DNA of 64,000 nucleotides from Scheffersomyces stipitis CBS 6054. Taxonomy: Eukaryota > Ascomycota > Pichiomycetes > Serinales > Debaryomycetaceae. The stretch spans positions 2,170,001-2,234,000 of the forward strand of contig NC_009068.1 in the NCBI RefSeq assembly GCF_000209165.1, in the 5' to 3' direction. Both the position numbers and the translations under genes were made by a program. Of this stretch, positions 1-64,000 are shown one piece after another (within the stretch, counting starts at the first letter, position 1; every line of letters begins with the position of its first letter). The notes beneath the pieces are model-generated. The model made no database searches. It was not told the DNA's origin and worked only from the letters and a program-made list of their open reading frames with translations.

Positions 1-2275
1 TGTTTTGCACGGAGCGATTTGAAGGCGAAGCAGAGACTACGATGCGATTACAACGTGAAGAGTCTGTAGATGGTGGAGTATTTTTGTTGTGATGTTTCAA
101 GCGGGTGAAACTGAGACGACAACACAACAAACGAAAAGATCTTGCAGTTGAGCGAGATCGAAATGTAGTCGAAATCTGAATCAACAGGAAAAATGACGTA
201 TGTGCAATCAGTCAATGGGGTGGGACTCGAATCAATGTTATGGGTCGGTTCAATATCAGGGTCTGTGTGAAAATCGATATGGATTCAATATCAATTACCA
301 GCGGAGCCAGCCGATCAGATCAGGGGAACAAAAGGCAATTATTAATAGTACTACTGCTAATAATAATATTTATTGTGCTGCGGTAATGATAGTACAAGAA
401 CAAGACACAGCTACCTGGGTAAGGTCCGGTGGTTGTCGAGATGAGCCTGCTTCAGGAGGTTCAACGATCAACAGGAGCCTCGGTGGTTAGCAGAGAAAGC
501 AAAAGACAAATTTGTCCACAGATCAGGTTCAATCACTACTGAATAATGGCAGCGGTTTGTGTTGTTTTTGTTTTTCCTATTTTTTTTTGGTGCGGTGCAT
601 TACATGTACAGTGAAAAAATTGTTTATTTGGGAGCGGGTAGAGACGAGAAAAGGGGACGGAAAATGAGCTACTGAGCGATCTTGCCAATACAAATACGAA
701 CGAGAATGGCACCAATTAGAAATAAAGTTAGCGGAATTAGAGCACAAGCCAGATTAAGCTTATTAGAGGAAAAAAGTCGGGCAAGACTAATAATGAACGG
801 ATAATTGATACATGCCAAATATAGCGATCAAAGCACACTTGGTGCAGTGTGCTTAGAGCGTGATGCATGCGTCCGTTGTCTTCTCTGGTTGAGTCTTCTT
901 CCGCTGTTCTATTGATAGAAACAGTATAATCACGATTCGTACTGCAACCTACAAAAGCGCTGGCTGAAGACGGGGTGAGATTATTTTCAATACCTAGGCA
1001 ATATTAATTAGTGTTGACGAAAGCTGCATGCATTTGCACAAACACGTCTGAAGCTTTGATGCACAAATGTACAGTAGAAAAAAAATAAAACTGAAAATAT
1101 GGTCTACTAGCCTTTAACGAAAGCCAATTCACACTCAACAAAAGCCCCAAGAGAGATCCTCGGCGTGTCGCGTGTAGCATGTGGATTTGGCTCTGAAGCA
1201 GCGCGGAAAACTATCTGAAAAACGAGTGTTTAGAGCTGAGAGTTCCCTCGACGTCGAAATCAATTTAAAAGTTGACACTAGCATTATCTCACATACATCA
1301 GACGACTTTTTCTTTTTCTGCTGTTGTTGATTTCCACGTTGGTGATTTTTGACTGTGATCGGACGGCTTGTTTTGATGGTGAAGCCGTCCATTTTGCAAT
1401 ACAAATGCTACATGCTACTAAATCTCTATTCGAATATACATGCTGTGTATGTCATAAAATCTGACAAAGCATCTGTCCCAACGTCAGCAGAAGCACTCCT
1501 CAATACGTTACTTCACCGCTATTCTCTTGTCTTCTATTTCTGGTCTGTATGGTTCGCTTTTTAGTCGTGTTATTGCAGCAGCCTGTTCCATTCAGGTAAC
1601 TTTTAACACTGCCGTCGGTTTGTGCACAACTGCTATTGTTTTGGAACGGCTTTCCTGTTTGGGATGAGTCTCAGATGCCACTGGTAGCGTTTGGAATTGT
1701 AGTCTGAAACATGGGCGTCTTGCAACCAGACAAGCCCATCGCCCTAAACAAAGATCTGAAGTTGTTGTGGTTACTAAACAATCAACTCTTGTTCCTCAGA
1801 TAGCGGGCACTTGCTGAAATATGACATTCTCTACTTAAACAAAATAGGCTTTAAGAACAATCTGAAAATTGCACTCAGACATATCTTCACTGGTAACCTC
1901 TTAATAATAATGATTGCAATCATAATAACGGCAGACCCTATTCAATTGGTCGCTTAACTGCATTGGAATCCCACTGCCTACAACGATTCTCTATGTCTCC
2001 ATTTCTGCGCTAAGTATTTTTGCAATCGTTCACCTAATTCCTTCCAATCATATCTCTCAAGCGATCTCTCTACACATCCATATGATTAAATTCCCACCAA
2101 CGTCAACTTCTGAAACTTCATCTTCTCTTCTTCGTTTATTCTATTCCGTACTCTCTAATACGATTCTCCCTCTGCTTTCTCGCAGAGCAGTCTCGCATCA
2201 TCTACTGTATACATTGCAACTTATCATCATTATGTCTATTGTACACGAACCCCAGTTTCTCTATAAACTCCACAC
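1..2275. other. Gene-free left flank
   Basis: No reading frame here looks like a real gene. The longest open frame (200-490, 96 codons) has low-complexity, codon-atypical content and no recognisable domain. There is a short ATA/AAT-rich run near 345-372 and a pyrimidine-rich stretch around 2040-2270 just beyond the IMP3 stop. No tRNA box-B motif or splice signals pointing to a hidden gene were found. The stretch may hold the promoter of a gene to the left of the window, but nothing here proves that. Confidence 0.6.
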
Positions 2276-2827
2276 CTAAGCCAAGTCGTAGTCGTCGATC
2301 TTGTTTTTGTACTTGAGTAAGTTTCTCTTGATCTTGGAAGTGTCCACCCATGTCAAGTAATCCTCCAAGTTTCTCGTCACCAAGTATGCTGGGTCTGTGA
2401 TCACATTAGGACCAACTCTGACATGGCCTTGTTCTACAAAAGTCACGGCATCACTCATGGTCTCCGCCATTTTGAGACGACACATGACTACACCGATTCT
2501 TCTTCGACAAAAGGCACTGACTGTGACCTTATTCTCTAAATCTGAAATCTTGGACTTGGTAGCCAACACTCCCATATTGTACAATTTTTCCAACAATAAC
2601 TGTTCATGCTTTATTCTGAACGGATCGGTTGGTTGTAATAGCGACAACTTATGCGCCAATTTTCGGATTTCACCACACATCTTGTTGTATTTATGATAGT
2701 CTTCTCTGTTCTGAATATGGTACGTTCTCATCACCTGGGTATCTCTATGACCCTGGTCCTGCTTCCAGTCAAGAAAGTCAACTTTCTTTAGCAACTTCTG
2801 CTCATGGTGTTTCAACGCCCTGACCAT
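2276..2827 (-). CDS. IMP3: U3 snoRNP protein Imp3
   Basis: A 183-residue protein of the usual Imp3 length. Imp3 binds U3 snoRNA in the nucleolar small-subunit processome and helps U3 pair with the pre-rRNA for 18S maturation. The N-terminal half is the basic Imp3/uS4-like region (starts [18 protein letters not shown], rich in Lys/His). An S4 RNA-binding fold follows at about residues 108-165, recognisable from [22 protein letters not shown] and the later [19 protein letters not shown]. The ATG at 2827-2825 opens directly onto the conserved N-terminus, so the start is secure. The gene is divergent from the mitochondrial uL6 gene across about 265 bp. Family assignment is by recognition of the protein sequence. 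Confidence 0.95.
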
Positions 2828-3092
2828 CGTGGATATGCAAATTAATATGAAGTTTGTTAACTAGTAGTTCTTCTGAAAAATAGTTTATCCGATGATCATC
2901 TCTGCTCTTAATGCATTAGAAAAAATTGAGAATCAAGTAAAAACTCACGCGCAAATCATGTGCCTTTGAGCACGGTCAATATGGACCAGAGCAGTTTCAA
3001 AATTTTCAAAAGTTTTCAACTTTAAGAACGACCAATTTGTTTAAAATTCCACCAATACCAACACTTTTTTGATAGAAAGGCTGTCTCAGAAA
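2828..3092. promoter_or_regulatory. Divergent IMP3 / uL6m promoter
   Basis: A 265-bp shared intergenic region. It holds an AATTTT core at 3002-3007 in a T-rich context close to the uL6m start. AATTTT is known as the rapid-growth element shared by rRNA-processing and mitochondrial ribosomal protein genes in Candida-type yeasts. Both flanking genes belong to those classes, so one element could serve both. The motif is short and common in AT-rich DNA, so this is a suggestion. Confidence 0.35.
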
Positions 3093-3773
3093 ATGTTTTC
3101 CAGGCTCCCAGGATATGGTGCTTTCTCTGTGCGTGCCTTCTCGCAGACTACGGTGGTGCGTTCGCACATAGGAAAGTTGCCTATAAAACTCAGCGAGTCA
3201 GTACAATGCACAGTGGAAGACATTCCGTTGGAATTCTGCAAGTCTTTCACCAGAGGCAAAGACAGATACGTTCTAGACCGACAGGTGGTCATTAAGGGTC
3301 CCAAAGGTGTTTTGAAAACAGCTGTGCCCAAGTTTATTCAAGTCCATCAGGACTCTGAATCCAATTCCATCTCCGTCACAGTAGAAAACCCTAAGGAAAA
3401 AATTCAGAGATCGATGTGGGGAACTGTGAGATCACTTCTTCAAAACAATTTGATCGGTACTACCGAAGGTCACTTGGCCATTGTAAAATTCGTAGGTACT
3501 GGTTACAGAGGAATTCTTGAGACCGGCAGTAACGGTGAAAAGTTGGTATCACTTAAGATTGGTTTACCATACACTCCCAAGCTTGCTATCCCAGAAGGTT
3601 TAACTGTGTCCTCGCCAGGTCCCACCAGATTAGTCATAGAGGGTACAGACAAACAGCAAGTCAAGTTGTTTGCTGCGGTGATCCGTGAATTCAAGAAACC
3701 AGAGCCATACAAGGGAAAGGGTATCTTTGTGGACGATGAGACCATCAAGTTGAAGGAAAAGAAGATCAAGTAA
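3093..3773 (+). CDS. MRPL6: Mitochondrial large-subunit ribosomal protein uL6m
   Basis: A 226-residue protein homologous to bacterial L6, acting in the mitochondrial ribosome large subunit. The frame is open from further upstream (3069), but that position is TTG. The first ATG is at 3093 and begins MFSRLPGYGAFSVRAF, a basic, hydroxyl-rich, acid-free presequence that suits mitochondrial import. Family landmarks are the RQVVIKGPKGVLKTAV segment, the WGTVRSLLQNNLIGTTEG helix and the C-terminal hallmark KKPEPYKGKGIFVDDE, which is the conserved KPEPYKGKGI rRNA-contact motif of L6. The gene is followed in tandem by uL3m, so two proteins of the same particle are adjacent. Confidence 0.93.
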   Translation: MFSRLPGYGAFSVRAFSQTTVVRSHIGKLPIKLSESVQCTVEDIPLEFCKSFTRGKDRYVLDRQVVIKGPKGVLKTAVPKFIQVHQDSESNSISVTVENPKEKIQRSMWGTVRSLLQNNLIGTTEGHLAIVKFVGTGYRGILETGSNGEKLVSLKIGLPYTPKLAIPEGLTVSSPGPTRLVIEGTDKQQVKLFAAVIREFKKPEPYKGKGIFVDDETIKLKEKKIK

Positions 3774-4046
3774 ACGTAGCCGTATATAACCATATATTCC
3801 ATAGAATGGTTTGGTGGACCATTTCACATCCTGTATATACAATAGAAGTTCACTACTAATGCAACCGATTTAAATGGGAAGAAAAGCAATTGAATGCAAA
3901 CGAGTTTATATTGAAGGCTTCGAAGTAATAAAGCTAGCATCCCAAAGGCAAGTTTCTATCTTGTTTAAGTAATTCACTTATTTTCAGTAACTTTCATTTG
4001 TCTTATACTGATTCAAAAGATATTTGGACCAAAAACTAACCTGCAC

Positions 4047-5006
4047 TTGCCCTCGCTCAACCTGCACTATCTCCAAAAACTTTTCACTTTTCACAATTGT
4101 ATGTCCCTACAATTCTTCTCCAGAACTCCTTCAACGCTCTGTACTTACAAATTCCACACGACTATGAGCAGTATATGGTCCATAACTCGTGCGAAGGTGA
4201 GCACCTCGGGAGTTCCGATGGTTTTCTCGCGGGGAGCTGCCCAGATTACCTCAATCCATGCTGTACCATCCATGAGAACTGAGGTTCCAGTCATCAACCA
4301 CTCGTTGGAGTTATCCAACTTGAGAAAGAGTTTGTTGAACAGGCCAGGGTTGTTAGGCATAAAGCGCGGAATGATTTCATGGTTCACCGAAGCCGGTGAG
4401 CAGTTTGCGGCAACAGTTATCGAGATAGACTCTTGTGAAGTGATCAAGCAAAAGACTGTAGAATCAGATGGATACTGGTCCGTCTTACTTGGACAAATCG
4501 ACAAGTTGAAGAATGTCAACGAGAAGGAGTTAGTCAAGTTTGAAGCCGCTGGTGTTTCTCCCAAACAGAATATTGGCGAATTCAGAGTCAGAGACAAATC
4601 GGGTTTAATCCCTGTAGGCACAGAGTTGAAGGCAGACTACTTTTCTGTGGGACAATTGGTAGATATCAAGGCTGTATCCAAAGGTAAAGGTTTCGCAGGT
4701 GTGATGAAGAGACATGGTTTCAAAGGTTTAAATGCATCGCATGGTGTTTCTTTGTCCCACAGATCTGCCGGTGGTATGGGTGGTAACCAAGATCCAGGTA
4801 GAGTATTGCCAGGTAAGAAGATGGCTGGTAGAATGGGAGGAAGAAACTGCACTGTCTTCAATAATGAAGTTTTACATGCTGACGGAGAGGCTGGCATTTT
4901 GGTGGTCAAGGGCCAAATTCCAGGTCCAGCCAGAGGGTTTGTCAAGATTCTTGATGCTACCAAACTCTACGGAAAGTCGCTTAATGATATCAAGAACAAT
5001 TTGTAA
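4047..5006 (+). CDS. MRPL9: Mitochondrial large-subunit ribosomal protein uL3m
   Basis: Up to 319 residues, homologous to bacterial ribosomal protein L3 (Mrpl9 in yeast), in the mitochondrial large subunit. The body shows L3 landmarks: LLGIKRGMISWFTEAGE near the start of the mature domain, VDIKAVSKGKGFAGVMKRHGF, then SLSHRSAGGMGGNQDPGRV and KKMAGRMGGRNCTVFN around the peptidyl-transferase-proximal loop. Three in-frame ATGs are possible: 4047, 4101 and 4164. The stretch before the conserved domain is basic and hydroxyl-rich from any of them, so the presequence start is unresolved; 4101 or 4164 would give lengths closer to the usual one. It converges on the next gene with only 73 bp between stops. 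Confidence 0.92.
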   Translation: MPSLNLHYLQKLFTFHNCMSLQFFSRTPSTLCTYKFHTTMSSIWSITRAKVSTSGVPMVFSRGAAQITSIHAVPSMRTEVPVINHSLELSNLRKSLLNRPGLLGIKRGMISWFTEAGEQFAATVIEIDSCEVIKQKTVESDGYWSVLLGQIDKLKNVNEKELVKFEAAGVSPKQNIGEFRVRDKSGLIPVGTELKADYFSVGQLVDIKAVSKGKGFAGVMKRHGFKGLNASHGVSLSHRSAGGMGGNQDPGRVLPGKKMAGRMGGRNCTVFNNEVLHADGEAGILVVKGQIPGPARGFVKILDATKLYGKSLNDIKNNL

Positions 5007-5079
5007 TTAGTCTAGAACATATGTACATATTTGAGAAGAGAATGTAGAGGAAATGTAGATGTAGATATTGTGCATTAGA

Positions 5080-5958
5080 CTAAAGGGTAACTAGTATGCC
5101 GATAACTAGCAGACCGATGATGAAAGCAATGCCGGCTTGGCGTACTCTGCTGAAGTATCTACTGGTTGCAGAGTTTTGTTGAAACTTTGGCTCGTTCTTT
5201 AGAACCATCAAATCAATATTAGTTATTGAAGAGGTATCTGAAGTTCCAGAAGAATGCGACGAAGACGAAGAACTAATTGAGGATGAATCTGAAAATGTTT
5301 CTGAAAATGAAATTGTAGTAGAATAGTCGGAAGAAACTGAAGAAAATGCTGAAAAATATGAAGACGATGAAGAAGAACCTTTCAGTAGCGTAGATTCTAA
5401 TGGAAGCAGTGATGAAGATAGAGTAATAGCAGGCAAACCTGTAGATGTTCGGGTTCGCCAATCTACCGATCTGGATGTATCAACATTTTGGACAAGATTT
5501 GTGGTTGTTAAGGAGACAGAAGTTAAACCGTATGCTATCCAAGATACGCCGTAACATCCTGTTAGTCTCTGCGTTGTAATTGTGAACACCCCAGCGTTGG
5601 TAGGACATATCCCAAAGAAAAATTCGCTGCCGTCAATGTATGAATGCAATTGCAAAGTTCTGAGGTCGACCCTCCATTCTGTAGTATCTGGTTGTGTGCT
5701 AAGAGCCAATACGTAGTTCTTTATGACCACGTAATTGACTTCATTATCTACATTCAATAAGAACAACTTACCATTTCCAAGATAGAAAAATGGAAATATT
5801 AGTGGCCTCTGAGAAGAGGCTGTATTTGCATAAAAGTTGAGCTGTTGATCTAATCCAACCAGATATGTGTAGCCATTAGTTATAACAAATGGACTAAACA
5901 GGTATTCAGCAAGTGTTTGAGCAAACAAGAATTCTACGAAAATTAACAATTGGAGCAT
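5080..5958 (-). CDS. Predicted GPI-anchored secreted surface protein
   Basis: 292 residues with the plan of a yeast GPI cell-wall or plasma-membrane protein. There is an N-terminal signal peptide (MLQLLIFVEFLFAQTLAEY), then a folded-looking domain of about 150 residues rich in Tyr, Phe and Leu with cysteines in FGICPTNAG and LTGCYGVSW. A Ser-rich stalk follows at about residues 190-250, likely O-mannosylated, and a hydrophobic C-terminal tail ends the protein (GIAFIIGLLVIGILVTL). No catalytic motif is visible. The compact N-terminal domain recalls the Candida PGA30/31-type GPI proteins, but I cannot confirm that. The ATG at 5958 starts the signal peptide directly. The small-residue anchor site should lie just before the final hydrophobic block. 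Confidence 0.75.
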   Translation of the reverse strand: MLQLLIFVEFLFAQTLAEYLFSPFVITNGYTYLVGLDQQLNFYANTASSQRPLIFPFFYLGNGKLFLLNVDNEVNYVVIKNYVLALSTQPDTTEWRVDLRTLQLHSYIDGSEFFFGICPTNAGVFTITTQRLTGCYGVSWIAYGLTSVSLTTTNLVQNVDTSRSVDWRTRTSTGLPAITLSSSLLPLESTLLKGSSSSSSYFSAFSSVSSDYSTTISFSETFSDSSSISSSSSSHSSGTSDTSSITNIDLMVLKNEPKFQQNSATSRYFSRVRQAGIAFIIGLLVIGILVTL

Positions 5959-6436
5959 TAGTCAAAGAAATACAAGCCTATCATTACAACCTGTCTTTCC
6001 CTATCCTTTTGTAGTCTACTCATACTTCAGAAAGGTATACCCTTGTCATGCTCTGAATGGAAATAAGAAAATATCTAAATACGGGAGCAAAATATTCTCG
6101 TTGCACTACTCAAATTAAGAATTATACCTTGCCACACACCAAGAGTTGATGAACTGGATATAGCGAGGTTAACTCAGATTTAGGTGAGATTAATATACTG
6201 ATCTGTGTATTATTTGTAGGAGATGATTATTTTCTTAGCCCTTGTATATGATCGCTAAGTGAGCCCAAAGTTACCGAGAATTTCACTATGTTGATCAAAA
6301 GGAATTACACGAGACGCACCCTCATTTGGAGAAGGAGTAGGTAAGTTGACTGCTTCCTTCCAGTAATTGACACTCCTTTGCATTTGGGTCTTTCGATTCT
6401 TAAATTGAAGAGGAGATGTCTCTATCTATGCTTCAT
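5959..6436. other. Intergenic region between surface-protein gene and retrotransposon
   Basis: About 480 bp with no open frame of note. It contains the upstream region of the minus-strand surface protein and the left flank of the retrotransposon. The five bases before the LTR (TTCAT, 6432-6436) would be one copy of the target-site duplication; the other copy is lost in the N gap. Confidence 0.5.
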
Positions 6437-6721
6437 TGACGGGAAACCTGTATATGGGTAGGCCGGTTTTCCTTTTGGACTTAGAAATGGATTAATGGAT
6501 ATGGAGTTATATTAATCACTGAAGAACTATTTAAAATCTGTTTAAACTAGAGGGAATCCTCTGGGCTTTATATATTCTTCATCCTCATCTCATCTCTGTA
6601 GTTTGTTGCGTTATTCAACAAAAGAAATGTAGAATTTCTGTTTCGGATATTTATCGGATCCAATCCGAGGTTGGTCACCTCGGAAACCATTATTAGAGAT
6701 CCTGTATCTTATTTTCCATCA
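6437..6721 (-). repeat. 3' LTR of the retrotransposon (left copy)
   Basis: 285 bp. Plus-strand ends are TGACGG at the left and CCATCA at the right, an imperfect inverted pair with the canonical TG...CA termini. The left boundary is set by the point where identity with the right copy starts (6437 against 12282). The right boundary is set by the polypurine tract directly beside it. A rival right end at 6620, giving a TGTTG-type start, was considered and is less supported because no purine tract adjoins it. Confidence 0.8.
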
Positions 6722-6729
6722 CTCCCCTT
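6722..6729 (-). other. Polypurine tract
   Basis: On the minus strand the bases AAGGGGAG lie directly before the LTR start and overlap the last two bases of the pol stop codon TAA (6730-6728). This is the expected position for the plus-strand primer of reverse transcription. Confidence 0.7.
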
Positions 6730-9700
6730 AACGCTTTGTACGTGAATCAAATGTAGAAGCGTTTCTGACATTGGAAACTAGATGATCCCTAAGAGTAATA
6801 AATTGCGCTCTAGATAGCGCTTTAATAAACATGTCAGCCGTGTTTACTGATGTCTTGACATAGTCAAGTAGGATTTCTTTATCCTTAATCAATTGTCTCA
6901 ACAATTTGATATCGATGTCCACCATTCTCCTACTATGGGAGATATTTTCGTTTTTGCAATTGGCGATTACAGCTTGATTATCTTCATAGATTTGTACGCT
7001 TGACACTATGAATCCAAGTTCTCTTAAGATGTTCTTTATACGGATCGACGTCTCTGCAGTCAGCTTTAAAGCGACCAATTCGCAACTAGCAGAACTTGTA
7101 GTAATGTTATGTTGACGTTTAGTGGTCCAGCTAACCAAATGTCCGTTGAGATAAATGGCATTTCCAGTAATTGATCTTCTATCCTTCTCTGGAGCGAAGG
7201 AAGCATCTGTGTAAGCAACTATGTTAAAATCTAATTTCTTGTTTGATGATTGGTTGCTCTCATATTTTAATTCATAATCTATGTTCAGCTTGAGGTAACG
7301 AATGCAGTATAATAATTTCTGAAAATCATTTATATTTGGGTTGGCACCTTTGCTACCCAACTGATTGGCAGCAAAAGATATATCAGGACGAGTATTTCGA
7401 TTTGCCCAAAGCAATAATCCTACTCCCTTTTGATATAGCTCTTTACCCTTTGCATCCAATAATGTTTGGTTGTTTATCGGATTGTCCTCGATAAAGTGAT
7501 CTTTAACAGTGGTGGATGCATTATTGTACTTCGACTTGTCTTTGATCATTGGAATATACTTTCCATATGATTCTTCAAGTTTGAATTGCTTTACAATATT
7601 TTGTAAGTATTCTGTCTGGGACATAATGTAACCGTTCTCGGTCTTATGAAATTTTACCCCAAGGTATTCCTTGATTTCTTCAAGGTACTTCATGTCGAAA
7701 TGATTTTGTAGGTCTCGTTTGAATTCTTTAAGCATCCTTTCGCTTGATGACACCATGAATAAGTCATCAACATAAACAGCAATGATGATTATGTCACCTT
7801 TGTTCTTTTTGTGGAACAATCCTGAAGCGAATGATGATTCCTCAAAACCGAAGTTTTGAATAACCTTGAGTAATGTGTGGTACCATTCGTACCCACTTTG
7901 TCGCATACCATATATTGCCTTTTTAACCAACCAGCATTTATTCTTTGGCAATTCGTATCCTTTCGGTGGACGGATGTAGATTGGCTCATTGTTCGATAAT
8001 GGCGCGTTTAGATACGCAGATTCAATATCGAGCTGGTGGATAATATAATTGTTAGTGGTGGCAATAGAAACTAGTAATCTGATGGTCAATAGGTCTACAA
8101 CGGGGGATGATATTTTTGATGGATCGAAATCCCGGCCGGGTTGTTGTAGAAAACCTCTAACGACACATCTGCTTTTGTATTTAACGCCTTTTATTCCTCC
8201 ATCCTTAGATGTATGTACCCATCTGGTGGATATGGCTTTCCTGCCTTTCGGAATATCAACGACTTCAAAAACGTTCAATTTAATGAATTTGTCTATTTCA
8301 CGATCCATGGATTCTATCCAATTTTTATCGTTGTAATCAATGTTTTCGATAACAGCATTTATAACATTGATTGGTAAATCATCCGAGTCTTCTTCAATTT
8401 GATCGATCAATGAGAATAAGCAATGTGCACCTTCGATATTTGTACATACGTCAGTTGATCTAGACTCAATCAAACTGGCCATAAGGTTGATTGTGCTTAT
8501 ACTCAGGAAGTCTGGTGATGTTTTCCTCTGTCTTTTATTGTCGCCCCCTTCTGTATCAGTTTTAGTTTTAGCTGATACAGAATAGACGCTGCTCTTTTGG
8601 CCCGGATGCGTCTTTGTCCTTGTTTTAAGTGTCTTACTTTCCGGAGTAAAATTGGGTGACCGCTTTAATTTAACTGATGGTTCTGGTGTGAGTCCCTCTT
8701 GCATTCTTTGACGTTTCAAAGCTCGGACGTCTCTGTTTGAAGGTGCTTGAATCATCTCTGGCTCATGCTTGATAGTTGTGCTCTCCCCTTGATTGTCAAT
8801 CGGTTGAACAATGCCATGTTTCGTCTTGACGTTACCAGTGTCTTTAGACGATTTCGTATCTGAATTGAGTTCGGTAATTTCAATTGCAGCTGGGATGTGC
8901 TTATCATTTGCATTATCGCTTTTATTGTTATGATCTTTAACAATAATTTGCTTTGAGGCAGGATTTTGAGATTCTTTTAATGTTGCAACGGGTGCATCTT
9001 CATTAATGAGTTCATATTTGGTTTCATCAGCCTTCTGCTCTCTTTGAGTAGAAGTTATGCCTGAGTCGGATTTATAGCCCAGTGGAGTATCTCTCTGGAT
9101 ATCCTCTCCGGATACAGGAGCTACCTGTTTATTGACTGGGGTAGGTGTTCGTACGTTTGTCCCCCCCACTAATGTGGACGAATTAATTGCAGTGCTCGTG
9201 CTCTCTCTATGAGTCTTATCTGTAGTAGTAATAGGTTTTGGATGTTCAGGATTTGTCATCCAAGGAAATTTGTTAGTAACGTTCGTGTACACTTCGGGAT
9301 GTTTCTTGGCTAAGATCAGGAAAGAGGGTTGAGGATCAGTTGAATAATTATCCGTGGGCGACGGATCCCTCCTTGCTTCTGAAATACCACGGGTCATCAC
9401 GGCTGATTTTTCGTGGATGCCCGCTGATGTGGAAGGTACATTTTCCTGTCGAACGGATTCAAAAGTATCATAGTCATGGGCTTCTTGATTAAGTTTAAAT
9501 TGAGCAGCAGCGACTTGGGCATTCAAGGTCGCTTTAACTTCGTTCGCCTCCTGAATTTGAGAGAAATCAAGCGATTTGAAGTATGAGTTAATATGTGCCA
9601 TGGAACTCATGAACTTGACATTCACTGTCTGAATAACTGGGAAGTTTTTCGTACTGACGAGGATTTTATATGTGTAGTTGTCTTCGCAGAAACCAATAAA

Positions 9701-11032
9701 AGTACCAAAGAATGTCATCGGGTATTGCTTATTATTTGGATTAGCTGGTGCATTGGGTAGAGGAATATGCAATTTTTTAAATTCCTCTGGCGAAGATGCT
9801 TTAACTGACACGTCCAAGCCAAATTGAATATATGTCGGTCTGTATGCATCGAGCTTATTAAAGACTTCATAAGGAGTCCTACCTTTGAGAGCCTTGTTGG
9901 GCGTATGGTTCTTAATGTACAGCACATATTCAATGATGTGGTCAAAAAGACAAAGAACCTTGTCTGTGTAATTCGGAAATTGAAGGATAATCTTGTATAT
10001 ATTTCGCAAGATCGTACGGTTGTGGGATTCAGCAAGTCCATTCAATTCCGGAGAGTAGCTAGCAATCTTATCTCGTTTTATGCCAAGTTTGGCAAGCAGT
10101 TCGGTGTCAGGTAGTTCTTTGGCATTGTCTGCTCTAAAATGCGCTATCCTTTCTGGAAATCTATTGTTCCATATGTGCAAGAGAAGGAGAACATCATCCA
10201 TGACTTGCTTATGAGATGTAAAGATAAGTTCGGTAAATCGGGAGAAATGATCAATGAGTGTAGTGATAAAGTATTTTTTGTGGCCGATGAGGAAGGGTCC
10301 CATCGTGTCACTACTAACTCTTTCTAACCGACGTGTGGCAGGTCTTTGGGTGGTGTGGTTATGTGATGCTTGTCTAATGTTCACGGCGTGACATAGGCGA
10401 CATTCTTTCACCCTACGGATACTCTCTTCCGTATCAACTACCTTAATAAATCCCATTTTTGCAAGGGATTGTAAATTTGAAATTGCCATATGACTGCATT
10501 GTAGATGGTGATAAAACCAGTCTTGGGGGCCGTGTAGTTCGGCAACTTCAGCAGGAATATTATGTATTGTGGAATATTCCTCTTCAAAAAAATGAAGTGA
10601 TTCGATATTATTTTTGGCAGAAAGTTTAGAAATGAAAAGATTATTCTTTCTATTAGCAACTTTGAGCATGTGTTCACTATTGGCAATATAGGCTCCGTCG
10701 TCTGTGAGCACGGTTGTCCATCCTTGTTCAAGTAGTTGGCCAACTGATATGAGATTACAAGAGATTTCAGGGACGACCATAACGTTGGAGATAGATACCT
10801 TTGGGTCTAGATGTATGTCAAGCGTACCTTTTGCAATAGCTCGTACGGTTCTTCCGTCAGCAACACGAAATGATGTACCTTGGCCTTTAGGCTCATAGGT
10901 TATATCATGCAATAATTTTGTGGAATTAACACACGTTCTTGAACAACCTGAATCGTATAGAAATAGTACATTTGACAGCAGTGGTTCGTCACCTAAGTAA
11001 AAGATTTGACGATTTGGGTGACCACCAAACCA
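6728..11032 (-). CDS. Retrotransposon Pol polyprotein (protease, integrase, RT, RNase H)
   Basis: An open frame of 1434 codons that begins directly after the gag TAA and is in the same frame as gag; there is no ATG at its head, so it should be made as Gag-Pol. The aspartic protease motif DSG (in LYDSGCSRT) lies about 26 codons after the stop, and the copia-type NLISVGQLLEQGW follows. The integrase zinc motif is HHLQCSHM...CRLC; the catalytic core has SSDTMGPF, FRADNAKEL and ELNGLAESHN for the D, D and E. A long low-complexity spacer of several hundred residues follows. RT starts near WIESMDREIDKF and has QLDIESAYLNAPL and the catalytic YVDDLFMVS. RNase H has YTDASFA, SCELVAL and EDNQAVI. No inactivating change is visible. 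Confidence 0.93.
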   Translation of the reverse strand, partial: WFGGHPNRQIFYLGDEPLLSNVLFLYDSGCSRTCVNSTKLLHDITYEPKGQGTSFRVADGRTVRAIAKGTLDIHLDPKVSISNVMVVPEISCNLISVGQLLEQGWTTVLTDDGAYIANSEHMLKVANRKNNLFISKLSAKNNIESLHFFEEEYSTIHNIPAEVAELHGPQDWFYHHLQCSHMAISNLQSLAKMGFIKVVDTEESIRRVKECRLCHAVNIRQASHNHTTQRPATRRLERVSSDTMGPFLIGHKKYFITTLIDHFSRFTELIFTSHKQVMDDVLLLLHIWNNRFPERIAHFRADNAKELPDTELLAKLGIKRDKIASYSPELNGLAESHNRTILRNIYKIILQFPNYTDKVLCLFDHIIEYVLYIKNHTPNKALKGRTPYEVFNKLDAYRPTYIQFGLDVSVKASSPEEFKKLHIPLPNAPANPNNKQYPMTFFGTFIGFCEDNYTYKILVSTKNFPVIQTVNVKFMSSMAHINSYFKSLDFSQIQEANEVKATLNAQVAAAQFKLNQEAHDYDTFESVRQENVPSTSAGIHEKSAVMTRGISEARRDPSPTDNYSTDPQPSFLILAKKHPEVYTNVTNKFPWMTNPEHPKPITTTDKTHRESTSTAINSSTLVGGTNVRTPTPVNKQVAPVSGEDIQRDTPLGYKSDSGITSTQREQKADETKYELINEDAPVATLKESQNPASKQIIVKDHNNKSDNANDKHIPAAIEITELNSDTKSSKDTGNVKTKHGIVQPIDNQGESTTIKHEPEMIQAPSNRDVRALKRQRMQEGLTPEPSVKLKRSPNFTPESKTLKTRTKTHPGQKSSVYSVSAKTKTDTEGGDNKRQRKTSPDFLSISTINLMASLIESRSTDVCTNIEGAHCLFSLIDQIEEDSDDLPINVINAVIENIDYNDKNWIESMDREIDKFIKLNVFEVVDIPKGRKAISTRWVHTSKDGGIKGVKYKSRCVVRGFLQQPGRDFDPSKISSPVVDLLTIRLLVSIATTNNYIIHQLDIESAYLNAPLSNNEPIYIRPPKGYELPKNKCWLVKKAIYGMRQSGYEWYHTLLKVIQNFGFEESSFASGLFHKKNKGDIIIIAVYVDDLFMVSSSERMLKEFKRDLQNHFDMKYLEEIKEYLGVKFHKTENGYIMSQTEYLQNIVKQFKLEESYGKYIPMIKDKSKYNNASTTVKDHFIEDNPINNQTLLDAKGKELYQKGVGLLLWANRNTRPDISFAANQLGSKGANPNINDFQKLLYCIRYLKLNIDYELKYESNQSSNKKLDFNIVAYTDASFAPEKDRRSITGNAIYLNGHLVSWTTKRQHNITTSSASCELVALKLTAETSIRIKNILRELGFIVSSVQIYEDNQAVIANCKNENISHSRRMVDIDIKLLRQLIKDKEILLDYVKTSVNTADMFIKALSRAQFITLRDHLVSNVRNASTFDSRTKR

Positions 11033-11035
11033 TTA
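10988..11035 (-). promoter_or_regulatory. Candidate stop-codon readthrough site with pseudoknot
   Basis: Gag ends in TAA (11035-11033) and pol continues in the same frame. One base after the stop, GGTTTGG (11031-11025) can pair with CCAAATC (11017-11011), seven pairs including one G-U. The 7-base loop contains GTCAC (11022-11018), which is complementary to GTGAC at 10992-10988, after an 18-base linker. Together this is an H-type pseudoknot. Pseudoknots after the stop drive readthrough in murine retroviruses and are reported for Tca2. The 1-base spacer is shorter than the several bases usual in those cases, so the fold may differ in detail. Confidence 0.5.
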
Positions 11036-12238
11036 ATTGTTGGCGAAGTTCTTATTTCCACTGTTCTTTTGTGATTCAGTGTAATTTTGGTTCTTTTTGT
11101 ATCCATGTGTATGACTTTTCTTATTTTGAAGTTGTTTATCCGACGAATTCAGAGGCATATCAATAAAATTTGAATCGGATCTCATTTTAAGAAATGTATG
11201 TCTGAGTGGAGCTGCAACCTTTGATGAATCATTTTTAAAAGCTTGGTATTGTTCATTTAGTTGTCTACCTAAAGCTTTGACATTTGATTCGTTACTGTTG
11301 TTGACATATATGAAGTAGGCAATAGCATCGCGGGAGTTTAATGTTTTTAAGAACTGGGTAATCTGACGATCGGTAACGGAAGTTATACGTACAAGATGAT
11401 TCTCAATATCTGAAGTATTGGTGAGTCTTTCGATCTTTTTAAACTTCTTGATATATTCAATGATCTGTGCTGAACAATCATTACCATCGTGAGTTTCGAT
11501 GTATCCGATGATTTTCTTCAATGTAACATTTCCAGCTTCGTTTTCAAAAGCTGTTGCTGTGTTTTCGCTTAGGATACTTGCTATATTTTCGGCCACTAAT
11601 TTATAGAAGTATACCTTATTGGCTGTACTATGACCGTCAAGAAAAACCGTATCTTTTGAGGTTGATTTGAGGTTAAAGTCATTCAATACGATCTCCTTTA
11701 ATGGCGGAATCCGAGTGTAGACGCGTTTGAGTGTGGTCTTATACTTGGCTATAGTCTCAGGGCTTGTATCCAATTCTGGCAACTTTTGAAGTTGGTCTTC
11801 ATATTTATCAATTAGTCTCCATACCGACCTTCTAATTTCTTCTTTAGAATTCGAAGTACTATATCCCTTACCTCTTTCAAGGGTCTCGGATATAGGAGTG
11901 TTAATATTTTCCAGCAGGTCTTCGTCAGAATCCAGCGATGACTCCGAATCTGATTGGGACTCTGATCCATTACCAGCATTTGTAGCATCAGCCTTTTCCT
12001 TACCCTTTGGTTCCTTGTTTGGAACTTCTCCGAGATTAAGCTTGTTAATTAAGTTCGTAAGGTTTTTGTTTACCTCATTGAACCTTTCGTCGATTTCGTT
12101 GAATTTTTTATCAAACTCACCCTTCAGGACAGGGACTAATGATTCATCAGTCAAGGCCTTGGGTTCAGTTGGAGATTGACAATCAACGAATTCATTTTCG
12201 AACTTGTCGTAAACTTCAGCAGCTAAAGTGGAGGACAT
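11033..12238 (-). CDS. Retrotransposon Gag protein
   Basis: 401 residues starting at an ATG 43 bp inside the 5' LTR and ending at TAA (11035-11033). It has an acidic, Lys/Glu-rich N-terminal region with predicted coiled-coil character around EVNKNLTNLINKLNL, an acidic Ser/Asp patch (SQSDSESSLDSDEDLL), then a helical capsid-like part and a basic C-terminal tail rich in Lys, His and Asn. No CCHC zinc knuckle is visible, so nucleic-acid binding probably relies on the basic tail. It forms the virus-like particle shell. The stop is in frame with pol. Confidence 0.88.
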   Translation of the reverse strand: MSSTLAAEVYDKFENEFVDCQSPTEPKALTDESLVPVLKGEFDKKFNEIDERFNEVNKNLTNLINKLNLGEVPNKEPKGKEKADATNAGNGSESQSDSESSLDSDEDLLENINTPISETLERGKGYSTSNSKEEIRRSVWRLIDKYEDQLQKLPELDTSPETIAKYKTTLKRVYTRIPPLKEIVLNDFNLKSTSKDTVFLDGHSTANKVYFYKLVAENIASILSENTATAFENEAGNVTLKKIIGYIETHDGNDCSAQIIEYIKKFKKIERLTNTSDIENHLVRITSVTDRQITQFLKTLNSRDAIAYFIYVNNSNESNVKALGRQLNEQYQAFKNDSSKVAAPLRHTFLKMRSDSNFIDMPLNSSDKQLQNKKSHTHGYKKNQNYTESQKNSGNKNFANN

Positions 12239-12269
12239 TTTTGGGTTGGCTTAAAAATGGTTGCAATTT

Positions 12270-12281
12270 TGACTTCTAATC
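12270..12281 (-). other. Primer-binding site matching the tRNA-Arg(UCU) anticodon arm
   Basis: Directly against the 5' LTR end (12282). On the plus strand the bases read TGACTTCTAATC, the same sense as the anticodon stem-loop of yeast tRNA-Arg(UCU) as I recall it, so the minus-strand genomic RNA would pair with an internal part of that tRNA rather than its 3' CCA end. A half-tRNA primer of this kind is described for Tca2/pCal. Matching the host's own tRNA gene would settle it. Confidence 0.65.
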
Positions 12282-12446
12282 TGACGGGAAACCTGTATAT
12301 GGGTAGGCCGGTTTTCCTTTTGGACTTAGAAATGGATTAATGGATATGGAGTTATATTAATCACTGAAGAACTATTTAAAATCTGTTTAAACTAGAGGGA
12401 ATCCTCTGGGCTTTATATATTCTTCATCCTCATCTCATCTCTGTAG
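12282..12446 (-). repeat. 5' LTR of the retrotransposon (right copy, truncated by gap)
   Basis: 165 bp identical by eye to 6437-6601. It stops at the first N of the gap, so about 120 bp of the expected 285 are not present. Any protein frame read through this piece into the gap is spurious. Confidence 0.93.
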
Positions 12447-12546
12447 NNNNNNNNNNNNNNNNNNNNNNNNNNNNNNNNNNNNNNNNNNNNNNNNNNNNNN
12501 NNNNNNNNNNNNNNNNNNNNNNNNNNNNNNNNNNNNNNNNNNNNNN
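12447..12546. other. Assembly gap (100 N)
   Basis: Exactly 100 undetermined bases, the usual placeholder for a gap of unknown size. It lies between an LTR and a coding minisatellite, both repeat classes that break assemblies. It hides the rest of the LTR and the C-terminal part of the adhesin-like gene. Confidence 0.97.
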
Positions 12547-12671
12547 CTACTGGGTCTGTAGGATCAACTGGGTCTGTAGGGTCTACTGGATCGGTTGGGT
12601 CAACAGGGTCGGTTGGGTCAACTGGGTCTGTAGGATCAACTGGGTCTGTAGGGTCAACTGGTTCGGTTGGT
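12547..12671 (-). repeat. 18-bp coding minisatellite (PVDPTD repeats)
   Basis: About seven tandem 18-bp units differing by single bases, encoding PVDPTD. The array runs into the N gap, so its true copy number is unknown. Such in-frame arrays often vary in length between strains. Confidence 0.85.
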
Positions 12672-13936
12672 TCTGAAACACAACTGGCATGTGTCATTGG
12701 TAGCTCGACGCTTACCGTAAGAGTCTCTTGATCGATAGTAATATCACCTGTTATAGTAGCTTCCTCATCAATGTCGGTACAAGTAAAATAAGTAGTAGTG
12801 GCAGTTGGAACACATCTTTCGTGATCTGAGGATAACCAGAGGTCAACAGAAGCTGTCTCATCACCGAACAGAGTTGGATATGCAACAGTAACATCAGTTC
12901 CCTCAGTGCCACACATAGTCAGTGTAACAGTCATGGTGGCGCTACAACTTGCATGTGTCAATGGGAGCTCGACGCTTACCGTAAGAGTCTCTTGATCGAT
13001 AGTAATATCACCTGTGTTAGAAACTTCCTCATCAATGTCGGTACATGTAAAATAAGTAGTAGTGGCAGTTGGAACACATCTTTCGTGATCTGAGGATAAC
13101 CAGAGGTCAACAGAAGCTGTCTCATCACCGAACAGAGTTGGATATGCAACAGTAACATCAGTTCCCTCAGTTCCACACATAGTCAGTGTAACAGTTTGGG
13201 CAGGAGTACAACTTTCATGGCCGTTTGACAAAAATACAGTATTCGTACGTGTTGATTGATCTAATGTAATGGTACCGGATTCAGTAACATCACTAACAGA
13301 ATCGGTACATGTCAGAATCGTGGTGGTCGTAGTAGGACTACACCTACCTGAGGTACCCGTTCCTATACCAATCTGAACAGTAGTAGTTTGGCCAAATGAA
13401 GAAATAGTGGTTGTAGCTCCAGTGCTTGAAGACACACACGAGTATTCTGTAACGGCACCAAGAGCGCAAGAACTGTGCGAGGTTCCAAATTTATAAGTAA
13501 TAGTAGCGGTTGCTGCGCTGGTAGGAGAAGGCGTAACAATTCTTGTTGAAGAAGAACCTGTACCCGAACACGTATTAACCATCACTGTAGTAGCAGCCAA
13601 GCAACGGTATGTGTTTGATGGTAGGTATACAGTATTAGTCCGAGTACGAGTAGTTGTACCTGTACTGGCAGTTCCTGTGACAGTTGAATACGAAGCCACT
13701 GTATTACATGACGTGGTAGTGGTAGTATATAAGTTGGATCTACATGAAGCGTGATATGAATACAATGAAACATGAACAGTGAGTGTGCTCTGACCGGGAG
13801 TAGTAGGTTGTGTTACAGTATGACTTCCAAGAAGAATACCTTGTGTTCCGCACAATGTTATAGTAGTAGCAGGAAGATATGTGCCAGCTGCGAGGCCAGC
13901 CATATATAGGATTGCATATAGTAATATGATCAACAT
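12547..13936 (-). CDS. Adhesin-like cell-wall protein, 3' end lost in gap
   Basis: At least 463 residues from the ATG at 13936. The N-terminus is a signal peptide (MLIILLYAILYMAGLAAGTYLP). The rest is Thr/Ser-rich with regularly spaced cysteines and recurring HASC or HERC and TxTLTMCGTEG-type motifs. Two nearly identical 88-residue repeats (CGTEGTDVTVAYPTLFGDE...) occupy the middle, with more diverged copies before them. It ends at the gap in a run of PVDPTD hexapeptides, a typical stalk. This is the plan of a yeast adhesin or flocculin, in which repeats set reach and a GPI tail follows, but no ligand domain is recognised and the C-terminus is not visible. The minus-strand retrotransposon lies on the other side of the gap. 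Confidence 0.75.
12670..13197 (-). repeat. Two tandem 264-bp coding repeats in the adhesin gene
   Basis: The segments match with a period of 264 bp (for example AGCTCGACG at 12702 and 12966) and differ at few sites. Each encodes 88 residues. The high similarity suggests recent duplication or gene conversion. Exact edges are approximate. Confidence 0.85.
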
Positions 13937-14157
13937 AGTGTATATGGGTGCAAAAACTATAATTTATCTAAGATATATGATACTGCGTTTGGTTATAGAA
14001 TCTATCTCGGGAGAATCCGCATATTTATACAATAATTCATATATTGGCTACGTAATGGTTTGTGCTTAGCCGGCTCGAAGTCTCTGATAATCTACTGATT
14101 TTGCTCCGTAATGTGAGTTCTTTCATTTAAGCTTGCATAATATTTTGTGATGTCAAT

Positions 14158-14475
14158 ATGTACATCGAGCCGCGGCTTTGCTACCTCATTCTCATACAGA
14201 AAGTGCCAAGGATGGGGCGTAGTATTGTATTAATTATTGCAGCTGCATTGGTATCCATTGTTAGCCTCATTAGATCACAGGTGACTGGACAACTTGAATG
14301 CCCAATTGGTGGAGAACACCACATTCTAGAAACACATATCCGAATTGTTCTGAATTGGATGACAGCATCTGTCAAGTATTGGCCTTGCCGAGAACTTACG
14401 AGAAATAAATCTACTTGTACAATGCTAAGATTTGCAATGTACGTTATTAAAAGAGCCATTCGACTAGCCAAGTAA
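14158..14475 (+). CDS. Small ORF, possible secreted protein
   Basis: 105 codons from 14158. An internal ATG at 14212 would give an 87-residue product beginning MGRSIVLIIAAALVSIVSLI, which looks like a signal peptide, followed by three cysteines and a basic C-terminus. No family is recognised, and an overlapping opposite-strand frame of similar size weakens the case. It lies alone between the adhesin gene and a gene-poor stretch. Confidence 0.25.
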   Translation: MYIEPRLCYLILIQKVPRMGRSIVLIIAAALVSIVSLIRSQVTGQLECPIGGEHHILETHIRIVLNWMTASVKYWPCRELTRNKSTCTMLRFAMYVIKRAIRLAK

Positions 14476-17017
14476 TGAATTTACGTGCGCAATTTGTAAA
14501 ATACATTTCGACAACGTCCTTGATGTACTAAAAGTGAATGAAGTGCTTCGAAGATGAATATTGTCGCTCGATTTAAGCAGCCATTTTTATACTGGGAATA
14601 CAAATCCTTCAGAAAGATGGTAAGGTCGTCTTCGTCTACGCATCAGAAGATCTACAAGAAACTCTTCTACAACGCAAGGAATCAGAATCTTATTATTGGG
14701 TTGCGGATATTTTTCGCTTAGACTGAGATTCATATCACGTCTTTAAGAAGAAAAGCAGATGAGCGGATGATATCATCTGCCGCTTTGTTTCTCTCAATAG
14801 GCTCCTCGGTCTGGCTAACTTCGGGGAACTTTCCGTGATATGCATTGACGATTTTTTGCTCGGCGCGCATCAATGAAAGCCAATTGTTCCGTACTGAAAT
14901 GCAGCTCATCTGGAAGCTGATATTCATGCATTCATCATGTCCGAGAGACAAAAGAAATAGTTTGGACTGCGGAATCCCCAAAATTTCCCAAAAAATTACG
15001 CAAATCCATCAGTCCATCTGCGCAATCTAATCACGATTTTTTTTTTCTCATGACGATCTTTATTTGACAGCCAGATTCGTCTATATGTCAGATCTAATGT
15101 GTTAGCGAAGGGAGGATTGGCAGTTAAACAGTTTCGCCTCCAGAAACGATCTGCAGCAATCGAAAACAACAACAGCACCTAATAATCACATTTTGAAAAG
15201 CGAACACAGTGCCTTGCTCAGGAGACAAGAAGGCGTCCATTAAACCTTTCAACTTTCGTCAATCTCTCACCCTCATTTCGTCTCATTGGTATGGCATCCT
15301 GTGAGTACTACTCTGAGGTGTCGGTGGAATTTACGAGGCTAGCACCACTCGGTTCGCCCGAATGTGTTCTTAACGGGATATGTCTGGACTTGAACTACTC
15401 ATCCATGAGATAACCAATTATGACCCTGACAACACCAAGACAGAGAGTGTTCTCATCGAAGTTAACACTTTCTCGCCGTGGAAAATCTGACAGATTTGTT
15501 TTACTAGCTTTAAATTTTTACTATGGTGAACCATGAAAAGGTACCCATTACAAAGATACGTTTGCCTAATAGTAATGATTTTCTGCTCTAGTAGTCCCCT
15601 TAGTAATTCCAACTACTCTGTACTGGAACCCAATCAAATGCACCAATATGCCGTTACATGCTAGAGTTTCATGCAAATGCAAGATAATCCTGGGAATACG
15701 GTTCTAGGGGAATCAGTTTTGCATGATGTTACAAATAAACTTGCACTGATAGCGCAGAGTCGAGTTAGAGGCTAATGAGGTAAATAATGAATAGTGTTGC
15801 GCTTTACTTGTACTGATATTAAGTAAAATTTCGTGACCTAACTACAGTAACAGTGTTAACCTCAATGATAAAGTTAACCACGTTTATTTTGGGGATCACT
15901 TCTGTACAAACAGATTGTATCTAATATTGAAAAGTTAGTAATTCAAAGACAGGGCTCGGAGGCTTTACCAAGACAATTGTAAACAGCAGATAGCCGAACT
16001 CTACCTTATTCCCTGGAGCATCAAGAGTTTGTGACAAAACACCACCAGAAGGGCCATTGGCAGATAGGACAATATAGCAGTGTTTTCTCTTCATGTCTTT
16101 CAGTAGTCATTTGTGCAACGTTCATATAACCGACCAATGTAGAGATAATACTGTTCTCTACTAAGATGATAACCACGCTTCTCAACTGCCAACTCATGTT
16201 TCCGAAGGCTGTCTGAATACATGGTATAGATCTTTCAGCACATCGTTACTTTCAAACTTATATTTTGTCCACAAAACACAAATTTGAAAATAACGACATT
16301 CCAATTATCACTACCGGACTTATGGGCATGTCTACCACCACAACCAAATACAGAAACTGTGATTTGAAGTGGAAAGGTTTCCAAAAACTAGTTGATACAC
16401 CATTTGTATTGAAGACAATTCCCGGATGGTTCTGGTAAAAGGCAAGAACCATGTACGATTTTGAAATTGATCTCCTGGCGATAAAGAAGAAAAGAAAAAG
16501 GAAAATATCTATAAATTCGAAGTTTGCTCTTCAAATATTTCTATCGGTCGTGCATTTGCGAATTGGAATTCAACGCGGCCGGGTAACCTCTGATAGACCA
16601 TATAAGCTATAAACGGCGATCTTTACCAATATGGCTACTGTTCACAGGTATAACACTTTAGGTAACCTAGAAATGGTGGTATTATATACAATTCATAGGC
16701 ACTGTCGTAAACTTATTTCATTTATTTATTTATATTTATTTATTTATAATATTAGTGTAATAATCTGTGACGGAACCAAGAATGGTATAGACGGTTTCCC
16801 ATCTCCATAATCAAAGATAAAGATTTAGAATATTCAAAAATAATATCAGCTTCCCCTACTTGGGAAGACAAAAAAAGTACACCCCCCAAATTTCTATCCA
16901 TGAGTTAAAGAAGTTGTAGTGGAGGTGGGACGGGTTGAAATGTTAGTATACCTAACATTATGCAATTAACTATTGATACAGGGTGGATGGCAGATAGAGA
17001 ATTTTTGGCAAGGAATT
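14476..17017. other. Gene-poor region before CRM1
   Basis: 2.5 kb without a convincing gene. Short frames that read somewhat like coding sequence are scattered here: a minus frame at 14730-14981 (83 codons, acidic and helical) and a short plus frame at about 15380-15490 ending in VLIEVNTFSPWKI. None is long enough to identify; they could be decayed gene pieces. A TTTA/TTTAT microsatellite sits at about 16720-16750, near the CRM1 3' side. No tRNA or LTR was recognised. Confidence 0.45.
16720..16750. repeat. TTTAT microsatellite
   Basis: About 31 bp of TTTATTTA-type repeats, downstream of the CRM1 stop. Probably only an AT-rich flank; it might contribute to 3'-end formation. Confidence 0.7.
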
Positions 17018-20000
17018 CTATAATTCATCGTCGTCCATTTCGGATGGTTTGATCAACCCACCGACTTGCAAATCTTTCTGTCTTTGAAGTCTATTTTGCT
17101 CTTGTCTTTCGATCTCTTTATCTTCAGCAAACAAGTAGTCTGTTGGGTCACCTCCGAATTCCTTCAATTGCACCAAGAAGTCTCTCAAAGTAGCCTTGAA
17201 TTTATATATGTCATTGTAGACTGTCGTCAAAACTTGAAGGAAGTTGACCAATTGCTCCTTCTGCAAGTTTTGAAATGCAGATGCTAAAAGTTGTGCAAGG
17301 TATTGCTTCAAGTATGCAGAATTAGAAGTACCTTCGGGGGCTTGTTCAGAGGTGTACAAAGGGTACTTAATCACATCATCCTGGACAAGATGGATCAATT
17401 GAGCCAATAATTGTGATTGATATCTAAATCCGGCCTTGTGGTCAGGTTGAGTAAAGACGTAAAGTGTATCAGACAAGATTTGGAAGTAGAAGTTTGTGTA
17501 AAATGCCTTTGTGAAAGGAGTATCACCCAATTTTTCGACATTTTCAATCAACTCCAATGTCAATGATAAACCGTTGTCTTCGACGTCACGATTGTTGTGT
17601 TTAAATGCCCACAATGCTGCATTGATTAGCGATTGGAAAGCATCACCTGATAATTGAAGCAAAGCTTGGAATGACTTGGAGTTGATTTCCTTCAACAACT
17701 TGTAGAACTCTACTCTGTGTTCTGGGTATTCAACAAAATCATTCTTGATCATATCCAATGTACATTCAAAAATGTTTTGTAAAATAAGAACAACACCTTC
17801 TGGAATCATATGGCCAACCTTGGAAACAAGTGCCGTCATACAGTTCAACACTTCAGCGTCTCTTGCATCAGGAACGTTGCTACTGTAGTCTTCCAAAACT
17901 GCAGCAAACAATGGCTGGGCCAAGTCGCGAACAATTTCTTCCAAGTTGTCTGCCTGATTGATATAGGTTTCAATCATCTTCAAAATTTCCTTCTTGATGG
18001 TTCTCAAACCTCTTACCTTTGGCGTCTTGGTAGCAATCAATCCGTCCTTTGCTACGGAGTCTGAAATCATGGACGAAACTGCCTTGTACAAGGACAACAT
18101 ATCCACGTACATCAATCCCAATTGTGAGTAGAATCCAGGTCCCAATGCCTTGCAGACAGCGACGTTAGTCTTGATGATGTTGGCAATGATCTTGACGGTA
18201 TCAGTATTAGTCAATAATTGTGGGTCTTGTCCAGCCTGTTGAATAATAGAGCTCCAAGCCATATTAGGCAATGCCATCAACTCTCCTAACAATTTGTCTC
18301 TGGCATCTTTCTGTGTTTGAGCACTGACAATAATACCACAAGCTTCGTAGAATGTGTGAACTTGTTGAGGTTGTAAATCTTCTGTGATAGATTGGATGTT
18401 GCGGATAATTTCATTGATGAATGCTTCACGCTCCTGTTGTTGTACTGCCACGAAATGCTTCTTACATTTGGTGGTGATCTTGATAAAAGTATCACAAGCC
18501 ATGTCTTGCACACCTTCGTGGGTTTCGTGCATGAATTCAAACAATTTGTTGACAACTGTCTTTAAGAACTTCCAGTGGGCTTTCAAAAAACGAGGGTATT
18601 GACCAACAATATACATAATGTTAGAAGCTACGACTGCCTTGTTGTCTTTACCTCTTTTCATTTCGGTCAACGACAATAAATCTTTGATCACAGAGACCAA
18701 GAATCTCTTTTCCATATCTTCATTCATTGTACCCGAAATGGAACCAATAGCCCAACACAAGGTATTGATGTTTTGCCAAGACCATTCGCTTTCATCGATT
18801 TGTCTTGCTAACTTTTCGCTCATGATCTGTTCAGTGTCAACAACATTCAAATGGGTCAAATAAACCAAAACTTCTCTCATAGATTTGTACAATTGGATCG
18901 TATCACTCTCTTTGACGAATTCACGGACAATCTCACCTTCGTCATTTTCCACAACTAAGACTTCTTCTGGTCTGACCATGTTCTCAATAATTACTAATCT
19001 CAACTTGGACAAGATTTTGGCGTACTTGTGTTGTCTCAATGGGAACTTGGCTAAGGCTGCTGGATCTGGAGCTCCACCAGAAGTCTTTAATGTACTACCG
19101 TATTGGAGTTGTAACATTGGAGTCAATTCCGACTTGGGTAAGTTTTGTATCTCAATAAATAATTCATGAACAAACGAACTCCAGAAGTCTAAACAGGTCT
19201 TGAACAATTCTCGTTCTTCAATTCTCGACAACTCTAGCAAATAAAATAATGAATTTAATAACAAGTCCCTTAAAGAGTCATTTTGCTCTAATGGTATCAA
19301 GTGGTTTCCCAAGAAGGTGCACAAGAACATGGCCAAATCTTGTAAGAACGACTGATCGTTGGAACTGGCTACTTGGTACGATTCTTTCAAGTTTGTAGTG
19401 GTAGGTATGATATTGTAGATTTGCTCCATGGAGTTCTTGAATAACAAGACGAATTTTTCTTCGTTTCCTGGCGATTGTAAACTGGCCACTTCCGTCAAAC
19501 ATTTAAGGGCAATCGCTCTGGTATCGGCTGGAGCCAAGAACTTGGTGGAAAGCAAATCCAACAAGTTAGTTTGGAAGATGTAGTTAGAAGGAATCCAGTG
19601 GATATACTTCAACAACGCATTCAAAGTAGAGGTGATCAATGATGGTTTAGAGGTTTTGTCTAACACTTCGTAACACAATTTGAAGATTTCTTCGAATTCG
19701 GCTCTCATAGACGTTTTCAAGGCTTGAGCCTTAGCTTGAGTCAACTGGTCTTGACTGTAGTCAAAGACTTCTTCACTCAACAACTTAAGGATTATCATGT
19801 TATTTTCACAGACGTTGAAACTGGAGCGTGAGCTCAAAACGATTTCCGGGATGAACTGGGGCCAGTTGTGTGGCCATTCCTGTTTCAAGATGGAAACCAA
19901 TGTTAAATCGATCTTGTTAATCAAGGCACGCTGAGTTTCAAAAACCTCTTCGTTGTCACATAAAGTAATGATCATATTGACAATGAAGTTTCTGATTCCG

Positions 20001-20263
20001 ATACGTTCGTTTTCGGGGATTGTTTTCCACCGATATTGGATCAACTTATTCAAACACGACAAGGCAATGTACTTAGACTGAGCATTGTTAGACGAAGAAA
20101 GAATCTGATCAGCACGTTTCCAGGACTCTGGGTTTTCCTGGAACTGGTTCAAGATGGCCTGGGCATTTTTCTGATCAGCTCCAGAGCCCTTGTAGAAGGA
20201 ATCGACGATCTGGTCGAAGAGAGCGATATCTAGCTCCTTCGAGAAGTCGAGAACAGATTCCAT
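17018..20263 (-). CDS. CRM1: Exportin-1 (Crm1/Xpo1)
   Basis: 1081 residues, close to the yeast length of 1084. Crm1 binds leucine-rich nuclear export signals together with Ran-GTP and carries proteins and ribosomal subunits out of the nucleus. The sequence is Crm1-like throughout: [21 protein letters not shown] at the N-terminus, [17 protein letters not shown] in the Ran-binding region, the conserved central block [52 protein letters not shown] and a C-terminal [15 protein letters not shown]. At the position of human Cys528, the leptomycin B target, codon 533 (18667-18665) is threonine, as in Saccharomyces cerevisiae. The ATG at 20263 opens directly on the conserved start. YRB1, its Ran-cycle partner, is in the same window. 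Confidence 0.97.
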
Positions 20264-21671
20264 TTTCTTAACGGCGAGGTAAAGATTGTATCGGCCTTAG
20301 TCTAGAACCGAATAACAAATGTAATTCTAATGGAAAATCACGAATTCTCAGCAATAATACTAAGAGTAGTAGAATCAACTGAAAACTTGACAGAAGGGAA
20401 TAATAAACAGTTCCTAGCAGTGAGTATAACGGTTAACAGCTAACACTATCTTAGTGATGGCAATCAACGGTAAAAGCAGGGCTACAGCTTTTTGGTGAGC
20501 ACAAAGAAAAAGGTGATGGATTTGTTTGGCGAGATTTGTGAAGTGTTTTCTGGATCGGGGAGAAATAGTGTGCGGTGTAAAGGGGGTGCAAGTGGGGACA
20601 CGAGCAGCTCAGAGACGGACAGAACAGGCGCACGGTGTGATTGGCAGATTTTCTCTCACTCACAAACAGCTTTTGGGGCGAATTCGACTACCTTGAAATG
20701 GACTCTGGTGGAGAATAACACTAGAATATCTGTTAGTTGCTGGTCAATAACAAATTTTTTGGGCTTGAGTATATGAGAGCGTTTGGTCTGTGTGCAGGTG
20801 TGCGAAAAGTGCGAGTAAACAAAAAATGCGAGTGATGAAATTGACTTTATTAGAGGGAGACTATTTGACTTAGTAAATATAATAAATGGCTATATAATTT
20901 ACATACGGGCAGGTAGAGCTGGATTTTTCTGTGCAATTGAGTTTCTCCTCTTGTTTACTTATTCTTTTTTTACGTGCGGGTGTTCGTATTCTTTGTCATG
21001 ACGAAATCTGGCCACTGTATTTGATACAATTCTTATATTTTCTGTATTCGGATGCAAAAATGTGCAAATATTGAACAGTTAGTAATTCTAAAACTGTATT
21101 TATAAACTCCAACGCCGCAAGTTTTCACACTTAACTTACCTTACATCTATATCCCGTCAGTCATTCGCTCCATGTTACCAGCACGGAGAATGTTTCACTT
21201 TCAGCTAGAGCTGATGTCATAGACCTGGTCGTTCTTGGATTCTTAATGCTGCGGCACTGTCCTTCTCCAAAAGGAGGCTGAAATTGAATCAACATCCACA
21301 CGTGACATATATACGAAGATATATTGTACCGAATATTCTAGCTTCGGGGCCAGCTGACTATATGAGTTCAAAGGCTGACTATAGAGCACCACTGGTTTTC
21401 TCAACAATTGAAGAGACCGAGAACAATTGGCTCTTTTTTGACTGAATTGACTTTAATTCGTCTCTCTGGACGGAATCAAACGATTGAGAATTGCTGCGAA
21501 ATCAGATTACAAGTAGTCTTTTCTCTCGGTCCGAAATGACCTTGATTCGAGTATTTAGACCCTTTGGAACGTTCTATTTTCCAGTATATAGCTTCTATTA
21601 TTTTCTACACTTCTACAGTTTTTGGTGGCTCCTATCAAAGGTTTTATTTTCTACTCTAATAAATAGACCGA
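20264..21671. other. Intergenic region between CRM1 and MDH
   Basis: 1.4 kb upstream of CRM1 and downstream of MDH. Open frames at 20451-20776 overlap on both strands and show no domain. I see no RNA gene or mobile-element remnant. The CRM1-proximal part should hold its promoter; no clear TATA or factor site can be defended. Confidence 0.5.
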
Positions 21672-22685
21672 TTACTTGGTAGCGAACTCAACACCCTTGG
21701 CGATGTTCTTAGCCAATTGATCCTTGGCGACAACCAACAATTGCTTTTCTTCGTCACTGATCTGGTTCAAGATGTCGTACTTAACAGCAGCAATACCGTT
21801 CTTGGACAAGACAACAGGCAAGGAGAAGAAGTCCAAGCCGTCAACCAACTTCTTGGCTTCATCGGCGCCCTTGATGGACGAATCCAAGTTCAAGTAGGTG
21901 CATTCGACAATTTCCTCAGAAGAGGTGAACGACTTCAAGATGGATTCAGCCAATCTGTAACCAGCGTAAGCCATAGACAATGTGGCGGAACCAGCACCAT
22001 TCTTAGCTTGGACGACTTCGTCACCACCAAATTGCACTCTGCGGATCAATTCCTTCTTTTGGTCTGCAGACAACTTGTTGTAGTACGACTTGGAGTTGGT
22101 GAGCGAGTACAATGGCACAATGGTTTCACCGGAGTGGCCACCAATCACGTTGATGTTGAAGTCAGAAGGCTTAGATTCCTTAGGGTACAATTGCGAGATG
22201 AAGGTGTTGGCTCTGACGATGTCCAAGGTGGTGACACCAAACAATCTGGCTGGGTCGTAGACACCCTTTTGCTTCAAGGTTTCAGCGACAATTGGCACGG
22301 TGGAGTTTACAGGGTTAGAGATAACCAACACAAAGGCCTTTGGTGCCGATTCAGCAATTCCTTCGGCCAAGCCCTTGATGATGGAGGCATTGATGTTGAA
22401 CAAGTCGTCTCTGGTCATGCCTGGCTTTCTTGGGATACCTGCTGGGATGATGACCAAGTCCGAGTCCTTCAAGGCAGAAGCCAAAGCGGTCTTGTCTTCC
22501 TTAGAAGAAGGCACGAAAGCTTGGGTGGTGGAGTCCGAGTTTATGTGGGACAAGTCGGCACCGACACCTGGGACATTGACGACATCAAACAACGACAACT
22601 CGTCAACGTTGGGATTTAACTTCAACAAAAGCGACAATGGCTGACCGATACCACCGGCAGCACCTAAAACAGCGACCTTAACCAT
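21672..22685 (-). CDS. NAD-dependent malate dehydrogenase, probably cytosolic
   Basis: 337 residues. It interconverts malate and oxaloacetate with NAD. The nucleotide-binding loop is [19 protein letters not shown] at the very N-terminus. The mobile loop has the substrate arginines in [17 protein letters not shown], followed by [11 protein letters not shown], the arginine in [11 protein letters not shown] and the catalytic histidine in [11 protein letters not shown]. Because the dinucleotide fold begins at residue 2 there is no room for a mitochondrial presequence, and the C-terminus FATK is not a peroxisomal SKL-type signal. This points to the cytosolic (Mdh2-like) isoform used in gluconeogenesis and the glyoxylate route. 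The nearby upstream region has two AGGGG motifs. Confidence 0.93.
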
Positions 22686-22849
22686 GATGTGAATATATGA
22701 GACAGTTGGAAGAAAGAGAAGTGATGGAGAGATCCAGCAACAAAATAACTGGAGAAAAAAAGAATTAAAACTTCCGCTTCTGCCTCGAAAATTGAGTGGT
22801 ATATCCTCCTATTTATATATGGCTATCGGGTATTTTTCAGAACCCAGAG

Positions 22850-22862
22850 AGGGGATGAGGGG
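22850..22862. promoter_or_regulatory. Paired AGGGG (STRE-type) motifs upstream of MDH
   Basis: AGGGG at 22850-22854 and again at 22858-22862, about 165-175 bp upstream of the MDH start codon, with a TATATA-like stretch at about 22813-22820 between them and the gene. AGGGG is the stress-response element core, bound by Msn2/4-type zinc fingers; in CTG-clade yeasts its role differs, so the function is only suggested. Confidence 0.35.
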
Positions 22863-25800
22863 CCTCCTTTGGGTGGTCCAGTTTTGTTAGGCAATACCCC
22901 ATAGTCTATAATATGCAGGAAGAAACACAAGCAAAAGCTTATGGTGGCAGTTATGGCACAACACGTGATTTCTAATGTCCGGACTAAGGGACTTTGCCCT
23001 GGTGGTGATTCGAGCACACGTCGCGGCAGGGCCGGGTAATCTCGGGACCCACCTTCTAGATCAAAAGTCCGCCGGGGTGGGGTCGTCCTAGTCTTATGTC
23101 AGATTCTATTGTCTGAAGCTGGCCCTTAATAGTGGTGAATTAAGTAGGGAAGATTTTGTTAACTTAGCGGTGCCGGGTTTTGGTTACATCAGAAATCTGG
23201 GGTAGTGATCTGGATGTAAGAGCCACGGTGACTAAAGTTTGTGAGCATACTGCCAGATTCTCCTCTTTGTTGGGTTAGCAGCCGTTAGGTACCCTGGCAA
23301 TAGGATGGCAATTCAATCAGCTCACATTCCATTTTTGATTAGTAGTCCATTTTCTGTTCTGATTTTTCTGTAATTATAGTACTCAATTAATCTTGCCGGG
23401 GCAGGCTTCATTTCGGTTTCGGTTGGTCGTTCAAGTGCCACAACTTTTCACAGGAAAGGAAATTTCAGCCGTAGTCCTTAGCATATGAGACAGACCAATT
23501 AGCTGTCGTTAACTGTCGGCATCTATTTGACCAACTAGTAGCTACATTATATATGGGGAGGCATTCTTGTAGCGAATTTTGGTTTGAATATATATGGGAG
23601 TGCTCACTATGGTGGACGGTTATGCATGAGTAGAGACCGTTATGTGTGGGTTCGATTTTTCATTGTAGGGCCGTTTCTACGCCGGCTAGCGCTGCCTTCT
23701 CCGAGCTACACCGTGGGATCAGAATATGGGCGTCAGTCTGTATAGTGTGGAATTAGTATCGGCCCTATTAGCCTTTTCACGTCCCCGGAATATATAGTGT
23801 CGCTTGTTCCTGAAACTACCGAGGCTCATGGCAAGCCAGTTTCGGAACAGGGCAACATGTTGAATTCACTCGGGTGTGTTCACGTGAATGTAGAGAACTA
23901 GAATGCAATGGATATCAGGAATCACCTTTCGCTGATCTGTGTAAACCAGGCACCTGCAATATGATATGGTCGACTCTTTTCTCACGAAACGCACCATATT
24001 TGAACTGAACAAAACTAGCCAGTGGTCTGTAGTACTGTAGTTGGAGAGGTTTGTGGGCCCTAGAATATGAACTGCGAACTGCTCAAACCATTCTAGAAGA
24101 AGTAGTTGAAGAACTTGCCCTGCACGCCAATTCGTCTTAATGTTTCATCAAAGTGTCAATATCTTGGTATGTACGGTGGAGAAAATCATATCTGAAGCCA
24201 CAATAAGATCCAAATATAGTTCGAAGCTAACACTACGCTCTTGACATTGCTGAGTCCAGAATGGAATGTGCTGACATTCATAGTGTCAATTATATTATTA
24301 TTGGAAAATAAACGGCTGTGAAATGCGCTTCGCGTTATTGCTGCAGATCAGATAAGGTGCAGCTTCCACCAGAATAATAATTTACACCGGAAGATATTTA
24401 CACTGGAAGATAACTTAACTGGAAGATCTAGAAACAGCAGATGCTGGAGATTAGAAAGGCGTTCTAGTTAAATTACTCAAGTTTGCCATACCAGCAGCAA
24501 GGTATAACCACAGCTTAACAATCGCGCAGCATGTTCTGAAATGTTGTACATTCAAAAAAGCTGTGCGGCTAAGACTCCGCAATATGTTCAACAACTGCCA
24601 GTAACCTTTCACATAAGTAAGTTAGACTCAGTTCTGAATTCCAAATGAAAGTACTGAATTGTCCGCTAGTCACACGACTAGCTTGGCCACTCATTTTCGT
24701 ATTCCCCCACAGAGATAATTCCCCGAAAAATATTGAGATGACTTTGCTTCCTTCATGGTAGCTCTGCGAATACCTTTCAGGCCTATACTCGAGGAAGATG
24801 TGTTAGCTCTTACGTCTACTATGATATCTAATAGCTATTACTCTACTATAGCTCTCAATTCTTGAAACTTTGCGTTTCATCGGTTTCTACTGACTTATAG
24901 GATTTCAATAAAGAAGTTGCTTCTAATAAATGCGATATGAAGCACTGGGCCCTTATGTCAATTGTTTTCAACGAAAATGTCATCACCAACTGTAGTGATA
25001 GTGGAAGGTCTTTCGGCACCATTTTCTTCTTCCCGCCTCAACGGCGGACAGCGGAAAATACAGAGTCTATACTGTTGGGCTAACAGTGGAAGTATGCCGC
25101 TTGATCTCGCAAAGTCTGCGCAAAAACTAGATTTCTTTTCTGGGCCCAGCGAGACGATGAGCTCAGTTATATATAAATACAATATTTACGTAGGGTAGGC
25201 TGGACAGTGTAGAAATAGACAAAACTTCTCGTATTACTGAGTGGTATATATAGGTTGAAGTCTGGCTCTTCCCAGTGAAAGTAGTGCTGGTTTATTCTCT
25301 CCCGAAGTAAGAGCAGGTATCTGGTGCGAGCTTCTGTACCAATTTCTTTAAAATCAAGATCATTCATAAATATACCAGACGGAAAGTGTCTTAAATACTT
25401 GAGATAAATTGGAACTATAAAATCGTAACGATATACGCAGTTCCGTCGAGGTCCGTATCTACAACTCTAAGCAATCCGATTGTCACAGTCTATTGATTTT
25501 TGATCACATCAATATCGCCAGCTTGTGTTATCGCACTTATTTCATCTAAATTGCATCCCCGCGAAAACCGCTGCAGGCGCAAAAAAGATTATTTATACAT
25601 ACAGAAGACCAGCTCTCCCTTTTTCTTATTTACTTTCTCCCCCATAGAGAAAAGTATAGTTGAAGTTTTGCATTGCTAAAACACTCCTGACTAGATCCGT
25701 TACACTTATCGAACACCAATCGTTGTTGCATTTCAGTTACTTCTTAGTTGTCTATAATCATTATCTATCTCATCGAGTCCTATACATACTTTATCTTCAT

Positions 25801-25898
25801 CCTGATAATTGCCTGATATAGTGATCTCTTCGTTTCGAGATAGTTTCACTTTTCACGTCATATGATCACCATTCTGCTCATTTTATCTAATATTCACA
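22863..25898. other. Long gene-free region between MDH and NTH1
   Basis: About 3 kb between two divergent genes, much longer than most gaps in this window. The first 300 bp are GC-richer than the rest, with G/C clusters around 23020-23090. E-box CACGTG occurs at 22962-22967 and 23881-23886. A small tandem repeat lies at 24382-24429. Overlapping plus and minus frames at 24958-25198 have no recognisable content. Near NTH1 a TCACGTCA (25853-25860, CRE-like on the minus strand) lies in the leader. No tRNA, LTR or spliced gene was recognised. Confidence 0.45.
24382..24429. repeat. Three-copy short tandem repeat
   Basis: Three consecutive units built on TTACACYGGAAGAT, of about 16, 17 and 14 bp, the last diverged. 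Each carries GGAAGAT. No function is evident. Confidence 0.7.
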
Positions 25899-28334
25899 AT
25901 GTTTAACCCTTTCAGGCACCGCAGGTCTTCTTCCAGCTCCGGCGACGATGATCCCTTTGACCTCGCAGAAAACTACTATGGCCCCAAAAACGCTCCCATC
26001 TCCAAGATGGGCAGAGTGAGAACCTTCTCAGTTTTTGAAACCAAACCACGCAACCAGATCTTTGACTTTGCCGAGGATGCCATCAAGGAACAGTCTTCTT
26101 CGGCTTCTACATCCCCATCGCCTACGCCCTTTGCAGAGAGCTTAAGCGAGGATAACGAGCCACGTCCCAGCGAAGCGGTGTTCGGCCGGAAGCCTTCCAT
26201 CGTGCCTATTTATGCTGACGACTCGTCTACAGAGTCAATCAACAGCATCGGACATCCTGTAAAGCCTAAAGCAATTCATCACTTCAGAAGGTCTTCTGTA
26301 GACGACTCTTATCTCCGGCCCAAGAAGTTCTACATCAGCAACGTAGAAGCTACGCTTGATGAGTTGTTGCATAATGAAGATACCGACCGTAACTGCCAGA
26401 TCACCATTGAAGATACCGGGCCGAAGGTATTGCGCTTGGGAACTGCCAACTCTAATGGCTTCAACCAGGCGGCTATCAGGGGTACCTATATGTTGAGTAA
26501 CTTGCTCCAAGAGTTAACTATTGCCCAACGTTTTGGCAGAAAAGAGATGATCCTAGATGAACAACGTCTTAACGAAAACCCCGTTGCCAGAATGAAGCGT
26601 CTCATATCGACCCAGTTCTGGAAGTCGTTGACAAGGCAGATCACGGCAGAAAACATCGTAGACATGGCTAGAGACACCAAGATCAAAGAAACTTACGTAG
26701 ACCAACACGGAGTCCTCCATGAGGATGCGGAATCGCACCGTATATACGTCCCATACAACCGTAAGGACCAATATGACTACTATATGTCAATCAAAGAAAG
26801 CAGACAGGATGTCTTCTTTGATGTACAATACTTGCCGGAAGTCATAGATTCGGTTTACATAAGATCCATCAACAAAAAGCCTGGTTTACTTGCTTTGGCT
26901 TCTTCTCCAGACCCTAAGGACCCCAAGAAAATGATTAACCAGCCTTATGTTGTCCCCGGCGGTAGATTCAACGAGTTGTACGGCTGGGATTCGTACATGG
27001 AGACTATTGGATTATTAACCGATGTCACTCCCAAGGACCAAGAACATCTCAGATTAGCCCGGGGCATGACGGAAAACTTCATCTACGAGATCCACCACTA
27101 CGGCAAGATTCTTAACGCCAACAGGTCCTACTATTTGGGCAGATCCCAGCCTCCCTTCTTGACGGATATGGCTCTTAGAGTATTCGACAAGACTGTAGAA
27201 GTAGACCCGGGTAGGAAAGTAGAAGCGTTGGATTTTCTCAAGAGAGCGACCGTAGCAGCCGTTAAAGAATACAAGACCATCTGGTGTGCCAAACCTCGTT
27301 TAGATGAGAAGTCTGGTTTATCATGCTACCACCCTGATGGTTTGGGAGTTCCACCAGAGACTGAATCTTCTCACTTCAACGCTGTGTTGAAGCCGTACGC
27401 AGAAAAGTACAAGATTTCACAGGACGAGTTCATCGAGAAGTACAATGCAGAGATCATCAAGGAACCTGAATTGGACGAGTATTTCCTTCATGACAGAGCT
27501 GTGAGAGAATCTGGTCACGACACCACGTATAGATTGGAGGGTAGATGTGCTTATTTAGCTACTGTAGACTTGAATGCTTTGTTGTACAAGTACGAGAATG
27601 ATATCGCATTTATCATCCAGAACCACTTTGGGGGGAAGTTGGAATGCAACGGAGAAATCGAGGAGCCGGAAGTTTGGGTAGCCAGGGCAATCAAGAGAGT
27701 GGAACGAGTCAACAAGTATTTATGGAACGAAGAAGATTCCATGTACTACGACTATGACATCAAGAAAGAAACGCAGTGCAAGTACGAATCTGCCACTGCC
27801 TTCTGGCCATTATGGTCCAAGTTGGCTATTCAGGAACAAGCGGACAAACTTGTCAAAAATTCATTGGACAAGTTCGAAGAATTTGGTGGTTTGGTCGCTG
27901 GTACGCTTAAATCTCGTGGAGACGTCAATCTCTCGAGACCTTCTCGTCAATGGGACTATCCTTATGGTTGGGCCCCTCAACAAATCTTGGCCTGGATTGG
28001 GTTGTGCAACTATGGGTATGATGGTATCGCTCGCCGTTTGGCGTACCGCTGGCTCTACATGATGACCAGAGCTTTTGTAGACTACAACGGGGTTGTTGTC
28101 GAGAAGTACAACGTCACCGAGGGAGCTGTTCCACACAAGGTTGATGCCGAGTATGGTAACCAAGGTTTGGACTTTAAGGGTGTAGCAACTGAAGGATTTG
28201 GCTGGGTCAATGCCAGCTACTTGTTTGGGCTCACGTTGATGAACTTGCATGCAAAGAGATGTTTGGGGACGTTGACGCCGCCAAACGTGTTCTTGATGAA
28301 TATGCATCCCGTGCAAAGAGAGTACTTTCTGTAA
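25899..28334 (+). CDS. NTH1: Neutral trehalase
   Basis: 811 residues of glycoside hydrolase family 37. It hydrolyses cytosolic trehalose to two glucose after stress. The N-terminal tail is regulatory: [10 protein letters not shown] near residue 8 and FRRSSVDDS near residue 130 resemble the PKA and 14-3-3 sites that activate yeast Nth1, though exact sites are inferred. A calcium-binding loop lies at about residue 160 ([12 protein letters not shown]), as in Nth1. The catalytic domain has both trehalase signatures, [14 protein letters not shown] near residue 353 and [10 protein letters not shown] near residue 684. The start ATG at 25899 begins with the basic tail. The gene follows a 3-kb gene-free promoter side. 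Confidence 0.96.
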
Positions 28335-28953
28335 TTTCTCTGGTTGGTATAATGAGATATAACATATAAGAAATATATAAGAATTTAGCAAATGTAATGC
28401 TATATAATGATATGTCAAGTTATTCCTATGAAACATCTCTTAGCCTAGCCTTGGTGTATATTGCGATTAATAAGGAAAAATATGCTAATCTTGAAATATT
28501 GCATACAGAGAATGACATATGTAACAATGATGAACCACAATACTAGTAAGTAATACTAACAACTACTACTTGGAACTTTCACTTTCTCTTCTGACCGTCT
28601 AGAGTACTCAATCAGCATCGGCCAATAATACAGTGTTGCAGCCATTTCTGCGAGTGGTAGCGCGCATCTTCCAATTTACCAGTTTCTGTTTGGTAACACA
28701 AAATCTGGATTGAAAAATTCACAGAATCTTCCCACCACCGGAGCGTCTTCTCGGAATTCACTTAGTAGCGTAACGTGGACATTTCATAGTTAGGTTGAAG
28801 CTTGGAACTATAGTTGGAGTTTTAAGGAGGGAGTCTCAGTCAGTCGTTCATTTTGAAACCAAACGTCGTCCATCCACACATTGTCTGATTATTTCATAAT
28901 TTTCAGTCTTCAATTAGTTCATTCCACACTATTTATTAACACATACGTACGCC
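28335..28953. other. Intergenic region between NTH1 and COQ1
   Basis: About 620 bp with no open frame of note. A TACTAAC at 28554-28560 looks like a branch point, but there is no donor at a usable distance and no exon to join, so it is taken as chance. The COQ1 leader directly before 28954 is AT-rich. Confidence 0.5.
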
Positions 28954-30399
28954 ATGAGTTTCACTTTGAGCCGGAATTTGGTATTGAAACGAGCCCGAGT
29001 AATGGCTCTTTCTCGGAGCTCGTCTACTTCGGCCAGCACGTTCAAAACGGCGGTAGAGACGGCCGAGAAGCTTGTACAGCCCCAGCTGAGCCTGACTTTC
29101 CACGATCCGTTCTCGATAGTCAGCCACGAAATGTCCAACTTAGCCAAGTCTATAGCAAATTTAATTGGCTCGGGTCATCCAACACTCAATCGTGTCAGTT
29201 CGTACTACTTTGAAGCCGAGGGCAAGAACGTCAGGCCGTTGATCGTGTTGCTCTTGTCTAAGTCTCTCGCAGCGATCCCAATAGAACAGCGCAACAGAAT
29301 AAAGATTGACACCTATGATGTCACCAACCAGCCCCATTACAACGGAACGCCTACGGAGACAGTAGTAGCTGGTAACTCTGTAGACGACTCCATTTCGCCA
29401 TTGGCAATTTTGCACGGAATCAATCCAAGAGTTATCTTGGATCCGTTATCGAAGCCTATGGACAAGTTGCCTGAGTTCGATGCAATGAACGGAATATTGC
29501 CCAAGCAACGGCGTTTGGCTGAAATCGTTGAGATGATCCATACAGCATCGCTCTTGCACGACGATGTTATCGACTTGTCGGACTCCAGACGTGGAAGACC
29601 CAGCGGAAACATCGCATTCACTAATAAGATGGCTGTGTTGGCTGGCGACTTCTTGTTGGGCAGAGCGTCTGTAGCTATTGCCCGTTTGAGAAACCCTGAG
29701 GTCATTGAGCTCTTGTCGACTACCATTGCGAACTTAGTCGAAGGAGAGTTCATGCAGTTGAAAAACACTGTGATGAGCAACGATTCTCAAAGTATCGTAA
29801 ATGATGGAGAGAAAAAAGTCATACCAGAGCCAACGGGAAAAGTGCCCACCAAACAGCACGAATACTCAGTATCGACTCCAGCCGAAGTAGACCACATCAC
29901 TAACGTCGATGCTGCATTCGAATACTACTTGCATAAGACATACTTGAAGACAGCTTCGTTAATGTCGAAGCTGTCGCGTGCTGCTGCCGTTTTAAGCGGA
30001 GCCCACGACGACATCATTGAGAACTGTTACGAGTTCGGTCGTAACTTGGGTTTGTGTTTCCAGATCGTGGACGACATGCTAGACTACACTGCTAGTGATG
30101 CAACTTTCGGAAAGCCAAGTCAGGCTGACTTGAAGTTAGGGTTGGCTACGGCTCCCATCCTCTTTGCCTGGAAGGAACAGCCCGAGTTGGGAGAGTTGAT
30201 TGCCAGAAAGTTTAGCGAGCCTGGAGATGTCGAAATCGCCAGAAATGCCGTCAAAAAGTACCTGGGCTTGGAAAAGACTAGAGAAATGGCTCACGAATAT
30301 TGCTACAAAGCGTTGCAGAACTTGCGTGTTTTGCCAGAATCAGATGCCAGGAGCGCTTTGGAGTTCTTGACCAACTCGGTGCTAACTAGAAACAAGTGA
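28954..30399 (+). CDS. COQ1: Hexa/polyprenyl diphosphate synthase, coenzyme Q side chain
   Basis: 481 residues. It makes the isoprenoid tail of ubiquinone at the mitochondrial inner membrane. The N-terminus (MSFTLSRNLVLKRARVMALSRSS) is basic and acid-free, a clear presequence. The first aspartate-rich motif is in LLHDDVIDLSDSRRGRPS (about residues 203-207) and the second is DDMLDYTASDATFGKP near residue 370; both bind magnesium and diphosphate. Length is near the S. cerevisiae enzyme (473). There is a Ser/Pro/Lys-rich insertion between the two motifs. Codon 340 (29971-29973) is CTG at the position of the serine in the family motif K-S-C-R-A, which supports CTG-to-serine decoding. Confidence 0.96.
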   Translation: MSFTLSRNLVLKRARVMALSRSSSTSASTFKTAVETAEKLVQPQLSLTFHDPFSIVSHEMSNLAKSIANLIGSGHPTLNRVSSYYFEAEGKNVRPLIVLLLSKSLAAIPIEQRNRIKIDTYDVTNQPHYNGTPTETVVAGNSVDDSISPLAILHGINPRVILDPLSKPMDKLPEFDAMNGILPKQRRLAEIVEMIHTASLLHDDVIDLSDSRRGRPSGNIAFTNKMAVLAGDFLLGRASVAIARLRNPEVIELLSTTIANLVEGEFMQLKNTVMSNDSQSIVNDGEKKVIPEPTGKVPTKQHEYSVSTPAEVDHITNVDAAFEYYLHKTYLKTASLMSKLSRAAAVLSGAHDDIIENCYEFGRNLGLCFQIVDDMLDYTASDATFGKPSQADLKLGLATAPILFAWKEQPELGELIARKFSEPGDVEIARNAVKKYLGLEKTREMAHEYCYKALQNLRVLPESDARSALEFLTNSVLTRNK

Positions 30400-30633
30400 A
30401 CCACTGGCGATTCATAGAGCTATACTTCTACATCTATTCTAAATAACCCTCCATTCTACATAGCAATTCCTTGTATATAGTAGTAGCATAATAACAGAAC
30501 AGGCTATAATAGAACCAGCAAGTAACCAGTGTCTGGTAGTGCGAATACTGCGAATATGGCAGAAACTTTCTCATGGCTGCAACTTCTTTTTGACTTTTTG
30601 CACCCATTTTTTTATCATCGTTACTGACACCAA

Positions 30634-30921
30634 ATGATGGCTTTCGCTCTATTGTCGTCTACCTGTACTTTGTTGCTTCATTTGGGAGCGGCAGAACTCT
30701 ATATCTCATTCAGCTTCTTGGTTCTACTTTTCCTTCCCAGGTACGCCAGACTACTCTACTACTGCATTCTTTGGGCTGTTGTTATCTGGATAAACACCGA
30801 CCAAGTTCTTGTAACCCACTTTGCTGAACCTTTGGCTGTAGCTGCTACACTCATTCAGACAGCCTGTTGCTTATACATTATCTTTTACTTCGAGCCGTTC
30901 AAGGAGAGACATGGTCTCTAG
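30634..30921 (+). CDS. Small hydrophobic membrane protein candidate
   Basis: 95 residues with two ATGs at the start (30634). The sequence is strongly hydrophobic, with three or so membrane segments separated by short turns such as FLPRYARLLYY, and a charged end (FEPFKERHGL). No family is recognised. A run of this hydrophobicity and even composition is less likely to be chance than most short frames here, and it stands between COQ1 and YRB1 with no other gene. Expression is unproven. Confidence 0.42.
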   Translation: MMAFALLSSTCTLLLHLGAAELYISFSFLVLLFLPRYARLLYYCILWAVVIWINTDQVLVTHFAEPLAVAATLIQTACCLYIIFYFEPFKERHGL

Positions 30922-31460
30922 ATGTACAGTTTCGGCTGGAGAAGATTGCTATAATTGGATATTGGCCACAATTGGTCATTATTTAAGTTTATGTTACAGC
31001 TATGTATGTGATTAGTCTAATATAATATATCTTATCTATCTATTTTAATCAACATTCTCTATTAGTTTTACGTCTGGAAGGATAATTTTGCGAAGGACAT
31101 ATGTCAAAAGAGATATGAACGCCAGCTTTTTTGAGAAACACACAAACTTACCCTTTCCAAAGGAATGGCATAACAATATTAGAATTTACTCTAACTAATG
31201 TATTGAAATTCGTCGACACGGTTATCAATAAAAGGCAAAAGTACCTGTCACTTAGTTGCAGCCGATGTATCACAGATTTGCACAAGCGTTGAGCACTTAC
31301 TCGTCTTTTGTGCGCACTTTTCCCAAACAGGCAGTCGAGCTCCAGACCAAACCGTAAACACTAGAAGAGCAGCGAAAAAAATGTAGATCGATTTAGACTG
31401 AAAAAAAGTCACAGCTCATATCTGTGTTATTCTATTTCCACTATTCTACACTACACAATC
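30922..31460. other. Intergenic region before YRB1
   Basis: About 540 bp, AT-rich with TATA-like runs near 31020-31040. It should contain the YRB1 promoter; no specific element can be defended, and no hidden gene was seen. Confidence 0.5.
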
Positions 31461-32060
31461 ATGTCTGCTGAAGATACTAAGCCTGTTGTAGCCGAAGAAG
31501 CTGCTGCCCCCAAGCCTCCTACTGCCAACGTTTTCTCGATGTTTGGTGGCTCCAAGAAGGAGAAGAAGGACGAAGAGGAACCTGAAACCAAAGAAGAAAA
31601 GAAAGGCGATGACGAAGAAGCTGCTGCTGAGGAAGAGGTGGACGTCCATTTCGAGCCATTAGTGCAATTGGAAAAGGTCGACGTCAAGACCAACGAGGAA
31701 GACGAAGAAGTGTTATATAAGGTGCGTGCTAAGTTGTTCAGATTCCATGGTGACACCAAGGAATGGAAAGAAAGAGGCACTGGAGATGTTAAATTCTTGA
31801 AGCACAAGGAAAGCGGCAGAGTCAGAATCTTGATGAGAAGAGACAAGACATTAAAGATCTGTGCCAATCACTTGATCTCCGGCGACTACGAATTGAAGCC
31901 AAACATCGGCTCCGACAGATCGTGGGTCTACACTGTCACTGCTGACATTTCGGAAGGTGAACCTGAAGCTCAGACTTTAGCCATCAGATTCGGCAACAAG
32001 GAAAACGCCGACAAGTTCAAGGAGCACTTTGACGAAGCCAGGGATGCCGCTAAGAAGTAG
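31461..32060 (+). CDS. YRB1: Ran-binding protein Yrb1 (RanBP1)
   Basis: 199 residues, the expected Yrb1 size. It binds Ran-GTP and helps RanGAP strip Ran from export complexes in the cytoplasm. The first 60 residues are an acidic, Lys/Glu/Ala-rich tail. The Ran-binding (PH-like) domain follows from about [21 protein letters not shown] to EHFDEARDA. Family marks are [47 protein letters not shown] and the SWVYTVTAD block. The start ATG is at 31461 and CRM1 sits 11 kb to the left. Confidence 0.97.
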
Positions 32061-33154
32061 TCATATAGTAGTATGTAATAATGATACAGAAAGAATGATA
32101 ATAGTAGGTGTAGTGTTGGATATAGTGTAGTAACCAAATTCCAATGGTAGCGGAACTGCAAGAATAGACGATTCTTCATTACTGGGTATTTACCTTAAGT
32201 AAGCTTCCCAAGGCTTTTCTGGACAAGATTGCTAGTGTAAGGTTTCTGTGCTTATCTTGAGTTCTGCCAAGGCAGTAAGCCATTTCGCAACCATTTCTCG
32301 AGATACTGACACTATCATACAGCCAGTTAAGAATTCAGGTTATGTACAACATGTCAATGTGTTGATTTAGTCTTATGATTGGGCAATAGGTGAGCTTGCT
32401 CCTGAGCCGAAATTGTGCAGTTGCAATGAGCTCGTACTATTGAGAACCTACAGAATAAGGGGAGTTTCTGGTGATGCAATATAACAAACTACAGTAGAAG
32501 AAGTAAAAGCCCACTAACAACTGGCCAGGAAGACAATTACCAGCATCATATTAGCAGATTGTCTCATGTTCTACCAATTTCGTGTATCACATGTCTTTCG
32601 TGGTTCTACTATTAGCAACATGTTCTATGAACTAATATAGGCATGGGTCTGGTGAGGAGTTGCGAAAAAAAGGTCGAATTATGATCTAATCAATTTGCAA
32701 AGCACGGCACTAAAATGACTCCCAGTAGAATGTATGAAACCATCCGTAATGACAGAGTTCTTTCCCACTTTGTAACGAGCAATTCAAGAAACCTCTCTGT
32801 ATTCTGTCGGTGATTCACAGTTTCAATTCTTCATCTTTCTTTGTTCCTGAAGTCATACTGTACAATGCTTTGTGTATCTGGCCTGTGGTCTACCAACCGA
32901 AGATTCGTAGAGACTGTATTGACTGAGTGAAGTTGCAATCGGAACTTTGTCGCAATCCACGTGTATCTGTGCGAAAAGTAGAGAGACCGTTTCTCTATGC
33001 ATTTAATATTAGTATTGTATGGTTACATATGTAGACTAAGAAATTTACCTGAAAAGCTTTTCACACCTATTCTACGTTTTTTACATTATCCTCTTTTTAT
33101 TCAGAAACTCGCTTTTTTGTCAGGTTTCTTTCTTTTCGTCACTCCAATTGTAGC
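32061..33154. other. Intergenic region upstream of PHO81
   Basis: 1.1 kb between YRB1 and PHO81. A single CACGTG lies at 32958-32963 (listed separately). No hidden gene, tRNA or repeat was recognised. Confidence 0.5.
32958..32963. promoter_or_regulatory. CACGTG, possible Pho4 site in the PHO81 promoter
   Basis: The perfect E-box lies 192 bp before the PHO81 ATG, within the typical yeast promoter range. CACGTG is the high-affinity Pho4 site, and in S. cerevisiae PHO81 is itself induced by Pho4. Cbf1 binds the same core, so ownership cannot be decided by sequence. Confidence 0.5.
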
Positions 33155-36100
33155 ATGAAGTTTGGAAAGTATCTCGCCTCGAGACAGTTGGAGCTACCTG
33201 AGTACTCCGGTCATTTTATAGACTACAAGGCTCTCAAGAAATTGATCAAGCAGTTGGCCATTCCCACCACAACTTCCACCAATGACGAATCCAATAGACC
33301 GCTCACCCAGGCGGAAATACAGCAGACACTCAAAGAAAACAAGGCGCTGTTCTTCTTCCGTGTGGAGCGTGAGTTGGACAAAGTCAACTCGTTCTACTTG
33401 GAGAAGCAAGCCAATTTGGCCATCAACCTCGACTTGTTGGTGATGAAAAAAAACGAGCTCTTGACCAAAAGTGCCTACTTCATCAACCAGCAGAATAACC
33501 TGTCAAACGGTGGCGGTCCCACCTCGAATCCTCTGGCCAATTCTATCAACGCCAATTTCAGAAACTCCATCTCCTACTTGAACTTGTACCAGAACTTCAA
33601 AAAAATACACCAGGACTTGATCAGATTACAGCAGTTTATAGAGCTCAACGAGACTGGTTTTTCCAAAGTTGTCAAGAAATGGGACAAACGGTCGAAGTCT
33701 CACACAAAGGAGTTGTTCATCCTGACGGCTGTCTCCGTCCAGCCTGTCTTTCACAAGAACGAAATCAACGAGTTGTCAGACTTGGTCACACAGTCGCTCT
33801 TTGACTTGGAATCGATAATGGACGGTGATTATTCAACATTAAACAACTACTCGTCATCTTCTCTTGCAGCTACTTCCGTGGCCTCTTCTTCGGTACAGCC
33901 ACCTATACTAAAGGTCTTATCCAGAACCAACTCCACGTCCAATATCAATATTCCGAGTGACCCATCTGATTCTGCCAGCGAAAGACACCAGTCGATCAGC
34001 TCTTTGCCAATTCCCGGCAACTTCCCAGCCTCTCGCAATAGCTCTATTATCAACTTACAGAATAACGAAATTGACGAGTTATACTCCAGCTTCGTCAACG
34101 TAGCCACCATTAAGGATCCAGACTTGTCGATCTTATCGAGATGGGTCGACAAAGTGAAGAGCTCATCCAAGAGTGGCAGAAATGAGTCTTCTGCGTCGAT
34201 TTCGTCCAGTCTGTCTGGAAAGCCTCAATTCAACTCTATAGCCAAATTCAAGTTGTCCAAGATCTTTCTATTATCAGTTGCAAACTTGAAGATCTCTGAC
34301 AGCTTCTTAGAGTCTTTCCTCGATTTGATCCACTACGAGATCGACTTTGCATTTATCAATGACGAATTCAACAACAACAAGAATATTCTCCACGAATGCT
34401 GCTCTATCCCGCCAGACTCTACCCACGAGAGAAGCCATCACGTCATTATCAACAACGGTGTCAAGGTTATCAATTCAACGGATTCGATAAACCATTCTAG
34501 AACGTTCATCATACAACACATCATGAACAACTTGGACCAACAACAGAGAGCAAATCTCTTGATCTGCAAGGATTTCAACGGAAGAACCTGTTTGCATTAC
34601 GCTTCTCAGAATAATCGGTTAGATTTACTTGAGATATTGACTACATATTTCCCCAAGGAGCATATAGACGATTTGGACAACGATTCAATGTCTCCATTAT
34701 TATTAGCTATTAAGCACGGAAACCTCAATGTCATCAAGAAGTTGGTACAACTGGGAAGTAACTGCTTTCCTCAGAATGATGAAAGTAAATTGCAATATTT
34801 GCCTATCAATTATGCCTGTAAGTTTGGCGAATACAAGACGTTGGAGTATTTGCTCTCTTACAGCAAACCTACTAATAATAATGAACAGTTGAACCAGCAA
34901 GATGTGGAAGGGTTGCCACCTTTGCATGTTATTGCTAGGTCAGGTCACTATAAGCTAATCAAGTTGTTGATTCAGTACGGTGCCGAAATCAACCGTGTAG
35001 ATGGTTTCAACAAGTGGACACCCATCTTTTATGCAGCTTCTGAAGGACATGTCAAAACTACACAAGAATTAGTGAAGTTGGGTGCAAAGTTGAACATTGT
35101 GGACGAGGATGGTTACAACGTCTTGTACTACTGTGTTGTAGAGGGTCATATCAACGTGTTGAATGAATTATTGAATCACTACAATACAATTCAATCCAAC
35201 CAAAAGCGTGAAAACATTAATACAATCAACACAATAATAAGTGAGGAAATCATCGCTAGCAAACAACAACAGAATTCCAGTACTGATAGTAACAATTCTA
35301 TGTCAATCTTGGTGGAGAATGATGACGACTCTGAGGATAGCGGAAGCATCGATAAGAATAATGTGGATAGTATTCCGGACTTGCAATTACCACCTCCAAT
35401 CTTGCCTTTGAGAAGATACGGTCATAATTTCTTAGAACAGAAGGTATTGATTGAATTGATCTTCCCCAGTGATGCAGAGTTTATCAATTTCTTTAACTCG
35501 ACTACAGATTTAAAACCAGGCAGAATAACCTTGACATCCAATAACTCTGATATTGTTCCTAGAAATATCTTGCTTCCTATTGCAGACGACACCAAAGCGA
35601 TCAACAATTGCGTTTTCCAGACGGAAGTTGATTCATTGAATGAGTTCAGAATTGACTTTGAGATCTTTCCCAAGTTTGGTACCAGATTAATTGCAAAGAC
35701 TACCGCTTTATCTTTTTCGCAGATTGACACCTCATCTCCAGAAATAAACTCAATTCAACTTCCTCTCTTTGACTTAAGATTGAGAAACATTGGTGAATTG
35801 AAATTTAATTACCAAGTCATTTTTCCGTTTTCTGGTACATTGTTGGAGACGTCGAAGTTTGACACTTACTGGAAATCGTCTACAAGCTTTGTAAAGAATA
35901 GGCAGACATTGAAATTGAACGCTGCTGGAGGATTGTCACCTAATAACTTTTTGTCGCCTTCTAGCATTAACTCTATGATTGGTTCTTCTTCAACTGCTTC
36001 CAAGAGTAATGCATCTGGAAATGGCAACAGCAACTTGATTAACAATCCTCTTACCTCTACCAATGAATTAGTCTCTGGCTCTACACCGTCTTCAATCGTT

Positions 36101-37084
36101 ACTGCTACGTCTTTATCTGGAGAATATCTCAGAATCAAGATATGTTTGCTTAATGACGGTACACCGGTTGTATGCCCTCATTGGTCTATTCCTATTACTG
36201 AAAATATTGACCTCTACTTGCCTAATTTGTCCTTAGAACAATTAAGCTCCATTACAAACGACTTATTTGATTACGGCAAGGTAATTCACGATTTGTCTGG
36301 AATGACTATTAAAGATATTGTCTTGATAAAGAAACTTTTGAGAATCATTTACTTACCATTGGATGTGTTATTGGAGATTTTAAATGTTGAAATCAATTTG
36401 AACTTAGAGTTAGTTTTTCCATCCCTTTACGAATTGGAGAATTTGCCATTCATTGGTAACATACAGCTGAACTTGAACAACTTTATTGACTTCACTTTGA
36501 ATGACGTCTTTAATCACATTCGGTCATCTAAATTGAGCCATGGTTCTTCTGGAAGATCAATCATCTTTCTCTCCTCGAATTCTCTTATTTGCAAGATTTT
36601 GAACTGGAAACAACCAAATTTTCCTGTTTTCTTGATCATGAATGGCATTGCTTACAATGGCAATAAACGAAAGTTTGAATCCAGAACTGCCAACGGCTTA
36701 TTGATTGAAGATATTCAAAAGTCAAAGGCTGCCAGCGGACATCAGCCAATCACTCCAGATTCAAAACCACCCAACAAGTCATCTCGCGATAAAATTGTCA
36801 GCAACCACCAGGAAGTTACAATTAGATCTATCAAAGAGGCTGTGAACTTCACGATCAACAACAATTTGATTGGTTTAATCACTTCAATTCACTTGTTGGA
36901 TTTGGTTCCCAAGTTGGTCCCTTTGATTAGATCCAGAGGTCTAGTGTTGGTTGCTTCCAGTGATGTTGGTGACGAGGAGAACGAAGAATCTCTTCAGAAG
37001 GAATTGGATTCGTACACGAGAACCGAAATCAACGGTTTGAGATTTGATGACGTCTTGAGCTTCAAAGAAGATATCACAATGTGA
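33155..37084 (+). CDS. PHO81: Phosphate-pathway CDK inhibitor Pho81
   Basis: 1309 residues. Pho81 senses phosphate-linked inositol polyphosphates and inhibits the Pho80-Pho85 kinase. The N-terminus is an SPX domain (MKFGKYLASRQLELPEYSGHF...DYKALKKLIKQL), with the SPX helices continuing to about residue 230. Ankyrin repeats follow at about 410-690, seen as GRTCLHYASQNNRLDLLEIL, PLHVIARSGHYKLIKLLIQYGA and TPIFYAASEGHVKTTQELVKLGA. The C-terminal part corresponds to a degenerate glycerophosphodiester phosphodiesterase domain: no HRG-type catalytic motif is visible, unlike active Gde1, which supports Pho81. It is longer than the S. cerevisiae protein (1178), with added Ser/Asn-rich linkers around residues 230-330. 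The upstream CACGTG fits self-regulation. Confidence 0.9.
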   Translation: MKFGKYLASRQLELPEYSGHFIDYKALKKLIKQLAIPTTTSTNDESNRPLTQAEIQQTLKENKALFFFRVERELDKVNSFYLEKQANLAINLDLLVMKKNELLTKSAYFINQQNNLSNGGGPTSNPLANSINANFRNSISYLNLYQNFKKIHQDLIRLQQFIELNETGFSKVVKKWDKRSKSHTKELFILTAVSVQPVFHKNEINELSDLVTQSLFDLESIMDGDYSTLNNYSSSSLAATSVASSSVQPPILKVLSRTNSTSNINIPSDPSDSASERHQSISSLPIPGNFPASRNSSIINLQNNEIDELYSSFVNVATIKDPDLSILSRWVDKVKSSSKSGRNESSASISSSLSGKPQFNSIAKFKLSKIFLLSVANLKISDSFLESFLDLIHYEIDFAFINDEFNNNKNILHECCSIPPDSTHERSHHVIINNGVKVINSTDSINHSRTFIIQHIMNNLDQQQRANLLICKDFNGRTCLHYASQNNRLDLLEILTTYFPKEHIDDLDNDSMSPLLLAIKHGNLNVIKKLVQLGSNCFPQNDESKLQYLPINYACKFGEYKTLEYLLSYSKPTNNNEQLNQQDVEGLPPLHVIARSGHYKLIKLLIQYGAEINRVDGFNKWTPIFYAASEGHVKTTQELVKLGAKLNIVDEDGYNVLYYCVVEGHINVLNELLNHYNTIQSNQKRENINTINTIISEEIIASKQQQNSSTDSNNSMSILVENDDDSEDSGSIDKNNVDSIPDLQLPPPILPLRRYGHNFLEQKVLIELIFPSDAEFINFFNSTTDLKPGRITLTSNNSDIVPRNILLPIADDTKAINNCVFQTEVDSLNEFRIDFEIFPKFGTRLIAKTTALSFSQIDTSSPEINSIQLPLFDLRLRNIGELKFNYQVIFPFSGTLLETSKFDTYWKSSTSFVKNRQTLKLNAAGGLSPNNFLSPSSINSMIGSSSTASKSNASGNGNSNLINNPLTSTNELVSGSTPSSIVTATSLSGEYLRIKICLLNDGTPVVCPHWSIPITENIDLYLPNLSLEQLSSITNDLFDYGKVIHDLSGMTIKDIVLIKKLLRIIYLPLDVLLEILNVEINLNLELVFPSLYELENLPFIGNIQLNLNNFIDFTLNDVFNHIRSSKLSHGSSGRSIIFLSSNSLICKILNWKQPNFPVFLIMNGIAYNGNKRKFESRTANGLLIEDIQKSKAASGHQPITPDSKPPNKSSRDKIVSNHQEVTIRSIKEAVNFTINNNLIGLITSIHLLDLVPKLVPLIRSRGLVLVASSDVGDEENEESLQKELDSYTRTEINGLRFDDVLSFKEDITM

Positions 37085-37216
37085 GGTACATAGCATAGGT
37101 TTTATTTATTGTATATTAATGTATCGGTTACTTTATTAGAGAGAGTAAATGAAGTGAAAACTGATTAAAATTGTGGGTGCATATGAGTCTCCATTTTTAT
37201 GACTGTTATTATACCT

Positions 37217-39313
37217 TCAACGCCTGCGTCTTGGTGGAGGTGGAGGAGGTGGTGTACCATATTTTGGGGTTGGAGAGCTGGAATACTCATTCTGACTGTT
37301 TCTCCTTGCTGATGGTGGAGGTGGAGGCGGAGCTTTCTTCTTGAGAGCTTTACGGGCCAACAGTGAAACCGAATTAACCGAAGAAGACGAAGAAGAAGCT
37401 TCATGATTGTATATGCCGCCATATATCTTCTCCGTAACTGGTACCTTTGGCAAAGGTTTGGAATGAAGATACTCAGTGGGCAAATCAAGAATGTTGGAAG
37501 TACATTCTTCTTGCATTTCTACAATTTTATGATCTGCCCAGGGAGAATACTTCAAGGATTCGTTTGTTTCTGAGATTTTCATGGAATCAAGTTTATTCAT
37601 GAAGACATTGTTATTGTTCTGTTGAAACATGGTATGCACATTGCTGCTTGATCTTCTTGAGCCTAACTGAAGATTATGTGATGTTGTATGCTTATGGTAG
37701 TCGCTTCTAGTCGACGTTCTAACAGAAGCAACTCTGGTCATAGTTACAGCAATGGAATCATCTGACGCATTGGCATTTTCTGTTAGTTCTATACTTCCTG
37801 CTGGAATACTGTCCTTGTCGATAGGAGAAGTGGAAGACGAGTTGGAATCCAATTTTTCCAACTGGGCTGAACCAAAAGTTGGCGATTCGGTCTTCTTTCG
37901 CGATTTTTTTAACCAGGGAATGCCCAAGCAGCGTTTGGCCAATTTGGCTATAACATCTTCCTGCTGCTTTTGGAGATCACCTTCTACGGTCAGATTGGAA
38001 GTTGAGTTGAGAATGAGGTTTTCTAGTAATTCCATTATCTGGACGTTCTTATGGCCTCCAGACAACTCACTCAATTGTGAAAAACGCAAGAGTGGATACA
38101 ATACTTTCAAGTATGTGATCAACAAGAATCTGTTCTCGTTGCCTACGTCGCCGGTACAGTCCATATTGTCCAACTCTCGGATGAAGATATCCACCAAAAT
38201 CTTCAAGTCGTTTACATAGATAAGTTTTGTGGTGAAGGACGTGGTGAACACAAGGTACAAGAACTTAAGAATCAAGATTTTGATAATCTGCGATTCTTCT
38301 CTGTTGATGTGGTATATTAAAAGATTGATAAACCCTGTGATGCTGGTGTTGTTATCGTTATTGTTCATGAGTCCGTTAAAAACCTTGTTTTTGATATCAC
38401 CGCATGTGTATGATTTCATCAAGTACTGTTCGTTGATCAACAAAAGCAACTTGAACTCTTCATATGCTATAAGTTTGTCTTCGTCTTCGAAGTCATCGCC
38501 ATCTATATCGTAGTTGTTGAAGTTTTCGTTCGACAAAAGATACTCTATGAGCGTTTGGATCAACTCAGTCTGGTTGGTCAAGCAGTAAAACTCTTTGTCA
38601 GACAACAATTCGACAAAGTAAAGATACTCAAAGAATATGTCACAGCCAAACTTGAGCAACACAAACGATGTATCCTGAATAGCAGTAGAAACGACATGTG
38701 TTTCAAGAAAGTTGGAGATCGTTTGGATGAAGTCGATGTCTTTCAAAACTGTTTTGAGATCCAGACTCTCTATCGTATCAAACGAAGTATAGTCCTGGTC
38801 GCTGTCAGGAGATGCAGAACTCTCCGGATATGTGTTTCTAAGCTTGAGCATGAGAAGTAAGATGATACATAAGAACTGTTTGAGATACTCACCCTCAAGC
38901 TTGACTCTTTTATCAGATTCATCCTGGCTCTTATTCTCAATTCTAGACTGAGTAATCGTGTTGAAAGTGCTTAAGAACGCCATGATCTTGGCGATACAGA
39001 AACGATAATTCTTCACAAAGAGATTCAGCGTCAACAACTTGAGAGCGTAGACCGAGAGTCGATGGTACGTTTTCAGATTCTCATCCAGCTCCACATCTCC
39101 ACCATCATCTGACAAACAAACATTGTCTACTACAAGCTTGATAAAATTAGAAACGTTGGCATTACACTCCTGAGAATCACTATTGATGAGAAGGTTGACA
39201 AGCTCAGCTTCAAAGTCCGGCTCCACGGGTGGAGAAACTATATCCGAGGGGAAAGACGTATCCGGACATGGAATATCTGTATATGACGTGTTGGCAGGAA
39301 AATCGAACGCCAT
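37217..39313 (-). CDS. LDB17: Ldb17/SPIN90-like actin-patch regulator
   Basis: 698 residues, convergent with PHO81 (133 bp between stops). The central part (about residues 220-420) reads like the SPIN90/Ldb17 leucine-rich domain: EEFKLLLLINEQYLM, FINLLIYHINREESQ, IIKILILKFLYLVFTTSF and NDLKILVDIFIREL. In yeast Ldb17 acts at endocytic patches and interacts with SH3 proteins and the Arp2/3 pathway. The C-terminus agrees: two polyproline runs (KKKAPPPPPPS and GTPPPPPPPRRRR) that would bind SH3 or profilin. It is longer than S. cerevisiae Ldb17 (491), through a Ser/Asn-rich region from about 470 to 650. The assignment rests on pattern recognition of the middle domain and proline tail. Confidence 0.8.
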   Translation of the reverse strand: MAFDFPANTSYTDIPCPDTSFPSDIVSPPVEPDFEAELVNLLINSDSQECNANVSNFIKLVVDNVCLSDDGGDVELDENLKTYHRLSVYALKLLTLNLFVKNYRFCIAKIMAFLSTFNTITQSRIENKSQDESDKRVKLEGEYLKQFLCIILLLMLKLRNTYPESSASPDSDQDYTSFDTIESLDLKTVLKDIDFIQTISNFLETHVVSTAIQDTSFVLLKFGCDIFFEYLYFVELLSDKEFYCLTNQTELIQTLIEYLLSNENFNNYDIDGDDFEDEDKLIAYEEFKLLLLINEQYLMKSYTCGDIKNKVFNGLMNNNDNNTSITGFINLLIYHINREESQIIKILILKFLYLVFTTSFTTKLIYVNDLKILVDIFIRELDNMDCTGDVGNENRFLLITYLKVLYPLLRFSQLSELSGGHKNVQIMELLENLILNSTSNLTVEGDLQKQQEDVIAKLAKRCLGIPWLKKSRKKTESPTFGSAQLEKLDSNSSSTSPIDKDSIPAGSIELTENANASDDSIAVTMTRVASVRTSTRSDYHKHTTSHNLQLGSRRSSSNVHTMFQQNNNNVFMNKLDSMKISETNESLKYSPWADHKIVEMQEECTSNILDLPTEYLHSKPLPKVPVTEKIYGGIYNHEASSSSSSVNSVSLLARKALKKKAPPPPPPSARRNSQNEYSSSPTPKYGTPPPPPPPRRRR

Positions 39314-39660
39314 GTCCCCCTTGGCAACTGTGGTTAGTTAGGGAGTATTCGGATAAGGAATAAGGACACTTGAAGGAAATGGTTATCAGTGGTAGTGTAA
39401 ATGTCACGTGAGAGATGTGCTGTATGGGAAGCGGAATTGCTCAGTCTCACTCTAGCGCATTTGCTGTTAGCCGTGCCATGTCATTTGGCTGTGTTAGGCT
39501 CTCAAGACTGTTCTCTATTACCAGAGCTTGTTCACCACAAGATAGAACTATTAAGCTGTCAAGCCACTACTCTATATATTCGCAAATAAAAGTCTCGTGA
39601 TTCATTCTAAATAGCTTAGTATATTTTATATCATAATATTCTGTTAGACCCAACTTCATC
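39314..39660. other. Intergenic region between LDB17-like and kinase genes
   Basis: 347 bp serving as the LDB17-like upstream region. CACGTG at 39405-39410 lies about 92 bp upstream of that start and could be a Cbf1-type site. Two overlapping short plus-strand frames are not credible genes. Confidence 0.5.
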
Positions 39661-41028
39661 TCATTGTCCCACAGTCTTGAGATAGACATCTGTACCCCAG
39701 CCATAGTAGCTCTGAATAGTTAAACTTCCCTTTGTGTTGGGAAGTATCCCGTCTTCGTCTGGGATGGTGTCATTAAAGATTTCTACGTAGTTTTTCAGCA
39801 AAGGCAACCCGTACCCCATTCCAGCCACAACATTTCCAGCCAATCCTGGGGGTACATTCAAAGTTTTGTAGGCTTCGCCTTCATTAGTCTCAAACGTTGA
39901 AAACGAGTAGTCAAATATGTGTCTCAATACTTTTGGGGGAATACCCTTACCTTTATCTCTTATTCTCAATTCCAAATAGGAAGGAGACTCTGAGATAGAG
40001 ATTGTGATTTGTACCGGATCTTCAATTCGGTTCTCGATATGGGCTCTGAACGAGTTCTTAAACACCTCTCTGAGGATATAGTCCAAATGGTATTCGATGT
40101 ATGGGAAGTATAGCAAGTCTTCCTCATTCTTCGATCGCAAGTCTGGCTCCAGTCGACTCCAATAGTTGATTGGGTAGAGATTTGTATCGATGTTGACTGG
40201 AACGGATTGGTCGTATTTCAATAAGAAGATGTCATTGACAGCGTCCGCGTTCTTTTTGATTACGTCAGGTAGATGTAATACCTTGATGACACCATTGTAC
40301 TTTCCGCCTTTTTCGTAGTCGCTCTTGCCTGTTATAGACTTGGAAAGCTCGATGTGTTGATGGGCTATCAAACGCATACTGATTCTCTCTTTGAGATGCT
40401 CGTCCAAGAATGCCGTGATCTGTTTGGAAGTGAGCAAGTCCAGGACCTCCTGGAATCCCTTCGAGAGGCTGGGCAATGTATCGGCGTGGGCATCTATGAA
40501 CTCCGACAACACTTTCATGGTAAACTTCTCGTTTTCCTCTAGCGTGGTAGGAGGGTTGAGAGAGGCTGTGAGCAACGAAGACATCGTTTGCAAATAAGTA
40601 TTGTAGGATTCGGAGATCAGCGGATTGAGCACTACCAAATACGGCAAGTTCCTAAACTGTTTGAGACGTCTGGCATTGTAAGCTAACAAGTATTCGACGG
40701 TTTCAATTGCATTCTGGAGAATGAAGGTAGAAGTAAGCTTTCGAGATTGATCATACAATCTTTCGATGGAGAACTTGGGCAATTGCTTTTCAGCATAGTA
40801 GTAGATGGGTCTTTCCAATAGCAGTCTGATCTTGTACTCTTCAAGAAAACGTTCCTGTTGTTGTTTCCAATTGCAATTGTCATCGGCAGTGGAAGATGGC
40901 TCAACTTGTGGAGTAGTTGATAGTGATCTGAGATGGATATTTCTTCTGAGAATATGAGCAAGAGGTTTCCTCACGGAACCATTGATCTTTACCATTGGCT
41001 GTACCAGTCGTATATACGAGCGTATCAT
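39661..41028 (-). CDS. Mitochondrial pyruvate dehydrogenase kinase family protein
   Basis: 455 residues of the PDK/BCKDK family, protein kinases with a GHKL-type ATP site that phosphorylate the E1 subunit of pyruvate dehydrogenase (yeast Pkp1 and Pkp2). The N-terminus is basic and acid-poor (MIRSYIRLVQPMVKINGSVRKPL), as for mitochondrial import. The family N-domain has EHLKERISMRLIAHQHIELS. The ATP lid pieces are in order: the N box REVFKNSFRAHIENRIEDP, the G1 box LRIRDKGKGIPPKVLRHIFDYSFST and the G2 box VAGMGYGLPLLKNYVE, then the GWGTDVYLK end. I cannot decide between Pkp1 and Pkp2 by eye. It is divergent from JHD1. Confidence 0.9.
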   Translation of the reverse strand: MIRSYIRLVQPMVKINGSVRKPLAHILRRNIHLRSLSTTPQVEPSSTADDNCNWKQQQERFLEEYKIRLLLERPIYYYAEKQLPKFSIERLYDQSRKLTSTFILQNAIETVEYLLAYNARRLKQFRNLPYLVVLNPLISESYNTYLQTMSSLLTASLNPPTTLEENEKFTMKVLSEFIDAHADTLPSLSKGFQEVLDLLTSKQITAFLDEHLKERISMRLIAHQHIELSKSITGKSDYEKGGKYNGVIKVLHLPDVIKKNADAVNDIFLLKYDQSVPVNIDTNLYPINYWSRLEPDLRSKNEEDLLYFPYIEYHLDYILREVFKNSFRAHIENRIEDPVQITISISESPSYLELRIRDKGKGIPPKVLRHIFDYSFSTFETNEGEAYKTLNVPPGLAGNVVAGMGYGLPLLKNYVEIFNDTIPDEDGILPNTKGSLTIQSYYGWGTDVYLKTVGQ

Positions 41029-41708
41029 TGTGAATGTGCAAACTATTAGTATACAAGTTTAAGAAAATAGACGACTATTTCCTTTGCTACTGGAAAAAAG
41101 AAGGAACTGGAAAACCCTGTTATGCTCTTGGTGAGAGTTCGATAGTGAGAATACAGCGACAAAAGGAATTCTTAGTGTTGACTCACGAGACCGCTAGTCC
41201 GAAAAATAGTTTCTACCGAGACACTCAGTGATTTAGACTACAGTATTTCTGATAGTGAGAGAGATTGACTTATTTGGAGAGTAGAGAATAGATTGATATC
41301 GTCTCTTTCGGTGAAACCCATCAGTATGGTATTAAGATGTGACCGTAAATCCATTGACTTTACTTTCACTAAAGCAGTCTTATCAGCTCCGTCCCTGTGC
41401 TGGGAGACTCGGACAATTCTTTTTTGGTCTCTCCCAAATGGTCTCACTATATTCGCATTAGCTTTTACCGAGCTAAATGCCATAAGCTCGTACGTTAAAT
41501 AATTATGCACTCTTGTCATAAATCTTTTATTCTTTATATCATTTTCTGTGCCTTTCCCAGTCTTCCCTTCTCTAGTATAAAGTCTTCATAACACTATCCA
41601 GTTGCACAATTAACATTGCATTTGCTCCTTATCGTTAATCTTGTTGAGTTCTTACAATTGGACATAGTCGTTATTTCCTGTTACCCCATTATTCAGTCCT
41701 CTTAGTAT
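41029..41708. other. Divergent intergenic region, kinase gene and JHD1
   Basis: 680 bp between two divergent starts, so it holds both promoters. No clear TATA or named site can be defended, and the short open frames here have no recognisable content. Confidence 0.5.
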
Positions 41709-43205
41709 ATGAAGAAATCAAAAGATTCCTGCCCACTCTGTACTTCCTCTCCTTTGGAGGATTCGAAAAATGTCTCTGACATTTCGTGGTTGCAATGTGA
41801 TTTGTGCAAACAATGGTTCCACGCCAGTTGTCTTAAACTTCCTGCCATTGAGATCAACAGCCTCCATTCCTACCATTGCACCCAATGTGCTAAGAAACAT
41901 GGCCCCTCAGTTCATCGTCGTAAATCAAAACGCACCAAGTTGAAAATTGACTACGTTGCTCTAAATGACGGTGATGTGTTTGCCGTTGACAAAACTTCTC
42001 ACCCCCATGTTCCCAGCTTCCACGACTTTCCCGTCGATGCTAACAGTTGCACAGATCCAAAATCTGGGGCTAATCCTTATATATATATCTCAGATGTACT
42101 AACCAAGCAATACGCTCTTGAAACTCAATTGAGCAAACCAATCTTGGTCCCCGACGCCAATTTGGACGTAGTGGGTATGAAACTACCTGTTCCTAAGGAG
42201 CAGCTCACGTTGGACTACATAACTGAAAAAGTAGGTGAAGACGAACCAGTAGAGGTAATGGATGTATTATCTCAACAAGGAGTTCATCCGGGATGGAATA
42301 TGGGCCAATGGCGAGATTACTTCCATACTGACGAAATGAGTCGGGATCGAATCAGAAACGTCATTTCTCTAGAGATATCGCTGGTAGATGATCTCGGTAG
42401 AACCTTTTCACGGCCTCAATTGGTTCGTGATATGGATCTTGTAGACAAAGTGTGGAACAAAAATGATAGTCAGGAGCGGTCAAAGGTGACTAAGTATTGT
42501 TTGATGTCGGTGAAGAATTCGTTCACCGACTTTCATATTGATTTCGGAGGTACCTCGGTATATTACACTGTCTGTAAAGGTTCCAAAACTTTCTTGATGT
42601 TCCCACCTACAAGTGACAATTTAGAGTTATACACAGCGTGGTGTTTGGAATCAAACCAAAACTTCATTTGGTATGCCACCTATTCACGAGCCATCCGCGG
42701 TAAAAGAACAACCCCTCAAAATGGATTCAAAGTTACTCTTGCTCCCGGTGACTTGTTCATCATACCAAGTGGGTGGATCCACGCAGTGTTCACTCCTGAA
42801 GATTCTATTGTCATAGGTGGTAACTTCCTTACTCTTCACGATATGAGCACTCAGTTGAAGATCAACAATGTAGAAAAAGTCACAAAAGTGCCGTCCAAGT
42901 TTCGTTTCCCCATGTTCAACAAGGTGGTATGGTTGACCAGTTGGTACTATCTCAACCATAAACTGGAATTTGCAGCCGATCTTTACGTTGAAAATGAACG
43001 AGAAATAAAAAATGAAGAAGACACCGTGAAGAATCACAAATTGGAATTCACCCTTCTCAAAGACTTAGCAGACCATCTAAAGGGGCATTTGGAGCTCAGC
43101 AAGAGCAACCAAACGGCTCGTCGTAGTATTCCTGTTGATGTCATTGGCAAAGATGTGGTGGGTCATATTGTCAAGTTGGAGAACTGGATGAACGACTATA
43201 GGTGA
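41709..43205 (+). CDS. JHD1: JmjC histone demethylase with PHD finger, Jhd1-like
   Basis: 498 residues. Jhd1 demethylates histone H3 Lys36 using Fe(II) and 2-oxoglutarate. A PHD zinc finger opens the protein (about residues 9-65), with CPLC, CDLC, WFHASC and CTQC as zinc ligands. The JmjC core has the iron ligands H-x-D at residues 276-278 (FHIDFGGTS) and a second histidine at about 358 (PSGWIHAVF), with KGSKTFLMFPPT and the substrate-side WYATYSRAIRGKR between them. All iron residues are present, so it should be active. Length is near S. cerevisiae Jhd1 (492). The ATG at 41709 gives no signal peptide, as expected of a nuclear enzyme. Confidence 0.92.
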   Translation: MKKSKDSCPLCTSSPLEDSKNVSDISWLQCDLCKQWFHASCLKLPAIEINSLHSYHCTQCAKKHGPSVHRRKSKRTKLKIDYVALNDGDVFAVDKTSHPHVPSFHDFPVDANSCTDPKSGANPYIYISDVLTKQYALETQLSKPILVPDANLDVVGMKLPVPKEQLTLDYITEKVGEDEPVEVMDVLSQQGVHPGWNMGQWRDYFHTDEMSRDRIRNVISLEISLVDDLGRTFSRPQLVRDMDLVDKVWNKNDSQERSKVTKYCLMSVKNSFTDFHIDFGGTSVYYTVCKGSKTFLMFPPTSDNLELYTAWCLESNQNFIWYATYSRAIRGKRTTPQNGFKVTLAPGDLFIIPSGWIHAVFTPEDSIVIGGNFLTLHDMSTQLKINNVEKVTKVPSKFRFPMFNKVVWLTSWYYLNHKLEFAADLYVENEREIKNEEDTVKNHKLEFTLLKDLADHLKGHLELSKSNQTARRSIPVDVIGKDVVGHIVKLENWMNDYR

Positions 43206-43309
43206 AGTATTGTATTTATATTGTATTATGAATAGAGACTATATGTACACTTTTTATTAAATTATAGATTTATACCTTTAATACCCGATTAAAATTCCTT
43301 ATGGTCAAC

Positions 43310-44560
43310 TTATAAGTTTAAAGTTTGGCCCTTCTCTCTGGCTGCTTCACCATACTTCTTGATTCTGATGGATTGGACGGCAATGAAACCTGAGGTGTCT
43401 TCTGGAGAGAAACCGGTCAATTCATCCATGGAAGATTCAGTTTCGTCGTACAACTTTTCGGTTTCCGAAGATCTACCCAAGATGGTCAAAGAACCCTTGT
43501 AGGCTCTGGCTCTGACTTGACCGTTAACGGTGATCTGGGATGGAGGGATCATAGATCTGACATATTCGCACTCAGGAGTGAAGTACATACCGTTGTACAA
43601 CAACTTGGAATAGGTGACGGAGACGAATTGGTCTCTGATAGCACGGACTTCACGGTCCAAAGTCAAACCTTCCAAATCAATGTGGGTAGATCTCAAGATG
43701 GTCAATCCTGGGGTTTCGTAACAACCTCTGGACTTGATACCGATGAATCTGTTTTCGACAATGTCGATTCTACCGACACCGTTTCTTCTGGCCAAGGCGT
43801 TAGCTTCGAGGAACAATTCAACAGATTCGGTGATAACCTTCTTACCTCCATCCAAGATCAACTTGACAGGCAATCCCTTTTCAAAGACAACAGTAAAGTC
43901 TTCTGGGGTGTCTGGAGCATCGGTTGGGTCAACTGTCAACTTCCACATGTCCTTTGGAGGAGTGGTGTCTGGGTTTTCCAAGATACCGGCTTCAAAGGAG
44001 ATGTGAGCCAAGTTTTCATCGGTGGACCATGGCTTAGCCTTGGTTTGAGCAACGGGGATGTTCTTGGAGGCAGCGTATTCCAACAAATCGTTTCTACCGG
44101 CGAATCTGTTGAAGAAAGCTGGGTCTCTCCATGGAGCGATGACAACGACATCTGGCTTCAAGGCGTAGAAAGACAACTCGAATCTGACCTGATCGTTACC
44201 CTTACCGGTACAACCGTGGGAGACAGCGAAACAACCGTTTTCTTCAGCAACTTTAATCTGGGCCTGTGCAATAACTGGTCTAGCCAAGGAAGTACCCAAC
44301 AAGTATACATTTTCGTAGATTGCATTGGCTTGAATGGCTGGGAAGCAGACGGATTCGACGAATTCCTTTCTGACATCCACAACGACGAACTTGGTGGCAC
44401 CAATGGCCAAAGCCTTCTTTTCAGCAGCTTCAAAGTCTTCTTCCTGACCGATGTTGGCCAAGAAAGCAATGACTTCATAACCTTCTTCCAACAACCAGGC
44501 TAAGATGACCGAGGTATCTAAACCACCGGAGTAAGCCAAACAAACTTTACCTTTAGACAT
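43310..44560 (-). CDS. ARG1: Argininosuccinate synthase
   Basis: 416 residues, close to the yeast enzyme (420). It joins citrulline and aspartate using ATP in arginine biosynthesis, in the cytosol. The N-terminal P-loop-like motif is VCLAYSGGLDTSVILAWL. Further marks are SHGCTGKGNDQVRFE, in the citrulline/aspartate site, and APWRDPAFFNRFAGRNDLLEY. The C-terminal part carries TPECEYVRSMI and the GQVRARAYKG segment. It starts at the ATG at 44560. A Gcn4-type site lies upstream (44736-44742), which matches general amino-acid control of ARG genes. Confidence 0.97.
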   Translation of the reverse strand: MSKGKVCLAYSGGLDTSVILAWLLEEGYEVIAFLANIGQEEDFEAAEKKALAIGATKFVVVDVRKEFVESVCFPAIQANAIYENVYLLGTSLARPVIAQAQIKVAEENGCFAVSHGCTGKGNDQVRFELSFYALKPDVVVIAPWRDPAFFNRFAGRNDLLEYAASKNIPVAQTKAKPWSTDENLAHISFEAGILENPDTTPPKDMWKLTVDPTDAPDTPEDFTVVFEKGLPVKLILDGGKKVITESVELFLEANALARRNGVGRIDIVENRFIGIKSRGCYETPGLTILRSTHIDLEGLTLDREVRAIRDQFVSVTYSKLLYNGMYFTPECEYVRSMIPPSQITVNGQVRARAYKGSLTILGRSSETEKLYDETESSMDELTGFSPEDTSGFIAVQSIRIKKYGEAAREKGQTLNL

Positions 44561-44735
44561 TGTAGCAAATATTACAGAAACAAACGAGTGTTAATTGATG
44601 AAGAGGAAAGAGAGACTGGAATGAAAAATTTTCTCTCCAGGAATTTTTCACTCCTTTTATACACCGAAAATTTTGCGGCCCATATGAGCTCGACGATAAC
44701 GTAGCGCGCTTAATTTTCAATTACCCAATTAGGAG

Positions 44736-44742
44736 TGACTCA
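44736..44742. promoter_or_regulatory. Gcn4-type site TGACTCA upstream of ARG1
   Basis: A perfect TGACTCA about 176 bp before the ARG1 start, with a TATAC-type element near 44656 between them. Gcn4 activates ARG genes through this sequence in S. cerevisiae and Candida. Confidence 0.65.
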
Positions 44743-46231
44743 TACTTCTCTCACTTAGGCCGGATCCAGGGCGGGCACGACCCACTAATGTAAAAATTTT
44801 CAGTTGCCTTCTGCCAGCCTTTCAACAACTGTGGAATGTGAATGATGGCGGCATCAATAAGATGGGAAAGGAAAATTTTCACCATGCATTGAACATTTGA
44901 TAGATACGAACGAAAACAATTCTCTTACATAATTAAGAATCTTGCAAAAATCTTACTTCACGAAACAGCATGATGATAGTCACATGATCGCATCTCCTGT
45001 GTTCGGATTTCGATACTGTATATTGAATCCTTAAGTCTTTTAGGCTTAATATTTAAGCTGGCTACGTCGAAGTTGTTTCTACTGAAATCCCTTGCATTAA
45101 CAGCTTGCTATGAAAGCTCAGATTTGACTCGCTTCCTAGGAGGCTTCTAGGTTCCTTAGGAAATTCTGTTAGCTAAATATATAGACAAATTCTCGAGGCG
45201 AGAATGTGAAAAATTTTCACGAGATTCCAACTGCCCAAAATGGGATCAACTTGGTCGGGAAATGTACATCTAGACCCATACCAAGTAGGACCAACCATCG
45301 CAGTTACATCATATGGCTAAGCCTTCAACTTCGTTAAACATTCTTGAAGTTGATGGAATATAATGTAGGATCAATGTCGTACCACAGCGACATTATACGA
45401 CATTTGGATTGAATTTCCAACATCCTGTGATGGATTGAAGGCACAGATTGTATAAAATTCAATAGTCTGTAGAAGGTGGAAAAAATTCACCAGTCATTAT
45501 CATATGTTGGAACACGTTTCGCTTTGTTAAGCTCTTCTTAGGCTATTCTGGTGAAACTGTCTATCGGATACCAGTTTTCTATATGTAGAGGTAGCAAATT
45601 AAGCCAATATTACAGCTGTATCCCTCTATAATAACCAACTTTGATCCTTTCTCAGCCATTTTCTTTACTAGGCGCTTATGTCTGTAAAACTTGTGGCTTT
45701 AGGTTGGTAGTATTCTCTTAAGTTCAGAAATTGGAACAGTGTCAAACTTCTTTAGAAGTATTATACTTTGAATGAAAATTTGTACATAATTTTTCAGCCT
45801 TGAAAAATACCCTACTCCGCAATAGAATTAACTAACTAAGGATTGCAGCCATTTTGAAATGTATTTTCTCATGAGGCTTGGTCTATATTTAACTTATCTG
45901 TACTGATTTTTTCACGATTTCAAACTTCCAGCAAATGTCTCTTTCGGGGTCCTTTGACAGTCTCCTGTACCTGCGAAATGACGGATATGGACTATAACGA
46001 AGAACGTATATTAGATGATAGCCAGAATACACGCCTATTCTGTAACTTGTAGTTCATATAAAGTATTCTCGTAGAACTTGGATATTTCGAATGAACCTTG
46101 TTTCAGAGTTTTTCCAAAATTTCTCATATTTCAGTCCCAAAATAGACATTTACATATCCCTGGCGGATGCGAAAATATTCCGGTACTCTTTTCTAAAGCG
46201 CCAGTTCTCATTGTCTTTTGAGATCCAAACG
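44743..46231. other. Intergenic region between ARG1 and the spliced gene
   Basis: About 1.5 kb. The frame of the next gene is open back to an ATG at 46091, but the signal peptide starts at 46232, so this part is probably leader. An ACTAAC followed by TTGCAG (45829-45846) looks like an intron 3' end, but no matching donor or exon was found. Nothing else is recognised. Confidence 0.45.
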
Positions 46232-46967
46232 ATGAATTTGGGCATAGCAGCTTGGTTTATTATGGCCGCTGTCTCTGGATTCCAAACTGCCACAACCAGA
46301 CGGATGTCGCTAGAAAATTTCCTTGACTTTGGCCCCCTATGTGTATGTCAAGAACAGTTTCCCAACTAAATGCAAGATTCTTAACCACCATACTAATTTC
46401 TCCAGACCAGCCAAAAGTATATGGAGTGCCACTTGAGAGCCCAGGAGAACTTTCAACAGTGTGGTCCTAAGGATAGACTGTGTAGCTGCTACTATGTGGA
46501 GGTAGTCTACAAAGAGTGTATCAAGTTATGTCCAACATATGTAAGACTTATGGGAAATGAGAGATATTGAAGTTATACTAACAAGTTTCTTATAGCACCA
46601 CGAAACTTTCTATCGGCTCCGGAGCCTCTGCTCTGACGTTCCTTCAGTGAAGTTTCCTTCCAAAGAGAAGAGTCAAGGAGAAGAACCTGCTTCGTGCTCC
46701 TTCAATAATACAAAGTACATGCCCTCGTCTGGTGCTACGGAAACGGCTCCGACACCTGGCGGCTCTGGAAATGCAACACTAACTGGCTGGAACGGTGCGG
46801 CATCTGTCAGTATCCGCGACAACTGCAACTTACAGCACCAGAAAAAGATTCCAGACATTCCCAAAGGAGCAGACTGGGCCCAGATACTGCGCTCCACATC
46901 TACATTGTACATGAGGTTCGGACCAGTATTGGTAGCTTCTTTAGCACTTACTATGTGGCTCCTCTAA
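46232..46967 (+). CDS. Cysteine-rich GPI-type secreted protein, three exons
   Basis: A gene not seen by single-frame reading: exon 1 46232-46342, exon 2 46406-46540, exon 3 46596-46967, 205 residues in all. Both introns have good yeast signals and join the frame exactly. The product begins with a signal peptide (MNLGIAAWFIMAAVSGFQT). Eight cysteines follow with spacing C-x7-C-x10-C-x6-C-x1-C-x9-C-x3-C-x14-C, all in exons 1 to 3 before a Ser/Thr/Gly-rich part, and the protein ends in a hydrophobic tail (FGPVLVASLALTMWLL) like a GPI signal. The spacing loosely resembles CFEM domains but not closely enough to assign one. An ATG at 46091 in the same frame would add 47 residues; 46232 is preferred for the signal peptide. 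Confidence 0.8.
46343..46405 (+). other. Intron 1 of the cysteine-rich gene
   Basis: 63 bp with donor GTATGT (46343), branch TACTAAT (46391-46397) and acceptor CCAG (46402-46405). Phase 0. Confidence 0.82.
46541..46595 (+). other. Intron 2 of the cysteine-rich gene
   Basis: 55 bp with donor GTAAGA (46541), a perfect TACTAAC branch (46576-46582) and acceptor TATAG ending at 46595. Phase 0. The branch-to-acceptor distance is the normal short one. Confidence 0.87.
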
Positions 46968-47637
46968 GAGCTACTTAAAGAATATACAAGCGAACACTTC
47001 CATACCGGAATGAACAAAATAATGTAGGGGGACGAGAGTCACCACACGTGATGTGAGTCTGAGTCTGTTTGTGACTAGTGAGTCTTGGCGAGGAGAAAAA
47101 AGACTGGTCTGACTCAACTTCCAACTGTAGAATGGTCTTCTAATTAAAGAGTCAAATAGCCGATATTACCAACTGGTGACTGTCCAGCATATCCCGGTCG
47201 TCTCCAGTTATTCTTTGTAGTACGTACTGTTTGTCAACAAGCAGCCCATACCATTTTAGTTGGAGTTTCGTCTCTTTCCCCAGTATCTGAAGAGTCCCCA
47301 CTCCGGAGCCGCACACTGGTAGGACTCAAGGGAAAAGATTTTCCGCTCCTAGCCACGGCAACTGCAGAGTGCGAGTTGATTCGTAGTCACACAAATTTTT
47401 TTATTAATCATCAGTAGACTCATAAACAACCACAAGTTCAGGAGGGCGATAACCAGAAAAATATACGTATCGGTACTTTCTAACCTGGTTTAGTCTAAGT
47501 CGATTAGAGAGTTTGTCCAAAAACCAACTTTCCGTAGAAAAATCCGAAAACACAACAGCAACAACAAAAGTTAATAGAATCGAGTCATCTTCAACCGCAA
47601 TTTTCACCAGAATAACTTTTCAAGTTTGTTTCAGGTG
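46968..47637. other. Intergenic region before the VHR1-like gene
   Basis: 670 bp. A CACGTG sits at 47045-47050, and TTTCAG directly precedes the VHR1-like ATG, which could mark a leader intron, but no clear donor and branch pair was found. Confidence 0.45.
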
Positions 47638-49737
47638 ATGAACGAAACCATGCTGATGCCGATAAAACTAGATCCGAAAGACTTGGAGCAACAAAAACGG
47701 CTTGGAGTTACGAACTCTATCCGGGCTAAACTCAATTTTCTCGATGAAAGACTCTGGAAAAGGTTCTCTGCCAGAAGATTGGAGCTCATCGACACACTTG
47801 ATTTGAGCTCTAAAAAGGCCTCGGAACAAGATGCCGAAATAAGGAAGGTGGCCGAGGCCCTCCGCGTTGAATTCAATTACAACCCAGACTACGAGTCCGA
47901 TTTCGACAAGTTGGTTCGTGCAGCTGTTCAAAGCGTGAGGAGAAACAGAAAGAGGTCGTCGAAGTCGAAGCGAAACCACAATGAGGAAGGAACAAAAAGA
48001 CCTCGGATTATTGATTCTGTAGTGATACCTCCGACCTATGATAACCCAGATATAATTAATAGCTACTCTGGACTTCCGAATACGACGAGTCCACCAGACT
48101 CTCTCGGGCTCCAAAGACCAAACTACCATGAGACTGAGACCGAGTATAGTGATCCAAATGATTCCCACAATACACACAATGGTAAAACCAAGTTCCTTTC
48201 AGAGATATCTCGGTTGAACTCTGATTCCAATGATGATATTTATGACCTTAGCTACCCCAGAGCTAAAAACTTCACTGCTAATGACAAGGCTCGTGCCACC
48301 ATAGATTCCATGATTCGACCTAGAATAGGAAACCCTGTTTCCAGTGAAGTTAAATCTGTAGTCTCTGTCAGTGCTACTGTTGCATACAACGGACATTCTA
48401 ATAAGTACTCGGGTACTGTTAGTGGTGCCAATAGCTCGATATCAAATCCAATTTCTTCGCATACCACTAGATTGCCTCCCATAACAGATCTTCAGATCGA
48501 CTCAAGACTACCGCATATGGATGTTACTGCTGCAAAGGGGATCATTATAAATCATATTGAAAGATCCAAGTCTTGTTCTGAAAGCATTAGCAAGAAGTCA
48601 GAAAACCTACAGGCTCTTGGTCAATCAGTAATGTCTGCTTCAATCGCTTATGTATTCGAGAAGTCATTTGAAGCTGTTAATGATACTTCTGTAGAGTACT
48701 TAAGGTCTAAGTTGAACTCGGAGACGTTTTTGTCGCGATTTTTCCGGGAGTTAGATCCCAACGTCACTACATCTATAACTGATGAAATTGCAGTTATTTC
48801 GTTATACACCTTGTTGGGTGGATGTGTGAAAGACTTTGGCTTCGATACTATCTTAGTTCCATTGTGTGAGATAATCTACGTTTCAATCCTCCAGCAATAT
48901 CCTCTCATCTCGAAGAACTCGACGCCATTCCGTAGTGCCGATTACTTGAAGCCCTCGGAATACTCGAACTCCTTGAGTTCTTTGGCTGCAGTAGCTTCCG
49001 ATCTCCAAAGTCAAGAGGTTGACCAAGTTTCTTCAAACTCCGAGCTGCATCGGTTACCTCTTTCCCCTCCGTCGCTGATTGGTGCCGTGAAAGTGCCTAC
49101 TTCCAGTGCTACAGCTACGGTTACGAACACTACAAATACCACAAGCACAAGCCTAAATACATCTTCCACCTCCATGTCTATACCACCACCTCCACTTCCC
49201 CTTCATACCGGCTCGAATCTCCTCATTCCCGAGCCCAAGTACAGAAAGCAAGTCTATCTACACTATTTGTCCCAAGCACTTGAATTCTCGTACTTGACCA
49301 AGAACTCTGCTCCACCTCGGTTCATTGAACTTCTTGAGAATGCTCGTTCTGCGTTCAAGCTAGCACATCTGCCCGACTCTATACTTGGGTTGAGAGACGT
49401 TAAGACGGGCAATATCATCCAGACAGACTTCGACTTGGAGCGAATCTTCCGCAACGAAGAGAAGATCGAGTTGGAAGTGTTTGCCCAGCGATCAACTGCC
49501 ATCCCCATTTACGAAATTACGTCTACAGTAGTGCCAAGTCGCTACGGTGGAAGCGAATCACCCAAAATCATATTGCCTCCTCCATTTGGAAATAGACCCC
49601 ATTTGTCTCATTCTCGGTCGCCTACTGGAGAACAAGGAGTAGGAGATCATCCTAGACCCGGATTTAATTTCCTCTCCAACTCCGACGACATGACACCTCC
49701 TCCGCCGTTGCTTCCCAAATTCCAGCCGCTCTTGTAG
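47638..49737 (+). CDS. VHR1: VHR1/VHR2-family transcription factor
   Basis: 699 residues from the ATG at 47638; the frame is open a little further back, but position 47626 is TTG. The N-terminal domain (about residues 12-90) reads as the Vhr1 DNA-binding family: GVTNSIRAKLNFLDERLWKRFSARRLELIDTL, KKASEQDAEIRKVAEALRVEFNY. Vhr1 in S. cerevisiae activates the biotin transporter VHT1 and BIO5 through a vitamin-H response element when biotin is low. The rest is Ser/Thr/Asn-rich and disordered, with basic patches (RRNRKRSSKSKRN) that may be nuclear signals and proline-rich ends. A structured segment lies at about 340-415. It sits directly upstream of biotin-dependent ACC1. I cannot separate Vhr1 from Vhr2. 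Confidence 0.78.
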   Translation: MNETMLMPIKLDPKDLEQQKRLGVTNSIRAKLNFLDERLWKRFSARRLELIDTLDLSSKKASEQDAEIRKVAEALRVEFNYNPDYESDFDKLVRAAVQSVRRNRKRSSKSKRNHNEEGTKRPRIIDSVVIPPTYDNPDIINSYSGLPNTTSPPDSLGLQRPNYHETETEYSDPNDSHNTHNGKTKFLSEISRLNSDSNDDIYDLSYPRAKNFTANDKARATIDSMIRPRIGNPVSSEVKSVVSVSATVAYNGHSNKYSGTVSGANSSISNPISSHTTRLPPITDLQIDSRLPHMDVTAAKGIIINHIERSKSCSESISKKSENLQALGQSVMSASIAYVFEKSFEAVNDTSVEYLRSKLNSETFLSRFFRELDPNVTTSITDEIAVISLYTLLGGCVKDFGFDTILVPLCEIIYVSILQQYPLISKNSTPFRSADYLKPSEYSNSLSSLAAVASDLQSQEVDQVSSNSELHRLPLSPPSLIGAVKVPTSSATATVTNTTNTTSTSLNTSSTSMSIPPPPLPLHTGSNLLIPEPKYRKQVYLHYLSQALEFSYLTKNSAPPRFIELLENARSAFKLAHLPDSILGLRDVKTGNIIQTDFDLERIFRNEEKIELEVFAQRSTAIPIYEITSTVVPSRYGGSESPKIILPPPFGNRPHLSHSRSPTGEQGVGDHPRPGFNFLSNSDDMTPPPPLLPKFQPLL

Positions 49738-51601
49738 AATTCCAGCAGACAGAAACACAAGGAAAAATATATGGGCTCGGCCCTCAGGAAATCGGAATAG
49801 CTGGAAGAAGCTACTGATAACTACACACAGACTTACACATTTCAGCTACACCCACATTGATAATGGTATTGTTTTACCGAGCTATGTTGTATTGCTTATC
49901 GAGTCCCACATGGCGATACGAGATAAAGTATAACCGCTAGATACACGAAAAGAGGTGAATAGCTAAGTTACAGATTAGAATATTCGGTGTGTAGAATGTG
50001 TGAATAAAGGCTAGGATTACTTCGGTGCAGACAATAGTGTAGACAATATTGTAGATATTCGTGTAGCAGAGACATGATAAAGTGTAGCAGAGAATAGTTA
50101 GGGTTGAAAGCGTTAGAGTTAAAAGCGTTAGGATTAAAAGTGTGAGAGTTAAAAGTGTAAGAGTTAAAAGTGTAAGTAACAATAGCCACATCGGCCACAA
50201 CGGTTGACAACGACTTCGGAAAGGCTACAGATGTTGCATTTGAGTTTAGTACGAGACGGACGTGTTGGCTAATCTCTTCTTAGACGTTGACCCCGATTGG
50301 TTTAACTAGAATATTCAGCTCTCATACTTTTAGTATGGGTCTCATTGCTACCCAAATACACCTACTGGTTGCTCAAATTGCAGCCTTACATTTGCTACCT
50401 CTCCTAGACCGTTCACACGTGACTTTTACGTCAGTCAAGCTGCATCGATTTCTGCATACAGACCCAACTATCGACGATAATTTTGGCCCAACACCCAAAT
50501 ATAATTGTTGGGGCCTGCAGATAGCTCCGGCCACGCCAAAGGCTGCGAATTTTTTGTTGTGTGTGCGGTATGTGCAGGGGAGTCCGATTTGATGATTTCG
50601 GTTTACCACCAGTTTGTTGGAATCAATAGTTTTATAAAACCAGGCAATTTCCGGCGTGTTTTGAAGTCAAGGAAGTTCTAGCAACGTCGACACTTCTCTG
50701 TCTAGCTTTGTTTTGTACTTGTTTTTTTTGGTGTCTCTCTGTTCATTGCCAATTGTCCAGACTCCCTTTAATCCTCAAGTCTCGTCTGTTTCACTCCATC
50801 ATCTATCAGAATCTCAGCTGTTGGAACCGTACTAATTTTTGTCCACATTCTTAGTCCAGTTTTCCGATCTCCAGTTTTCCACTTCCGTGTTTCCACAGTC
50901 GTTCTGATTACTTTGAAATAGTCGTGTTGTTCTACAACTGCATCGCTATACGTTTTCCTTACCCTACGTGATTCTATTCCCCAGATCCTTACTAGGACTC
51001 TCTCGGTATGTATTTTTTTTTAATTTCCAGATGACTGGTGAAATATTGGGTCGAATCTTGATTCCAACCACTATGCTTGGCTTCTAATTCAATTGAAGCC
51101 ATCTGCAACAAGTTTCGACCAACTTGTTGTACTACCTGCTTTTAATAGTGTTGATTTTTCAGTGGTCGGAATTCTCGAGATGCGAATGACTTCCGGACCG
51201 AGACTCAATTACTCAACAACGAGAACCAACGAGCAACTTCGTCTTTAGAACCCGCTACCATTGTTCCCGATATATAAATGTGTAGTGTGGTTATAATGGT
51301 GATTGCTGGTGGTTGTTTGTTGCAATATCAGTGGTGGTTGAGGTAAGAGTCCATCAAGAATTTTTCAAAAAATCCGAATCCAGAGCGCAACCGGGTCTCG
51401 AGATATTTGTTGTGCCAGGGCCAGTTCCGAGGGATCTATATGGAGATGTTTGAAATATTTCTGACCAAAAGATTATGCTTGTTTTCTTTATGGCTAGCAT
51501 TGGCTCTTTTTCTACAAAATTGTCCAGATTTCCATAGATTCCCTCGGAGTTAGAACCCTCGGCTAGACGTATCCACTCTTAGTCGTTGTGCTTGCTGTTT
51601 T
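49738..51601. other. Intergenic region between VHR1-like gene and ACC1
   Basis: 1.9 kb, with a 15-bp minisatellite (listed separately), a CACGTG at 50416-50421, and long pyrimidine-rich stretches towards ACC1. A GTATGT at 51006 with TTTTTCAG near 51161 could bound a leader intron of about 155 bp, but no good branch point is visible. Frames read across the minisatellite are artefacts of its 15-bp period. Confidence 0.45.
50097..50171. repeat. 15-bp minisatellite, five copies
   Basis: Five tandem 15-bp units of the type GTTAGAGTTAAAAGC, drifting at a few sites, plus a partial sixth. The first unit contains TTAGGG only by chance of sequence. Probably a neutral repeat downstream of the VHR1-like gene. 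Confidence 0.85.
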
Positions 51602-54600
51602 ATGCGATTTCTGGTGCCCTCTCCAGCCAGTACCGCCCCCAGTCATAAATTTCCAGTATTTGTGTATTACTCCTACTTCCATACTAACTCCACACGTAGA
51701 ATCAGTAGTCGTCCTTTCAATTTTGTACATAATCTCCCACCCTATTATACTTGTTCCCACCGTCCATATACAGTCAATCATAGACTCTCATCTGTCTACC
51801 ATTCACACATCAAGCCTTGGTTCAAGTTCATCATGTCAGACACATCCAAAGATTCCTCGCCTGACTACACGTCGTTGCACGAAGGTTTGCCCGAGCACTT
51901 TCGGGGTTTGAACTCGATTCACATCGCCGAACCCTCGAAAGTCGCTGACTTCGTCAAGTCTCACCAGGGACACACCGTTATCACCAAAGTGTTGATTGCC
52001 AACAACGGTATTGCTGCCGTCAAGGAGATCAGATCGGTGAGAAAATGGTCCTATGAGACCTTTGGCGACGAAAAAGCCGTCCAGTTCACCGTGATGGCCA
52101 CTCCCGAAGATTTGGAAGCCAATGCTGAGTACATTCGTATGGCCGACCAGTTCATTGAGGTTCCCGGTGGAACCAACAACAACAACTACGCCAATGTCGA
52201 CTTGATTGTTGACATTGCCGAAAGAACCAACGTCCACGCCGTTTGGGCTGGTTGGGGTCACGCATCGGAAAACCCACTTTTGCCTGAGAAGTTGGCTGCT
52301 TCGGCTAAGAAGATTGTCTTCATTGGTCCTCCAGGTTCGGCCATGAGATCACTTGGTGATAAGATCTCCTCCACCATCGTAGCTCAACACGCCGAAGTGC
52401 CATGTATTCCTTGGTCTGGTACCGGTGTTAAGGAGGTGAATATCGATCCCGAAACCAACTTAGTCTCTGTCTCTGACGAAGTTTACCAGAAGGGTTTGTG
52501 TACTTCTCCTGAAGACGGTTTGATAAAGGCTAGAGAAATCGGCTTTCCGGTCATGATCAAGGCATCTGAAGGTGGTGGAGGTAAGGGTATTAGAAAGGTT
52601 GACAACGAAGACAACTTCCTTGCCCTCTACAGTCAAGCGGCTAACGAAATACCTGGTTCTCCCATCTTCATCATGAAGTTGGCTGGCGATGCCAGACATT
52701 TGGAAGTGCAGTTGTTGGCTGATCAGTACGGTACAAACATCTCCTTGTTCGGAAGAGACTGTTCGGTACAAAGAAGACATCAAAAGATCATCGAAGAAGC
52801 TCCTGTAACCATTGCTAACAAGGATACTTTCCACCAAATGGAAAATGCTGCCGTTAGATTGGGTAAGTTGGTCGGGTATGTTTCCGCTGGTACAGTCGAA
52901 TATCTTTACTCCCACGCTGAAGACAAGTTTTACTTCTTGGAACTTAACCCAAGATTGCAAGTTGAACATCCAACCACTGAAATGGTCACTGGTGTCAACT
53001 TACCAGCTGCTCAATTGCAAATTGCTATGGGTATCCCTATGCACAGAATCAGAGATATCAGAACCTTCTACGGTGTGGACCCTCACACTGCCACTGACAT
53101 CGACTTTGAGTTCAGCACTGAAACCTCGTTGATAACTCAAAGAAGGCCGGTTCCAAAAGGCCATACTACTGCCTGTCGTATCACCTCGGAGGATCCAGGT
53201 GAAGGCTTTAAGCCATCAGGCGGTACTTTGCACGATTTGAATTTCAGATCCTCTTCCAATGTTTGGGGTTACTTCTCGGTCAGTAACCAGTCTTCCATCC
53301 ACTCTTTCTCCGACTCCCAATTCGGACACATCTTCGCCTTTGGTGAGAACCGTCAAGCTTCCAGAAAGCACATGGTAGTTGCTTTGAAGGAATTAAGTAT
53401 TAGAGGTGATTTTAGAACCACCGTTGAATACTTGATCAAGTTGTTGGAAACTCCAGATTTCGAAGACAACACTATTACTACTGGTTGGTTGGATGAGTTG
53501 ATCAGCAAGAAATTGACAGCTGAAAGACCTGATCCGCTTATCGCTGTTGTCTGTGGTGCTGCTACCAAAGCCTACATTCAATCTGAAGATGAAAAGAGAG
53601 AATACATTCAATCCTTGGAAAAGGGCCAAGTTCCAAACAAGAACTTATTGAAGACCATTTTCCCTGTTGAATTCATCTATGAAGGTCAAAGATACAAGTT
53701 CACTGCTACAAAGTCCTCTGCTGACAACTACACCTTGTTCTTGAACGGTACGAGAGGTATTGTTGGAGTTCGTCAATTATCTGACGGTGGATTGTTGGTT
53801 AATATTGGTGGTAAGTCTCATTCCGTATACTGGAAGGAAGAAGCCGCTGCCACAAGATTGTCAGTTGACGGTAAGACATGTTTGCTTGAGGTCGAGAATG
53901 ACCCAACTCAATTGAGAACTCCTTCTCCAGGTAAGTTAGTCAAGTATTTGGTTGAAAGCGGTGAAACGGTTGTTGCTGGTCAACCATATGCTGAGGTTGA
54001 AGTCATGAAGATGTGCATGCCATTGATTACCCAAGAAAATGGTGTTGTTCAATTGATCAAGCAACCAGGCTCTACTGTTAGTGCTGGTGACATCTTGGCT
54101 ATCTTGGCCCTAGAAGATCCATCAAAGGTTAAGCATGCTAAGCCTTTCGAAGGAACTTTACCTGAAATGGGTGAACCAAACGTTCAAGGAACCAAGCCTG
54201 CCCACAAGTTCAGCCAATACGCTTCTATTTTGAGGAACATTTTAGCCGGTTACGATAACCAAGTTATCTTAAACTCCACTTTGAAGAACTTGATCGAAGT
54301 CTTGCAGGACAGAGAATTACCTTACTCTGAATGGGCTGTTCACATTTCTGCCTTGCACTCCAGATTACCTCCTAAGTTGAATGAGTCCTTGACTGCCTTG
54401 ATTGACAGAACTTGTTCTAGACAAGCTGATTTCCCAGCTCGTCAAATTTTGAAGCAAATTCAAAAGGTTGCCAATGAACCAACTACCGATTCCTTATTTA
54501 AAGACGTGGTTGCTCCTTTGGTTGAAATTGCAACCCGATATGAAGACGGCTTGGTCGAACACGAGTACAATTTCTTTGCAGGCTTGATAAAAGAGTACTT

Positions 54601-57600
54601 CGAAGTAGAAAGCTTGTTCTCTGGTAGAAATGTCAGAGAAGATGACGTTGTCTTGAAATTAAGAGACGAAAATAAGACAGACTTGAGCAAGGTCATTGCT
54701 GTCTGCTTGTCGCACTCCAGGGTCAGCGCCAAGAACAACTTGGTTTTGGCAATCTTGGAGGCTTATCAACCAGTATTGCAATCATCCTCCAGTGCTGCTG
54801 CATCTATTAAACAATCTTTGAGACAGGTTGTTGAATTGGATACTAGAGGCACAGCTAAAGTTGCCTTGAAGGCCAGAGAAATCTTGATTCAGTGTTCTTT
54901 GCCTTCCATTCAAGAAAGGTCTGACCAATTGGAACACATTTTGAGATCTGCTGTCTTGGAAACCTCTTATGGTGAGATTTATGCAAAGCACAGAGAACCT
55001 AAGTTGGAAATCATCCAGGAAGTTGTTGACTCTAAGCATACTGTGTTCGATGTGTTGTCTCAATTCTTGGTCAACGCTGATGAATGGGTTTCCATTGCCG
55101 CTGCTGAAGTCTACGTCAGACGTTCTTACAGGGCCTACTCTTTGGGGCCAATTAATTACCACTTCCACGATAGATTGCCAATCATTGAATGGAAGTTCCA
55201 ATTGCCAAGCATGGCTGCTTCTGAATACAATTCTGTTCAACCAACCAAGGGCGATTCTTCTCAGCCACAAATGAACAGAGCTGCCTCTGTTTCAGACTTA
55301 TCTTTCGTTATCGATTCCAAGTCTGACTTGAAGACTAGAACGGGTATCTTGGTTCCAGCTAAGCATTTGGATGATGTTGATGAAATGCTTGCTGCTGCTT
55401 TGGAAAAGGTCCAACCTTCTGATGCTATCAGCTTCCGTACCTCTGGTGCTAACCAGCCAGGTTTGATGAACGTTGTCAACGTTGTTGTTACTGACATTGA
55501 TGGTTACGACAATGAAGAAGAAGTCTTAAACAGAGTTCAAGAAATTCTTGATGAATTCAGAGAAGACCTAAATGCTGCTGCAGTTCGTCGTATCACATTT
55601 GTCTTCGCTCACAAAGTCGGTACTTACCCAAAGTATTACACTTTCAACGCCCCAGAATACACCGAAAACAAGGTTATTCGTCACATCGAACCAGCCTTGG
55701 CTTTCCAATTGGAATTAGGAAGATTAGTAAACTTTGACATCAAGCCAATTTTTACCGACAACAGAAACATTCACGTTTACGAAGCCGTTGGTAAGAATGC
55801 TCCAGCTGATAAGAGATTCTTTACTAGAGGCATCATCAGAACTGGTGTTATTCGTGACGAAATCAGCATTAGTGAATACTTAATTGCCGAATCAAATCGT
55901 TTGATGTCCGATATTTTGGACACTCTTGAAGTCATTGACACCTCTAACTCTGATTTGAACCACATCTTCATCAACTTTTCCAACGTATTCAATGTTCAAC
56001 CTGAGGATGTTGAAGCAGCCTTCGGGTCTTTCTTGGAAAGATTTGGTAGAAGATTGTGGAGATTGCGTGTTACCAGTGCTGAAATTCGTATTGTTTGTTC
56101 TGATAAGAGCGGTATTTCATTCCCATTGCGTGCCATAATCAACAACGTTTCTGGTTATGTTGTCAAGTCCGAATTGTACATGGAAGTCAAGAACACCAAG
56201 GGTGACTGGGTTTTCAAATCCATTGGTCATCCCGGTTCCATGCACTTGAGATCAATCTCTACTCCATACCCAGCTAAGGAATCCTTGCAACCAAAACGTT
56301 ACAAGGCCCATCTTATGGGTACGACTTATCTCTACGATTTTCCAGAATTGTTCCGTCAAGCAGTTCTTTCTCAATGGAAGAAATATGCTAAATCCAAGAT
56401 TCCTAAGGATGTTTTCACATCTTTAGAATTGATCAATGACGAAAATGGTAAGTTGACCGCTGTTGAAAGAGAACCAGGCTCGAACAAAATCGGTATGGTT
56501 GGTTTCCAGGTCACAGCTAAGACTCCAGAATATCCACGTGGTCGTCAATTCATTATAATTGCCAATGATATCACCCACAAGATTGGTTCATTCGGTCCAG
56601 AAGAAGATGGATACTTCAACAAGTGTACTGAATTGGCCAGAGAATTGGGAATCCCAAGAATCTACCTTTCTGCTAACGCTGGAGCTAGACTTGGTATTGC
56701 CGACGAATTGGTTCCTTTATTCAAGGTTGCTTGGAATGTTGAGGGTCAACCAGAAAAGGGTTTCAAGTATTTATACTTGTCTCCCGAAGACAGAAAATCA
56801 ATTGATGAAGCTGGCAAAGCTGATACTGTAGAAACTGAGAGAATCGTTGAAGAAGGTCAAGAACGTCATGTTATCAAGGCTATCATTGGTGCTGAAAATG
56901 GTTTGGGTGTCGAATGTCTTAGAGGTTCCGGTTTAATTGCCGGTGCTACCTCGAGAGCATACAAGGATATCTTCACTATTACTTTGGTCACCTGTAGATC
57001 CGTTGGTATTGGTGCTTACTTAGTGAGATTGGGCCAAAGAGCTATTCAAATCGAGGGCCAACCAATCATCTTGACTGGTGCTCCAGCTATCAACAAGTTG
57101 TTGGGTAGAGAAGTTTACTCCTCTAACTTGCAATTGGGTGGTACCCAAATTATGTACCAAAACGGTGTCTCTCACTTGACTGCTACAGATGACTTGGCTG
57201 GTGTGGAAAAGATAATTGAGTGGTTGTCTTATATTCCAGCCAAGCGCGGTATGCCTGTTCCAATCTTGGAATCTGAAGACCCATGGAACAGAGACATTGA
57301 ATACTATCCACCAAGGAGTGAGCCATACGACGTTCGTTGGATGATCCAAGGTCGTACCTTGGACAACGGCGAATTTGAATCTGGTTTGTTTGATAAGGAT
57401 TCCTTCCAGGAAACCTTATCTGGTTGGGCTAAGGGTGTTGTTGTTGGTCGTGGTCGTTTGGGTGGTATTCCAATTGGTATCATTGGTGTTGAAACTAGAA
57501 CTGTTGACAACTTGTTCCCTGCTGATCCAGCTAACGCTGACTCTGCTGAAATGTTGATTCAAGAAGCTGGTCAAGTTTGGTACCCTAACTCTGCTTTTAA

Positions 57601-58507
57601 AACTGCTCAAGCAATCAACGACTTCAACAACGGTGAACAATTGCCATTGATGATCTTGGCAAACTGGAGAGGTTTCTCCGGTGGTCAAAGAGATATGTAT
57701 AATGAAGTTCTTAAGTACGGTTCTTTCATTGTTGATGCCTTGGTTGATTTCAAGCAACCAATCTTCACTTACATTCCACCAACTGGTGAATTGAGAGGCG
57801 GTTCTTGGGTCGTTGTTGACCCAACCATCAACGAAGAAATGATGGAAATGTATGCCGACGTTGACTCTAGAGCAGGTGTCTTGGAACCAGAAGGTATGGT
57901 CAGTATCAAGTACAGACGTGATAAGTTGTTGAGTACGATGCAGAGATTGGATCCAACTTATGCTGAATTGAAGAAGAAGTTGAATGATACCAGTTTGTCT
58001 GCTGAAGAACACTCTCAAATCTCTGCTAAGGTTGTTGCTAGAGAAAAGGCATTATTGCCAATTTACCAACAAGTTTCTGTTCAATTTGCTGACTTACATG
58101 ATAGGTCTGGTCGTATGTTAGCCAAGGGAGTCATTAAGAAGGAAATCAAGTGGGTTGATGCTAGAAGATTCTTCTTTTGGCGTTTGCGTCGTCGTTTGAA
58201 CGAAGAATATGTCTTGAGGCTTATTGGTGAACAAGTTAAGAACGCCAGCAAGTTGGAAAAGGTTGCCAGATTGAAGAGCTGGATGCCAACTGTTGACTAT
58301 GATGACGACGAAGCTGTCAGCACCTGGATTGAAGATCATCATACCAAGTTGCAAAAGAGAATTGAAGAGTTGAAGCAGGAATCTACTCGTCAAAATATCA
58401 ACAAGTTGGTGCATGACGATCCTGAAAACGGTATCGCTGCTTTGAAGGACTTAATCAGTTCTTTGCCTGATGATGAAAAGGCTGAATTCTTGAAATCGCT
58501 TAAATGA
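51602..58507 (+). CDS. ACC1: Acetyl-CoA carboxylase
   Basis: 2301 residues from the first ATG (51602), or 2224 from the ATG at 51833 (residue 78), which is close to the yeast Acc1 length of 2233. It carboxylates acetyl-CoA to malonyl-CoA for fatty-acid synthesis. Biotin carboxylase starts near KVLIANNGIAAVKEIRS, with KASEGGGGKGIRKV, RDCSVQRRHQKIIEE and ELNPRLQVEHPTTEMV. The biotin lysine is in EVMKM (Lys803 long form, Lys726 short form, near yeast 735). The central region is followed by the carboxyltransferase halves (ISANAGARLGIA-type LSANAGARLGI and GRGRLGGIPIGIIGVETR). The 77 residues before Met78 contain no Asp or Glu and several Arg, Lys and His, so they could be a mitochondrial presequence. 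The codons are strongly biased, as for a highly expressed gene. Confidence 0.97.
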   Translation: MRFLVPSPASTAPSHKFPVFVYYSYFHTNSTRRISSRPFNFVHNLPPYYTCSHRPYTVNHRLSSVYHSHIKPWFKFIMSDTSKDSSPDYTSLHEGLPEHFRGLNSIHIAEPSKVADFVKSHQGHTVITKVLIANNGIAAVKEIRSVRKWSYETFGDEKAVQFTVMATPEDLEANAEYIRMADQFIEVPGGTNNNNYANVDLIVDIAERTNVHAVWAGWGHASENPLLPEKLAASAKKIVFIGPPGSAMRSLGDKISSTIVAQHAEVPCIPWSGTGVKEVNIDPETNLVSVSDEVYQKGLCTSPEDGLIKAREIGFPVMIKASEGGGGKGIRKVDNEDNFLALYSQAANEIPGSPIFIMKLAGDARHLEVQLLADQYGTNISLFGRDCSVQRRHQKIIEEAPVTIANKDTFHQMENAAVRLGKLVGYVSAGTVEYLYSHAEDKFYFLELNPRLQVEHPTTEMVTGVNLPAAQLQIAMGIPMHRIRDIRTFYGVDPHTATDIDFEFSTETSLITQRRPVPKGHTTACRITSEDPGEGFKPSGGTLHDLNFRSSSNVWGYFSVSNQSSIHSFSDSQFGHIFAFGENRQASRKHMVVALKELSIRGDFRTTVEYLIKLLETPDFEDNTITTGWLDELISKKLTAERPDPLIAVVCGAATKAYIQSEDEKREYIQSLEKGQVPNKNLLKTIFPVEFIYEGQRYKFTATKSSADNYTLFLNGTRGIVGVRQLSDGGLLVNIGGKSHSVYWKEEAAATRLSVDGKTCLLEVENDPTQLRTPSPGKLVKYLVESGETVVAGQPYAEVEVMKMCMPLITQENGVVQLIKQPGSTVSAGDILAILALEDPSKVKHAKPFEGTLPEMGEPNVQGTKPAHKFSQYASILRNILAGYDNQVILNSTLKNLIEVLQDRELPYSEWAVHISALHSRLPPKLNESLTALIDRTCSRQADFPARQILKQIQKVANEPTTDSLFKDVVAPLVEIATRYEDGLVEHEYNFFAGLIKEYFEVESLFSGRNVREDDVVLKLRDENKTDLSKVIAVCLSHSRVSAKNNLVLAILEAYQPVLQSSSSAAASIKQSLRQVVELDTRGTAKVALKAREILIQCSLPSIQERSDQLEHILRSAVLETSYGEIYAKHREPKLEIIQEVVDSKHTVFDVLSQFLVNADEWVSIAAAEVYVRRSYRAYSLGPINYHFHDRLPIIEWKFQLPSMAASEYNSVQPTKGDSSQPQMNRAASVSDLSFVIDSKSDLKTRTGILVPAKHLDDVDEMLAAALEKVQPSDAISFRTSGANQPGLMNVVNVVVTDIDGYDNEEEVLNRVQEILDEFREDLNAAAVRRITFVFAHKVGTYPKYYTFNAPEYTENKVIRHIEPALAFQLELGRLVNFDIKPIFTDNRNIHVYEAVGKNAPADKRFFTRGIIRTGVIRDEISISEYLIAESNRLMSDILDTLEVIDTSNSDLNHIFINFSNVFNVQPEDVEAAFGSFLERFGRRLWRLRVTSAEIRIVCSDKSGISFPLRAIINNVSGYVVKSELYMEVKNTKGDWVFKSIGHPGSMHLRSISTPYPAKESLQPKRYKAHLMGTTYLYDFPELFRQAVLSQWKKYAKSKIPKDVFTSLELINDENGKLTAVEREPGSNKIGMVGFQVTAKTPEYPRGRQFIIIANDITHKIGSFGPEEDGYFNKCTELARELGIPRIYLSANAGARLGIADELVPLFKVAWNVEGQPEKGFKYLYLSPEDRKSIDEAGKADTVETERIVEEGQERHVIKAIIGAENGLGVECLRGSGLIAGATSRAYKDIFTITLVTCRSVGIGAYLVRLGQRAIQIEGQPIILTGAPAINKLLGREVYSSNLQLGGTQIMYQNGVSHLTATDDLAGVEKIIEWLSYIPAKRGMPVPILESEDPWNRDIEYYPPRSEPYDVRWMIQGRTLDNGEFESGLFDKDSFQETLSGWAKGVVVGRGRLGGIPIGIIGVETRTVDNLFPADPANADSAEMLIQEAGQVWYPNSAFKTAQAINDFNNGEQLPLMILANWRGFSGGQRDMYNEVLKYGSFIVDALVDFKQPIFTYIPPTGELRGGSWVVVDPTINEEMMEMYADVDSRAGVLEPEGMVSIKYRRDKLLSTMQRLDPTYAELKKKLNDTSLSAEEHSQISAKVVAREKALLPIYQQVSVQFADLHDRSGRMLAKGVIKKEIKWVDARRFFFWRLRRRLNEEYVLRLIGEQVKNASKLEKVARLKSWMPTVDYDDDEAVSTWIEDHHTKLQKRIEELKQESTRQNINKLVHDDPENGIAALKDLISSLPDDEKAEFLKSLK

Positions 58508-58615
58508 ACATTATTTTCTAATAATTTATTCACTACTTTATGTTACTTTTTATAATCTTTTTGTATATTAATGGAAAACTGGAAACTTTTAACATTTTTA
58601 CTTTTGTACGTGGTC

Positions 58616-58680
58616 GCTACGAAAGAATGGCTGCGAAAAAAAAGTTTTGTAATCTTTCTTCTTCGTAGCAAAGATTACAA
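58616..58680 (+). other. Nested inverted repeats before the protease gene
   Basis: TTGTAATCTTT (58647-58657) and AAAGATTACAA (58670-58680) form a perfect 11-bp inverted repeat with a 12-base loop, ending 7 bases before the protease ATG. The loop contains TTCGTAGC (58662-58669), complementary to GCTACGAA at 58616-58623. The two pairings together could make a pseudoknot, or compete. It may act in the mRNA leader of the protease or at the ACC1 3' end. Confidence 0.7.
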
Positions 58681-58687
58681 CTAGCCT

Positions 58688-59896
58688 ATGTACATAACAA
58701 TGTTATTCACTAAGTTGTTGTTCATACTTGCTTTCTACTTCAACTTCATACACGCCGAAAACTACTTGATCTCGTTGAAGAACAATGAGAGTTTAGAGGC
58801 ATTCTTCAAATATGATATTCTCAGACCAGCTACTGAACAAGTGAGGGCGCTTCTTACCAATTCATTCTCAATCGGCAATTTCACTGGGTTTGTTGGGGAC
58901 TTCTCCAAAACCAACCTTGAGAGACTCAAAAGATGTCCCTTAGTGAACGAGATCACACCAGATGTGATATTTAAGGCTTATGGAACTACTACTCAAGAGC
59001 AAGCCCCAAGACACCTCGCTCGTCTCTCCAGCAAAAAGAAGCTCAAGTCAGGAAAAAGCTACCAATATGTTTACAATGACGACTATACTGGATCTGGGGT
59101 GTATGCCTATGTGTTAGATTCTGGTGTTGCTATTGGTCACCCTGAGTTCCAAGGTAGGGCTCGGTTTGGCAAAGACTTCACCAGCCAAGGCTCTGGTGAT
59201 TCTAATGGGCATGGAACACACGTTGCTGGTATTATAGGTTCTTCTACTTATGGGGTATCCAAGAATGTAGAGATTATAGAAGTCAAAGTATTGGATAGTC
59301 TGGGCTCGGGTTCTCTCAGTACAATTATCTCAGCGCTAGAGTTCTCTGTGAACCATAGAAAAAGAAGTGGAAAGATGGGAGTAGCCAATCTTTCATTGGG
59401 GTCGTTTAGAAATGGAGTCTTGAACAGTGCAATCAATGCTGCTGCAGATACCGGTCTAGTTGTGATAGTTGCAGCTGGAAATTCCAATATCAATGCCTGC
59501 TTATCTAGTCCAGCTAGTGCTGAAGGTGCAATTACTGTTGGAGCTATAGACGACTACAACGATTCTTTGGCATCTTTCTCTAATTGGGGGGAGTGCGTTG
59601 ATATTTTTGCCAGTGGAGCCTATGTTAAGAGTGTGAATGCTGCAGACTATAATAATCCAGAGACTCTCTCAGGCACTTCCATGGCATCTCCTGCCGTCTG
59701 TGGACTCGCTGCAAATCTACTTAGTGAAGGGGTCCCTCCCCACAAGATCAAGAGCAAGCTTCTTAGCCTATCACTCAAGGACCAGATCAAAAGATCTTCC
59801 TTGTTCCTCAGAAGAGGCACTCCAAACAGAATAGCTTATAATGGAATTGATGACGAATACAGGGATGACACGGACTCCGACTCCGACGATGATTAG
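58688..59896 (+). CDS. Subtilisin-type serine protease (proteinase K family)
   Basis: 402 residues, secretory. A signal peptide (MLFTKLLFILAFYFNFIHAE, from the second ATG at 58700) is followed by an I9-type propeptide (YLISLKNNES...) and the S8 catalytic domain. The triad is complete: Asp144 in YVLDSGVAI, His178 in SNGHGTHVAGI and Ser331 in LSGTSMASPAVCG; the oxyanion asparagine is in VIVAAGNSNIN. It resembles yeast Prb1, Ysp3 and Rrt12 rather than kexin. The C-terminus is a short acidic tail (DDEYRDDTDSDSDDD) with no GPI signal, so it is probably a vacuolar or secreted soluble enzyme. Which of Ysp3 or Rrt12 is the ortholog cannot be said by eye. A hairpin lies directly before the start. Confidence 0.92.
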   Translation: MYITMLFTKLLFILAFYFNFIHAENYLISLKNNESLEAFFKYDILRPATEQVRALLTNSFSIGNFTGFVGDFSKTNLERLKRCPLVNEITPDVIFKAYGTTTQEQAPRHLARLSSKKKLKSGKSYQYVYNDDYTGSGVYAYVLDSGVAIGHPEFQGRARFGKDFTSQGSGDSNGHGTHVAGIIGSSTYGVSKNVEIIEVKVLDSLGSGSLSTIISALEFSVNHRKRSGKMGVANLSLGSFRNGVLNSAINAAADTGLVVIVAAGNSNINACLSSPASAEGAITVGAIDDYNDSLASFSNWGECVDIFASGAYVKSVNAADYNNPETLSGTSMASPAVCGLAANLLSEGVPPHKIKSKLLSLSLKDQIKRSSLFLRRGTPNRIAYNGIDDEYRDDTDSDSDDD

Positions 59897-60283
59897 AAAC
59901 TAGAATCCTCCACTATGTATATACCATAGAAAACTTAGAATACACAAAATTTTTGAAGAATACTATAAAAAACACTACAGACGAAACTACGGAGCTTCTA
60001 GTGCATATAACTAGATTACAGTTAAAGGGTATTGCGCTACTGTTAATTATAGCATTTAGAATTGTATCTCAAATATGACTGCAAAAAATTCTAAATTATA
60101 TAAAGCATGTATTTCGCACTATTTTGAGTTTGTATTTTTGCTCCCTCTACAAGCGGTTACCAGGCTCAATAGCTCGATCTGGATAAAAACCTATAGCACC
60201 AGCTCTGTATTCTCAATATAGTTGAGCAATAGCAAGCTTGTTGTGTGTCTGCCGTTGAAAACTATCCGATACTACAGGTTATA
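59897..60283. other. Intergenic region between protease and glucan synthase
   Basis: 387 bp, AT-rich, holding the FKS-family promoter. No definite element and no hidden gene were found. Confidence 0.5.
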
Positions 60284-63200
60284 ATGGGTAGATTCAAGGG
60301 AAAGAAGGATACCGGTGCTGCCAATTCTTCCAATCTTGATTTGGATCCGATCAAGGTTCTCAAACGAACCTCGGCTACTGTTAGTATGATATACCTGTAA
60401 TGTGAGTGGCAGCTTAGTTGCAGTAATTAACCTAGTTGCAGATTTTTCATCGAACGATCTTGGTACTGGAATAAATGGCACCTCGTATCCACTAAGTGGA
60501 TTCAAGACTCCTTACGTAAACTCTAGCAGGTGGGCTGATATCGGGAAGGTAGGCGACCGTGATTGGGCACGAGCAAAGGATTCTGCTTCTTCTCTAGCCG
60601 AAGTGGGGATCTACGATGTCTTCAGAAATGAATATGATCCGTATCCTGCCTGGGCTAACCTGCAAAATGTTCCAATTACCCGTGAAGAAATAGAAGCTAT
60701 TTTTATCCAACTTACCGAGATCTTTGGCTTCCAGTATGACAATACTAGGAATATGTTCGATTATCTAATGCGATTGCTTGATTCGCGAGCTTGTCGTATG
60801 GGTCCAGCAAAGGCGCTTCGAACCATCCACGCTGATTACATTGGTGGAATCAATGCTAATTTCAAAAAGTGGTATTTTGCTGCTAGTTTGGATATTGATG
60901 ATACCTTTGGCTTGGCCAATGTAAATTCCAATGGAAAGATAAAAAAGTCTAAGAATGAGTATGTGTCATCATTGGAGCAGTCTGAATCACAATGGTGTTT
61001 GAACATGAAGTCACTATCACCTACAAATTGTGTGATTCAAGTTGCATTGTATATCTTGTGTTGGGGTGAAGCCAACAACATACGGTTCATGCCAGAATGT
61101 TTGTGCTTTATATTCAAGTGTTGCAATGATTACTACTACTCACTTGATCCGGCGGAACCAATTCGGAATGCAACTCCAAGTTTCTTGGACCATGCTATTA
61201 CGCCATTGTACAACTTCTATCGAGATCAAGCTTATGTGAAAGTGGAAGGAAGGTATTATCACAAAGACAAGGACCACAATTCTATTATAGGATATGATGA
61301 CATGAACCAACTTTTTTGGTATTGTAATGGTCTTCAACGAATTTTCTTGAAGGATGGCAAAACCAAACTAATGTCTCTACCAGCTTACGAAAGGTATGAA
61401 CATTTGAATGAGGTTGCATGGGAGAAGGCATTTTTCAAGACCTTCATTGAAAGGAGAAGTTGGTTTCATGTGTTCTCAAATTTCAACAGAATTTGGATAA
61501 TTCATGTCTCAGTTTTTTGGTATTATACTCTGTTCAACTCACCAACATTGTATACAAAGGACTACCTGCAGCAACATGATAACCAACCTACAAAGATGGC
61601 CACTTTATCCGTGATGTCTCTAGCTGGGGTTATTGCGTGTGCCATTGATTTAATCAGTACTGTGTTGGAGTTCTCATACGTTCCAAGAAAATGGGCAGGA
61701 GCCCAACCATTATCAAAGAGATTATTCATATTACTTTTCATGCTAATTGCCAATCTTGCTCCGTCGGTATATTTGTATTTAACTTATCCTCTAAATCGTC
61801 AAACAAATGTCGGGCTTGGGATTGCAACAGCCCAGTTTTTGTTTTCCCTTTTCGTTGTGATATACTTGTCAGTTGCTCCGTTAGCACATATCGGTGATTC
61901 CTATCCCAAATCTCGAGGCAGACGATATTTACCAACTCAATATTTTGCAGCCAGCTTCTACTCGTTGAAAGGTACTGACAAGGTTGCATCTTATGGCTTG
62001 TGGTTCGCTATTTTTGTTTCAAAGTTTATCGAATCATATTTCTTTTTAACTTTGTCATTAAGAGATCCGATCAGGGAATTAAGTATTATGAAGATGACTA
62101 GATGTTCCGGAGAAGTATTGATTGGAAACTGGTTATGTATGCGTCATACAATTGTTGTCTTGCTGTTGACATACTTGACAGATTTGGTTTTATTTTTCCT
62201 TGATACCTATCTATGGTATATTGTCTGGAATACAATCTATTCTGTATGTCGTTCATTCTATATTGGTGCTTCCATATGGACACCATGGCGGAATATCTTT
62301 TCGAGATTACCAAAAAGAATTTTCTCGAAAATAATTGCTTCTCCAGCTGATAGGACTATAAAGGCAAAATTTCTAGTCTCACAAGTATGGAATTCCATAA
62401 TAATCTCGATGTACCGTGAGCATCTTTTGTCGTTAGAGCATGTTCAAAAGTTGTTATACAAACAGGTTTCTGTATCTGGAATCGAAGGAGATACTGTTCT
62501 AAAAGAGCCAACCTTTTTTGTTTCTCAAGAGGATCAATCATTAAAATCAGCCTTGTTTTACGAGCAGTCTGAAGCCCAAAGGAGAATCACATTCTTTGCC
62601 CAGTCATTATCAACTCCGATGCCTGAAGTAAATCCTATTAACTCCATGCCAACTTTCAGTGTACTTATTCCTCATTATAGTGAGAAGATAACGCTATCTC
62701 TTAGAGAAATAATAAGGGAGGAGGAGCAGTACTCTCACGTCACAATGTTAGAGTACTTGAAACTGTTACATCCGTTGGAATGGTCTTGTTTTGTGCGCGA
62801 TACCAAATTGCTAGCAGAAGAATTTGACACTGAGACATCATCGCCTACTTTCGATAATGAGACGAAAGATGATTTACCTTATTACTCGGTTGGATTCAAA
62901 GTAGCAACACCTGAATATATCCTTAGGACAAGAATATGGGCATCCTTGAGGTCGCAAACATTGTATCGTACAATTTCAGGCTTTATGAATTATTCCAGGG
63001 CAATCAAACTATCATTTGATGTTGAAAACCTTAGTGACAAAGAATACAAAGATGAGAACGGGAAATTAGAAGAAGCATCTGTCATGGCTCTTCGAAAGTT
63101 CAGAATTGTTGCTTCAATGCAGCGCTTGAAGAATTTTTCTCCTGAAGAAAGAGAAAATAAGGAATTCCTTCTTCGAACTTATCCTGAACTTCAGATATCT

Positions 63201-64000
63201 TATTTGGATGAGGAAATTGACATTGATACTGGCGAATCTACTTTCTATTCGAGTTTGATTGATGGGAGTTGCGCTTTGTTGGAAAATGGGGAAAGAGTTC
63301 CGAAGTATAGAATAAAGCTATCAGGAAATCCTATCTTAGGAGATGGAAAATCTGACAATCAAAACAACTCATTGATCTTCTGCAGAGGAGAGTATATTCA
63401 ACTTATTGATGCCAACCAAGATAATTATCTTGAGGAGTGTCTCAAAATCAGAAGTGTGTTAGCTGAATTCGAAGAAAATTCTGCCCCAATTGACCCTTAT
63501 TCAAATGAATTAAAGGATAGTGATCATTCACATCCAGTTGCTATAATAGGAACAAGAGAATACATATTCTCAGAAAATATCGGAATACTAGGTGACGTAG
63601 CTGCTGGAAAGGAGCAAACATTTGGAACCTTGTTTGCTCGAACTTTGCAATACCTAGGAGGAAAACTACATTATGGCCATCCGGACTTTTTGAATGGTAT
63701 TTTCATGACAACAAGGGGAGGGGTCTCTAAAGCACAAAAGGGTCTTCATTTGAATGAGGATATTTATGCTGGAATGAATGCAATGGTGAGAGGTGGTAGA
63801 ATAAAGCACTGTGAATACATGCAGTGTGGAAAGGGAAGAGACCTTGGCTTTGGATCTATTCTTAACTTCACGACCAAAATCGGTGCCGGCATGGGTGAGC
63901 AGATGCTCTCTCGAGAATATTTCTATCTAAGTACTCAGCTTCCGTTAGATCGATTTTTGTCCTTCTATTACGCTCATCCTGGATTCCACCTCAATAATGT
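60284..64000 (+). CDS. 1,3-beta-glucan synthase catalytic subunit, FKS family (partial)
   Basis: A two-exon gene with its 3' end beyond the window: exon 1 60284-60383, exon 2 from 60442 to the edge. It makes cell-wall glucan from UDP-glucose at the plasma membrane. Start of the conserved region is [17 protein letters not shown], then [23 protein letters not shown] and [12 protein letters not shown]. Membrane segments follow (about 61480-62300). The cytosolic catalytic part has [13 protein letters not shown] and the FKS block ending [20 protein letters not shown] at the edge. The echinocandin hotspot 1, FLTLSLRDP, is at 62043-62069. The N-terminus before YDVF is short (about 80 residues against over 130 in Fks1), which may point to an FKS3/GSL-type member. 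No frame break is seen. Confidence 0.92.
60384..60441 (+). other. Intron of the glucan-synthase gene
   Basis: 58 bp with donor GTATGA and acceptor TTGCAG ending at 60441. Without splicing the frame hits TAA at once. The exons join in phase (100-nt first exon, downstream frame on multiples of three). The branch is weak (TTAAC at about 60427-60431). An alternative acceptor at 60423 keeps the same frame but leaves only 40 bp. Confidence 0.72.

Follow-up and report, generated by a model that had tools for sequence, protein, structure and literature searches.

A Ty1/copia element (Pseudoviridae) lies on the minus strand of the window, by which we mean the whole stretch of 64,000 nucleotides that was analysed. 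LTRs are present, and integrase precedes reverse transcriptase in pol (Table 1). The primer-binding site is complementary to an internal stretch of tRNA-Arg(UCU); genes for this tRNA were found at its complement (L054, L062, and L071), and the identical site is present in those elements of families A, C, and D (defined below) that were examined. A Pfam search with the gag-like ORF gave no match. In pol, the Pfam matches follow the copia order, and the DSG motif, which we take to be an aspartic-protease-like active-site motif, falls within the Pol_BBD match. The 3′ LTR is 100% identical over 285–287 nt to the 5′ LTRs of five other family A copies (L001, L002, L003, L005/L060, and L006/L061), is 99.7% identical over 289 nt to the 5′ LTR of L007/L056, and matches the 5′ LTR of the window element itself (L063) across its 165 nt. 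The target-site duplication and the exact insertion point are unreadable because of the 100-N assembly gap.

Table 1 Features of the window element, with the arms of its predicted pseudoknot (positions in the window).
Feature	Position	Strand	Remarks
Assembly gap, 100 N	12447–12546		Removes the remainder of the 5′ LTR
5′ LTR, 3′ part only	12282–12446	−	165 nt identical to the 3′ LTR
Primer-binding site GATTAGAAGTCAAA	12268–12281	−	Complementary to an internal stretch of tRNA-Arg(UCU)
Gag-like ORF, 401 aa	11033–12238	−	ATG at 12238; last sense codon ends at 11036; ends with UAA
In-frame UAA between gag and pol	11033–11035	−	
Predicted stem 1, 5′ arm (GGUUUGG)	11025–11031	−	1 nt past the stop
Predicted stem 1, 3′ arm (CCAAAUC)	11011–11017	−	Seven pairs with the 5′ arm, one of them G-U
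Predicted stem 2, 5′ arm (GUCAC)	11018–11022	−	Also in the inner stem of the nested fold +7 to +51
Predicted stem 2, 3′ arm (GUGAC)	10988–10992	−	Five pairs with the 5′ arm
Pol ORF, 1434 codons	6728–11032	−	Open from 11032; own TAA at 6730–6728
DSG motif	10946–10954	−	Pol codons 27–29
Pol_BBD	Pol residues 25–104		Pfam match
Integrase core (rve)	Pol residues 234–328		Pfam match below the curated cut-off
RVT_2	Pol residues 920–1164		Pfam match
Polypurine tract AAGGGGAG	6722–6729	−	Overlaps the pol stop
3′ LTR	6437–6721	−	285 bp, TG...CA

The gap also removes the end of a cell-wall-like ORF (from 13936 downwards) that is rich in Thr and carries VDPTDP repeats, and inside which a 264-nt unit is repeated in tandem (12680–13207; two copies, 94% identical). 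On the other side, a 292-aa ORF (5080–5958, minus strand) with a hydrophobic start, a Ser-rich stretch, and a hydrophobic C-terminus lies a short way downstream of the 3′ LTR in the same orientation, its ATG being about 480 bp past the end of the element.

Reading of the ORFs on the minus strand agrees with the arrangement given in the preliminary description. Gag stops at TAA, pol continues in that frame with the next codon, the DSG motif follows about 26 codons past the stop, and no in-frame ATG is available for a separate pol start ahead of it, the first Met being codon 85 (10780). Comparison of the N-terminal part of pol with the genome gave 39 matches, 30 of them assigned loci, and the junction was read in 18 of these. 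The 18 fall into families A–D, which we count as three: A (with its sister B), C, and D (with D1 and D2). Exactly one in-frame TAA separates an open gag from an open pol in all 18 junctions (A, seven; B, one; C, six; D1, three; D2, one). Gag is open for at least 362 codons back to the previous stop in every case, and the pol frame is listed as 1391–1530 aa in 17 and as 855 aa in L019. Pol identity to the window element is 82% for B, 37% for C, and 28–29% for D over the aligned parts, and 89, 38, and 32%, respectively, over the first 293 residues. The junction of the D2 element (L047, L028; pol frame of 1527 aa) lies at G000:C1:2238271–2238491, about 4 kb past the right end of the window. Two relics, L009 (AAC TAA AGG) and L051 (CAA TAA GGC), keep the TAA as well and, because they are decayed, are excluded from all joint statistics.

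The use of UAA at the junction is not forced by host usage, since the stops of 15 of the 18 listed ORFs (the two ORFs of the element and one ORF cut by the gap being excluded) are mixed: five TAA, six TGA, and four TAG. Judged by these junctions, the UAA is a maintained gag/pol stop, neither a sequencing error nor the mark of a dead copy. The earlier reading of UAA as the in-frame stop thus stands, but it is not peculiar to the window copy, three families using UAA. A larger family (L029–L039) has listed open frames of 1796–1951 aa, in which gag and pol seemingly form one frame; of the 12 loci outside families A–D, L029 (1796 aa) and L032 (1919 aa) were translated around the junction region and have no stop there. 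One group in the genome thus appears to have no stop to bypass, while three families have one. The larger family possibly corresponds to the Tps5 elements of PMC8546629.

The stretch from the UAA to the first Met is, to judge from substitutions between sister copies, under protein selection. For the pol codons in between, dN/dS is 0.068/0.377 (~0.18; 84 codons) for A versus B and 0.096/0.635 (~0.15; 77 codons) for D1 versus D2. DSG is found at pol codon 27 (A and B), 30 (C), and 37 (D1 and D2), ahead of the first Met in all five, which is codon 85 (A and B), 182 (C), and 78 (D1 and D2). Selection past the stop and a DSG motif ahead of any Met therefore point to in-frame passage of the UAA or to a non-AUG start just after it, and the UAA is very probably bypassed in frame. 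Synonymous sites at the junction show no exceptional conservation; 20-codon windows there rank only 93–170 of 1183, and strong synonymous constraint at the junction was rejected accordingly. One ATG overlaps the stop (TAATG, 11033–11031), but it opens another frame that ends after 14 codons. The overlap is present in sister B and absent from families C and D and from relic L009. Reinitiation at TAATG was rejected, the ATG being in the wrong frame and absent from C and D.

The preliminary description had placed a possible pseudoknot directly 3′ of the stop in the window element. All 12 pairs of its two stems can form as named (Table 1), and shifting a stem partner by 1–3 nt leaves only 3–7 of them. 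When the stems may lie no more than 1 nt apart, the pseudoknot score of the junction is matched at none of the 1249 other codon positions in the locus and by 1.7% of 300 dinucleotide shuffles. Ordinary folding of the 60 and 120 nt after the stop gives z values of −0.71 and +0.31, respectively, neither unusually stable. The 1-nt spacer, already recognized as a weakness, is a real one. With such a spacer (A and B), stem 1 would have to open when the UAA is in the A site, as it would then lie inside the ribosome. When a spacer of 5–9 nt was imposed on the window element, no pseudoknot was found. The pseudoknot stands as an above-chance prediction, with an awkward spacer and with unremarkable ordinary folds over 60 and 120 nt.

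Each of the three families has a predicted H-type pseudoknot directly after the UAA, formed from different arms. In family C, the predicted stem 1 pairs +7 to +12 with +20 to +25 and stem 2 pairs +14 to +19 with +36 to +41. In family D, stem 1 pairs +7 to +11 with +22 to +26 and stem 2 pairs +13 to +18 with +34 to +39; D1 may add a seventh pair to stem 2, which D2 does without. The spacer between the stop and the predicted stem 1 is 1 nt in A and B and 6 nt in C and D. Sister B differs from A at three stem bases and retains every pair through G-U, and between D1 and D2 two stem bases have changed, with all 11 core pairs retained. Hence all five changes between intact sisters, in core stems of 12 and 11 pairs, leave a standard pair; all are one-sided changes involving G-U, and none is fully compensatory. 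In relic L009, two of the 12 pairs are broken, one in each stem, and its best knot is a different and weaker one (−10.5). Conservation of the stems among related copies, named earlier as a requirement, is seen in sister B and is incomplete in L009, and families C and D use other arms. MAFFT on the five junctions gave no structural alignment and hence no covariance model.

The first scan, in which the stems could be no more than 1 nt apart, yielded no knot for D1 and a weak one for D2, matched at 12.2% of codon positions. We raised this limit to 3 nt once D1 had come out empty, which counts against the figures that follow. With the 3-nt limit, the pseudoknot score of the junction is in the top 0.35% (A), 1.6% (B), 1.7% (C), 0.6% (D1), and 2.5% (D2) of 3150 offsets, a ranking that includes the junction's own neighbouring offsets. 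Scored jointly for A, C, and D1, the six best of the 3150 offsets are −2 to +3, with +1 ranking fourth; for B, C, and D2, +1 ranks eighth, behind a site in gag near −930. With a spacer of 5–9 nt imposed, C, D1, and D2 are in the top 0.9, 0.3, and 1.4%, whereas A has no knot and B a weak one (−7.3; 9.9%). The joint Fisher p for A+C+D1 and B+C+D2, respectively, is 1.3e-5 (with the D1 p floored at 1/1500) and 0.0013 against dinucleotide shuffles, 9.2e-6 and 0.0018 against codon order shuffles, and 0.0014 and 0.063 against synonymous-codon shuffles, the families being related and so not fully independent trials. Taken singly against the synonymous-codon null, B gives 0.24 and D2 0.28. Jointly, the pseudoknots predicted 3′ of the junction stop exceed chance expectation. 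The gag site near −930 (near position 11963 of the window; same offset in L018, L020, L025, and L028) also has a high joint structure score, almost equal to that of the junction and above it for B+C+D2; its signal possibly reflects chance or composition.

A nested stem is the alternative structure. The stretch from +7 to +51 forms a good fold in each of the five lineages, matched at 3.0, 0.7, 0.6, 0.5, and 3.3% of codon positions, and as a 45-nt window it ranks first (A+C+D1) and third (B+C+D2) of 3150. The corresponding joint ranks are 7 and 4 at 36 nt and 16 and 19 at 54 nt, and lie between 29 and 162 for windows of 60–90 nt. The nested fold is matched by 0.5–7.5% of dinucleotide shuffles and by 2.7–23.9% of synonymous nulls. 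Since the pseudoknot score omits loop penalties, the knot is not shown to be more stable than the nested fold, at −13.5 kcal/mol. We set aside the idea that only a simple nested stem forms, and keep the pseudoknot as the first choice and the nested stem as its alternative.

We consider UAA readthrough stimulated by a 3′ RNA structure the best explanation of the junction, and a fairly probable one. Gag would be made from the first frame up to the UAA, while some ribosomes would decode the UAA as an amino acid and go on in frame, giving a low-frequency Gag-Pol fusion. Termination would be hindered, and a near-cognate tRNA favoured, by the RNA structure that directly follows the UAA; this is most likely an H-type pseudoknot, possibly in exchange with the nested stem. 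The frequency of readthrough would set the ratio of Gag to Gag-Pol. We infer both the readthrough itself and its stimulation by structure. The short contexts of known leaky stops (CAR-YYA of TMV and TGA-CT of fission yeast) are absent from the A–D junctions, and none of the hexamers at +1 to +6 after the UAA (UGGUUU, AGCUCC, GGUCAA, and GGUUUA) is known to be leaky. UAA is usually held to be the tightest stop codon; if its readthrough here were confirmed, local RNA structure would be able to overcome it. A structure-driven signal is compatible with UAA, because changing the MuLV stop to UAA lowers readthrough only 1.7- to 3.1-fold and leaves it substantial (PMC4178896). We regard it as an even chance that this one genome holds three divergent families with a natural UAA recoding stop, in place of UGA or UAG, and pseudoknots of their own made from different arms, which would amount to structure-driven ochre readthrough in a yeast that was either kept or re-evolved across the families. 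The three families and their sister copies share one layout and offer specific, testable arms, in a host yeast that is studied for biofuel production.

The UAA could instead be passed by a non-canonical bypass, being read through with the main signal remote or supplied by a host factor and the local structure playing a minor part. Forbes et al. (2007; PMC2194720) arrived at such a bypass for Tca2 when their reporter test proved negative, and the weak synonymous constraint at the junction and the second structured site near −930 in the joint scans would fit it. The rank of the junction for local structure, first or near first of 3150 offsets in short windows and across three families, argues against it, and we consider it rather unlikely. 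Separate synthesis of Pol, driven by an internal promoter or begun at a non-AUG codon past the stop, recalls the weak promoter activity of the Tca2 junction (PMC2194720); pol expression in Tca2, however, tracked the LTR promoter and not the junction promoter (PMC2194720), and here selection starts right past the UAA and the DSG motif precedes any Met, which makes this explanation quite improbable.

Splicing, which is used by Drosophila copia (PMC2194720), could remove the UAA from a minority of transcripts and yield a gag-pol mRNA. Consistent with this, a pyrimidine-rich YAG ends 40 nt past the stop in A and B, and donor-like sequences are present in A (GTACGT, −357), D2 (GTACGT, −139), and B (GTATGT, −271). 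However, no donor-plus-branch arrangement is common to the families: of 11 donor hexamers, GTACGT alone occurs in two families, at differing places, C lacks all 11, and A and C each lack all 12 branch patterns from −600 to +240. We therefore hold splicing to be very improbable. A disabling mutation or sequencing error as the source of the stop is hardly credible: no point in favour of this was found, and it is opposed by the TAA in 18 of 18 junctions of three families, by near-identical LTRs and selection past the stop, and by a strain comparison suggesting that S. stipitis LTR elements are active (PMC8546629). Structure-stimulated readthrough thus remains our preferred reading.

Three LTR families of S. 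stipitis, Ava, Bea, and Caia, have been described from chromosome arms, each with a Pol ORF and a Lap ORF proposed to be Gag (PMC8546629). Families A, C, and D are very probably these three, with the order unassigned. The main text of that paper presents Ava, Bea, and Caia as having two ORFs, rather than an in-frame UAA or a pseudoknot, and the term "stop codon" is absent from it (PMC8546629). A protein search with pol gave 28 matches, of which the six best are pol relatives at 30–38% (the best, 38%, from Candida subhashii), with no junction DNA among them. An IMG/VR pattern search gave 56 matches and no confirmed relative among them, and a search of the literature on gag-pol junction stops, especially UAA, revealed no yeast element with UAA in the titles and abstract openings of the matches listed.

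The fission yeast LTR elements Tj1, Tosmo1-3, and Tcry1 likewise have one in-frame stop between gag and pol (PMC10085805), and in Tj1 the stop is reported to be essential (PMC10085805). These are Ty3/gypsy elements with a conserved leaky GAA-TGA-CT (PMC10085805), whereas the elements here have UAA and a predicted structure instead. In MuLV, an H-type pseudoknot lies directly 3′ of the in-frame gag stop (PMC4178896), as is predicted for the families here. Loop 3 of MuLV is 18 nt, as in the form first proposed for A, and loop 1 is 1 nt, as in C and D (PMC4178896). MuLV differs in having UAG, an 8-nt spacer, and a measured readthrough of 7–9% (PMC4178896), compared with UAA and a proposed readthrough here; its spacer of about 8 nt is approached more closely by the 6 nt of C and D than by the 1 nt of A and B.

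Candida albicans Tca2 (pCal), compared here by its published description and not by sequence alignment, is like the window element a Ty1/copia element with gag and pol in one frame, a single stop between them, and a predicted 3′ pseudoknot. The primer-binding site of Tca2 is also on an internal stretch of tRNA-Arg(UCU), a mark of Tca2-like elements that is found here. The LTRs are of similar length (280 bp in Tca2, PMC7175516; 285 bp in the window element). The preliminary description had cited the UGA and pseudoknot of Tca2 as a known case of readthrough, which the reporter test does not support: 300 nt of the Tca2 junction, including both, gave 0.3% readthrough in S. cerevisiae, equal to a control stop, and Forbes et al. 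(2007) concluded that Tca2 needs a non-canonical bypass (PMC2194720). As Tca2 is the closest studied case that came to light, this result counts against readthrough at the junctions here. According to a 2020 review, the mechanism of the Tca2 bypass was still to be determined (PMC7175516). The pseudoknot loop of Tca2 contains a 0-frame AUG (PMC2194720), whereas the first in-frame ATG of pol here comes no earlier than codon 78. The stop is UGA in Tca2 and UAA here, followed in A by UGGUUUGG, and the spacer is 8 nt and purine-rich in Tca2, compared with 1 nt in A and B and 6 nt in C and D; the combination of UGA and such a spacer may not be a defining trait of Tca2-like elements.
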